Shown piece by piece: positions 1 to 64,000 of a DNA stretch of 64,000 bases. Each line of letters begins with the position of its first letter. The first letter of the stretch is position 1. The stretch is from Liolophura sinensis (taxonomy: Eukaryota > Mollusca > Polyplacophora > Chitonida > Chitonidae). The position numbers were made by a program, and so were the translations under genes. The notes beneath the pieces were generated by a model, which had not been told where the DNA came from, made no database searches, and saw nothing but the letters and a program-made list of their open reading frames with translations. The DNA is taken from assembly GCF_032854445.1 (NCBI RefSeq), contig NC_088302.1, positions 2,232,001-2,296,000 of the forward strand, in the 5' to 3' direction.

Positions 1-279
1 GCTTCTACATTGAACTGACGTCACTCAACCATTGGACAGCACCTCAACTTTAAAACTTCCCTAGCCTGTTCCTTCCATGTAGGTTGGCTGGACCAAAATA
101 GTCCAATGGTAATACCGCAAACTGACCAGAAAAGGACATTTTCAGAGTGTACCCTAGTGTGGCTGTCATCTCAGTTAGTTTTAGTGACCTGATCAGTGAA
201 AATGTCATTAAGAGCAATAATCCCTGTACTGAGCCATACATTTGTATGTAAAGGTCATGGCGTCAAGGTCAATGTCTAT
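1..279. other. Unannotated sequence at the left edge
   Basis: Nothing could be supported on either strand. If the last EIF3F exon lies further left, this is EIF3F intron 7. Confidence 0.4.
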
Positions 280-395
280 GTTTTATTTATTTATTTATTT
301 GATTGGTGTTTTATGCTGTGCTCAAGAATATTTCACTTATACGACGATGCCCAGCATTATAGTGGGTGGAAACCAGGCAGAGCCCGGCGGAAAAT
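280..395 (-). mobile_element. V-SINE-like element, 3' half only
   Basis: The minus strand carries the V-like block and the tail that reads, on the plus strand, TTTATTTGATTGGTGTTTTA, followed by the TATACGACG block. The tRNA-like head is missing. A 22-bp array follows directly. Confidence 0.7.
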
Positions 396-406
396 TTTTA
401 TTTACT

Positions 407-668
407 GCTATGGTATAGGCTCAGAGCTGCTATGGTATAGGCTCGGAGCTGCCATGGTATAGGCTCAGAGCTGCTAAGGTATAGGCTCAAAGCTGCTATG
501 GTGTAGGCTCGGAGATGCTATGGTATAGGCTCGGAGATGCCAGGGCATAGGCTCGGAGCTGCAATGGCATAGGCTCGGAGCTGCTAAGGTACAGGCTTGG
601 AACTGCTATGGTATAGGCTCGGAGCTGCTAAGGGCATAAGCTCGGAGCTGCTATGGTATAGGCTCAAA
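407..668. repeat. 22-bp minisatellite, about 12 copies
   Basis: The unit is close to GGTATAGGCTCGGAGCTGCT, with substitutions. It begins where the SINE fragment ends. Confidence 0.85.
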
Positions 669-2166
669 AAATGTGATTATTTTTCATGAAAAGACGTGAC
701 TGCCATGAACCCTTTTAGTTCAGCGAAACTCACAACAGGTTATATATACCTAACTGATGAGGCTGATTTGTGCTCAGGGAGTTTTAAAAGAGAAAACAAC
801 ATGTACATCAAATGTATAATACATGCATTGATAAAGTAACCCAGAGAAACTGGCCAATTGCAACAGTAAGACGTTATGTTACATTTGGTAGCAAACACTG
901 GAATTTTCCTCGTGGATCTAAGCTGGGTCTAATATAACTTGCCAGCTTGAATAAATGAAGATTATGATATGATAATAGATCTACATGTAAACGTGCTGCA
1001 ATGAGGGCGAAGACGAATCAGCTTTGTTACAAGAAACTCACTGACATGTTTCCAGTGTGAGCTGAGATTCCCCATGACATATGCTAGGATCTATTGCAAA
1101 ACCTTGGAAGTGCCACACAATCATTAGTTTAATGAAACTTAGGGAAGAAGTCATGATGAAATGAAACTTTCTTTATACCTGAAGTAATGCCAGTTTCAAA
1201 AATCTTTTCCTTCTGTCTATATATTCATTCAGTGTATTTCAATTATCAAAGTTTGTTGACACAATGGCTTGAAAGCTTTGTGACACATTTCTATACTTCA
1301 TTAGAGTTAAAAAATATTTTGTTATATTTGCAGACAGAAATGCATATAAGATTGGCATGTTAAATTGATTGGGGTTTCATCTACCTATAAACATTATTTC
1401 AGTGATATCACAATGGTGTCTACTTTTAGCCAGCTGCACTGAATTAATGTTTCAGCCAAATTTAGTGCTTATGTGGACAACAGTATGAAAATGGTAATTA
1501 GCAAACATATTGTATTGTCAGGATAACAGGACTGACACAGTGATAATTAGGATCTATTCAGACAACAGTTTCAAATAACTAATTAGCGAATATATTGTGC
1601 TGTGAGGGTAACAAGATCCTGGTGGTGATAGTTAGTGTTTATTTAGACAATACTTTGAAACGGACTAATTACCAAATATATTGTATTGTACAGATTACTT
1701 ACCCTGGCTGTTCACATGCTAGCTATAGTATCTATTTAGATAATACTTTCAAATTCTAAGAAGATAAATATAGCCTTCTGGTGATGATAGTTTGCAGCTA
1801 TTTAATCTAGATTTGGAATGCTAATTAGCAAATATAGTGTAAAATTGGACTGCAATGAGGAATCCTATTTAGATGCAAACCATTGCTAGAAATGCTAACA
1901 GCAGATAGCGCTGGAAGGCTGAAGGCTTTGACCATGAAATCCTATCTTCACTCTCAGGCAATCAGAGTTAAGTCTGTATCCCTTTAAAAAAAAATCAACT
2001 GCGCTACATCACCAGAAGAGTGTTCAATTATGAATTCTTTTCAAATGTTCATCACAGCATATGTTTAAGACTTTTTGCCACAAAGAATACCCCCCATACC
2101 ATACCCCTCCACCCCCAGCCTTCCTCTCCTAGTACATGTGAGGCATTCACCAATGATGTGTTTTAC
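669..2166. other. AT-rich sequence downstream of the last visible EIF3F exon
   Basis: No exon, RNA gene or clear repeat array was recognised. The expected C-terminal EIF3F exon was looked for on the minus strand and not found. Confidence 0.5.
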
Positions 2167-5100
2167 CTTCATGTTTGAGTTGAGCATGGACTCAAATTCC
2201 TCTGGGTCTATTTGTGGTACTGTGTTCACCAGCTGCATTAGCTGTCTCCCTATGATGTTATCTGCTGGCCTCTTCCCACTCTGTAACAATCAAAACAACA
2301 GGTCACGTAACACAACATACGCCGCAACAAATGCATTTCTTGGAAATGTATAAAAGAATACCAGCAGTATTGTGGTCAGTATAACCCCGGAGGGGAATGT
2401 TTATGGGTGTTGATGATAGATATATGGTTACCATGACAACTGTGCGAGTGTACAAATGTGTCCACCAAATATGAAATCTTTATGCGAAAAACAGTTGGAG
2501 TTGTAGCCCAGACACTAAATTATACCTATTTATATAGCATACATAAGGAAAATGTCTATCCGGTTAAAGTGACTACTGCGAAAATGAACAAATTGGAGTT
2601 GCGACACATCGTCATCTGTGTACCTATATCCACATACACCAAATATTAAAATACTATGTGGAAAACCGTTGCAGATACAGCCCAGACATGAAATCATATC
2701 TATTTATATAGTATACATAGGAAAATGGCAATCTGGTAACCATGACAACCATGGAAACGGATACAATCTGAGTCATGACACATCATCATCTGTAAATGTT
2801 CCCCGCAAAATTAAAACTCTTAGTGGAAAACAATTGGACATATAGACACAAATAAAACCGACCATCTGCAGACACCGACCATCAGCAGACACCGATCATC
2901 AGCAGAGACCCGACACACCCCCATACTGAAATAAAACACCGACCATCAGCAGGCACCGACACACCCCCTTTCTGAAGTAAAACGCTGACCATCAGCAGAC
3001 ATCAACCATCAGCAGACACCCGACACACCCCCTTACTGAAGTAAAACACTGACCATCAGCAGACATCGACCATCAGCAGACACCCGACACACCCCCTTAC
3101 TGAAATAAAACACTGACCATAAGCAGACACCGACACACCTCCTTACTGAAGTAAAACACCGACCATCAGCAGACACCCGACACACCCCCTTACTGAAGTA
3201 AAACACTGACCATCAGCAGACACCGACCATCAGCAGACACCCGACACACCCCCTTACTGAAGTAAAACACCGACCATAAGCAGACACCCAACACACCCCC
3301 TTACTGATGTAAAACACTGACCATCAGCAGACACCGACCATCAGCAGACACCCGACACACCTCCTTACTGAAGTAAAACACCGACCATCAGTAGACACCG
3401 ACACACCCCCATACTGAAGTAAAACACCAACCATCAGCGGATACCGACACACCCCCTTACTGAAGTAAAACACTGACCATCAGCAGACATCGACCATCAG
3501 CAGACACCCGACACGCCCCCTTACTGAAGTAAAACACTGACCATCAGCAGACATCGACCATCAGCAGACACCCGACACACCCCCTTACTGAAGTAAAACA
3601 CTGACCATAAGCAGACACCGACACACCTCCTTACTGAAGTAAAACACCGACCATCAGCAGACACCCGACACACCCCCTTACTGATGTAAAACACTGACCA
3701 TCAGCAGACACCGACCATCAGCAGACACCCGACACATCTCCTTACTGAAGTAAAACACCGACCATCAGTAGACACCGACACACCCCCTTACTGAAGTAAA
3801 ACACCGACCATCAGCAGATACCTGACATACCCCCTTACTGAAGTAAAACACTGACCATCAGCAGACATCGACCATCAGCAGACACCCGACACGCCCCCTT
3901 ACTGAAGTAAAACACTGACCATCAGCAGGCACCGACCATCAGCAGACACCCTACACACCCCCTCACTGAAGTAAAACACCGACCATCAGCATACACCCGA
4001 CACACCTCCTTACTGATGTAAAACACTGAACATCAGCAGACACCGACCATCAGCAGACACCCTACACACCCCCTCACTGAAGTAAAACACCGACCATAAG
4101 CAGACACCGACCATCAGCAGACACCCGACACATCTCCTTACTGAAGTAAAACACCGACCATCAGCAGACACCGACACACCCCCTTACTGAAGTAAAACAC
4201 TGACCATCAGCGACTACCTGACACACCTCCTTACTGAAGTAAAACACTGACCATCAGCAGACACCGACCATCAGCAGACACCCGACACACCCCCTTACTG
4301 AAGTAAAACACCGACCATCAGCAGACACCGACACACCCCCTTACTGAAGTAAAACACTGACCATCAGCAGACACCGACACACCCCCTTACTGAAGTAAAA
4401 CACTGACCATCAGCGACTACCTGACACACCTCCTTACTGAAGTAAAACACTGACCATCAGCAGACACCGACCATCAGCAGACACCCGACACACCCCCTTA
4501 CTGAAGTAAAACACCGACCATAAGCAGACACCCGACACACCTCCTTACTGAAGTAAAACACCGACCATCAGCAGACACCCGACACACCCCCTTACTGAAG
4601 TAAAACACTAACCATCAGCCGACACTGACCATCAGCAAAAACCTACCATCAGCAGACACCCACCATCAGCAGACACCCACCATAAGAAGGCCATCAGCAG
4701 ACACCCACCATCAACAAACACCCATCATCAGCAGGCACTGACCATCAGCAGGCACTGACCATCAGCAGACACCGACCATCAGCAGACCATCAGCAGGCAC
4801 CCTCCCTCAACAGACACCAACCATCAGCAGACCATCAGCAGACGCCCACTATCAGCAGACAACTGACACAAGGCCTTACTTACAGCTGCAGCCCAAACAG
4901 TGAGGGAACAACATCGCTGGTCAAGACCTAATAGCCACAGTCAAGCAGCAATTTACAAAAAGATAAAAGTACCTTCAAAAAGTGTCATGAGCTTACCAGG
5001 ACATCCTCCACAAACTGAAGCACTACTTTCAACATGTCCTGTATCTTTCCACTCGCTGTCTCCACTTGTTTCAAATCTGACACCATGTTAACCGACCTCT

Positions 5101-8100
5101 TTGGGTTGAATTTTCCTAACTGTATTAAATCCACTGAAAATTGTAACCAAATAAATATATAAGAGTAATACTTCACCTTAGTGATAACCAATTTATGGGG
5201 AAAAAATGAGCCTTTTACAGTTATAAAACCAAATGCATGTTGCAACTAGGACCAAGTATAATGGTGATTCCATGCTAACCATGCTCCATGTCTGATGGTA
5301 CAGATATATCTCCATGAACATTTAATAGTCAGACTTGGCTCCTCGTGATAATGGAGATAAGACTTGTCAGAACAAAAGTGTAAATATTCATTTAATTTTT
5401 TTATTTGTGGTCGCTGTGAGTTAAAGTCCAGCTAATGCTGGCTTCCTCTCTGTCCATATGTGGGAAGGTCTGTCAGCAACCTTCAGATGGTCATGGGTTT
5501 CCACCGGGCTCTGCCTGGTTTCCACCCAAAATATTCGAGTACCGCGTACAAAAAAAAAAATTTAATTTTTTTTTATTTGATTGATGTTTTACACCGTACT
5601 CAAAAATATTTGTATTATAATTATAAAAATATAAGCATTTAACTTATATGATGGCAGCCAGTATTGTGTTGAGAGGAAATCGGACAGAGCTCTGGAGACT
5701 CATGACCATCCACAGATTGCTGCAGACCTTCCCACGGACAGAAGTCTGAATAAAGTACCATTCTGTGTATAAGCTATTGCTCTGCAAAGATCTCCAAATT
5801 ATTGAAATGAAGTGGATATATTTTGAATTCACACAGGTGATTAATATCAATGCCACAAAACCAAAACCAATGACGTCCTTAGCTAGTATTTTGTTATGAC
5901 TGGGGAAATGCAGCCTAGTAATAAATGGCTAAAGTTTGAAATTTTATCACAAGCCTGTGCTACCGTGAAACTTCCCCACACTTGGTTTCTTACTAAAAGG
6001 CAATTTTCCTCGTGTTTTTCAGCAAAAAATAGACTGTTTTATGTGGAAAACAAATTAAAAATATACCTCCAACTCTTTCTGGTTCAAAGTAAGCTACTTC
6101 CACAGGCAAAGGAGTGAACATTGTGCCAACTGTTTTGCCCGGAACACCTATTGATGAGCTGAAAGAGAGAGCAAAATGGGACATCAACTAAGGCTTTCAC
6201 ATCTGACTCACAAAGACATTTTGAGCTCCAGTCCAGAACTTAACATTCTTCACAAAACAAAACAATTGGAGCTGGATGCTCAAACAGAAATTATACTAGT
6301 AGAACATATAATGAGCAGTCAATGTTTTATTGATCTGATTCATCTAAATACTCGTTTCAGTTGGATCAATGTGATACGGCATGCTACAGAAAAATAACTA
6401 CTAAATCACACGAGATACAGCATGCTACAGAAAAATAACTAGAAAATCACACATGAGATGCAGCATGCTACAGATGAATAGCTAGTAAATCACAAATCAG
6501 ATACGGCATGCTACAGAAAAATAACTAATAAATCACACAAGATACACCATGCTACAGAAAAATAACTAGTAAATCACACATGAGATACGGCATACTACAG
6601 AGGAATACCTAGTAAAACACAAATGAGATACGGTATGCTACGCAAGAATAACAAGTGAATGACAAATGGGATACGGCATGCTACGCAAGAATAACAAGTA
6701 AATGACAAATGGGATACGGCATGCTACAGAAGAATAACAGGTAAATCATAAATGGGATACGGATACGTAAGAAATCAGAAGTAGAGACTAGAAATCAGAA
6801 ACCATAAAGCTAGCCACCATCGTATAAGTTAAATATACGTGCAGCGCAAAACACCAGTCAAATAAAGAAATATGAAATGAGATACAGCATGATACAGACC
6901 CTGGATTCATAACTACATAAATACATGTCGGAAATCACAAACAAGATTTCACTTTCTTTGCAGCACTCCCTAATATGTAAAGTCTGAAAGACATCCAGCA
7001 AATATTTTTTCATCAGGCAAACAAGACTGTCACTAACTCTAACATTTTCTGTGCAGTGTATCTTACAGTTGAATATGTCACACATTAAAATGATACATAT
7101 AAACAGGGGTCTCGCGGCTAAGGTGGTTAGCGTGCCAGCAAGACAAAATGACGCAGGAGCCACTCATGAATGCAGTCACTGTGAGAATATGTCCAGCTTA
7201 TGGTCATGGGTTCTCCCCAGGCTCTGCCCGGTTTCCTCCCACCATAATGCTGGCTGTCGTCGTATAAGTGAAATATTATTGAGTACTGCATCAACACCAA
7301 TCATATAAATAAAATATAAATATGACAATTTACACTCCTTCATAATGCACTTGCCATCGTCCAAAGTAAAGTAATGGCAACATTTGTAGGAAACCTTGCA
7401 TGCACAGCTAATATAGGAAACTCCATCTTAACATTACACTTAGCATCAATTGGGTGCCATCGAATTACCTCCCTTGATGTCACTCACTCATATAAATGGT
7501 GCGTTTTACAGCAGGTGGTATTGATACCTGCAGGTAGGGGTGGTAGAAAATAGCTGATACCATGTGATGATGACATCTTGAGATTTAAGGGGTATGGGTC
7601 GAGGAACTGCACTGAAGACATACAAGTTTGCAGTGGCGTACCCAGTCAACGAGAACGGGTAATTTCAGCGGAGACTTTAGCTCCTCCAGAGACACCTGGG
7701 TCAAATGGCCACATTCTACACCAACTGAAATTAACACATCAAGCTTATCGAAGATCTCTCTGGATTTCCACACCCCTCAAAGACTGCATGGCTTTTTTGA
7801 CACTGCTTGGCACCAACATGTAAATCTCACCTTACGGTTTAGCTGTTTTTGTGTGACAAGGGAAGTCACTCCGTGGAGGCCTATTCAGCAATGATGTAAA
7901 AGCTGTAACCTGAGCTGACTCCACAAACCGAGCTACCACTGGAGAACAGCAGCCATGCTAGGTCGTCCCACATCTTGTCCTACTCACCTGATGAAGGCTT
8001 TGATGGCCATCTTGTTGATCTTTACTGTGGTGTCTACTGTCAGATGTACAGGGTTCTTAGCCTCCCTGGCGTAGTACTCGTGGATTAACACCGAGTGCTC

Positions 8101-10140
8101 AGAAACCTCAGGGCCCGTGGAATACCTGTGAACCCAGCAGCATTTCTTCAGGCCATCATTCAAACTTTGTTCATTGGGTGTAACCCAACTGACCCTCCAA
8201 AAAAACAAGGCCCTACTTTTTAACGTTTTTGTTGGGCTTTTGATCAAATTCTTATCTCTTTAAAATTCCTATATGTTTATTACTAATATCAGTATTAGCC
8301 TGAATAATAAAACATTTCCCTGTCAACCAAGCCTAATCTGATATGTTTTTAAGGATGGCTTTGGTTTTGTTCCAAACAGATCACCTTAATTAAATTATTT
8401 ACTACATAACAGCTTTATTTTGCCATATTCAAGAATTTTCACCTCTGCCAAGGACGTTCTGTTTTCACTGGCTTTCACCTCTGTCAAGGAGGTTCTGTTT
8501 TCACTGGCTTTCACCTCTGCCAAGGAGGTTCTGTTTTCACTGATTTTCACCTCTGCCAAGGAGGTTCTGTTTTCACTGGCTTTCACCTCTATTCAAGGAG
8601 GTTCTGCTTTTACTGATTTTCACCTGTGCCAAGGCGGTTCTGTTTTCACTGGCTTTCACCTGTGCCATGGAAGTTCTGTTTTCACTGATTTTCACCTCTA
8701 TTCAAGGAAGTTCTGTTTTCACTGGCTTTCACCTGTGCCAAGGAAGTTCTGTTTCCACTAATTTTCACCTCTGCCAAGGTGGTTCTGCTTTCACTGGCTT
8801 TCACATTTAAAATAACTTTACAGGAAAGGTTACACATGGATTTCAATGGAATTTTGTGCCCAGGTTGACCTTGGGCTAAGAACCAGTTTGTTGCGTTTTG
8901 TTGTGATTTGAATCAAGAGATTTTTTAATTATTCTTCACCACTGAAAGAAAGGTATTTCCCATCTGTCAGGGGGTGGGTACATTTTGTGTGTGGAAGGGT
9001 GGGGGTGGAGGTGTGCTCTCACATCGTGCCTTTTACTTGTTCTAGATGACATGTATGATGACAGTTCCGTGGATGGCGTAAAGCTTAACAAATTGAAGTG
9101 GACAAATCACTAACCTCTGGCATGTTACTGACAAACATTTCAACATTACGTACACACTAATGAAGAATGCCATCTCCATGTACCTGATTAAAGCCAAGTC
9201 TAAAAAGTGACAACACAACATACAGCCGGCAACTTACCAGCCAACAATGACCTCTGAGGGATTGACCTTCTTGTGAAGGTCATACATGTTCCTGGCATAC
9301 TCAATGTCAACAGCAACCTGCAGGCATCATAATACAAAAATAAATATACAGATTCATCACCTTAATCGTAGAACATTTATATTTTAATTTAAATGGGCCG
9401 CACTTAATTTCCTCTCTTGAAGCAAACTCTTTTGTTTGAAAGGTACATTTTTAGGAGTAAGCTAAGGTTAAGCAGGACCTTAGATTTGGATCCAGTACAT
9501 GTAGCAAAGGCTACCAAAGAGCTTGCCTGTAGGAGACACATGAGTACAGCAAAACTTCAGCTCAATACAAAAAGTATCGAAATCGTGAATTTGGTAACTT
9601 ACAGTAATGAATAAGCTCACAGCGCATCAGCGATGGAATATCCACCTTGTATCATTGTGCTTTACATGCATGTAAAACTTCAGGTCAATAGGGGCAGTAC
9701 TGTCAGAGATACCACCCCTAACATTTTGTTTATACACTGTGTTAATACAAGTCATGAATTCAGTAATTTATGGTATTTAATGTACACATCGAATCAACAA
9801 TGGAATATCCCTCTCTTGCTATTGAGTTCTGCATTATGTGCAAACTCTGAGCTCAAATCATGCAGTACTTTTTGAGATAACACACCTAACATTTTGCTTA
9901 ACATTTATATGTACACACTAAATCCACAATGGAATATCCCCGTCTTTTTGGTTTTACATATGTTCAAACCCTGAGCTCAATAACCGCAGTAGACGTAAGA
10001 TTTTAATTTTGAAAACTTATTTCGAAAGCCCAGGATAAACGTTGTGTATTTTTTTAAAAATCCATTTCAAAGTAATTTAAAAAATCCTGGCTCTAATTAA
10101 ATTATATAAGACAGCTTAGCGAACTCTGTCAAATATATAA

Positions 10141-10172
<32 letters not shown>

Positions 10173-13100
10173 TCTACCTACATGTAAGCTGGAAAACATC
10201 AACTTCAATTAAGATCTCTCAACATTTCTGCACCTTTCCAAGGTTGATACCATGATTTTTTTTTTTTTGCATTCTGTTGCCCGGAAAATATTTATCATGA
10301 TAGTGCAAATTTAATTGTCGAGGTCCCACGTCTCGTAGTTTCACGCCTCTAAAACTAAAATTCTGTTAATACATCATAGATGCTGTCATGTAACAAGGGA
10401 GGTAATCCAGAACAGTCCTCTTGCGGTTTAACATACTCAAGATATCTCACTTGTACAAAGGCGTTCACCTTTAAGGGTAGAAGAACGAGAGCAAAACCTG
10501 AAGAGAAGCAAAATCACCTTGTAACATGCGCCTGAATTTGGGTATACATGAGTTTTATCCAGAGATCATTTATTGAGGAATTCAAATCTGAAGACAGGAT
10601 TTAGTCTCCAACTTAATTTTCGAGTTAATTATTAGAGATACATGTCTACACAAATACTGAATTCTCTTTTAATACTCATCATTTAACCCAAACAGAATAT
10701 TTATTCCAGTGTTCAGTTTATTCTGGATGTGACCTGACATCTGTGAGCGATTGCATATTTCTAGTTAGCATATAATAAACAATTTATGTTTCTGAGAGAG
10801 GTATACAATAAAATGGTCAAATTGCTTTCCTTTCAACTAGGTCATAAGAGACGTGTTCTCAATCCTATCAAAATTCCCATGTCTCCACTGTTCTCAGGCT
10901 TTGTACGTAATAAGCAGTTGAAACGGGTAATCTTTTGTGGTCTTGCATAAAGCTCATCCCATAAGCAAGTGGTTTACTCTGGGCACTTTGGTTTCCTGCA
11001 CCCATAAAACCAGCCACCATTGTATACTGTAGCTTCTCGAAAGACATATATGAAGTGCAACTTTAAGAATACTGGAGGAATGTCATCTGACAGGTCATCT
11101 TGTAATTTCCGGGAAGTTCACATGTAACATTTCTTGACCAACATATCGTGTGAACAATGCTTTCAATTTATATGCTAGTTCTGGTCTAATTTGTTGAGGA
11201 TTTAATGAAATGAAAGAAAATGAAAAACAAATGAAAAAAGAGAATTCAAAATTCTATTGTCATCCGATACATGCACAAGGCCAAGACAGTACCTGTGACA
11301 AAACCCACAAGTACATGTGGCTCAACATGTCCCAAAATTTCCATTTTCACTGATAAGCTTCACAAAGTAGAGTACTGTAGTAACTCCAACAAAAGATAGA
11401 AGGCGATGCATGATTCAGTATTTCAGTTTTATTCAAACAATTTTCAAAATGTCCCCGCAGATTACATGTAGTGGCTTAGCTTACCTCATCCTCAGACTCA
11501 TTGTGTGGCACTGCAAAACAGTTTGATATTTCAACGCTTCCTTTGTCAACTGTGCCTACAAAATAAAGGAAAGATATTAAGATTCAGAACTCTTGGAATT
11601 CTACTTGATTACATTAAGATTCCGAACTCTTAGAATTCCCCTTGATTTATTTATTTTATTTATTTGATTGGTGTTTTATGCCATACTCAAGAAAATTTCA
11701 CTTATACGACGGTGGCCAGCATTATGGTGAGAGGAAACTCAGCAAAGCCCAGGAAAACTCACCATTATCCGCAGGTTGCTGACAGACCTTCCCACATACG
11801 GCCGGAGAGAAAGTCAGCATCAGCTGGATTTGAATTCACAGCGACCGCATTGGTGTGAGGCTCCTGGGTCATTACGCTGCGATAGCGCGCTAACCAACTG
11901 AGTCACGCAGCCCTCCACCTTGATTTAAGGTTCCGAACTCTTAGAATTCTCCTTGATTACATCAAGATTAAGAACTCCGGGATTTCCCCTTGATTACATC
12001 AAGATTCAGAACTCTTAGAATTTCCCTTCGTGTAAGATTCAGAACTCTTAGAACTCTCCTTGATTACATCAGGATTCAGAACTCTTAGAACTCTCCTTGA
12101 TTACATCAAGATTAAGAACTCCGGGATTTCCCCTTGATTACATCAAGATTCAGAACTCTTAGAATTTCCCTTCGTGTAAGATTCAGAACTCTTAGAACTC
12201 TCCTTGATTACATCAGGATTCAGAACTCTTAGAATTCTCCTTGATTACATCAAGATTAAGAACTCCGGGATTTCCCCTTGATTACATCAAGATTCAGAAC
12301 TCTTAGAATTTCCCTTCGTGTAAGATTCAGAACTCTTAGAACTCTCCTTGATTACATCAGGATTCAGAACTCTTAGAATTCTCCTTGATTACATCAAGAT
12401 TCAGAACTCCGGGATTTCCCCTTGATTACATCAAGATTCAGAACTCTTAGAATTTCCCTTTGTGTAAGATTCAGAACTCTTAGAACTCTCCTTGATTACA
12501 TCAGGATTCAGAACTCTTAGAACTCTCCTTGACTGCATTAACATTCAGAACTTAGAATTCTTATATGGAATATAAGAGTTAGAGTTCTTACGTGGCCGTT
12601 GCAGTTGGAATTTATCCTATTTCGACTATAGCTTCATGCTTGTGTGGATATAGCATTGATGATACATGAGAACACCTACCTGGAATTGATGGCTGAGACG
12701 ACTGTGACTACGAACAGACAAATTATTTGGTACCCAGAAGTAGTATACAGAGGTGTTCAAGGTAAGCTTATGGAACAAGAGAGGGCTGTGATAGTATACG
12801 TAATGACAGCCTTACAAAGCAAATTGGTGAGAGGCTCCTGGATCAACATACTACGCTAGCACACTAACTACTTGGCCACAGAGACTCCACATATGGATGT
12901 ATGATTAGGTGATTTGTGTGATTTGTATGATTAGGTCATTTGGATTACCCATCGCCATGAGACATACGAAGAAAGCTCACGTGGATTAAAATTCATCATA
13001 ATACAACCACATGTTCGTTAAAAACGTCGTTCACTGAAGATCTACACCCTAACTATAGATGTTTTTGGAAAGATTACCTAGTAATGTGCCAATGACTCTT

Positions 13101-13186
13101 CTGGCGTCTTCGTTTCTTCGCTCATATGAGTCGACAATGCTGAAAAACACAACAGGGTGCACCCGGCAAACTTGACTGTACGCCAT
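2167..13186 (-). CDS. EIF3F: Eukaryotic translation initiation factor 3 subunit F (7 coding exons, C-terminal exon missing)
   Basis: Subunit of the cytoplasmic eIF3 complex, which recruits mRNA to the 40S ribosome. Exons on the minus strand, in order: 13186-13078, 11555-11485, 9317-9238, 8125-7988, 6158-6067, 5133-4997, 2280-2167. All junctions are GT-AG, and phases join without a break into 247 codons. Residues 1 to about 135 are the MPN domain ([20 protein letters not shown] near the start; [10 protein letters not shown] near residue 97). The C-terminal helical part contains [20 protein letters not shown] and the last seen exon ends [10 protein letters not shown]. The catalytic JAMM metal motif is absent, as is usual for eIF3f. 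An in-frame TAG 17 codons upstream and no intervening ATG fix the start, so the Ala/Pro-rich N-terminal extension of vertebrates is absent. About 25 C-terminal residues expected from the family were not found in 1-2166; they probably lie beyond the left edge. Confidence 0.95.
2420..2852. repeat. Imperfect tandem repeat of about 140-190 bp, three diverged copies
   Basis: Three blocks share GTTACCATGACAAC-like, CATCATCTGTGTA-like, ACCAAATAT-like and AGCCCAGACA-like motifs in the same order, well diverged. Lies in EIF3F intron 6. Confidence 0.5.
2856..4890. repeat. 2-kb compound minisatellite in EIF3F intron 6
   Basis: The basic motif is ACCGACCATCAGCAGACACC joined to CCCCCTTACTGAAGTAAAAC, giving higher-order units of roughly 50 to 80 bp. 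The last 270 bp decay into short ACCATCAGCAGAC repeats. It ends about 105 bp from EIF3F exon 6. Confidence 0.95.
5406..5548 (+). mobile_element. V-SINE-like element, 5' truncated
   Basis: Shares with the full copies the block beginning GTCGCTGTGAGTT, the GGGAAGGTCTGTCAGCAACC block and the V-like GGGTTTCCACCGGGCTCTGC. It lies in EIF3F intron 5, facing a second copy in the opposite direction. Confidence 0.75.
5569..5745 (-). mobile_element. V-SINE-like element, inverted partner of the copy at 5406
   Basis: The minus-strand copy has the TTATTTGATTGATGTTTTAC tail, a local A/T-rich insertion, then the GGCAGCC, V-like and GCAGACCTTCCCAC blocks. The tRNA-like head is missing. Confidence 0.75.
6371..6770. 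repeat. Minisatellite of about 42 bp in EIF3F intron 4, 9 copies
   Basis: The unit is close to GATACGGCATGCTACAGAAA plus AATAACTAGTAAATCACACAT. Each copy holds the palindrome GCATGC or a variant. Confidence 0.85.
6808..6866 (+). mobile_element. 3'-end fragment of the V-SINE-like family
   Basis: Resembles only the family tail: GCCACCATCGTATAAGTTAA followed by AACACCAGTCAAATAAA. Confidence 0.5.
7107..7312 (+). mobile_element. V-SINE-like element, nearly complete
   Basis: Carries a degenerate tRNA-like head (GGCTAAGGTGGTTAGCGTGC), the V-like block GGCTCTGCCCGGTTTCCTCC and the tail TCGTCGTATAAGTGAAATAT. Lies in EIF3F intron 4. No clear target-site duplication was found. Confidence 0.8.
8440..8805. 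repeat. 36-bp minisatellite in EIF3F intron 3, about 10 copies
   Basis: The unit is CACCTCTGCCAAGGAGGTTC plus TGTTTTCACTGGCTTT. The 36-bp period leaves open frames on both strands that should not be read as genes. Confidence 0.9.
9543..9990. repeat. Diverged long-period tandem repeat in EIF3F intron 2
   Basis: Four diverged blocks share an AAACTTCAGCTCAATA-like core (near 9550, 9676, 9841, 9966) and an AATGGAATATCC-like core. The spacing alternates between about 125 and 165 bp. Confidence 0.5.
10135..10171. repeat. AT dinucleotide repeat
   Basis: Interrupted (AT)n/(TA)n run in EIF3F intron 2. Confidence 0.8.
10965..11045 (+). mobile_element. Possible old V-SINE-like fragment
   Basis: GGTTTACTCTGGGCACTTTG followed by GTTTCCTGCACCCATAAAACCAGCCACCATTGTATA resembles the V-like central block and what follows it in better copies. 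Diverged, without ends. Confidence 0.4.
11563..12565. repeat. 36-bp minisatellite with a 144-bp higher-order unit, EIF3F intron 1
   Basis: The basic unit is close to AAGATTCAGAACTCTTAGAA followed by TTCTCCTTGATTACATC. From 11990 to 12480 a 144-bp higher-order unit recurs, marked by TTCGTGTAAG at 12028, 12171, 12315 and (as TTTGTG) 12459. A SINE interrupts the array at 11650-11917. Confidence 0.9.
11650..11917 (-). mobile_element. Full-length V-SINE-like element with target-site duplication
   Basis: Read on the minus strand it has an A-box-like GTGACTCAGTTGG near its start, a B-box-like GAATTCAAATCC, the V-like central block and an AAATAAATAAA tail. It is flanked by the 10-bp direct repeat CCTTGATTTA (11640-11649 and 11918-11927). 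From memory it resembles the molluscan RUDI V-SINE family; the name needs checking. Confidence 0.88.
12590..13077. other. EIF3F intron 1, unique sequence
   Basis: No repeat or exon recognised between the minisatellite and exon 1. Confidence 0.5.
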
Positions 13187-13191
13187 TTTGA
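13179..13191 (-). promoter_or_regulatory. TISU/YY1-like start context of EIF3F
   Basis: The EIF3F start reads CAAAATGGCGTAC on the minus strand. It matches most of the TISU consensus (SAASATGGCGGC), a short-leader initiator plus start signal common in translation-related genes. The match is partial, at one upstream and the last two positions. Confidence 0.35.
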
Positions 13192-14545
13192 AACTGACGG
13201 GTTGTAGGAATAATGCCTCATTGTTGGGATAAAACTATTTCAATTATTCTATCAATGTACGATATGCAGCTGGCTTAGAATAATAAATGAAATTTATGGA
13301 ACAAAATATGCACCTAAATGAAGGTTGTGTTTATTTACCAATGATACCAAACAGGAGAATTTTGTGCCCAAGGATGGCAAGGTATGGCTATATTTCCGGT
13401 TTCTCCTGCTTGTCGAAAATTTCAAGCGTGCTGATACTGCAGGGCACATTGTCATTGTCCATTTTGACCTCTTTTCGGTCAGAAATGAATGGTAATTTCA
13501 TATTGTTCACACTTTTAGCATTTATCTGTCGATCCACGGCCTTAATTTTTTGTCTGGTGTCACCGGTGCTCAGAAATTTCGTCTGCTAAATTGGTGATTA
13601 GCACAGTAGCAAACTGTAGTGCTGAGCGTGTCAGGATGTGAGAGGATGCTCTAACCTGGCCTCATCTTTCCCAAAGCAAATTGTACTTGTGGTGTGGACT
13701 TAATTTGTGCCGGGGAGGGCAATCGGACTTACTAAAGTGACACGTTAATATTCTGGGCTTCTTGGTAAAGTATAGGATTAAATTCACGTTTGTAAACAAA
13801 CTTAAATTTACCGATGAAATCGAAATTATGCTATGAAATAAGTTGAAGACGAAATGTAACGGTGAATCACATGCAGACCCGAATCGAAAGGTTTGGGCTA
13901 TCTTAAATATTGTAAACTAGTTACAAATGTAAAAAAGAAAAAAAGGAAACTTGATGAAAAGAAGAATTTTTGCTCACAAGCTATTCAATGATATATTTAA
14001 CATCTTACAAACATCTTAGTGCTTACACATACTCTGTTGCAGTTACACTCCAGTATCCAGTTCCACCTTATGTATGCTTGGATTATTATGATGTACTTTG
14101 CAATTTTTTAGGCATATTCATTGTAATGGTCAAGTGGTATTCATCATTGAAATTTATTAATGATTATTTGGTTGATGCTGAGGTGGGATTCACATAAACT
14201 TGTATTTTTACCCTAATTTTCACTGAGTTTATGTTGTGCTCATTACCCCTTGAGCATTATATATTTATAGGCAATAAAATACACATCAGTTTCTGTCCTT
14301 TCTTACATTCTTTACATATAATGGCATTTTTTTAGAATTCATTTGTTTCTCTCTCCTCAATAAAGCCACAGGTCTGAGCACAGCAGTGCAATAGATATGC
14401 ATGTTTTGTTGATTTTGTTTTGTTTTGTAGCTAAAATGTATGGGATTCTTACATATAGTCAGATGCATTGATTGCCCAGAGCTTGAATGAGACATGGAAT
14501 ATAGGTCAGTTTATTTAAATAAAGAAGTCTTTCTGTAATTCTCAG
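13187..14545. promoter_or_regulatory. Divergent promoter interval between EIF3F and NFRKB
   Basis: The two start codons are 1.4 kb apart and point away from each other. The interval has no coding exon I can support and none of the minisatellites that fill the rest of the locus. An acceptor (TTCTCAG at 14539-14545) just before the NFRKB coding start implies at least one non-coding NFRKB exon inside this interval; its position could not be fixed. No clear TATA box was assigned to either gene. Confidence 0.5.
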
Positions 14546-14592
14546 GATGCCATCTGTTGGATGGATAAGTTAACCAGTCTGATCAGTGAAGA

Positions 14593-17500
14593 ATGGACCA
14601 TCAGACCTTTCGCCGTGTTGATGCTGGCAAGAGGCTTGAGAAGTGTGTATTGGGTCATGAACAAGTCTCTCTCCCTGAACTTCTCATTGAACAGGTACTA
14701 TAGCTATATAAATATATAGGTCTTTGTAATATTTAACATTGGTATAAATGCAAACTTGTGAAAGAAGTTGAGAATACTCCAATTTGTCATTGGATGATGA
14801 CCCATTAATGTTGAATGAAGAATTTTACACAACCGTTTCATGCAGGAAATTTGCGCAAATATTTCTATGTTAGCAATCAATGCTTGGTGAAATGCACAAT
14901 AGCATGTTTAAACATACTATTCTTTGTATTTCTTTTTGCAGGGAGCTGTGTTTCGGGAAATTCTGTCCCAAGAAACTTGGTCTAAAGAATTAACAGATGA
15001 ACAACGACAACATTTATCAGTTAGTACTTTCAAATTTAGGATTTATTTCATCACATCATCTAATGTTACATTTTTAACAGTAGTTAACCCATAGACCTGT
15101 TATGTACTGTAGCTTTGATGTAATTGTTATTCAGTTTGACATCACTGAGAAAAAACTGATGAATACTCATCTACTAACTCAGACATTCCGACATTTACTT
15201 TTACATTTATGTTATTGTTATATAGATATAAGATTTTGGCTTAAGCCATGTGTCATAAGATTTGTTTCAGCAGATTATAGCCACCCTTGTGTGCGCATAT
15301 CTTGGTTCAGAAATTAGGAAGGACTAATAGACAGGACTGCCCACAATGGTCCACAGCATAAAAATGGAATTCAGTGAATAGTGTGAATGTTACTTGGTTG
15401 AAAGACCTCATAAAACCCTCTCCAAATCAATCTTTTTTTTTTTTGTAAAATTTTTCATACCTCATTTATTCATTTGTCGGGTATTAAATGACATACAGAA
15501 GAATAGTTCTCTCACTTGGAGCAAATGCCAGCCTTATGCTACAGGCCAGTATGATGTGCTCAACAAACTGGCAGACTTAATGCCCATCAGTTATATATAT
15601 ACCCATCAGAGGTTGGTCCGTGGATTGCCTACCTTGCAGTTTATTTGTTTATTACTTGCAGCAATTTCTACCTGATTTTCCCAAAGGCAGTGAAGAGGAC
15701 AAAGAAGAAACTCTCAGGTTGTTATTTGTTACCTACTCATATCCCAATCTGACAACCTCGTTTATTTTACAAGATTATGTAATTGTTATATAAGCACACC
15801 ACCATTATGAAATTGATCTGTGAAACTTCTCATCTCTGAAGTTTTGCTTAGGAGGTCATTGCTGTGTAAACCAAATCTAAAATAACCCGAATAAACCTAA
15901 AATTCAGAAATGCACTGACTGAGGAGTTAGAGCCTCAGCCTAGCAAGCAGAACCACAATTAAGCCAAAGGTAGGTCGTCTCCGAGGCCTTAACATCCAAG
16001 CACTTTCTTGGTTAATCCCGTCTTTGATAGCACGAGATGACAGCAAAATGAGATGTACTGGTCAGCTTGCTGTCTGTGGCAATCTGTTTATACGAAATGT
16101 TTGCAGGGACAGGTGTGGTGTGAGTGGATACTGACTGCTCTAACTACCTCGTTTATGAATCTGATAAAATGCTGCTTTTGTTTACATGAACAAGCCATTT
16201 TGCCTGCATTTACAACACGGAAATTGTGAGTTTTGGTGTAACAAAACCTCCTGTGTGATACAGTGTATCTCTGACTTTAAATATCTACTGGTTAAACTTT
16301 ATGTGGAATAAATTTATTCATGCATATGTACATATATAGTATGGTGTTGTCTTTTCTTTGAACTTAAATACCATTGACTCTTATTGAATTTTGTTAGATG
16401 ACTGTATGACTACAAGTGAGAATGTTAATGTCTAGAGTATTTGTAATACAAGATGTCATTTGTCATAAAAATCCATATATAGTATTTGTAACACTATTGA
16501 AATATTTACGTGCTTGCATTCTCTTACCTGTATGTTTTAGGATGTTATTTGGAGGGGAGAACTTTAAATTTGGGAATCCCCTCAAACAGTTCCAGATGAA
16601 ACTCCGCGAGGGTTTCTTTGCTCCCGACATAGCCAAGTACTCAGCTCTTTGTCGCAAAGGGAAGAAGAGAGAGTACAAGATCAGACAACAAAGATATTAC
16701 GCCAAACTCTTACAGGAAATTCTCCTGGCTCGTCAGGTGGGCTTCTTTCAGCTCTATTGTGTTACTACAGAATTATTACATGATCTACCTTCTATCCATT
16801 TACAACATTCATATCGCGGGGAGAATTTCTTCATAATATCACTATCTTGGTTATAAAATAACATGCATTATTTCCCCTTTTACCAAAATTTTGGCTTTTG
16901 AATAAAAATCTTCTTCTGTATTGAAAATAACTTCATATTTGTATGGTTTATTTCCCCATTACTGTCTATATGGCTTTTGCTCAGAGATCCAATGTTTTGG
17001 GGGGGAGGGAGCTTTTATTAAGTTTCAGTGAGTAAAATATGTGTTACTTATATCCAAAGATACTTTTGGATGGGATTTTTGATGATGAATTTCTCAAGAA
17101 AAACAAAAAAAAGTAATAATAATAAAAAGGCCTGTAGTAAGACATAAAGCCACCCGATTGTGCTGGTTTATACAGATTGTTGTTCTGTGTTGTCAGCTTG
17201 TTCTGGAGGAAGTGCGCCACTTGCCACCTGATGAGACCCCCAAGTTTATTTACACCCCACCACCTCGAGACAACAGCCTGGAGAACAGGGTCAAGAAAAA
17301 GTACATCAAGTAAGCAGATCATGACACAAAATCTCAGTCTTCAGAACTTCAAAACCTGGGTTTTTGACATCAGAACACATTTAGAACACTCTGAAGATTC
17401 TGTTTTGTATTGTGTGACAGAATGGTGAGGTACTTGGAAATGTGTATATATATACACAATTTATACAGAAATTGACCTCAGGTTAGAAACAAGACTAGAT

Positions 17501-20500
17501 TTTTATTATTTTTGTTTTATTTTGTTAACACACTGATTTGTTGATTATCATACTGTAGCCTGACTTTACATTTATTTTCAGAATTTTAAAGGAAGTACGA
17601 GAGGAATGTGAAGTGGAAGACACATCCTCTGAGGAAGATTTGCCCCCAGAGAAAGGTACATGAAGCAATTGTTGCACCAGATCTATCTAATCTAGAGCCC
17701 TTAGACAAAACAGGAGACTACAGTTATACAGTGCACACATGTCCTTGAGAACTCAGTCGTTTACTGATTATCTGCAAACTTGTACACAACAGTAATTTGC
17801 TCTAGGGACCATTGTCTACTCGGAAGTCATCTTGGATTTTGCACCCATTTAGCTGCTTTGGTAATGCCATGTTTTTTTAGGCATCTGGAAGCGAAGCGGA
17901 CAGGGTCCTAGGAGGACATTTCTGTGATGGTGAAAATTGCCACTGATTTACCAAAGTAGCTGGACTTTAAGAGTTTACTGCTGTGATGTGTTTTAGCATC
18001 TAAGGTTTTCTTCTATTTGGATATGTAAACCTGCCTAGAGCATCGTTACTGTGGAACACAATAGTATTACTTAGTTCATGCAATACCTGTAAAATTAGGC
18101 TTTATCACATAAAATTCAGTGATTTCTGTTCGCGCTCTTTAGGTGCCTGATACAAAATGGTCGCATTTCTGGTGATTTGGCCAGGCCACGATTGAAAAAA
18201 AAAATGTTTGTTGCTGGCAATATGACTGAGTCATTAAATTCAGGCCATCTCAATTTGAGGAGGGGAGCGGAAGGGTATGCAAGACCTACCGTTTAAATCC
18301 TCAAGTCAGTGTGCCTCAATACTGCTTGGTACGTCAGTGCATCGTTAGATCAGTTGACCCACAATACCTTGTTGTCTTGCAAGTGCACTGCACGAGAAAA
18401 CCCATGGGTTCTAGTTTTATTTATTTTCTGGATTTGCAATGGAAAACAATGCCTCCTTTAATTTGGAACCATGGTTTGACATACATTTAACAATGCTGTG
18501 GAGATATTACATGCATCTCCATAAAAAAAGAAATTCTTTGTACACGGAATTTTTCTTAACAGGTACACACATGTACATGTTGAATGCAGTGGTTCCATAG
18601 ATCAGTTTTGCACAAAAGAGAAGGAAAGTAACTCCGAATATTGAAGTCTTATTATTAATCTATATTTCAGTCACTGTTACACTGTTCTTGAACTCACGCA
18701 AAGCGCAGAAAATGATCTGAAGTGATGACTATGTGTGGCATCTCTCGCCATGTATTTGTTCATGTAATTGAATCCATACCACTGGATGTCTTTTTTTGTT
18801 TTGTGTCATTTGTGCCTTTTGCAAGCTCTGTGCATGTATTTGCACACAAGTACACTCAGTCTCTTGAAAATATATTAATACTTTACAATGGCTGATTGTG
18901 GTGTGGCTGGAGGGGGGGATGTACAGTACAGCCCAGAAATAACCTTACAAAAAACACAAGTAAAATGTTGTGTGGTGTTTTCATGTGCCTGGACATCATT
19001 TTATTGAGCATGAATGCGACGTGATAAAGAAAAGTATGAAGCATATTTGAGTTGTACTAGAAACATTGTTGAGCTCTTTAATCGCTTTTCAACATGTGTA
19101 GATGGCAGAGCAGTCAGAAAAATTGCCATGACTGTTTGGTTTTCTGCGGGCTGGGTGTCATGTTATCTCTGGACTGTACTGTACATCTTTGCAATCAGAT
19201 TGCTTTCTTGATAGGCTTGATCGTGCTTTTTGTTATGACTGAAAAAAATTACTTCTCAGCCATTTCATATGTCCAATAGTGTACTTCTCAGCCATTTCAA
19301 ATGTTTAATGGTTTACTTCTCAGCCATTTCATATGTCTGACAGTTTACTTCTTAGCCATTTCATATGTCTAACGGTAACAGTTGATTGATACTTGTATGT
19401 TCACAATGTTCACAAATTTTGTTCGGACTACTTTCTAATGAACTGTGTCGAAATGTAACATTCTTACTGCAAAGAGGATAGTTATAAAAAATTCATCAAG
19501 TTACATATTTCTCAACATTTAATGGATCCTTGAAAGTCATGGGGAACAAGTTTTTTCTTGTATTACTCTTAAAAAGTGCTTAACGGCAAAGAAAACACTA
19601 ATGTGGAGCATATGTGAGATGAAAGATCATGAAACACTGTCCACAAAAAAGAGTTTGATTGATTTTTTTATAGATTTTTTGGAACCTGCACAGTAACATG
19701 CCTTTGAAACTTTGGATGGTATGATGGCCTTTTCTGACCATATTGGGATCAGTGATGTCACGTCAGGTTTTTGCCTTGTAACACACATAGGCTGATAGAT
19801 TTCATTATGCTAATCTATACACGTCATGTACATAAAAATCTATGAATGCATTTGACGAATGGAACTTGAAACATACCCCCAAGGCCACTACAGACCACCA
19901 GAATCTGATGTTGTAAAACCATTTTACTGGGATGCCAAAATTAAATAGAAATAGATCAAGCAATTTTGCTGGACAGTGTTTCATGATCGTTCGTCTGATA
20001 CATGTGTATAATTAATTTTATTGTTTTCTTTACCTTAATCTTTTGATGCTAAATATCACACTTGTATTGAATTATGTTCACAATAACCAATAAATACGGT
20101 ATCAAAATAGTGTCCATTCAGTTCCCCATGTAGGTTTAAACTATCTTAAACTGAATGATCCTTGATAGTGCTAGGATATGATAGGATATTAGGCTGTTGA
20201 AAGTTCTTGAAAAGCCTTTCTTTCATGAATGGGACCCCTGTTTCAGCCAAAAGGGGTTTCATACATCTTTGAAATGGTTGAAAATCGGGGTACATGTATA
20301 TTTTTGTTTCTGATCTGTATTATCAGTTTTTGTTATTCTTGTCTTGTATATAGCCCCTGCACCACGACACAAGAAGGGAGCTGTCAAGAGCCTGTACCCG
20401 CTCCCTTCCCCTGATCACCCGCCCCCAAGTGTAGTGTCCACATTCGCCTCTAAACCACTCACCAATGGAGACGTCATAACTCCAGCAACAGTTGGTATGT

Positions 20501-23500
20501 TCTTACCAGGGCAGTTGTCAGACCATTTATGGTGCTTCTTTTTCTTCTTTTTTGGTTGTCCTTCTGTAATCTTTTCTATTTTATCTTGAATCCAATTTTA
20601 GTCTTTCACCAATCATTACTGAGATCCCTATAGTCTTCTGTAAGAATTTGATGCCTGTTTTATCTTTCCTTTGGTCTTTTTTTTGACAACCCCAAAAAAG
20701 TGGAATGCTACATTTACGAATACCCCATGGGAATTTCAGATCATGTAGGGATAGTAAGAGTGTGTAGAATTCAAACAGTTGAACTGCTTGTTTCTGTGTT
20801 TCTCAAGGTAACGAAAATGCTCCTAAAGCAAAAGTGCGAGTGAGCAGTCCTGTGGATTTCACAGATGATGACTATGTCCACATGTTGAGGACCCACAAGC
20901 GGAGGAGGACCGAGGATCTGGTAAGTTAGTGTGAGGACTTTCTAAAACAGGCTTATTCTTCTGGATGACTATGTCCACATGTTGAGGACTCACAAGCGGA
21001 GGAGGACCGAGGATCTGGTGAGTTAGTGTGAGGACTTTCTAAAACAGGCTTATTCTTCTGGATGACTATGTCCACATGTTGAGGACCCACAAGCGGAGGA
21101 GGACCGAGGATCTGGTAAGTTAGTGTGAGGACTTTCTAAAACAGGCTTATTCTTCTGGATGACTATGTCCACATGTTGAGGACCCACAAGCGGAGGAGGA
21201 CCGAGGATCTGGTAAGTTAGTGTGAGGACTTTCTAAAACAGGCTTATTCTTCTGGATGACTATGTCCACATGTTGGGGACTCACAAGCGGAGGAGGACCG
21301 AGGATCTGGTAAGTTAGTGTGAGGACTTTCTAAAACAGGCTTATTCTTCTGGATGACTATGTCCATATGTTGAGGACCCACAAGCAGAGGAGGACCGAGG
21401 ATCTGGTAAGTTAGTGTGAGGACTTTCTAAAACAGGCTTATTCTTCTGGATGACTATGTCCACATGTTGGGGACCCACAAGCGGAGGAGGACCGAGGATC
21501 TGGTAAGTTAGTGTGAGGACTTTCTAAAACAGGCTTATTCTTCTGGATGACTATGTCAACATGTTGAGGACCCACAAGCGGAGGAGGACCGAGGATCTGG
21601 TAAGTTAGTGTGAGGACTTTCTAAAACAGGCTTATTCTTCTGGATGACTATGTCCACATGTTGGGGACTCACAAGCGGAGGAGGACCGAGGATCTGGTAA
21701 GTTAGTGTGAGGACTTTCTAAAACAGGCTTATTCTTCTGGATGACTATGTCCATATGTTGAGGACCCACAAGCAGAGGAGGACCGAGGATCTGGTAAGTT
21801 AGTGTGAGGACTTTCTAAAACAGGCTTATTCTTCTGGATGACTATGTCCACATGTTGGGGACCCACAAGCGGAGGAGGACCGAGGATCTGGTAAGTTAGT
21901 GTGAGGACTTTCTAAAACAGGCTTATTCTTCTGGATGACTATGTCAACATGTTGAGGACCCACAAGCGGAGGAGGACCGAGGATCTGGTAAGTTAGTGTG
22001 AGGACTTTCTAAAACAGGCTTATTCTTCTGGATGACTATGTCAACATGTTGAGGACCCACAAGCAGAGGAGGACCGAGGATCTGGTAAGTTAGTGTGAGG
22101 ACTTTCTAAAACAGGCTTATTCTTCTGGATGACTATGTCCACATGTTGGGGACCCACAAGCAGAGGAGGACTGAGGATCTGGTAAGTTAGTGTGAGGACT
22201 TTCTAAAACAGGCTTATTCTTCTGGATGACTATGTCAACATGTTGAGGACCCACAACCGGAGGAGGACCGAGGATCTGGTAAGTTAGTGTGAGGACTTTC
22301 TAAAACAGGCTTATTCTTCTAGATGACTATGTCCACATGTTGGGGACCCACAAGCGGAGAAGGACCGAGGATCTGGTAAGTTAGTGTGAGGACTTTCTAA
22401 AACAGGCTTATTCTTCTGGATAACTATGTCCACATGTTGGGGACCCACAAGCAGAGGAGGGCCGAGGATCTGGTAAGTTAGTGTGAGGACTTTCTAAAAC
22501 AGGCTTATTCTTCTGTTTATGGTGGCTTAGAATATATGCTTAGAGACCAGTTCCTCTCACCAGACCTAAAAATGATGCCTCCATGTACAGAGAACTGCGG
22601 TTATGAGAACTGTGGGATTATGAGGCCTAAAGCGATACAATACATGATTTCTAAAATGTGGTGATTCTGTTCCGGTTTTTCAGTGAAAGTGAACACAGAG
22701 GGCAAAATAAATGTGTTGCGGTGTAAAGTATACACACAACATCAAATTCAGATTCCATGAGGCCAGAAGGCATTTCTTGATTTCTTGAAATTTCTCAGCT
22801 AAGCTGTACAGAATTTCTTACTGTCATTCAGCTTGCTGGCTCATGGTCCATTAGCATGCATGTAGATTGTAAAACCAATACACTTCTATTTATCTGTTTT
22901 ATATGCTGTTGAAAAAATATGCAATCAATTTCAATATGCAAGCACAGATCTGCATCATTCTGCAAGCACAAATCTGCATTATTATTTCTCTGGTGATTTA
23001 GATGGGGTACTCTTTTCAGGTGGCTTGCATTACCCCTTTTGCCTAGCCTGTTAACTTGATCTTTTTGGAGTAAACATGTTTGTGTGCTCTTCAGAGTAAC
23101 CTATTGGTGAAGCAAATAATTAGTATTAAACAAACTGTGGGCTGATACTCAGCCATTTTTAGGAAACCTTTTTCAGGTTAAGTTAACATTTTAAATTCTG
23201 AGGCCTGCATGAAGCAATGGACAGGGTCCCTCAGGGGTTTGTGTACACATGTATGTGCCCACATCTACATCTAACTACAATGTACAGATGATACTGTAAA
23301 CAGTGGACAGGTTCCCTCAGCTGTTTGTGTACACATGTATATGCCCACATCTACATGTAACTACAATGTACAGATGATACTGTAAACAGTGGACAGGTTC
23401 CCTCAGCTGTTTGTGTACACATGTATATGCCCACATTTACATGTAACTACAATGTACAGATGATACTGTAAACAGTGGACAGGTTCTCTCAGCTGTATGT

Positions 23501-26500
23501 GTACACATGTACAGTGTATGTGCCCACATCTACATGTAACTACAATGTACAGACGATACTGTAAACAGTGGACAGGTTCCCTCAGCTGTTTGTGTACACA
23601 TGTATATGCCCACATCTACATGTAACTACAATGCACAGATGATACTGTAAACAGTGGACAGGTTCTCTCAGCTGTTTGTGTACACATGTACAGTGTATGT
23701 GCCCACATCTACATGTAACTACAATGTACAGATGATACTGTAAATAGAGGACAGGTTTTTAGCTGTACACAACCCCTCTCTACTTGTGTACATACGTATG
23801 TGCATACATCTACATGTAACTACAATGTACAGATGATACTGTAAACAGTGGACAGGTTCTCTCAGCTGTTTGTGTACACATGTACAGTGTATGTACCCAC
23901 ATTTACATGTAACTACAATGTACAGATGATACTGTAAATAGTGGACAGGTTCTCTCAGCTGTTTGTGTACACATGTATGTACCCACATTTACATGTAACT
24001 ACAATGTGCAGATGATACTGTAAACAGTGGACAGGTTCTCTCAGCTGTTTGTGTACACATGTATGTGCCCACATCTACATGTAACTACAATGTGCAGATG
24101 ATACTGTAAACAGTGGACACATAATACTGTAAACAGTGGACGCACAATACTGTGAACAGTGGACACATAATACTGATGTCACTTTTGAAGCTGCATGTTA
24201 GAAGCAAGTGAAACAAGCATGATAAGCAGGAGAGTGTACAGTACAGTGTAATGTGTGGATGTCTGGTGCTGTATGAGTGTGATATTGAACTGTAATGTGA
24301 ACGCGTCTCTGTCATGTTGAACAGGACTGCCCAGACATGGACACCCAGAATATAATGTTACAGGATATCATGTTCAGGTGCCAAGCCATCAGAAAAGCTC
24401 CGGCCAAGTCACCCATCTGTGAGTAATCCATCCCATATGTGCTTGTATGTGTTATCATTGTGGAAGTTAATGCATCCATCTGACTTCCAGGAACTAGCAA
24501 CGCTCAGAAATTGTCTGATATGTATGACACATATTACTTGACAAAGCTTACTTCCCTTTATACTCATGATATTTTTGTAATGAGCCACAAGGAAGGTAGT
24601 CTTGGCTAATAATACCCTTGCGATTTTAAAATTGAGCAATTTGGGAAGAGCATTATTCCTATTCTGTATATAGTGTGCCTTTCAGGTAATGTGTATAATT
24701 TAGAAATCCTCGAATGTGTCCGTGTTGTAGCCCCGTCCCTTACTGTCGGCGTAAAGAAGAGAGTGAAAGCACGAGAGAGGCCTGAGAGGAAGCTGAAGAG
24801 AGAGCGCCCTCTGAAGGAGGTGGTTAAGACTGAGGAGGATAGTATGGGGAGTAAACCCTCCCTGAGGACAGAGGAGGACAGTCAGCTGACAGAACGGGAC
24901 AAGCTGCTTAGTGTCTCACGAGACGAAGAAGAGGATAGTGTGTCAGATTTCCCTCTGCAAGAGTGAGGCTCTTTGTAGTTTTAATGTATTTCAACCATAA
25001 TTTTTGATGAAATTGGATAAATTTAATGTGAATCAGAAGCACCAGTGGCTGTTACACTTTGTAACGTTAATTTCCTACATTTCTGCAGGACAGCTTGTGT
25101 ATTGTATGTTGACAATGCTATTCAATCAAAATCTGATTAAGACATGAATTCCAAACAGGGAAGGAAGGGTAACATGTACAACAGCGACTGACTTTACAGG
25201 ACATTTACAACAGCGACTGACTTTACAGGACATTTACAACAGCGACTGACTTTACAGGACATTTACAACAGCGACTGACTTTACAGGACTTCTTGTCCTA
25301 AGACATGTCATTCACAGCAGAATGATCATGAGAGGCCATGTTAGTAAACGTTTCGCTCAAAATAACAGGTAAACATGATATGCTGGCAGTGTCTGGTTAC
25401 ACTTCCTTACCCATACACTGCTAGGGCCTCTCAAGTTTGTACGCGTTGAATTTGCAAAATTAGATTTTTTTCTGTCAAAAGGATAAAAAATTTTGAAGTA
25501 TACAGCTGGTTTTGATGTACCATAACTTTATGTAAACATTGTAGCTAAAGCTTTTAGTTCATTTGAACTAAAACAGCCTCTTCAACACATAAATCTTTTG
25601 TTGAACACAGGATTAATTCTGTATCAGATAAATAGATAAGAAAAACCTATAAAAGCACATCCACAGCTTTCAAGCGGAAATGATTTTTGTGTCAAAGTTT
25701 AGCATTTTGTAATCGTTATGACTGTTGGGTTCATTTTGCAGATCTCAGGCTCCACATTTGTTGTTTGGACAATATAGTAACTTCTTCAGCTTACTGAGGG
25801 ATCTGATCAATGAGTTTGATGATGCTAAGGTCACTACAGCCAAGGTCAGTGTACATAGGATTTACCAGGTGTAGGACACACACAGTTAATGTGAAACATT
25901 ATTGTACACACTTTCAGAAATGACATTATGCACACTTTAAGAAATAACATTATACACACTTTCCGAAATGACATTATGCACACTTTCAGAAATGACATTG
26001 TGCATACTTTAAGAAATAGCCTTATGCACACTTTCAGAAACTTGGTAGTTGTGGCGTTCAAATTTAGCTGACTTGTGCTATCATCAGTCAGCATTTGTGT
26101 ATCACATATATAGTGAGTATATGTCTATATGTCAGCCTTTGTGTATGGGTTAGTATTTACATGTGTATACATGTGTATATCAGCCAGCATTTGTTTATTA
26201 CTCATTCTTTATTGTTAATCGGCATGTATTTTAGAATCAGTATATATGTTTTCACAGTGGCTTCATTGTTTGTCATTCATCCTACATACCCACCGAAAAA
26301 CAGGTGTTTAGGTGATGCATACTGGGTGTTCAATTGACGCTTACTGGATTTTCAAGTGACACATACCAGGTGTTCAAGTCTCGCATACCGGGTGTTCAAG
26401 TCACGCATACCGGGTGTTCAAGTGACATGTACTGGGTGTTCAAGTGACATACTAATTTCACAGATTCCAATTAAAAACTGGATGCTTCACTCATTGAGAT

Positions 26501-29500
26501 TTGAAATCGGATCTCAATGTCTGTAGCCCTTCTGAGCTATTGGGTAGTTCTCGCTTGCTACTGCTAGCATATGCACAAGAAAGCTGGTCTGGTTACACCT
26601 TACCATGGAAGTCGGATAAGGCCATCATCATAGCATCATACTATCTTTCCGGTACTGACACTTGTCAACGACAACAATGCGTCTAGCACAGCGGCTTTTG
26701 TCCCAACTATTTAAAAGAACGAAAGATTAACATGTTAACATTTTCAGTTTAGCAAATTCAGTTTTAGCAGCTGCTGGATTTATTATTTCAAGCAAATTTG
26801 TTATTTGCAATAATCAGAAAATACTTGGTAAAGCTTCTAAATGAATTATTTGATGTAGCTGCTTTACATTATTTACTTAACACGGTACACAGAATGTTGA
26901 TGGGTATTTTTTTGTCTGTGATATTTGTTTAGAGAAATTACCTTGGTGAGAAATATCATTTCTCTGATATGAGCCTTTCAGTTTATGAAGCTCTGCTGGG
27001 AAAGTATGTTTGAGGGCTATTATAAATTTGCAGCACTCTTCTAGGCTAATGTAGGTTAATTTATTGGGTACATTTAAACTTTAAACTCACTAATTTGGTT
27101 TAAGCAAACAAAAACCATAATACGGTCGTAAACCTGTGTAGTGTGTTAGGGCACCATGGATAACATCGTAACAGCTTTATGTAAGACCACATCAATGTAG
27201 GTAATATATTAGTGAAATATATAGTTTTACAAGCATATGTAAGGGAGAATTTTAATATATAGAAATTTTAATATATAGAAAAAATCGTCAAGTTTTAGTT
27301 GCTAAAACCGCGATTTCATGAAATGAGCGATTCTTGCCAAACAATGAAACCACTGTGTAAGTCAGTTACCGCTCTTGGGTTCATTGTCAGCTTGAACACA
27401 AAAATCAAAGGCGCTAACTGTAGCAAATCTGTCAGTGTTGGTGTACTAGTGAGTGTTGGTGTAACAGTCTTTGTTGGTGTACCAGTCAGTTTTTGTGTAC
27501 CATTCAGTGCTGGTGTACAAGTGAGCGTTGGTGTACCAGTTAGTGTATGTGTACCATTCAGTGCTGGTGTACAAGTGAGTGTAGATGTTACAGTCAGTGT
27601 ATGTGTACCATTCAGTGGTGTTTTACAAGTGAGTGTTGGTGTACCAGTCAGTATTTGTGTACCACTCAATGTTGGTGTACCAGTCAGTGTTGGTGTAACA
27701 GTCAGTGTTTGTGTACCAGCAAGTGTATGTGTACCATTCAGTGTTGTGTATCAGTCAGTGTTGGTGTGTCAGTTATTGCTGGTGTGTCAGTCAGTACTGG
27801 TGTGTCAGTCAGTGTTGGTGTGTCAGTCAGTTCTAGTGTGTCAATCAGTGTTGGTGTATCAGTAAGTGCTTGTGTATCCGTCAGTTTTGGTGTGTCAGTC
27901 AGTGTTGGTGTGTCAGTCAGTGCTGGTGTGTCAGTCAGTGTTGGTGTGTCAGTCAGTGTTGGATGTGACAATCAGTGTTAGATGTGTCAGTTAGTGTTTG
28001 TGTCTCAGTCTGTGTTGGATGTGTCAGTCAGTGCTAGTGTACCACTCAGTGTTGGGGTACCAGTCAGGGTTGGTGTGTCAGTCAGTGTATGTGTACCAGT
28101 CAATGTATGTGTACCAGGCAGTGTATGTGTACCAGCCAGTGTTTGCATACTTGCAGATGGAGGAGAAGGTGAGAGAATGGCAGGAGTCCTCAACCTGCAG
28201 CCTTAACCCCTGGTTCTCACAGCAGCCTAACTGGGTTGATGCTGTTGTCTCCGCTCTCAAGTTTTTATCAGGCGATGCTCTCGGTAAATTGTTGTCCTAT
28301 TCTTTATATGCATGCTTCTTCTTGCTAGAAACATCTTTGCTCATGTAATTACAAACTTCCATTGTTCTAGCCAAAGATCTGCTTGCCTCGTGATTTGGTG
28401 TTTATAGTTTAGGGTATGTTTGTAAGACTACACATAGTTAACCAAGGCAAACTGCTCAGTTATCAGACGGGTCTTTATTTTTCCACTTTATAATATCCAG
28501 TCATCTGAACAAACCATTTAGAAAATGATGGCCCAGTTCTTCTTCATAAATCAGATGAAATATGTGTACAGGTAGGCTGATATTGAAGATGACAGCTTAT
28601 CTCAATTTCCATCTCAGGTAATTTAAAGCTGTCATATATGTTCCAGGTTTAGATCTAGAAAACTTCATCCCTTTCTTGGACTACAAGGAGCGTGCGCAGC
28701 AGTGGAAATGGATAGGTGCTAGTCGGGACACTGACGCTCAGTTACTTCCCTTGTTCAAACACTGGCTGGAAAACAAGGACGACAATCCTTCTGACTTCTT
28801 TGATAGCAGCCAGGGATCACCACCACCCAACAGGATGTGAGCAAAACTGTTTTGTTTTAGATTGATTATGATCTCACCTGATCTTTGGCTTGTCAGACAT
28901 TTATGTTTCTTGAGAATACCATGTATACAGTATAGCTCAGGCTAAAAGTCAAAACCAGGCAGGAGGTCTTTTTGAGAGTTTATAGAGAGTTTGTATGGCG
29001 CCTGTGGAGAGCTTTGGGACAGTCACCTGCAGAGTCAGTGATGTGTCCACTGTGACTTATCACAGACACGTAGCTGAGCATTGGTAGACCTACATGCTGG
29101 CTGCGGGACGCTGACAGAGTCAGTGATCCATCCACTGTGACCGATCACACGCACACGTGGCTGAGCATTGGTAGACCTACGTGCTGGCTGCGGGATGCTG
29201 ACAGTCAGTGATCCGTCCACTGTGACCGATCACACACACGCATGTGGCTGAGCAGTGGTAGACCTACGTGCTGGCTGTGGCATGCTGACAGTCATTGATC
29301 CGTCCACTGTGACCGATCACACACACGCATGTGGCTGAGCAGTGGTAGACCTACGTGCTGGCTGTGGCATGCTGACAGTCAGTGATCCGTCCACTGTGAC
29401 CGATCACACACACGCATGTGGCTGAGCAGTGGTAGACCTACGTGCTGGCTGCGGGATGCTGACAGTCATTGATCCGTCCACTGTGACTGATCACACACAC

Positions 29501-32500
29501 GCATGTGGCTGAGCAGTGGTAGACCTACGTGCTGGCTGCGGGATGCTGACAGTCAGTGATCCGTCCACTGTGACTGATCACACACACACGTGTCTGAGCA
29601 GTGGTAGACCTACGTGCTGGCTGCGGGATGCTGACAGTCAGTGATCCATCCACTGTGACCGATCACACACACACGTGGCTGAGCAGTGGTAGACCCTTGC
29701 GCTGGCTGTGGGACACTGACGACAGAAAATATAGTTCTTTGTTAAAATGATGTAAAGGATTTTGAAAGACTAACACCATACATGACACTGAAGTAAAGTA
29801 TCTGAAGTGTGTCTTTTTGATGTCAACGTGGCAATCCTCTATTAAAGAAGTGATTTAGGCTTGATTCAATGCGAGATTTGTAAGCGATCACCATGACTGC
29901 TAAAACTAGCTCATGCTTCATCTCCCTTAAAAGTGGACAAATATCTTTTGTTTCTTCAGTAGAAGGTTTTCCTTGTTGTGGGAGTCATTTGTCAGTAAAA
30001 AATTATATGCCACTCAGTAATTTAGCAAACAAAATTGATGCTGACATGCCGTGCAACAAGAACAATGCAGTATTTCGATACGAATTTCAATAAAAAAATG
30101 AAAGTAAAAGATACAGGATAAGTTTAATTTTGTCTGTATAATATAACTTTGTTAAGAATTTGTAGTTTGTACCAAACTACGTGCGAAAAGCACCCACATA
30201 GCAAGTGCATGAAGGAAAAGTTTTTCTCCACAGAAAAAAAATAATTTTCCATTTGCATTAATAGACTTCATATGAATTTTTGGTTTACCGGGCACAATGT
30301 AGCCTACCTTAAATATTTTCTTTCGCTACAAATGCCTTCATGGAAAAAATTCCATTCTGTTAATTTATGTTGAACAATACATTATTTGAACCAACACCCA
30401 GATGAAATCTGATATCAAATTTTATTTGTGAACTTGAATAGCCAAATGGATGGGAATATCTGATACGTGCATCATTAACATATGTTTACATGTTGGTGTT
30501 TTCTCCGGTTTGGACAGGAATTTTTTGATGTATACCATATTTGTGTAAAAAATATCATGGCTGTTAGCAGCAACAGCAAAGCAGATTATTGTACGATTAA
30601 TTAAAATATTCAGAAGTTTCACACAGACACTTGGGAGAGGAACTAATGCAGTGTTAGTGTCCAGATGTGACACTTTGCCAAGATTGAATAATGATAGACA
30701 TGTTGTATTGGAGTAAGTAAATAATACTCGCAAGTGTCAAACCTTATTAACTGACACAGTTCTTTAGTTCTTTCAACATGAGGCTTACACGATACTTGAT
30801 GATACAGTGATATATGATATACATATATAAATAATAATACATAATATAAATACACGATGTTATCTACTGTAGCTGTATTTTTTATACAAACATGACAAAT
30901 GGTAAGACATGACTGAAGGATCAAGCAAGGTCACGGCCGCACGAGACTGCTGTTTGCCTCTTTTGGGGCAAGGTCCAAGGCAAGAGGCGTGTGGTATTGC
31001 AGATGCTTTATTCACAAGAAAGTTGTGTTGGTTTGTAAAGTTTCTGTGAAGATTTGTCAAGTTTGCCTTAAAATATCTGCTGTAAGGCTCTATGTGGCAT
31101 AACATAAATGTATATCAAAATTAGTGTGCTGACTGTCAATACCAGTCGATGACTTTGATCATATATTTATTCCCTTTATTATTAAATCCCTTAATCTAGT
31201 TGATGAACTGATTTTGTTTTGCCGAGACAGGTTACATGTTGCAAGATAAACTTTCCGCTTATCACGGCTGGTGTATGTTCACATAGCTGAATACATGGGG
31301 ACTAGACCTTCGCTTGTAAACTACTGGCCTGGATATCACAGTTGGTAGAGCGTCCGCTTCAGTAGCGGTAGATCCAGGATATATCCTGGGTCGAGTCACA
31401 CCTAAAACTTTAAAAGATGAAGCTGTAACTTCCTCACTTGGCGTTCAGCATGAAGTGCAATGACTGGTTGACCAGTAACAGTATAATGGCTCGGGTAGGG
31501 CACCTTACTTACCTTCAGTATGTCATCTCACTGAAGCAGCTCTAGATTAAAGAGCGGTGGAAATCCGTCCAGCAACAAGGACGTACATTACATTCACCCT
31601 AAGGATTCCTTCGTCATCATATGGCTGAAAAATTGTTGAGCATGACGCTAAACCCCAAGCACTCACTCACTCACTCGCTCGCTTGCAAACTAGCTAGGAT
31701 TAGTCAGTAAACAAAACTATATATTTTCACACCTCCGACTATAATCCTGCACGTCTCAGCAGGTCTCCTACACTGTTTAGTGGAGGGTTTGTCATGCACC
31801 AGTTGAGTATTATTCAGTATCTCAGAGTGCGATACAAGCAGTAAACGATTGACTTTTAGCCAGAACTGTACTGCAAATGTTCAGCATCCCAGGAAATGTA
31901 TTTTTTATGTTAAAACAAACTTTAATGATACAAAAAGTTGAACATGTGGTTGCATTTATGTCAGTAGGTAGAATTAGAATACATCGTGCATTATTTTATT
32001 GTAAAGTGAACTGACAGAAGACCTCATGCTATTCTTTTATTCTGTTTACCCTACAGAAAGCACTAACAGATGTAGTTTGAAATGAACATGTATTCTGTCA
32101 TTTATTGTGCTGATGTATTTTCCTTCTCATTACAGAAAAACAAACTTTGTTGTCAGACCGACAACACAAGAGGAAAAAGATATATTTAAAGAGCAGGTAA
32201 GTTTATTTATTTACATGTATTTATTTGATTGGTGTTTTACGCTGTACTAAAGAAAATTTCACACACATGACAGCGATCAACATTATGGTGGGAGAAAACC
32301 GAGCAGAGTCTGGGGGAATCTTACGACCATGGGCAGGTTGCTGAGCAGGTAAGTCATTTATGTATGTTGTAAACCTCAATGATATTTACTGTCCAGGTGT
32401 TCACATTGTGTTACTTTGGACTCACCTTGTAATATTCTGTGTCAATGTGGGCACATGCAAAATTTGAAGGTGCATTTTTGCTCATTTTATAGTTTCATAG

Positions 32501-35500
32501 TTTGAGTAGGGAAATTAATATTGTTCAATTTTTTTTTCTTTATATTCATCGTAGTGGAAAATGTAAAGCCTTTAAATGGCTACTTTGGGAGCTTTGCATT
32601 TTGGACACGCTCTTTGCATTTTGGACACTCCGTTTGCATAATCTAAAGCCCTTCGGTCACACCTCACTGAATATGTAGAAGAACTAAATGAAAGATTCTT
32701 GAAGGAGCAAAATGCAGAAAAATGTCAACAATGTAATGATTTTGAAATTGCTTGTCCAAGATTATCTGCTCTGTATAAAGTGTAACATATGAACCAAAAA
32801 CTAGCCTACATTTTAATGTCTGAAAGTAACTTTTTCAGGCTTGAAAATACTGTGTAATCTTTTCAGAATTAAACGGCATCGGTAAGTCTCCATATTTCAT
32901 GTGATTTTTTCCTATGTGTGATGTTTTATACATTACAGGAGAGACGTAGGTTTGAAAACCCCCACAAAGCCTTCACATATGTGTTACACGGTTATGAGTC
33001 CGTGGTGGGACCCGTTAAGGGAGTGTACAGTAAAGACAATGCTATGAATAAGGCCAGGGAGCATAACCTACTGATATCAGACCGTCCATCCTACGTCACC
33101 ATTCTTACATTAGGTAAGTGTAGCTAGTGTTGTTAGAAGTTGTATATTTCATCAGAGTTATTGTCACAATAAGCTTACGTGTAATGAAGCTAAATGAGTT
33201 TGAATTACCTAATACACCATATGTATGTCAGTTTGAATTTTCACCATACCTAATACGCCATATGTATGTCAGTTTGAATTATCACCACACCTCATACACC
33301 ATATGTATGTCAGTTTGAATTATCACCACACCTAGTAGACCATATGTATGTCAGTTTCAATTATCACCATACCTAATACACCATATGTATGTCAGTTTGA
33401 ATTATCACTGCACCTAATACACCATATGTATGTCAGTTTGAATTATCATGTCACCTAATACACCATATGTATGTCAGTTTGAATTATCCCATCAGTCTCG
33501 TTTTGGCATGTTCGGTTTTGTTGCTACAATAACTGCCCCAAGTCTTAAATAAATATTATAAGGTAAATTTTATGGGCAAGTTTACACTTTGAAACCTCAG
33601 ATCACGTTTACATATCAGCCTGGTCAATGCTTACATTGTACATATTTAATGAATTTCCTTGTTCTCAGTGGTCTTTTGGTTTTTGGTTTGTCAGGTTTTG
33701 ATAATAGATTAGGCTTATTTTGTGACCTCTCAGATTAGGTTCAAAAACCAGCTTGAACCATGCTTAACTTAGGCATATTTAGTGTGGGATTGACTTTCTT
33801 GTTCTATTTGAAATAATGTAGTTTAAATGCCAAGGTGTATTTTAAAGTCTGTAGGTGTGATGTTTTTATTGTTTCAGTACGTGATGCAGCCGCACGCCTG
33901 CCCAATGGCGAGGGGACCCGAGGGGACATCTGCGAGCTGCTCAAAGACTCTGGGTTCATTGCTCCAGGTGTTACAGATGCACAGGTAAGCTAATAATTTC
34001 TCAACCTTCATATAATCTGATATAAACTTTAGGTGATTCCTTGAACTCATGGCTTAACTGCACTGGCATGGATAGCTCAGTAGATAGAGCAGTTGGGCTA
34101 GGCACCCTAATCACAGTATATCTACCTGGTATACAGTGGGGCTAGGAACCCTAATTACAGTATATCTACCTGGTATACAGTGGGGCTAGGCACCCTAATT
34201 ACAGTATATCTACCTGATATTCTACCTGAAACACTGATTCATATCCTAGTCCATGTACATTGTACCATAAATGTTGAATGTCTTTGTGAAAAATCATTGA
34301 CTACATATAAGTATACCTAACACACAAGCCATTCCCACCTGAGCAGAAGCTCACACAGTTATTACAGCCAGAGTTTTCACTGGTGTTGACTTATCAGAGG
34401 AAACTGTGATGGGGATGACAATATAGAATATTTACCTGATGATTAGGATTAAACTATGATGAGGATGACAATATAGAATATTTACTTGATGATTAGGATT
34501 AAACTATGATGAGGATGACAATATAGAATATTTACTTGATGATTAGGATTAAACTATGATGAGAATTACAATATAGAATATTTACCTGATGATTAGGATT
34601 AAACTATGATGAGGATGACAATATAGAATATTTACCTGATGATTAGGATTAAACTATGATGAGAGTTACAATATAGAATATTTACCTGATGATTAGGATT
34701 AAACTATGATGAGGATGACAGTATAGAATATTTACCTGATGATTAGGATTAAACTATGATGAGGATGACAATATAGAATATTTACCTGATGATTAGGATT
34801 AAACTATGATGAGGATGACAATATAGAATATTTACCTGATGATTAGGATTAAACTATGATGAGGATGACAATATAGAATATTTACCTGATGATTAGGATT
34901 AAACTATGATGAGGATGACAATATAGAATATTTACCTGATGATTAGGATTAAACTATGATGAGGATTACAATATAGAATATTTACCTGATGATTAGGATT
35001 AAACTATGATGAGGATTACAATATATAATATTTACCTGATGATTATGATTAATCTATGATGAGTTTACCTGTTGATTATGTTTAAACTATGGTGAGGATT
35101 ACAGTATAGAATGTTTACCTGTTGATTATGATTAAACTGTTATGAGGATTACAGTATAGAATATTTACCTGATAATTAGGATTAAACTATGATGAGTTTA
35201 CTTGTTGATTATGATTAAAATTTTATGACGATTACAGTGTAGAATGTTTACCTGTTGATTATGATTAAACTGTTATGAGGATTACAGTATAGAATGTTTA
35301 CCTGTTGATTATGATTAAACTATGATGAGGATTACAATTTTGAATATTTACCTGATAATTATGATTAAACTATGATGTTGATTATGGTTAATCTATGATG
35401 AGTTTACCTGTTGATTATGATTAAACTATGACGCGGATTACAATTTAGAATATTTACCTGATGATAATGATTAAACTATGATGTTGATTATGGTTAATCT

Positions 35501-38500
35501 ATGGCGAGTTTACCTGATGATTATGATTAAACTATGGTGAGGATTACAAAATGTAGAATATATACCTGATGATTATGATTAAACTGTTATGAGGATTACA
35601 ATATAGAATATATACCTGTTGATTAGGATTAAACTATGATGAGGATTATAATGCAGAATGTTTACCTGTTGCTTATGCTTGAACAGTGCTATGGTTACCC
35701 TCTGCCTTTGTAGATCAACACGGTTGTGAGTGGGGCTTTAGACAGGCTCCATTACGAGAAGGACCCGTGTGTCAAGTACGAGGTTAACAGGAAGCTATGG
35801 GTGTATTTGCACAGGAACAGGACAGAGGAGGAGTTTGGTGAGAACACAGTTCTAGATCAGCCTGGTCATTTTGAAATATAGTGCCTTAGTGTCTTAATGT
35901 AATTGTGGAGAAGGCGGCCAGCATGCAAGTGCGGCGCAATGAACGAAGAGCATCTTACGAATCAGGCCAGTGTTCAAGTTGAGCTCATGCTGGCCTCCTC
36001 TCCGGCCGCACATGGGAAGGTTTGCCAGTAACCTGCGGTTGGTCATGTGTTCCCACTGGGATTGGCTCGGTTTACTCCCATCATCATGCTGGCCTCCTCT
36101 CCGGCCGCACATGGGAAGGTTTGCCAGTAACCTGCGGTTGGTCATGTGTTTCCACTGGGATTGGCTCGGTTTACTCCCATCATCATGCTGGCCTCCTCTC
36201 CGGCCGCACGTGGGAAGGTTTGCCAGTAACCTGCGGTTGGTCATGTGTTTCCACTGGGATTGGCTCGGTTTACTCCCATCATCATGCTGGCCTCCTCTCC
36301 GGCCGCACATGGGAAGGTTTGCCAGTAACCTGCGGTTGGTCATGTGTTCCCACTGGGTTTACTCCCATCATTACGCTGACCGCCGTTAAAAAACAAAATA
36401 TTCTTGAGTATGGTGTAAAACACCAACCAAATAAAAAAGTTAATAAATACACACTGGTAATTAATTGTGTAGAACACTGAGTCATAGTGAAGAGGAGTTT
36501 TTGCATGTTATTGTCTGTTTTGTCTTTTTTTTTGCAGTTCATATTGACTTGTCAGTACAGTTAAACCTTCATACAAGATGTTAGTAGTGTGGTGACACAT
36601 TACTGTGTAATAAGTATGAACTGTTGTGTGTTTTGCAGAGAAAATCCATCAGGCCCAAGGTGCTGCGGTAAAAGCCAAGAAATCACTTCAGAAACCAAAA
36701 GCCTCCAGATCGGTGAGGTTCACTGCCATGAGTTTCTGTTTGCTTTGTTTTATTAATTATACTACAGGATCAAGATGATAAAGTTAACCTTGTTCAGAAA
36801 TTTCAACAAAAACGTTCATATTTTAATTTCCCAAATTTGTGTTAACTTATTCATTGGGCTGACAGAGCAAATTTTGAGATAAAATGTCAAGATGTTTGGA
36901 AAAATGGGTTGTGCTTCCCTATAACCTTGTGCGGTAATCATTGGAAAAAAAGGCAGTGTTTCCTGTAACTGGGTTTGTTAACGACTGAAATAACACATGT
37001 AAGAAGTGGTTACCTATAATCTGGCAAATTAGTGATTGTTCCTTCGAAAGTTCATCAAAACCCATGTAAAATAAAATAAAAAATTCATTTTGAAATATTG
37101 ATTCTGACTCATACTAGTGATATGATAATCCTGTTTATTATTTATGTTTTGCTGGATGTCAGCTAAATTTGTTTTCATATCGCTAAATATGTTAAGGTTT
37201 TGTGTTGAGGTTGGCAGGATGACATTCATGTAATTATTGACAAGTAATTAATTTTTTGTCATCAGAAATCTAAAGATGGTTCTGGTGGGACAACTACCCC
37301 AGCTCCCCAGACTGCATCAGTGGGGTCTGTGTCCAAGACATCCACAGCCAATCACAGCACAGCCTCTGAGGAGAGCTCGATTGCAAGCCTCCTGACGCCC
37401 ACAACAGCCAGTACGGGAGTGTCACCAGGGCCTAATAAGACCAGTGGAAGTCCCCGTGGCCATGCTGCCAAGCAGACAACCAGTCCTAATGCCCAGAAGA
37501 CCCCTACAGCCCGCCGCGCAGTAACAGGCTCGGTCATTCCCTCAGGAACTCTCCTCCAGGCCAGTCATCAGGTGGGTGTGGTCACCTCGGCCGCAATCTC
37601 CCCACTAAGGGGCAGCCCTCAGGTGGTCACTACACACCAGGTCACACAGGCAGGGAAGGCGGTTAGTGCCAGTGTTAAACCAGCCACTCCTGGCAGCAAG
37701 CCTGTCACCATCTCCTTCATGCAGCCTCAAAGTGGTAGCACAACAGTACCAGTGATGACTCAGGTGAAAAGCGGTAAAACAAGCCACGGTCAGCTATCCT
37801 TCAATCTCCTGCAGACTCAGGACATCTCCGGTAAGCTGACCGCCACACCTTCACTCACCCAGGTCCCCTCCCCTGGTTCACTGGTCCTCACCAAGTCAGC
37901 AGAGACAGGCACACCCCGTGCCCAAAAGTTGCCAACCTCTTCAGCTAGTTCATTGACTGTAACAAAGTCTGCCTCCCCTCTGGCAGGCACCCCAGCAGCC
38001 AGCAGCAGCGTCTCAGGGACACCCCCGGCCTCCAGCAGTTCTCCCGTGGTGGCGCGTTTGGTCCAACAGGTGCCCCACCCACAAATGATGTCTGTAGGGA
38101 ATCTGCTTCAGGGGACTGTGCAGAAAATGGCAGGCAGAGGATCAGGCCCAACTACCATCAAGATTCAGGGTGAGTTATCCACATACCAACTGCTAGGGCC
38201 ATATCTTGAGCCACTTCAGCTCTTCAAAACATTTGGCCGCCCAAACTAAAACAAGCTGTATTAAAACTGATAAGTAAATTAATCCAAAATATGATGGTTT
38301 ACCAATAAAAAGTTAAGTTTTCATACAAATTTCTTTCATTCACAGACATCTCTCAGAAAGCATCATTTTGAGTTGCATTTTGAAAATTTCTTTATGCACA
38401 GTAACAGTGTCACCATTAAAGTTTGGGATTAGAACCTTGAATGTTTTTTCTAGATATGGCCCTGACTAGCCTGGTTATGTACACATGTACATGTATGTTA

Positions 38501-41500
38501 TCACTGATCCTAACATGCGTTAGCAAATGGAGAGATGAGAAAGATCAATCGTGACAGTGTGGTATTCAAAACTGTGGACATCCTGGCAATTGCCATTTCA
38601 TTCATGCACTCATTTTTACTTGTGCAGCCACAACAGTAAAAATATTAAACTTACCATAATGAAATGAAAAACAATAAACTTACCACAAAACTCTTCATTG
38701 TGACACAACTCCAAAAACTGTGCTTGCTGACGTTCACTATTTACATATGATGTGCAGATTGTTCTGTCGTCTAACATACTATAATCTCGAGTTATTACCA
38801 GCAGTAGTTGTCATATAATGCTGTTCCTTTTACGATGTACATGTACCTTCACCTTGTCATCTGCTTTTCATTGCCACATGCAAGTGATGTGCGTGGTCTC
38901 GAATGCAGTTTACTCTAAGATGTTGGCTTGTCTTAATTCCATGACATTGCTTTATTGAATTGTAACAGTTTGATTGATTTGATTGTTACTTACTGCCAAA
39001 AACTTGAATTTTTCACATTTTGATTGCGATCACCATAATGTCATCACCTCTGCAGTTTGCTGATCAACATTTTGTAACAAGGGTGGCCAGCATGCCATGT
39101 ACATGGGAGCTGTCGATGATCCATGTACATGTATCGACCATTATTATATGTGAGTGGATCACAACAGGGTGTGACTGGAGCACAACAGGGTGTGACTGGA
39201 GCACAACAGGGTGTGACTGGATCACAACAAGGTGGGACTGGATTACAACAGGGTGTGACTAGATTACAATAGAGTGTGACTGGAGCACAACAGGGTGTGA
39301 CTGGAGCACAACAGGGTGTGACTGGATCACAACAGGGTGTGACTGGATCACAACAGGGTGTGATTGGAGCACAACAGGGTGTGACTGGATCACAACAGGG
39401 TGTGACTGGATCACAACAGGGTGTGACTGGATCACAACAGGGTGTGACTGGAGCACAACAGGGTGTGACTGGATCACAACAAGGTGGGACTGGATTACAA
39501 CATGGTGTGACTAGATTACAATAGAGTGGGACTGGAGCACAACACGGTGTGACTGGAGCACAACAGGGTGTGACTGGATCACAACAGGGTGTGACTGGAT
39601 CACAACAGGGTGGGACTGGATTACAACAGGGTGTGACTAGATTACAATAGGGTGTGACTGGAGCACAACAGGGTGGGACTGGATTACAACAGGGTGGGAC
39701 TGGATTACAACAGGGTGTTACGGGATCACAACAGGGTGTGACTGGATCACAACAAGGTGGGACTGGATTACAACGGGGTGTGACAGGATCACAACAGGGT
39801 GTTACTGGATCACAACAGGGTGTGATGGGAGCACAACAGGGTGGGACTGGATTACAACGGGGTGTGACGGGATCACAACAGGGTGTGACTGGAGCACAAC
39901 AGAGTGTGACTGGATTACAACAGGGTGGGACTGGAGCACAATAGGGTGTGACTGGAGTACAACAGGGTGGGACTGGATTACAACAGGGTGTGACTGGAGC
40001 ACAACAGGGTGTGACTGGATTACAACAGTGGGGGACTGGAGCACAACAGGGTGTGACTGGATTACAACAGGGTGTGACTGGATTACAACAGGGTGTGACT
40101 GGAGCACAGCAAGGTGGGACTGGATTACAACAGGGTGTGACTGGATTACAACATGGTGTGACTGGAGCACAACAGAGTGTGACTGGATTACAGCAAGGTG
40201 GGACTGGATTACAACAGGGTGTGACTGGATTACAACAGGGTGTGAGGGGAGCACAACAGGGTGTGACTGGAGCACAACAGGGTGGGACTGGATTACAACA
40301 GGTGGGACTGGATTACAACAGGGTGTGACTAGAGTATGACAGGATGTGACAGGATTACAACAGGGTGTGACTGGAGCACAGCAAGGTGTGACTAGATTAC
40401 AACAGGGTGTGACGGGAGCACAACAGGGTGTGACTGGAGCACAGCAGGGTGTGACTGGAGCACAACAGGATGGAACTGGATTACAACAGGGTGTGACTAG
40501 ATTACAATAGAGTGTGACTGGAGTACAACAGGATGTGACAGGATTACAACAGGGTGTAGCTGGAGCACAGCAAGGTGTGACTAGATTACAACAGGGTGTG
40601 ACGGGAGCACAACAGGGTGTGACTGGAGCACAACAGAGTGTGACTGGACTACAACAGGGTGTGACTGGAGCACAACAGTGTGTGACTGGATTACAACAGG
40701 GTGTGACTGGAGCACAGCAAGGTGGTACTGGGAGCACACCAGGGTGGGACTGGATTACAACAGGGTGTGACTAGATTACAACAGGGTGTGACGGGAGCAC
40801 AACAGGGTGTGACTGGAGCACAACAGAGTGTGACTGGACTACAACAGGGTGGGACTGGAGCACAACAGTGTGTGACTGGATTACAACAGGGTGTGACTGG
40901 AGCACAGCAAGGTGGTACTGGGAGCACACCAGGGTGGGACTGGATTACAACATGGTGTGACTGGAGCACAGCAAGGTGTGACTGGATTACAACAGGGTGT
41001 GACTGGAGCACAACAGGGTGTGACTGGATTACAACAGGGTGTGACTGGAGCACAACAGGGTGTGACTGGATTACAGCAGGGTGTGACTGGAGCACAGCAG
41101 GGTGGGACTGGAGCACAACAGGGTGGGACTGGATTATAACAGGTGTGACTGGATTACAACAGGTGTGACTGGATTACAACAAGGTGTGACAAGGTGTAAC
41201 AGGGTGACTGGATTACAATAGGGTGTGACTGGAGCACAACAGGGTGTGACTGGATTACAACAGGTGTGACTGGATTACCACAGTGTGTGACTGGATTACA
41301 ACAGAGTGTGACTGGACTACAACAGGGTGTGACTGGAGCACAACAGGGTGTGACTGGGTTACAACAAAGTGGGACAGGATCACAACAGGATGTGTCTCAA
41401 GCACAATAGGGTGTGGCTGGAGCACATCATTGTGTGGCTGGAGCACAACATGGTGTGACCGGAGCACAGCAGGGTGTGACTAGAGCATTACAGCAATTAT

Positions 41501-44500
41501 CCAGGCAATAAACATGTATGTATGACTATACAGTACAGCAGTTTATTGTACTGTACAAAAACTGTACTGTGTAGCAGCTTACAGTACTGTACAACAGCTG
41601 TACTTTGCTGTCCTGTACAACAGCTATAACCAAATTATGTTTGACAATTAAGAACATACTTTATCTGAATAGGTTTTGTTGTTGTTGTCATTAGGAGGAA
41701 ACATTGTTCCAGGAGGAAAACCCATCCACCTGTCTGGAAAACCCCTGACCACACACAAGGGCCTTGTTCAGATCACAGGGAAACCTGGTCAGCAGACCCT
41801 GGGGTTAGTACAGACCCCCCAGGGTCCTCTGTCCACACTCAACATCATCTCCCCAGGGGTAGCCAAAGCCACACCCACAGCTACCCTCCTTACCAGTGCG
41901 GATACTAAAGGTAAGGAGGGCAATTTTTGGTTTTACTTGCCTTAGGTTTCATTTTTCTATAAAAATGATGCATAAGTAATTGCATTGATCAGGTAGTGTG
42001 TTAAGTGTACTTTCCAATACCATCTACAATACAACTCAGAAATAATCTTACAAAAAACTTTTATAAAGCACAGTTAAGTTGCATTGAACACATTGTTATG
42101 TTCTTTGATGCAAAGCAATAAAAGGCATTAATTGTCAAATGGTAGATATACATACAAGAAGTTCCTTGATCCACCCAGTCCGGCCACAAAGTTTACAACA
42201 ACAACCTGACATATTTCTTATGAGCAGTTTCATTGGTTACAATTGTTTGTATTTATGGTCCATTTTTATTTATTTTATTGTCCAGTTACAACAACATACA
42301 TAACTGTTGGCAGAATACATGTATACATGAGAATGGCTTAAACTTTCACAGTGGCCTTCCAATTCAGCATATGTGCTACAAGTTAATTGTTCTTTGACAA
42401 AAGAAGTTGAATAAAACTCAAGCTGTTTTCTGCAGCTTGAATTTATAGGCCCCTAGCCTGGCTTACATGGATTTGCTAACAACTTACAAACATCCAGCAA
42501 CCACCCATTCATGTATATGTAGGTACTGCAGAGATATGTTAGTGAGCCTTGTCAGCAACTTTTACGCTACTTTGAGTGCTGGTTTCTATCATCCTTGTCA
42601 AAGCGACAGTACTTGTACAAGAAAAAGACCCTCGTTGTATATTATACAATCTTTGATGAACACTTTTTTTTGCTGGTGAATCTCACATTGCAAGGTGAAA
42701 TATTCACACAACAAGGCACCAAGAAATAAACGCAGTTTAATGAACATGATTGCAATAAAAGCATTGTGCAATCACTCAGTAATCGCTGTACGGTGCATGA
42801 ACACGACAGAATAATCTGGAAAACGACCACGACTTTGTTGGGTTTTATGCCCACTGGATATCTGGTTATTTCTGGGCTGTACTGTATGCTAGGCTGTCAA
42901 CCCATTAAAACAATTAATTGAAACTCGATAATGTGTAGGTACATACATGCATTTTCCATGGATATAAAAAAAAAATCAATGACTTTACTGTACTCTTCAC
43001 TTTAGGTATTTATTTGTTGATACACTGTCATGATTGTGTATCTACATGTATTTTGAGGAGCTCATTTAATGTTTTCCTGAAGTTATAAAGTCCAAAATAA
43101 TTATTACAAAGCCTTTCATATGTAGGTATCAGGTGTCCCTTTGTATATTGAAATGTTAATAGCGTATAGCCTGCTTTATGCTGATAGGTTGAAATTTAAC
43201 AATGATTAAGATTTAACTATTTGCTGATCCTCAGCAGTTGGTGTTAGGCCGAGGTAAAGAAGGAAACATTTAAATTTGCAATCTGTGGTTGTTCAGGTTG
43301 TTCAGCTTTTTTTGTTGTCCCTGGTGGTCAAATATAGGTTTAAGCTAAACCATGAGCACAAATCCACAATGATGACATGAATGTAATATGTGTGAATGTG
43401 TTTCATGAATACATTGTGTACTTGTTACAGTAACAAACTCTGACAGTACGTCGGGTACCATCCTGAGCTCTGCCTTACAAGGTGGCAGCGTTGTCTCCCA
43501 CACCAAAGCTGGTGCCACAGTTTTACAGTCTCAGAATCTGCAGGTCGTCTCCCAACCAAGGGTTGTCTCCCCTTCTCAGGCGGGTATTGTCGTCACACAG
43601 CTGGCTCCAGGCAGCCTCTCTCTCAGACCAGGTAACTGTCAAAGTGTAGGTAAGACTGCCAGTCAAGCCAGATACTTTAATACGTGAAGGTGTTGGCTAA
43701 TTTGCCAGCCATCCAGGCTCCAAGACAGAGCAGGTAACTGCAGAAAGATGTTGGTTGGATTGTCAGCCATCCAAGCTCCTAGACAGAGCAGGTAACTGTA
43801 TGAAGGTGTTAGCTAGATTGTCAGCTACCCAGGCTCCTAGACAGAGCAGGTAACTGTATGGAGGTGTTAGCTAGATTGTCAGCCACCCAGGCACTCAGAC
43901 AGAGCAGGTAACTGTATGGAGGTGTTAGCTAGATTGTCAGCCACCCAGGCACTCAGACAGAGCAGGTAACTGTATGAAGGTGTTGGCTAGATTTACAGTC
44001 ATCCAGGCCTCCAGACAGACCAGGCAACTGTATGAGGTGTTGGTTAGATTGTTAACTGTCCAGACTTCTAGACAGAGTAGGTAACTGTATGCGTTAAAGG
44101 TTTTGGTTGGATTGTCAGCCCTCCAGACAGAGCAGGTAACTGTATGAAGATGTTGGTTATTTTGTCAGCCATCCAGGCTCTCAGACAGACCAGGTAACTG
44201 TATGAAGGTGTTGGTTATATTTTATCAGTCATCCAGGCTCACAGACAGACCAGGTAACTGTATGAAGGTGTTGGTTAGATTGTTAACTGTCCAGACTCCT
44301 GGACAGACCAGGTAACTGTATGAAGGTGTTGGTTATATTTTATCAGTCATCCAGGCTCACTGACAGACCAGGTAACTGTATGAAGGTGTTGGCTAGATTG
44401 TCAGTCATCCAGGCTCACAGACAGACCAGGTAACTGTATGAAGGTGTTGGCTAGATTTTCAGTCATCCAGGCTCACTGACAGACCAGGTAACTGTATGAA

Positions 44501-47500
44501 GGTGTTGGCTAGATTTTCAGTCATCCAGGCTCACAGACAGACCAGGTAACTGTATGAACTGTTAGATTGTTAACTGTCCAGACTCCTAGACAGACCAGGT
44601 AACTGTAGGAAGGTGTAGGCTAGATTGTCAGCCATCCAAGCTCCTAGACAGAGCAGGTAACTGTGTGAAGGTGTGGGCTAGATTGTCAGTCATCCAGGCC
44701 TCCAGACAGACCAGGCAACTGTATGAGGTGTTGGTTAGATTGTTAACTGTCCAGACTTCTAGACAGAGTAGGTAACTGTATGCGTTAAAGGTTTTGGTTG
44801 GATTGTCAGCCCTCCAGACAGAGCAGGTAACTGTATGAAGATGTTGGTTATTTTGTCAGCCATCCAGGCTCTCAGACAGACCAGGTAACTGTATGAAGGT
44901 GTTGGTTATATTTTATCAGTCATCCAGGCTCACAGACAGACCAGGTAACTGTATGAAGGTGTTGGTTAGATTGTTAACTGTCCAGACTCCTGGACAGACC
45001 AGGTAACTGTATGAAGGTGTTGGTTATATTTTATCAGTCATCCAGGCTCACTGACAGACCAGGTAACTGTATGAAGGTGTTGGCTAGATTGTCAGTCATC
45101 CAGGCTCACAGACAGACCAGGTAACTGTATGAAGGTGTTGGCTAGATTTTCAGTCATCCAGGCTCACAGACAGACCAGGTAACTGTATGAACTGTTAGAT
45201 TGTTAACTGTCCAGACTCCTAGACAGACCAGGTAACTGTAGGAAGGTGTAGGCTAGATTGTCAGCCATCCAAGCTCCTAGACAGAGCAGGCAACTGTATG
45301 AAGGTGTTGGTTAGATTGTCAGCCCTCCAGGCTCTCAGACAGACCAGGTAACTGTATGAAGGTGTTGGTTAAATTGTCAGCCCTCCAGGCTCTCAGACAG
45401 AGCAGGTAACTGTGTGAAGGTGTGGGCTAGATTGTCAGTCATCCAGGCTCACAGACAGAGCAAGCAACTGTAGAAAGGTGTTATGTTGTCAGCTATCCAG
45501 GCTCTCAGACAGAGCAGGTAACTGTAGAAAGGTGTTGGTTATATTGTCAGCCATCCAGGCTCACAGACAGACCAGGTAACTGTAGGAAGGTGTTGGCTAG
45601 ATTGTCAGCCCTCCAGGCTCTCAGACAGACCAGGTAACTGTATGGAGGTGTTGGTTAAATTGTCAGCCCTCCAGGCTCTCAGACAGAGCAGGTAACTGTA
45701 GGAAGGTGTAGGCTAGATTGTCAGTCATCCAGGCTCTCAGACAGACCAGGTAACTGTGTGAAGGTGTGGGCTAGATTGTCAGTCATCCAGGCTCACAGAC
45801 AGAGCAAGCAACTGTAGAAAGGTGTTATGTTGTCAGCTATCCAGGCTCTCAGACAGAGCAGGTAACTGTAGAAAGGTGTTGGTTATATTGTCAGCCATCC
45901 AGGCTCACAGACAGAGCAGGTAACTGTAGAAAGCTATCCAGGCTCTCAGACAAACCAGGTAACTGTAGGAAGGTGTTAGATTGTTAGATTGTCAGCTATC
46001 CAGGCACTCAGACAGACCAGGTAACTGTAGGAAGGTGTTGGCTAGATTGTCAGTCATCCAGGCTCACATACAGAGCAAGCAACTGTAGAAAGGTGTTATG
46101 TTGTCAGCTATCCAGGCTCTCAGACAGAGCAGGTAACTGTAGAAAGGTGTTGGTTATATTGTCAGCCATCCAGGCTCACAGACAGAGCAGGTAACTGTAG
46201 AAAGCTATCCAGGCTCTCAGACAAACCAGGTAACTGTAGGAAGGTGTTAGATTGTTAGATTGTCAGCTATCCAGGCACTCAGACAGACCAGGTAACTGTA
46301 GGAAGGTGTGGGCTAGATTGTCAGTCATCCAGGCTCACATACAGAGCAAGCAACTGTAGAAAGGTGTTATGTTGTCAGCTATCCAGGCTCTCAGACAGAG
46401 CAGGTAACTGTAGAAAGGTGTTGGTTATATTGTCAGCCATCCAGGCTCACAGACAGAGCAGGTAACTGTAGAAAGCTATCCAGGCTCTCAGACAAACCAG
46501 GTAACTGTAGGAAGGTGTTAGATTGTTAGATTGTCAGCTATCCAGGCACTCAGACAGAGCAGGTAACTGTATGAAGGTGTTGGCTAGATTTTCAGTCATC
46601 CAGGCTCTCAGACAGACCACTATATGAAGACGTCCGCTAAATTGTCAGCATCCCAGGCTTCCAGATAGACAGGTAGGACATCTTCAGACAGGTATGAAGA
46701 TGTTAGTCAGTTTGCTTTCTGTCAGACCTGCCCACATGATTTGTTCTGACACTCTTCCTCATATTCTGTGGATTTTTCACCTGTTCTCATTTCTCTCCTC
46801 CCCAGGCTTGCAAAATCTGTCCCAGGCTAAGCTCCTCAATCAGTCAGGAGTGTTACCCACACAGTTTATTGTACAACAGGCACCTGCAAGCTTCAAAGGG
46901 GAAGGGGTTACCACAGCTACAGTGTCTCAAGGTAAGAGATCATTATCACCAGAAGGTTTTGGGGAGTGCTCTCATTATCGCCTATCACTAGTGGATGATT
47001 ATCTATGTCTGGTCACATCATCAATATCCCAGCTGTTGTAGTGAAGGGATATTAATACCAAGAATTATATTTTATTTTATCCCTTTTGTGTTAAATGGCG
47101 ATTCTTCTTGATGGGGTAATAAATATGAAAGATATATTAGTCTACATGTACTTATTTATGTCCATGTACTTATTTATGTAGTGAGTAGTTTGTTATCACG
47201 GGGTTTATATACTGTGTTGTATGGTTTGTCACCAGGTGGAAGCCTCAGCACCCCTATCATCGTGAGTGCCCCAGGTGGGAAGCCTGGTCAAAACATACAG
47301 CTGGTAAAGACGGTGTTAAGTCAGCACGCAGGACTGAAACCTGGCCAGGCCACCATCCTCATATCACAGCCCAACATACCTCAGTCTGCGACCTCCACAG
47401 TGTCATCCAACACACACCTACTACAGGCAGCCACAAAAGTAACAAAGGCCTCACCCAAGGGCAAACCCCAGCCTGTGTACGCCAGGATTATTACTCCTCC

Positions 47501-47678
47501 CCCAGGGATGCGCCTGGCCAATGTGTCGGCCTCAGGCCAGACTATGTCTGCCCCTGGGGTCAGTGTGATACAAACCATGGGTAAACTGCCAACTGGTGCG
47601 GTAGTCACGGCCACAGCCCAGCCCGGGGGTTTGACAAAAGTGACAGATAGCCCCGCTGCCAAATCTCCGGCCCCGTGA
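14593..47678 (+). CDS. NFRKB: Nuclear factor related to kappa-B-binding protein, INO80 chromatin-remodelling subunit G (23 coding exons, 1,349 aa)
   Basis: Nuclear subunit of the INO80 remodeller; in vertebrates its N-terminal DEUBAD domain binds and inhibits the deubiquitinase UCHL5. Coding exons: 14593-14694, 14942-15019, 15662-15717, 16541-16736, 17197-17309, 17582-17655, 20354-20494, 20808-20920, 24325-24418, 24731-24962, 25742-25844, 28157-28283, 28647-28836, 32136-32196, 32939-33113, 33878-33984, 35714-35837, 36639-36712, 37266-38169, 41695-41910, 43431-43631, 46806-46931, 47236-47678. They total 4,050 nt with every phase consistent. DEUBAD-like region: residues 20-145 (MLFGGENFKFGNPL). 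Winged-helix-like domain: about 405-525 (FFSLLRDLINEF, NPWFSQQPNW). Second conserved block: 540-700 (HGYESVVGPVKGV, VRDAAARLPNGEGT, SGALDRLHYEKDPCVKY). The rest is a Ser/Thr/Pro/Gly-rich low-complexity tail. A TGA two codons before the ATG fixes the start. An acceptor at 14545 implies a non-coding first exon upstream. Confidence 0.96.
17656..20353. other. NFRKB intron 6
   Basis: 2.7-kb AT-rich intron. Apart from a short array at 19225-19375, nothing was recognised. Confidence 0.5.
19225..19375. repeat. Short repeat of about 31 bp, 4 to 5 copies, NFRKB intron 6
   Basis: The unit is close to TTACTTCTCAGCCATTTCAT followed by ATGTCTAATGG, imperfect. Confidence 0.8.
20867..22515 (+). repeat. Exon-edge tandem array: 17 x 97 bp including the NFRKB exon-8 end and its 5' splice site
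   Basis: Each unit is the last 54 nt of exon 8 (18 codons, DDYVHMLRTHKRRRTEDL) plus the first 43 nt of intron 8. The true exon end is the first unit. Donors (CTG followed by GTAAGT, or GTGAGT in copy 2) fall every 97 bp from 20921 to 22473, so 17 units span 1,649 bp with no indel. Only scattered substitutions occur. A 388-bp (four-unit) segment is itself duplicated, shown by shared variants near 21270/21658 and 21362/21750. Use of any later donor would keep intron sequence and meet the TAG in GTAAGTTAG at once. Confidence 0.97.
22516..23214. other. NFRKB intron 8, unique part
   Basis: Nothing recognised between the two arrays. Confidence 0.5.
23215..24165. repeat. 86/93-bp minisatellite in NFRKB intron 8, about 10 copies
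   Basis: Units include ACAGTGGACAGGTTCCCTCA, TGTGTACACATGTATATGCC and CTACATGTAACTACAATG. Some copies carry an extra 7 bp. The last 70 bp shrink to a shorter ACAGTGGACACATAATACT repeat. Rich in ACATGT and TACATGTA palindromes. Confidence 0.92.
25178..25290. repeat. 29-bp minisatellite, 4 copies, NFRKB intron 10
   Basis: The unit is ACATTTACAACAGCGACTGA followed by CTTTACAGG, almost identical between copies. Confidence 0.9.
25905..26045. repeat. 24-bp minisatellite, 6 copies, NFRKB intron 11
   Basis: The unit is close to CACACTTTCAGAAATGACAT followed by TATG. Confidence 0.85.
26310..26458. repeat. 22-bp minisatellite, about 6 copies, NFRKB intron 11
   Basis: The unit is close to GGGTGTTCAAGTGACGCATA followed by CC. 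Confidence 0.8.
26459..27425. other. NFRKB intron 11, unique part
   Basis: AT-rich; nothing recognised. Confidence 0.5.
27430..28150. repeat. 18-bp minisatellite abutting the exon-12 acceptor, about 40 copies
   Basis: The unit is close to GTGTTGGTGTACCAGTCA, with many variants. It ends 6 bp before the acceptor TTGCAG (28151-28156) of NFRKB exon 12. The multiple-of-three period leaves long open frames on both strands (for example over 27299-27981) that are not genes. Confidence 0.93.
29030..29715. repeat. 85-87-bp minisatellite, about 8 copies, NFRKB intron 13
   Basis: Units include CAGTGATCCGTCCACTGTGA, CCGATCACACACACGCATGT and GGTAGACCTACGTGCTGGCT. CAGTGATCC-type marks fall at 29121, 29206, 29293 and 29380. 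Confidence 0.92.
29716..31310. other. NFRKB intron 13, unique part
   Basis: 1.6 kb of AT-rich sequence without recognisable exon or repeat. Confidence 0.5.
31324..31679 (+). mobile_element. Second SINE family, full-length with target-site duplication
   Basis: A tRNA-like head (TATCACAGTTGGTAGAGCGT, then GGGTCGAGTCACACC as B box) is followed by a body and the tail GACGCTAAACCCCAAGCACT ending in CACT repeats. It is flanked by CGCTTGTAAACTA (31311-31323) and CGCTTGCAAACTA (31680-31692), a 13-bp duplication with one mismatch. Family name not known to me. Confidence 0.88.
32203..32342 (-). mobile_element. 5'-truncated V-SINE-like element inserted at the exon-14 splice donor
   Basis: Tail (TTATTTGATTGGTGTTTTAC on the plus strand) and V-like block are present; the tRNA-like head is lost. 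It is flanked by the 12-bp direct repeat GAGCAGGTAAGT (32191-32202 and 32343-32354), which is the NFRKB exon-14 end plus its donor. 5' truncation with a target-site duplication fits LINE-driven insertion. Confidence 0.85.
33190..33490. repeat. 41-bp minisatellite, 7 copies, NFRKB intron 15
   Basis: The unit is close to CACCATATGTATGTCAGTTT followed by GAATTATCACCACACCTAATA. Each copy holds the palindrome CATATG. Confidence 0.9.
34065..34220 (+). repeat. tRNA-like SINE head fragment followed by a 44-bp repeat (about 3 copies)
   Basis: GGCATGGATAGCTCAGTAGA then TAGAGCAGTTGGGCTAGGCA resembles a tRNA-derived A-box region. The part beginning GGGCTAGGCACCCTAAT is repeated up to about 34210. Confidence 0.55.
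34400..35665. repeat. 50-bp minisatellite, about 25 copies, NFRKB intron 16
   Basis: The unit is GATGAGGATGACAATATAGA, ATATTTACCTGATGATTAGG and ATTAAACTAT. The first half is homogeneous and the second half, from about 35030, is more diverged with partial units. It ends about 50 bp before exon 17. Confidence 0.95.
35929..36440 (+). mobile_element. V-SINE-like element with its central domain expanded fourfold
   Basis: A diverged head (GTGTTCAAGTTGAGCTCATG as B-box end) leads into four 99-bp units starting with CATGCTGGCC at 35986, 36085, 36184 and 36283. Each holds GGGAAGGTTTGCCAGTAACC and the V-like block. The normal tail follows (AATATTCTTGAGTATGGTGT, ACCAACCAAATAAA). The 99-bp period opens frames on both strands. 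Lies in NFRKB intron 17. Confidence 0.88.
38170..39150. other. NFRKB intron 19, unique part
   Basis: AT-rich; nothing recognised before the 21-bp array. Confidence 0.5.
39154..41500. repeat. 21-bp minisatellite, about 110 copies, NFRKB intron 19
   Basis: The unit is GGTGTGACTGGATCACAACA plus G, with GATC/GAGC/GATT variants in interspersed blocks. A segment near 40600-40730 is closely repeated near 40780-40920. Because 21 is divisible by three, open frames of up to 311 codons occur on both strands; they are periodicity artefacts. Confidence 0.96.
41911..43430. other. NFRKB intron 20
   Basis: 1.5-kb AT-rich intron; nothing recognised. Confidence 0.5.
43632..46680 (+). repeat. 3-kb array of about 58-bp units containing exon-21-end and donor copies, NFRKB intron 21
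   Basis: Exon 21 ends CTCTCTCAGACCAG followed by the donor GTAACTGT. Most units contain CAGACAGACCAGGTAACTGT or the GAGCAGGTAACTGT variant, so the exon edge and donor recur in most of about 50 units. Units also carry TTTTCAGTCATCCAGGCTC, an acceptor-like stretch. Near-identical blocks at 44001 and 44692 show a 691-bp higher-order duplication, and blocks of about 270 bp repeat near the right end. Confidence 0.93.
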
Positions 47679-48639
47679 TTCAAGGCTTGACAAAACTCAA
47701 GAACCTTTCACAATATCATCTTAACTGCCCCTACAGCATGACCATGCTATAAGTCTTCAGGCATTTTGTACATATGTATAAAGATTTTCATAAACATGTG
47801 TACACAGTGTGCAGTGTGACACATTTTGAGAATGTCTGTCTGGACAGTAAACCTGTGGTAACTAGTGACCATATACAAAAAGCAGTTGTAAAGTTGTGAG
47901 GTTATAGAGTGATATGTCTTGGCCAGTTGATCTTTCACATACATGTACTTTCACGAGAAATTTTTCATAAGCTTGCCATTCCTGTACTGATATGCCTATT
48001 TATTTGTAGTATACATACATGTGTGTACTGTCACATGTGCGACATATTTTCCTTGCTAAACTTTCATCTAAATTGAACACATTGCCTGACTGAGAATTGT
48101 ATTGATGTTAGAAAGATGTTTTCAGGTTCGTTTGGAGGGTAAGATGATAACCTGCTGAAAAATTGTAAGCTTGAGCAACAAAAGAATTAATTCATTACAT
48201 TTTTAGACCTCTAAAATGCATTTTTGGGGCAGAATTTGAGGTTATGGCATGGCATGACAGCAGTCAAATGCTTTAACACCAGCTTCTTACCCGCCATGCC
48301 ATCATCCACATAACCTCCTGACTATCATCCCTACCTTTATAAATCAGACTACTTTTTCCCAAGTCATCTGGCTGGTGAGGTTTTGTAGGTTCCGTTTTGA
48401 TTGCAAGTGCATAACAACCCAACCAGGGTGCACAGATCACATACAATGTTAGGAAACAAAAAGCGGAATAATGATATTAGTGTCTTCTTCGTTACGTGTG
48501 CCCCTTGTACCTTAGTGCTATCAAAAGTGTGAATTTAACAGGTGCTGTTCCACAGAATCAGGTGCAGAATCCTTTTCACTTCACGCAGGTTTTGTGTTAA
48601 AGAGCTCCTCTGCATGGCAGACAGCAATGCATTCTTTAT
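47679..48639 (+). other. Probable NFRKB 3' untranslated region
   Basis: AT-rich, no exon or array. The transcript end was not determined; the nearest AATAAA I saw is at 50686. Confidence 0.5.
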
Positions 48640-48790
48640 TGTCTTTTTATTTGATTGGCGTTGTGTGCTGTACTCAAGTATATTTCAACTATATGATGAT
48701 AGTTTGGTTTAAGACATTAGGCAGAAGCCAGAGAAAACCTCCACTATTCTCCAAGGACCACAGCTGCACCAGTCAAAGCTGCCGTATCAT
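48640..48790 (-). mobile_element. Diverged V-SINE-like element, partial
   Basis: TTTATTTGATTGGCGTTGTG, then TACTCAAGTATATTTCAACT, then a worn V-like block. The head is missing. Confidence 0.6.
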
Positions 48791-49075
48791 GGGCTTAAGT
48801 TGAATTTGAGCCTCTGACCCCATTGGTCAGGAGCTGAATCTGAGCCTCTGACCTCATTGGTCAGGAGCTGAAGTTGAGCCTGTCACCTCATTGCTCAGGA
48901 GCTGAATTTGAGTCTGTCACCTCATTGGTCAGGAGCTGAATTTGAGCCTGTCACCTCATTGTTCAGGAGCTGAATTTGAGCCTGTCACCTCATTGGCCAG
49001 GAGATGAATTTGAGCGCGTGTCCTCATTGGTCAGGAGATGAATTTGAGCTTGTCACCTCATTGGTCAGGAACAAT
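48791..49075. repeat. 35-bp minisatellite, about 8 copies
   Basis: The unit is close to TTGGTCAGGAGCTGAATTTG followed by AGCCTGTCACCTCAT. Confidence 0.88.
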
Positions 49076-50744
49076 CATTACACTTTACTCTATTGTTTAA
49101 ACGCAGGCATTCAGATCTGTACCGAAGGCAAAAGTAAGCATAATGGAGTGGTTTGTCTGTCAGAGAAAGTTACGTGTAAATGCTGAAGCCAGTAAATAAC
49201 TGATCACAGGTGAGATATATATCTAGAAAATGTACAATACACAGGAGTTAATGTATCCTCTAGCACTCATCTGCCTTCCTGTACAATTTCCCCTCCAGGG
49301 TTGCCGTATGTGATGTTACATGGAGTGAAGATGTGCACATGGTTACTCTATGTACAAGGCCCATTTCCTCCCGTATTAGGCTATATTGTTTGACATATTT
49401 AGACCTCCTTCATCTTGTGTACATTACAGTCCTTTACCATACGGAGAATGTACATAGGGCTGCAGCTCTACCTGTATACAGGAATCATAGGCCGGATAAA
49501 ATTAATACACTGTGTAGTCCTACTACTGCTGCTATGCTTCATATCAGACGTTTAGGTCTAGGTTAGCAAAAGTTGGGGACACTTGGGGAGTAGTGGTTGG
49601 TGGGTGTAATGTTAGAAAACAAGAACTCTGCGCTCATGTCATGTCTACATGTACGCCTGTTAGAAAGTCAGAATGCTTGCACTGTAAGCATGGACGTACA
49701 CGTGGAAAAAAACAGGTCTATCAACGGCCACCTTTTTATGTCGTGTTAATGAGTCAAGAGTTTGCATTATAGGCGTCCCACCCTGTATTAGCAGGACTTC
49801 AGTAACATTCTACATGTATGTGTATAGTAGTACATAGATGTAGTGTGCTTGACATAATGCCAAAGCATACATACCCCAAATATACTGGGAAGTCCCATGT
49901 TACACTACTGAGCCCGTTAGGGTTGTTACATGAGCATTATCATGTAACTCTGGCTCTCCGTCCTTCCGTTTGTCCGTTTTGCACTCCAAACCCCTTGAAA
50001 GGAATTTGTGCGGACATCAAGTGATGGTCATTGTTTATACTCACACATGTGCCTGTTGAACTTTTCAAAATAATACATTCATTTGCATATTAATCAGCTT
50101 AAATGTTCTAACTGTTATGACCAAAATATTCATGGTTGAGAGGAGTTCTGCAGTTGAACTGATATTTTCGCAAATGTTTTATTTGCCATTTTTGTAAGGT
50201 TATGGTATAAAAAGCCAAATGAGAGATTATTTGGAATGTATGCTTTGGCATATGTTAGGCTTTTGAGTTATCGGCAAGATGCTTCCACTCAGTCATATTG
50301 ATGGAGTGTGTGCCAATAATCAGTTTGGCACTGAAAGGAGCTCTGCAAGATTGAAAGAGGGTTTTGTGTTTTTAGAAATTCAGAAATGTATGTAACAAAA
50401 TCACCTGATACATAGATGTATACTAGCTGTGCTATGTGAATCATAAGTAACTTTTGTATGATGAAAAGGAGCTTGTTTTTTTCTTCATTTCTGCTTTGTT
50501 ACATTGTATGGTGAGGTTTATCAGAGATCTGTTGGAGATGTATTTACACGTATGCTCATCACTGCAGCAGAATTACATACATGATAATGAGAATTGTAAA
50601 TAATGCAACGCATGTACTTAGAAAATATTTATCATTTGATGTAAATATTTGTGTCCAAGGTTTGTTTCTCTCAAGTTTGTTGTCTAATAAATCCAATCTG
50701 TTACAAACATTCTGTGTGGTCTTTTCCCATTGTACATCTCAGCA
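49076..50744. other. Spacer or distal NFRKB 3' UTR
   Basis: AT-rich with many ACATGTA motifs. No gene or array recognised. Confidence 0.45.
50686..50691 (+). terminator. Possible NFRKB polyadenylation signal
   Basis: AATAAA at 50686-50691 lies 3.0 kb after the NFRKB stop and just before a 1.6-kb minisatellite. I noticed no other AATAAA in the interval, though I cannot exclude one. Variant signals could be used instead. Confidence 0.25.
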
Positions 50745-52350
50745 TGGAGAGACAGCCTACATTTACATGTAATCATGTGTATATCTCAGTGTGGACACAG
50801 CCTACATTTACATGTAATCATGTGTATATCTCAGTGTGGCGACAGCCTACATTTACATGTAATCATGTGTACATCTCAGTGTGGAGACACAGCCTACATT
50901 TACATGTAATCATGTGTACATCTCAGTGTGGAGACACAGCCTACATTTACATGTAATCGTGTACATCTCAGTGTGGAGAGACAGCCTACATTTACATGTA
51001 ATCATGTGTACATCTCAGTGTGGAGACACAGCCTACATTTACGTGTAATCATGTGTATATCTCAGTGTGGAGAGAGCCTACATTTACATGTAATCATGTG
51101 TATATCTCAGTGTGGAGACACAGCCTACATTTACATGTAATCATGTGTACATCTCAGTGTTGAGACACAGCCTACATTTACATGTAATCATGTGTACATC
51201 TCAGTGTGGAGACACAGCCTACATTTACATGTAATCATGTGTACATATCAGTGTGGAGACACAGCCTACATTTACGTGTAATCATGTGTACATCTCTGTG
51301 TGGAGACACAGCCTACATTTACGTGTAATCATGTGTATATCTCAGTGTGGAGACACAGCCTACATTTACATGTAATCATGTGTACATCTCAGTGTGGAGA
51401 CACAGCCTACATTTACATGTAATCATGTGTACATCTCAGTGTGGAGACACAGCCTACATTTACATGTAATCATGTGTACATATCAGTGTGGAGACACAGC
51501 CTACATTTACATGTAATCATGTGTACATCTCAGTGTGGAGACACAGCCTACATTTACATGTAATCATGTGTACATCTCAGTGTGGAGACACAGCCTACAT
51601 TTACATGTAATCGTGTACATCTCAGTGTGGAGAGACAGCCTACATTTACATGTAATCATGTGTACATCTCAGTGTGGAGACACAGCCTACATTTACATGT
51701 AATCATGTGTACATCTCAGTGTGGAGACACAGCCTACATTTACATGTAATCGTGTACATCTCAGTGTGGAGACACAGCCTACATTTACATGTAATCATGT
51801 GTACATCTCAGTGTGGAGACACAGCCTACATTTACGTGTAATCATGTGTACATCTCAGTGTGGAGACACAGCCTACATTTACATGTAATCATGTGTATAT
51901 CTCAGTGTGGAGACACAGCCTACATTTACATGTAATCATGTGTATATCTCAGTGTGGAGACAGCCTACATTTACATGTAATCATGTGTACATCTCAGTGT
52001 GGAGACACAGCCTACATTTACATGTAATCATGTGTACATATCAGTGTGGAGACACAGCCTACATTTACATGTAATCATGTGTACATCTCAGTGTGGAGAC
52101 ACAGCCTACATTTACATGTAATCGTGTACATCTCAGTGTGGAGACACAGCCTACATTTACATGTAATCATGTGTATATCTCAGTGTGGAGACACAGCCTA
52201 CATTTACATGTAATCATGTGTATATCTCAGTGTGGAGACAGCCTACATTTACATGTAATTATGTGTACATCTCAGTGTGGAGACACAGCCTACATTTACA
52301 TGTAATCATGTGTACATCTCAGTGTGGAGACACAGCCTACATTTACATGT
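50745..52350. repeat. 47-bp minisatellite, about 34 copies, 3' of NFRKB
   Basis: The unit is ACATCTCAGTGTGGAGACAC followed by AGCCTACATTTACATGTAATCATGTGT. Almost every copy holds the perfect palindrome TTACATGTAA. Copies differ by small indels and single substitutions. Confidence 0.96.
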
Positions 52351-52419
52351 ACATGTAATCATATGCTAATGTGTATGTGCTGGTTACATCCATAAGGTTC
52401 ACTGTAACTCTGAACAAAC

Positions 52420-52622
52420 TGATGAGGATGTCCGGTGACATCAGATGTGGATTTACGGTAACACCTGATGAGGATGTACGGTGACATCACGTGGATGTCT
52501 GGCGACATCTGATGAGGATGTCCGGTGACATCTGATGTGGATGTCTGGTGACACCTGATGGTGGGTGACATCTGATGTGGATGCCAGACAACGCCTAATG
52601 TGGATGTCCGGTGACATCTGTG
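52420..52622. repeat. Minisatellite of about 23-26 bp, 8 to 9 copies
   Basis: The unit is close to GATGTGGATGTCCGGTGACA followed by TCT, with several variants. Confidence 0.8.
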
Positions 52623-53205
52623 GGTGTTCATGCACTAATATGGTTCTACATGCGAGAGAAAATACCTTTCTTGGTACCTGTCTGCCTTACAACACCACAC
52701 ACAGTATAAACAAACACAAAAACTTTCAGCACAATGAGATGACTTTATACAGATGTTGAAATGAACACTAGTTTGATCAAGAAATTATAACCAGCTTTCG
52801 ACTGTACATATATAAACCTTGGCCTGTTGCCATTTATTAAAAATGTAAAATGGTTACATTAAAACCTTTGAGTAATTTCATACAAAAAATATAACACATA
52901 TAGGGTTGATTAAATAAATTTAAAAATGAATTACAATTTGAGCAAGCAACTGGTGTATAATTATATTATCTCGTCCATGTATCCATAAACCCCATCTATA
53001 TGTATATCCTAGTCCAGCATATCACCATATATACATTCATGTAGCACAGTTGCTATGACAACCACAACACATCCAGAATACAATGTTATTCATTAACAAG
53101 TTAGATAAGACTGGTATTAAGGTAAAATCTAAGGCTCTGCATTCTCTTTTTTTTTCTATGAATGCCATATTGTTGATGCAGAGTCAGCAATGGTTAAATG
53201 AAAAT
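52623..53205. other. Intergenic spacer
   Basis: Nothing recognised. Confidence 0.5.
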
Positions 53206-53210
53206 ACAAT

Positions 53211-53445
53211 TCTACAAACAGCCCATGAGAACCAGCTGGCTGCCCAGACAAACAGCCCGTGAGAACCAGCTGGCTGCCCAGACAAACAGCCCGTGAGAAC
53301 CAGCTGGCTGCCCAGACAAACAGCCCGTGAGAACCAGCTGGCTGCCCAGACAAACAGCCCATGAGAACCAGCTGGCTGCTCAGAAAAACAGCCCATGAGA
53401 ACCAGCTGGCTGCTCAGACAAACAGCCCATGAGAACCAGCTGGAT
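53211..53445. repeat. 34-bp minisatellite, 7 copies
   Basis: The unit is GAGAACCAGCTGGCTGCCCA followed by GACAAACAGCCCGT. Each copy holds the palindrome CAGCTG. Confidence 0.92.
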
Positions 53446-55490
53446 GGTGTTTTTTGTTTGCCCTGTGACATGAAACCTACCAAATTCACCTCTGTCGTAT
53501 TAGGAGCTCACTGTTAATAAATATGCTCCCATAAGAGGCTTGTACATGTATCTGGAAACTAACTTTCTGCAATTAAGTGATTCTGTCAGTTAAATATTAA
53601 GTCATTTCCTGTCATATGGTGTAGTGTTGCTACCCAAAAATGGTATAAACTATACATGAAAATGACAAGATGCACAAAAGTTATACGAAGTAACAAATGC
53701 TATGTACATGTAAACACTGTCGTTTGGCATAATTTAACTTTGTTTTTTTCACAAAAATAACTTTTTGCACTGGTAGTCAGTAAGTTTGTCAGTTAAATAC
53801 AAATAATCCCCTTGAATATAATCTCCTTATGATGATATGGAAAATCCACCTCCCAAGCTAACGGTGATACCTGACAAAATACAATTCCCTGCGTCATATT
53901 TCAAACCACTGGGCAAAAAAAAAAAATGATAATAATCATAATAAAATCTTTGGATCACTCTTAAATAACTAAGCTGAATTGAGGGGTGGTATTTAATGTA
54001 GCTGAATTGAGGGGTGGTATTTAATGTAGCTGAATTGAGGGGTGGTATTTAATGCCTTTTCTCTCATACACTGGAGCTACTGAAGAAGCTACATCAACAT
54101 GGAATTGTAGTTCTAAACATCTTACACACTCATCCTTACTGATTGTCATTCAGAAATTAAGATGTACACAAAAGCCCTGTCCAAGGTGAATTTCGTGATT
54201 GCATGCCGTTTGTAAAAGTGTTGTTCACTTTGATCCTAACAAAACCACATGTACATTATCCTCACATGCTTAAATGCTTACTTATCACACCTTCAACAGT
54301 TATAAATAAATTATTAGAGCTGTGAAAATGTTCTGAAAATACATTTACATAGATAGTTTGAAGGAATGTACATGGGGAGAAATTACAGTGACAGAATATT
54401 AACATTAAACCTTATAGAAAAATTGGTATTTCAAGATATAAAAGAAATCACATGATCCCTCTGGCATATCAGTGGAAATAATGGAAAGTATGAACTTCAG
54501 GCCATAAAAATAAAACATTATATCCTATATCCCAAGAATTTCAGAGACTGTGTATAATATAAAAATACTTACAATACCATAAATATTCATTACTTCAAGA
54601 TACACGATGGTAATCCAGGCACATTGGGGGGGGGGGAGCAAATTTAGCTTAAAGCTATTATGAGCTATTAAGAAACAATTGACAATTACAGCTAACAAAT
54701 CTTCAGGTGTACAATGGACATTTAACACTATGGTACAAGCTGGAGCAATGCCAATGCATCCTCCACTAAGGACGGTGAATAACAGAAAATGGAGATTTCA
54801 GGAGAGTAATACATGAACACCACCTTAAGCTGGACGTTTTACATGCCTAATGATATGCATTGGTAACCATCTACATGTATAGTGAAGATGAAGAAAGCAC
54901 ATGGACAAGCCAGGGGCAGCAGAACAACCTCAAGAGTGGAAGTGACTGTCCCAAAAGTGGGAGGGACTGTCTCAAAAGTGGGAGGGACTAAGTCTCAAAA
55001 CTAGGAGGGGCTAATTCTCAAGTTGGAAATGGTTCAGTAGCCTGCCTATGAAATGGTGACCCCTGAGGGCAATCAGTATTTTACTAGTAATGGGACATAC
55101 AATACACTACAACTACACTACACATTATATATCATAAATATTTGTCCATGAATGACTGACTATTGCTTACTGCCACATCAGCAATATTTCAGCCATATTG
55201 TGGCAACATTTGTCCATGTACTTGATATGTGTTAATATGTATAATATTAAACTACTTTTTACAAAAAGGTACAATCTGCACTTCAGGACAGGGCAGAAAT
55301 ACAAATATGAAAAAGAGTATAAAAGAAATTCATTCTTGATACACTGAAGGGTCATACATATACATGTACTAGAGAAAATTACCTTAGAACACATAATAAT
55401 ACAGCTCATACAGCTGGACATATAGGGCCTACTTATGCATCAGGACATAAAGTCTACAGATGAAGAATCAACTGATGCACCGGGACAAAA
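53446..55490. other. Intergenic spacer
   Basis: AT-rich. Contains three copies of a 28-bp repeat (AGCTGAATTGAGGGGTGGTA core) at 53975-54055 and a short GTGGGAGGGACTGTCTCAAA repeat at 54945-55020. No gene recognised. Confidence 0.5.
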
Positions 55491-55499
55491 AGTAAACCG

Positions 55500-56740
55500 A
55501 TGCGTCAGGATAATGTCAACTGATGTAGAGCCAACTGATGCATCAGGACAGATGTAGAGCCAACTGATGCATCAGGACAGATGTAGAGCCAACTGATGCA
55601 TCAGGACAGATGTAGAGCCAACTGATGCATCAGGACAGATGTAGAACCAACTGAGGCATCAGAACAGATGTAGAGCCAACTGAGGCATCAGGACAGATGT
55701 AGAACCAACTGAGGCATCAGAACAGATGTAGAACCAACTGAGGCATCAGGACAGATGTAGAGCCAACTGATGCATCAGGACAGATGTAGAGCCAACTGAG
55801 GCATCAGGACAGCTGTAGAGCCAACTGATGCATCAGGACAGATGTAGAACCAACTGATGCATCAGGGCAGATGTAGAGCCAACTGATGCATCAGGACAGA
55901 TGTTGAGCCAACTGATGCATCAGGACAGATGTAGAGCCAACTGATGCATCAGGACAGATGTAGAACCAAATGAGGCATCAAGACGAATTTAGAGCCAACT
56001 GAGGCATCAGGATATAACGTCTTACTGATCTAGAACCAACTAGAACCAACTCATGTAGAACCAATTGATGCATTGGTACATAAACAATCAAATCTTATAA
56101 AACCAAATAATGCATAGATATACAGAACCAACGGATGTATCAGGACATACAGGTACATAACCAAATGATGCATCTGGATTTTGTCATAGACCCAACTGAT
56201 GCATCAGAACTCAGAGCCAACTGAGGCATCAGGACTCATAGACCCAACTGATGCATCAGGACTCGTAGATCCAACTGGTTCATCAGGACTCACAGACCCA
56301 ACTGATGCATCAGGACTCATAGACCCAACTGATGCATCAGGACTCAGAGCCAACTGATGCATCAGGACTCATAGACCCAACTGATGCATCAGGACTCAGA
56401 GCCAACTGAGGCATCAGGACTCATAGACCCAACTGATGCATCAGGACTCATAGACCCAACTGATGCATCAGGACTCATAGACCCAACTGATGCATCAGGA
56501 CTCATAGACCAACTGATGTATCAGGACTCACAGAACCAACTGATGCATCAGGACTCATAGACCCAACTGATGCATCAGGACTCATAGACCCAACTGATGT
56601 ATCAGGACTCACAGAACCAACTGATGCATCAGGACTCATAGACCCAACTGATGCATCAGGACTCACAGACCCAACTGATGCATCAGGACTCACAAAACCA
56701 ACTGATGCATCAGGACTTATAGAGCTAACCGATACCTGAA
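55500..56740. repeat. 27-28-bp minisatellite at the Ly6 gene 3' end, about 44 copies
   Basis: The left part has the unit CCAACTGATGCATCAGGACA plus GATGTAGAG; the right part has CCAACTGATGCATCAGGACT plus CATAGAC. Most copies hold the perfect palindrome TGATGCATCA. The array ends 2 bp from the Ly6 stop codon, so on the minus strand it would form the 3' UTR. Confidence 0.95.
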
Positions 56741-56742
56741 CG

Positions 56743-59354
56743 CTATGATGCACAGAACCAACTGAGGCAGGTCAGGCAGAGTAACAGCACCATGGTGACA
56801 CTGATAGGAGCGGCTGTATTACACAAGTCTCTAGTACATGCACATGCCTCTCCGTCTATCCCATTTCTGTAGGCTGACTGACAGCCATTGGAATCATACT
56901 CCAGTGAACAGTAACGGTGCACTTCAGGACTTTTAACAACACCAGCTGTGAACATAAACAATACAAAGGTTAGCAAATCACATATTTATAAGATTTAAAA
57001 TCATCATTTACTTGTTAGTTTTAATACACCTGGAATAGTTTGGGGCTTTGAGCACCCAACAGCTTGGGAATGCAAATGTTTTCCGGAAATTTCTCAAATA
57101 TGGCCCTCAATCAATTGGAAGACAGCGCAACTTAGGAAGTGGCTGGACACCGCTAAAAATGATACTTGTGCTGGCTTATATCTGCATATATCATATATAT
57201 GTATGTGATGCAAAGTGCCAACATGAGCTTGCCAATAGCTGCATATATCATATACTTGTATGTGATGCGAAGTGCCAACATGATCTTGCCAATAGCTGCA
57301 TATATCATATACATGTATGTCATAAGTAGTGCCAATGTGAGTTTGCCTATAGCTGCATATATCATATACATGTATGTGATGGGTAGTGCCAATGTGAGCT
57401 TGTCTACAGCTGCATATATCATATACATGTATGTGATGGGTAGTGCCAAAGTGAGCTTGCCTACAGCTGCATGTATCATGCACATGTATGTGATGGGTAG
57501 TGCCAACATGAGCTTGCCTATGGCTGCATATATCATATACTTGTGTGTGATGGGTAGTGCCAATGTGAGCTTGCCTACAGCTGCATATATCATGTACATG
57601 TATGTGATGGGTAGTGCCAAAGTGAGCTTGCCTAGAGTTGCATATATCATACACATGTATGTGATGGGTAGTGCCAATGTGAGCTTGCCTACAGCTGCAT
57701 ATATAATACACATGTATGTGATGGGTGGTGCCAAAGTGAGCTTGCCCATGGCTGCATATATCAAGCACATGTATGTGATTGGTAGTGCCAAAGTGAGCTT
57801 GCCCACAGCTGCATATATCATGCACATGTATGTGATGGGTAGTGCCAACGTGAGCTTGCCTATAGCTGCATACATGTATATCATGCGCCTGTGCCACTCC
57901 CAATGATCACTTTACATCACTATCACCGCCAGCACTATTCACTGGGGTCATGGTGATGAGGCAGGAGTGATGTCAAAAAACACCCAAACTATCTCACTGT
58001 TTGTTTCTAATAATATTTTATACATATGTATTCTCTAAATGTACAGAGTGTACAACATAATTCTAACCAATGCCTGAAACGATTATCTTGAAGAATGTGG
58101 CTTAAATAGTTTCACGTGCGAACACCAGAGATTAGGTCTAAACATGTGTTTATTTATTTATTTGTTTGATTGGTGTTTACGCCGTACTCAAGAATATTTC
58201 CCCTATACGACGGAGGCCAGCATTATGGTGGGAGGAAACCGGGCAGAGCCCGGGCGAAACCCACAACCATCCGCAGGTTGCTGCCAGACCTTCCCACTTA
58301 CGACCGGAGAAGCCAGCATGAGCTGGACTTGAACTCACAGCGACCGCATTGGTGAGAGACTCCTGGGTCATTACGCTGTGCTAGCACGTTAACCAACTGA
58401 GAATAAACATGTGTACATGTAGGTGTATCAAAGACACTCCAACGGTCAAGCACGCCATGTCTAGTTTCAGGGATGTAAAGCAAGTGTAGAGAGTGGTGCA
58501 TGCACTTTGAGCAGTATATATATATATAAGCAAAGAGTGATTCTTGATATTGCTGAGGTGACATTGCTGGCTAACTCACATCCTCTAAATCCTCGGAATT
58601 TAATACAGCGTGAACCTGAAGGACAGTTAGATGCATCGGATGGCAACACGCGGAAACGGTCTCCGCAGTCTGGCGATTCCATGGAATCACATACATAGCA
58701 GCGCAATGTCAACACTAAAACAAAAAGAACATTTTGAGAAGATACAAGTAACAATTTGACAGAGTTTATCATAATACCTGTGAAAGTATTCAAGGCTTAT
58801 TAGTACAAGAATATAGCCCACGTTATCAACTGCATTAGTCTCAGACATTGGCTTAAGCCTAACTCAACAACTTTAAATGTACCATCGTTACCTCCATAAT
58901 ATATATTTCTGACATGACAGACACGGTAAATATCACAACGTTAAATTAGGGCGGAGCTCAATTATCTCGCTGAATTAGATTAGTCCACATTAATAAGTCC
59001 ATTTAGATGTACTCTTTTTTTTAATTCTGACGTTCATCGTGTTACCATGGCAGACTTTTACAATAGCACACTGAGTACATGAACATGTAGATGGGCTAAG
59101 GCCATATGAGAGGGTGTTTTTGGGAGGGCGTGGGAAGTAAGGCTAACATTAGCATCTTACTTTTTTTAGAACAGAAACAGTGTAATCTAAACAATTTAAA
59201 CATTATGAACAACAACAACACTCAATGCTAAATCGTGTATCGCTAGAACCATTACCATGACTTTGTACACACATTACTTACCAGGTGGAGCAAACAAGAT
59301 ACAAAACAAAACACCCGCCGTGCATAAAACTGTGTAACAGCCAATTTGAACCAT
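56743..59354 (-). CDS. Ly6/uPAR-domain GPI-anchored surface protein (3 exons, 136 aa)
   Basis: Exons on the minus strand: 59354-59282, 58714-58580, 56945-56743; phases 1 and 1 join correctly. Residues 1 to about 28 form a hydrophobic signal peptide. The mature domain begins CYVCDS and carries ten cysteines in the Ly6 order, including CPSGSRC, RYC, a GC in the middle loop, and the closing CACTRDLCN. The last 18 or so residues are a hydrophobic GPI-attachment signal (VTMVLLLCLTCLSWF). The exon-2 donor is GTGAGT at 58579; reading through it gives an alternative frame with no Ly6 ending, so the splice is preferred. Family knowledge: such proteins include Drosophila Quiver/Sleepless-like channel modulators and many snail and bivalve paralogues of unknown role. 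Orthology cannot be assigned. The stop codon abuts a 27-bp minisatellite that would form the 3' UTR, and intron 2 holds a SINE and a 60-bp array. Confidence 0.9.
57165..57890. repeat. 60-bp minisatellite, 12 copies, Ly6 gene intron 2
   Basis: The unit is GCCAATGTGAGCTTGCCTAC, AGCTGCATATATCATACACA and TGTATGTGATGGGTAGT. The 60-bp period gives open frames of over 240 codons on both strands that are not supported as genes. Confidence 0.95.
57900..58149. other. Ly6 gene intron 2, unique part
   Basis: No feature recognised. The last 11 bp form the left target-site duplication of the following SINE. Confidence 0.5.
58150..58403 (-). mobile_element. Full-length V-SINE-like element with target-site duplication
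   Basis: On the minus strand: CTCAGTTGGTTAACGTGCTA (A-box region), TGTGAGTTCAAGTCCAGCTC (B-box region), GGGCTCTGCCCGGTTTCCTC (V-like domain) and an A/T-rich tail. Flanked by the 11-bp direct repeat TAAACATGTGT (58139-58149 and 58404-58414). Lies in intron 2 of the Ly6 gene. Confidence 0.92.
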
Positions 59355-59992
59355 TCTGACAGATTTAACACAAATTCAGAGAAGGCAATCACTGGAGGCG
59401 GGCCTCATTTCTGGGGATGCACCACCAATAAAGGGAGATAACTTGCACCAGTCAACACAAACTAACGACTCCGACTGTAGCGGATGGGCCTTAGTGCTAT
59501 TGTTTTTTTAGTGGGGTGGGCAGGTGGAGGACTGATCCGCGGAAGGAAATGAAAAACAAGGTCTTTCTGCAAAAAACATTTGCAGATAATGATTTTGTTT
59601 TTGTTTCTTTTCTTTTTTATGTGGGGGGGGGGGGGGGGGGGGGGATGGGGATGGGGGACTAAAGTTGGGAGAACAGAGTAGCAGAAAGCAAATTTGCAGT
59701 TAAACCTTGTCTGTCTCATCCCAACATGCACTTGCAATGGACATTGTTACGACATTATTGCAATGCTGTAACTAAAACTAAAAGTGTATACTGCACCGAT
59801 TGTTAGCGCGATGCAGCACAAACTGCCCCGCCCAAGTTTCTTGGGTGGATTGTGTTGAAGTAGAGGTGCACCTGCCCGAAGGTTGTCACGTGAGAACTCT
59901 TCCCTATTCTAGCAGTACTGTACCATATAAAACTTCTACGGTAGCTAGGGAAGACGTCACATATCTGCGATTACTGACTCACTACGACCATT
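59355..59992. promoter_or_regulatory. Interval upstream of the Ly6 gene, possibly a bidirectional promoter
   Basis: Contains a G homopolymer of about 23 at 59622-59644 and, toward the right, CACGTG, TATAAAA and GACGTCAC at 59887-59960. The last three suit a plus-strand start near 59960. A TATA box for the Ly6 gene was not identified. Confidence 0.4.
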
Positions 59993-60115
59993 ATGGTTGA
60001 CGGAAACGAATGTCTGTTTGGACGCCTAGATTTAGTTTCTTTGAATAATAGTTCATTGTTGCTTTCATCGGCGCGGTTGGCTGATCACATGCAGTTGCAA
60101 CATGTGTATAGGCTT
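59993..60115 (+). CDS. Candidate first coding exon of an unrecognised gene
   Basis: An ATG at 59993 opens 41 codons (beginning MVDGNECLFGRLDLVSLNNS) that end in phase 0 at a good donor, CTT followed by GTAAGT at 60116. Upstream lie an E-box CACGTG (59887-59892), a TATAAAA box (59926-59932) and a CRE-like GACGTCAC (59953-59960). The exon is divergent from the Ly6 gene, whose ATG is 0.6 kb away. The composition looks protein-like and is free of the local repeats, but I do not recognise the family and found no following exon in the remaining 3.9 kb. A chance open frame next to a promoter remains possible. Confidence 0.35.
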
Positions 60116-61599
60116 GTAAGTCCATTTTATCCAAAATACAGGAAGTCGACATTTGGTGTGGGCTTCCAAACCTGCATATATGTGGTAACATAGGTGTATA
60201 TACCGGGTGTCGAGATTTTGAGAATAGTTATAAATCTTGATAACAAAAATGGACAAATATATGTGTCCATATATGTTTACCTCGCGTTTTATACACGCCT
60301 AATGCATGTCTCCAGGAATTGCATACCGTATTTCCTCTAAAATTTGGGACACCTGGTCTGCTCATTTTTAGTAAATATATATGTAATCCTAGCAGGAATA
60401 TTGTTTCCTTTTTTTTCTCGATTGGTTACACAATCTAATGAACAAGACACTCATATCTTTACTTTGCCAAAAGGCTGGTAATTAAAGAAGTGTGGTAGGC
60501 CTATTTTACTTTTAGTACTACTAATATCTGCCCTAACTTTTAAACCCTAATACCGCATGATTTTAGCTACTAAAAATCGTCCAAATCGCACAGCCGGCTG
60601 TGTAAGGCCAGGTTTTTGGGACCCAACACGCCTATAGAACTTGGGTAGAGGTTCCTCTTATATCACCCCAACATTTAGCAATCAGAAATCATCAAAATGC
60701 ATCTTGTGTTATGTATAAACGCCTATAGACGGCCATAGACTCTCGCCTATTCAGCTGCCTCACGACCCCCAAACTATTTGGCGTGCCGCCGAAAGGCCTA
60801 TTTATTCCGCCTTCCCACCACGATTTAGTTACCGGTACTAAAAATTGTCGCAGACCAAAGCTTCCAAGCTGTATAGGCGGCCCATGGTTGTATTTGGAAT
60901 ACAACGATGTATTTGGAATACAACGGTGTAGAAATTCCCGTAGGTTCCCGTAGTTTTTGTTTTTTTTTCAATTACCCATTCTTCACATCAGACAATCAAC
61001 GTGATAAGCATAAATACGTAGTCTTGTTCCTCTACTTAAGAACACCTATACCGTCTCTTCCCAACTTCGGCGTCCCGTGCCCTCTGCACCCGCAATCAAA
61101 GAGTAAATAATATATATATTTCATTTAACGACAATTTACAAAGTAGTATGCATCGTACACGACTTGGATACTGATTTGAATTCATTCGAAATTTTACCGG
61201 AAAAGTCTTAACAATTTTATTTGTATTAGCAGAGATATCCCTCCACTTATAGTCAGCAAAACGTAAACAAAACGTCCGATTTAGTGTACTAGTATTCGGA
61301 TACTGAAAATTTAAATGTACTAGAGGACTAGGCCTACTGTGTTCCCGTATCCCGAATAGACGACTCGACAGTGAAAGTCTATGCGAGGAAAAACTTTAAA
61401 TGTTTGTCATTTCTGAATATGAAATAATGGATATAATATCTACCACTGAATTAAACAAAGCAGTTGGTAATGATTAATGATAAGCCGTCCACTGATCAAA
61501 GCCACTCCCAGCAGCATATCGTAAACCACTAAAATACCATTTCAATATGTCCCTGAGGAGTAAGTAATTCCCTAGATGTTGAAAACCCGCAAACGTTAC
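60116..61599. other. Right-hand non-coding region
   Basis: No supported exon. Between 60560 and 60960 two diverged blocks share a TACTAAAAAT.GTC-like core followed by a CTGTGTAAGGC- or CTGTATAGGCG-like stretch, suggesting an old duplication or unknown repeat. Confidence 0.4.
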
Positions 61600-61925
61600 C
61601 CATGAAACTGCTCAGTAACTTATTGAATTCTGTCGTAACATTTGTCAGTGGACAGATAAAGGATAAAATACTTGTGTAGTTTTCTGCGATATATCCAAGG
61701 CTTTTGACACCGTCTGGCACAAGGGCTTGCTATTTATAGATGCAGCAATATGATGTACAAGGTGATGTTCTTAACTGGTTTCATAACAATCTAATCAACC
61801 GTAACCACTAAGTTCCGATATGACGATCTACATCAGCTTCTAAACCTGTCTCCGATGGTATCCCGCAGGGATCAGTACTTAATCCGTTGTTATTCTTGAT
61901 ATGTTTTAATGATATAGGTACAAAA
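61600..61925 (+). mobile_element. Degenerate non-LTR retrotransposon (LINE) reverse-transcriptase fragment
   Basis: Translation from 61681 gives FCDISKAFDTVWHKGLL, the RT block with the first catalytic aspartate. From 61851, in a different frame, it gives SDGIPQGSVLNPLLFL, the next RT block. The order and spacing match LINE reverse transcriptases. Stop codons before 61681 and a frameshift between the blocks show that it is dead. The second catalytic box (Y/F-A-D-D) is not present; the sequence runs into a CA microsatellite at about 61970. The LINE clade cannot be assigned with confidence. Confidence 0.75.
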
Positions 61926-61967
61926 TCGTTCGATCGTCTTTGCAACAGAGTTCCTCTCCCGTTAAAG

Positions 61968-62038
<71 letters not shown>
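61968..62038. repeat. CA microsatellite, about 33 repeats
   Basis: An almost pure (AC)n run with one CAAACA interruption. It follows the LINE fragment. Confidence 0.97.
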
Positions 62039-62039
<1 letters not shown>

Positions 62040-62329
62040 GAGTTCTTCCATATTTTACTGTACTGAAATGAATAACAAAGATTATAGATAGAAATACTTT
62101 TCTCTTAATCAAACAGATTAAGGGCATTCATAATTGATACTTTTTTAAAAAAATCAATAACTGAGTATATGGACAATTTTGTATACTATACAATTTAGAG
62201 TTAGATTCTCTTCACAGAAAACTGGACGCAAGAAATTATCCAAAATTACATTAAGATAAGTTTTTTACATACCGCAGTGAACATGTGACTGTCACATAAA
62301 AGTCAGGGTTCCAAACTCGGAGCTTGACA

Positions 62330-62605
62330 AGACAACATGTCCTGTCAAGGGACAGGACTCCAACCATATGACCACATTGCCGTATCAAGATACATGGCCC
62401 CAGCGACATAACCACATTATATTGCCATACCAAGGTACATGGCTTCAGCGATATGGCCACATTACATTGCCGTATCGAGGTACAGGGCTCCAGCCATATG
62501 GCCACATTGCCGTATCAAAATACAAGGCCCCAGCTATATGACCACATTATTATTGCCATACCAAGGTACAGGGCTCCAGCCATATGACCACATTGCCGTA
62601 TTATA
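62330..62605. repeat. Minisatellite of about 42 bp, 6 to 7 copies
   Basis: The unit is close to CATATGGCCACATTGCCGTA followed by TCAAGGTACAGGGCTCCAGC. It carries the palindrome CATATG. Confidence 0.85.
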
Positions 62606-62649
62606 TATACTAGTATATTATGATTGCTGTTATATTAGTATGCATATAT

Positions 62650-62698
62650 AGTTCTGTAATTCTTGAATATGGCGTTAAGTAATAACCAAATAAATTAA
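62650..62698 (+). mobile_element. 3'-end fragment of the V-SINE-like family
   Basis: AATTCTTGAATATGGCGTTA followed by ACCAAATAAA matches only the family tail. Confidence 0.5.
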
Positions 62699-63019
62699 AG
62701 GCCACGTCGAGGACACCGGTCATGACACCCCACTCCACATAAGTACTGCACCGGACCGGTTGGTATATACTTTGACTGCCATTTGATACTATAGGGGGCC
62801 AAACATGCAACAAGCACAGGCCTACCAAGATTAAGGTCTGGAACATGATTCGACTTCAGCTTACGATATAAACGACTACACCGAGGAGAGTCAAAGCAGA
62901 GCAGTGACAACAGCTTTTGTGAGTAAAATCTGACTGACAAATCTAAATGGAGGCCGCAACTGAGAGCGAGAGCCAGTGACCTCCTTGGTCGGAAGCTAAT
63001 CGACTGGGACATCAACACT

Positions 63020-63298
63020 TTATTTATTTATATTTATTTATTTGATTGCTGTCTTACGCCGTACTCTAGAATATTTCACTTATACGACGGTGGTCAGCAT
63101 TATGGTGGGAGGAAACCGGGTATAGCCCGGGCAAAACCCACGGCCATCCGCATGTTGCTGGCAGACCTTCTTACGTAAGGCCCAAGAGGAAGATAACATG
63201 AGCTGGACTTGAACTCACAGCATCTGCATTCATTAGTGAGAGGCTTCTGGGTCATTACGCTGCGCTAGTGCGCTAGCCAACTGAGCCATGGAGGCTCC
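63020..63298 (-). mobile_element. Full-length V-SINE-like element
   Basis: On the minus strand: GAGCCTCCATGGCTCAGTTG (A-box region), CTGTGAGTTCAAGTCCAGCT (B-box region), GGTTTCCTCCCACCATAATG and a tail ending in AAATAAATA repeats. No clear target-site duplication was seen. Confidence 0.9.
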
Positions 63299-64000
63299 TC
63301 ACCACATTATATAGATGAGCCAGGGAACCTGACTCTCAAATGAAGATTCTTATTTGAGGCTGCATGCATATAACCCATGAAATAAGATGCACAAGAACTG
63401 AAACACACTCTCAGAAAAAAATGACTATAAAATATTTATTTTCTTGTAAATATGATCAATGAATATATATAAAGCGGTAAACAAGTAGATATCCTTGAAC
63501 TTGCGCAGATATTAAACAATCTATAATGTTATTGTCTTTGTTTGGAGTTGGAGACATATATCTTCTCGGAAGGCTTCCACGGGTTTATGTATGACATGAC
63601 GAGGGTAATGTTTGTGGAACTAACCCATTATACAACGTTCTCTCCACTGAAACAAAAATGAAGGCTGAAGAATTTACTTTCATTATCGTATTACATGAGC
63701 GCATGACACATGTATTTAAAGACGTCGTTACATATGCACGGCATCTGTGCAGACAATACAGGGTAGTATCAAACATAACAAATGGTGCTATAAAAGCAGA
63801 GCGATTATCTCAGCGACACGTAATATTTATCAAGCAGATTCCGTTGCTTATGTTTCTAGGAGACAGTAACTGTGTGTGCTTCAACATGTTCAGTAACTTG
63901 CCGTAAATGATAACTGATGTAACTCTGTGTGTATGGATGGTGACCAGTCAGCATGGCAGATATTCAAGAGAACTGTTATAACACTGACGGTTAGGTATGG
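63299..64000. other. Right-edge sequence
   Basis: A frame of 82 codons at 63658-63906 (plus) is open but matches nothing I recognise and has no supporting splice or promoter context. No other feature seen. Confidence 0.4.

Follow-up and report, generated by a model that had tools for sequence, protein, structure and literature searches.

The closest described system to the locus reported here is the human gene IFI6 (6-16, G1P3), which contains a minisatellite that carries several splice donors (Turri, Cuin and Porter 1995, Nucleic Acids Res 23:1854) and in which two downstream repeat units act as donors, giving rise to three mRNAs (PMC4526556). Intron change by tandem genomic duplication has also been described for ATP2A1, for AGGT repeats in fission yeast and for potato RdRp (PMC4974935); fission yeast provides two genes in which a 24-bp segment containing AGGT has been multiply duplicated, and an intron lies across four copies in one case and two in the other (PMC4974935). 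Among the titles listed by our literature searches, for which most subscription papers were outside scope, there was no comparable donor array beyond papers that cite IFI6. Duplicated-donor constructs are an existing tool for studying the choice of 5' splice site, and the accessible text of a paper on donor competition (PMC8724738) leaves unsettled which donor wins. The arrays that we describe in the NFRKB gene of the chiton Liolophura sinensis are like the published cases in being tandem duplications of a piece that bears a splice signal, and unlike the new-intron cases (PMC4974935) in that an existing intron appears just to have been lengthened, no new intron being seen.

The first of these arrays resembles that of IFI6, since it is a minisatellite with donor-bearing units. 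The IFI6 unit is 12 bp long and alternative donor use there therefore preserves the reading frame, whereas the NFRKB unit is 97 bp long and frame-breaking, carrying a 54-nt coding tail and an in-frame stop. A donor-bearing minisatellite is thus already known, and it is the frame-breaking unit and the presence of two donor arrays in the one gene that set NFRKB apart.

Our analysis covered a single stretch of L. sinensis DNA of 64,000 nucleotides, referred to below as the window. An upstream exon matches the NFRKB chains of the solved structures 4uf5_B and 4wlp_B, and a query assembled from the window's exons had as its top match, among the best 120 of 1,139 proteins, the L. sinensis NCBI model P0121 (nuclear factor related to kappa-B-binding protein-like isoform X2), which may be a prediction made on the same assembly. 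Identity to the multi-exon query is listed as 84% because the query was without some of the model's exons and included one that isoform X2 skips; the best matches of single exons ranged from 82 to 100%, with mismatches at the ends, where the queries overran exon edges. The window accommodates all 21 junctions of P0121 with GT..AG borders, and the flanking residues tested were free of mismatches. The exon at 20808-20920 (forward strand, 113 nt) encodes residues 254-291 with a 100% match and ranks eighth among the coding exons of the NCBI model, in agreement with the gene and exon number proposed in the initial annotation. Its edges read ctcaag/GTAA at the acceptor and CTG/gtaagt at the donor, and the model joins this donor to exon 9 at 24325-24418 on the same strand. 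Elsewhere in the gene, an open, exon-like stretch with splice-like edges at 41695-41914 is skipped by isoform X2 and is possibly an exon of another isoform.

That exon 8 ends at 20920, as had been claimed, is supported both by the P0121 join to 24325 and by homology. The peptide of exons 8 and 9 was compared with 223 homologs, being the union of the best 120 of 187 and the best 120 of 1,139 proteins, at a score cut-off of 60, which was adopted because 3 of 20 shuffled queries reached 45. At least this score was obtained for 138 homologs, of which 137 span the junction and 123 of these (P0121 itself included) do so without a gap. P0121 has no inserted coding sequence between residues 291 and 292; a scallop protein, P0128, carries extra residues at the junction.

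The first array occupies 20867-22515 on the forward strand and crosses the exon-intron junction, with the annotated donor lying inside its first copy and the last 54 nt of exon 8 forming the exonic part of that copy. It consists of 17 tandem units of exactly 97 bp, 1649 bp in total, with no indel, each made of 54 nt of exon tail, the donor and 43 nt of intron; copy number, period and unit structure are as the initial annotation had described them. Its statement that the 17 donors are near-identical consensus sites holds as it stands for the 16 copies that read CTG/GTAAGT, and needs correction for copy 2, which reads CTG/GTGAGT; the later units thus all retain a usable donor consensus. A 34-nt string around the donor, written with a single R, is present 17 times in the window; 100 shuffles yielded none. 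Head-to-tail variant units in the 10-100 bp range, with 97% matches, identify the array as a minisatellite, or VNTR.

Variation among the copies is slight, with 12 of 97 columns variable (10 among the exonic 54 and 2 among the intronic 43) and no copy departing from the consensus by more than four bases; copy 1 is identical to the consensus. Copies 5-8 and 9-12 have identical variants and form a duplicated 388-bp block (21255-22030, forward strand), which is the kind of internal duplication produced by unequal exchange. The further 3' a copy lies, the more it tends to diverge from copy 1 (Spearman 0.66, p 0.004, for copies that are not independent of one another). In the exon-derived parts of the later copies, six variable columns change an amino acid and four are silent, against 129 changing and 33 silent changes that are possible, so that coding constraint on these parts is not significant (binomial p 0.13).

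Measured against the 9-base donor consensus, 16 of the array's donors match at 8/9 positions and that of copy 2 at 7/9, and all 17 have the form GTRAGT. Among the donors of the 21 P0121 junctions, one matches at 9/9 and four at 8/9, the founders of both arrays being among these, and only 6 sense sites of at least 8/9 are found in the 43,161 bases of the window outside array loci.

Read beyond 20920, the exon 8 frame continues as GTA-AGT-TAG, that is, V-S-stop (20921-20929, forward strand, from the translation and the P0121 model). Every later donor keeps this in-frame TAG, and hence the claim that only the first donor can give a normal mRNA holds at the level of the sequence. We rejected the array as a coding repeat, 97 not being a multiple of three and the exon 8 frame stopping after two codons. 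A structured RNA likewise found no support: an Rfam search of 20500-24700 returned no family at its gathering score, and the fold of 20808-21110, which covers exon 8 and the first copies of the array only, was weaker than that of every one of 100 shuffles (z +2.18). Over this stretch the folding gives no sign that later donors are concealed.

The observation made at exon 8 is therefore confirmed, but it is not limited to 20867-22515, because a second donor array is present further along the gene. A later NFRKB coding exon (43431-43631, forward strand) ends CTCTCAGACCAG/GTAACTGT and is joined by the NCBI model to the next coding exon at 46806-46931 on the same strand; 2,935 of the 3,174 nt of intron between them are occupied by an array of 58-bp units (43685-46619, forward strand) with 44 AGGTAACTG sites and 42 CAGGTAACTG sites. 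As the repeat finder delimits it, this array begins 54 bp past the donor at 43631, and its origin must accordingly be judged by similarity and not by overlap. Alignment of the unit to the exon edge at 43631 extends over 56 columns and scores 22.5. When the edge was shuffled, 0 of 2000 sequences reached this value, and when the donor 9-mer was held in place 4 of 2000 did so, the highest scoring 25.0; the likeness is well beyond chance. When all 36 array loci of the window were compared with the edges of an approximate set of 20 exons, the donors at 20920 (81, a score that sets the first array against its own copy 1) and 43631 (20.5) ranked at the top, followed by values of 16.5, 13.0 and 11.5. 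NFRKB thus seems to hold two arrays of one plan, exon tail plus donor plus a short piece of intron, of which the second would derive from the exon edge at 43631.

Minisatellites are abundant in the window. There are 36 loci with a period of at least 15, covering 20,839 of the 64,000 bases, or about a third, and 18 of them lie within the NFRKB gene span, where the exon 8 array is the one that overlaps an exon as delimited. In unit length, copy number and the presence of variants common to several copies it is like its neighbours, from which it differs in that its founding unit spans the edge of a coding exon. Together with the internal block duplication and the precedent of IFI6, this abundance leaves without support the view of the initial annotation that the array is not a usual minisatellite, and that annotation's interpretation is on the whole partly supported. 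A further locus in the same intron (23218-24175, forward strand, 86-bp unit) contains 12 sense sites at 7/9 of the donor consensus and none at 8/9. Two other, large minisatellites approach acceptors that lie outside them, the array at 27431-28143 ending 14 bp short of the acceptor of the exon at 28157 and that at 34401-35677 ending 37 bp short of the acceptor of the exon at 35714.

When 18 arrays were placed randomly in the gene span, with the 21 P0121 junctions as targets, a mean of 0.38 had donor-spanning units, and two or more did so in 5.2% of 20,000 trials (p 0.052), a test that counts the second array as donor-spanning on grounds of similarity; a rougher exon list gave a mean of 0.30 and p 0.034. 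The chance for one donor-spanning array, which is the count if only the exon 8 array is admitted as delimited, was 0.33. For acceptors the random mean was 0.39, and none of the window's arrays was seen to overlap one. Two donor arrays in one gene are thus at most a weak excess over chance, in a comparison made post hoc. The L. sinensis genome paper gives 27.89% for repeats and, in its repeat summary, 0.08% for simple repeats and the like (PMC11068029), so the density seen in the window may not extend genome-wide, or the pipeline behind that figure may miss arrays of this type. The terms 'tandem repeat' and 'minisatellite' are absent from the main text of a chiton genome paper (PMC12005716). 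Across the window CpG is strongly depleted, with an observed/expected ratio of 0.35.

We regard it as probable that neutral growth of an intronic minisatellite trapped the exon 8 donor, that the exon-proximal donor is the one used, use of the others being nonproductive, and that the same happened independently at 43631. A founding tandem duplication would have happened to straddle the exon 8 donor, and unequal exchange or slippage would then have carried the array to 17 copies. Duplication on the donor side would leave the original exon and its donor unmoved while the extra copies became intronic, for which reason it was presumably tolerated. Splicing would link the first donor at 20920 to 24325, passing over 16 others, and the spliceosome would have to pick the exon-proximal donor from 17 of equal or near-equal strength; use of donors 2-17 would add the in-frame stop and feed nonsense-mediated decay. 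An independent event of the same type would account for the array beyond the donor at 43631. While the join from 20920 to 24325 is known from the annotation, we infer the use of the first donor in the cell, the decay of transcripts from the later donors and the neutrality of both arrays.

A selected function would place the same features in another light. The initial annotation suggested that the array could act as a U1 snRNP decoy or a tuner of splicing. In a scheme of this kind the extra donors would recruit U1 snRNP in competition with the first and divert some of the transcripts to stop-containing or intron-retained forms, copy number serving as the dial of NFRKB output. Consistent with this are the 16 additional donors within 1.6 kb (15 at 8/9 and one at 7/9), the 44 AGGTAACTG sites in another intron of the same gene, the small number of strong sense sites outside array loci, the lower variability of the intron part of the exon 8 unit (2 of 43 columns against 10 of 54 exonic ones, Fisher p 0.06), and the conservation of the second array's donor 9-mer, which ranks second of 58 windows. 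Intact donors, lower intron variation, the strength of the donors amplified in both arrays and a conserved donor in the second array would also be expected under selection on the donors. The data nevertheless fall short of demonstrating such selection, given the Fisher value and the replacement of GT by GC in 7 of 51 units of the second array, and the recent block duplication by itself keeps the copies of the exon 8 array similar. As a control for chance, the minisatellite at 34401-35677 has 14 donor-like sites (8/9) on the strand opposite to NFRKB, and content of this type can therefore arise without a tuning function. What bears on a regulatory or decoy role is thus mixed; such a role appears unlikely, and a selected donor array tuning NFRKB output is in our judgement quite improbable. 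A broader proposal, in which the minisatellites of L. sinensis start preferentially at donor sites and the NFRKB donor arrays, with 17 and 44 sites, have been retained as a copy-number dial on a chromatin-remodelling gene, acting through U1 competition and stop-containing transcripts, strikes us as slightly less credible again.

Expansion of the array during assembly, with a true copy number far lower than 17, is very unlikely. Assembly errors readily arise where tandem copies are nearly identical, and one block of four copies is exactly repeated; yet the copies carry distinct substitutions, and the published genome, by inference the source assembly of the window, is described as built from HiFi reads with a mean of 8,347 bp at 14-fold depth, about five times the length of the array (PMC11068029). 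That genome was initially named L. japonica and the name was later corrected.

By the process known as telescripting, U1 sites protect introns from premature polyadenylation, and the additional donors might shield a long intron in this way. An AATAAA at 22706 and an ATTAAA at 23125 do lie 3' of the exon 8 array in the same intron, but the intron with the larger array is without either motif, and the 3,404 nt of the exon 8 intron are not extreme among the 21 model introns, the longest of which measures 5,261 nt; we give this account hardly any weight.

A G to A change at the end of copy 15 creates an acceptor-like AG at 22321-22322 (candidate cryptic exon edge, 22321-22375, forward strand), the only AG in 20921-22515 with at least nine pyrimidines among the 14 preceding bases, and with the next donor (GTAAGT) it delimits a hypothetical 53-nt exon at 22323-22375 in copy 16. 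The birth of an exon there is scarcely credible, since 53 nt would disrupt the frame and the NCBI model is without such an exon.

Under neutral growth of a minisatellite that trapped a donor, the preferred account, the arrays would reveal the extent of spurious splice sites that a gene tolerates. With its 17 strong and almost identical donors, evenly spaced ahead of a single annotated acceptor in a gene that is conserved, the exon 8 array is a natural counterpart of the duplicated-donor construct, and the second array offers a replicate with a different unit for the same question of donor choice. Elsewhere in the window, two stretches of the reverse strand, 58470-58796 and 56746-56985, have translations that by eye resemble a cysteine-rich protein of the Ly6/uPAR type.
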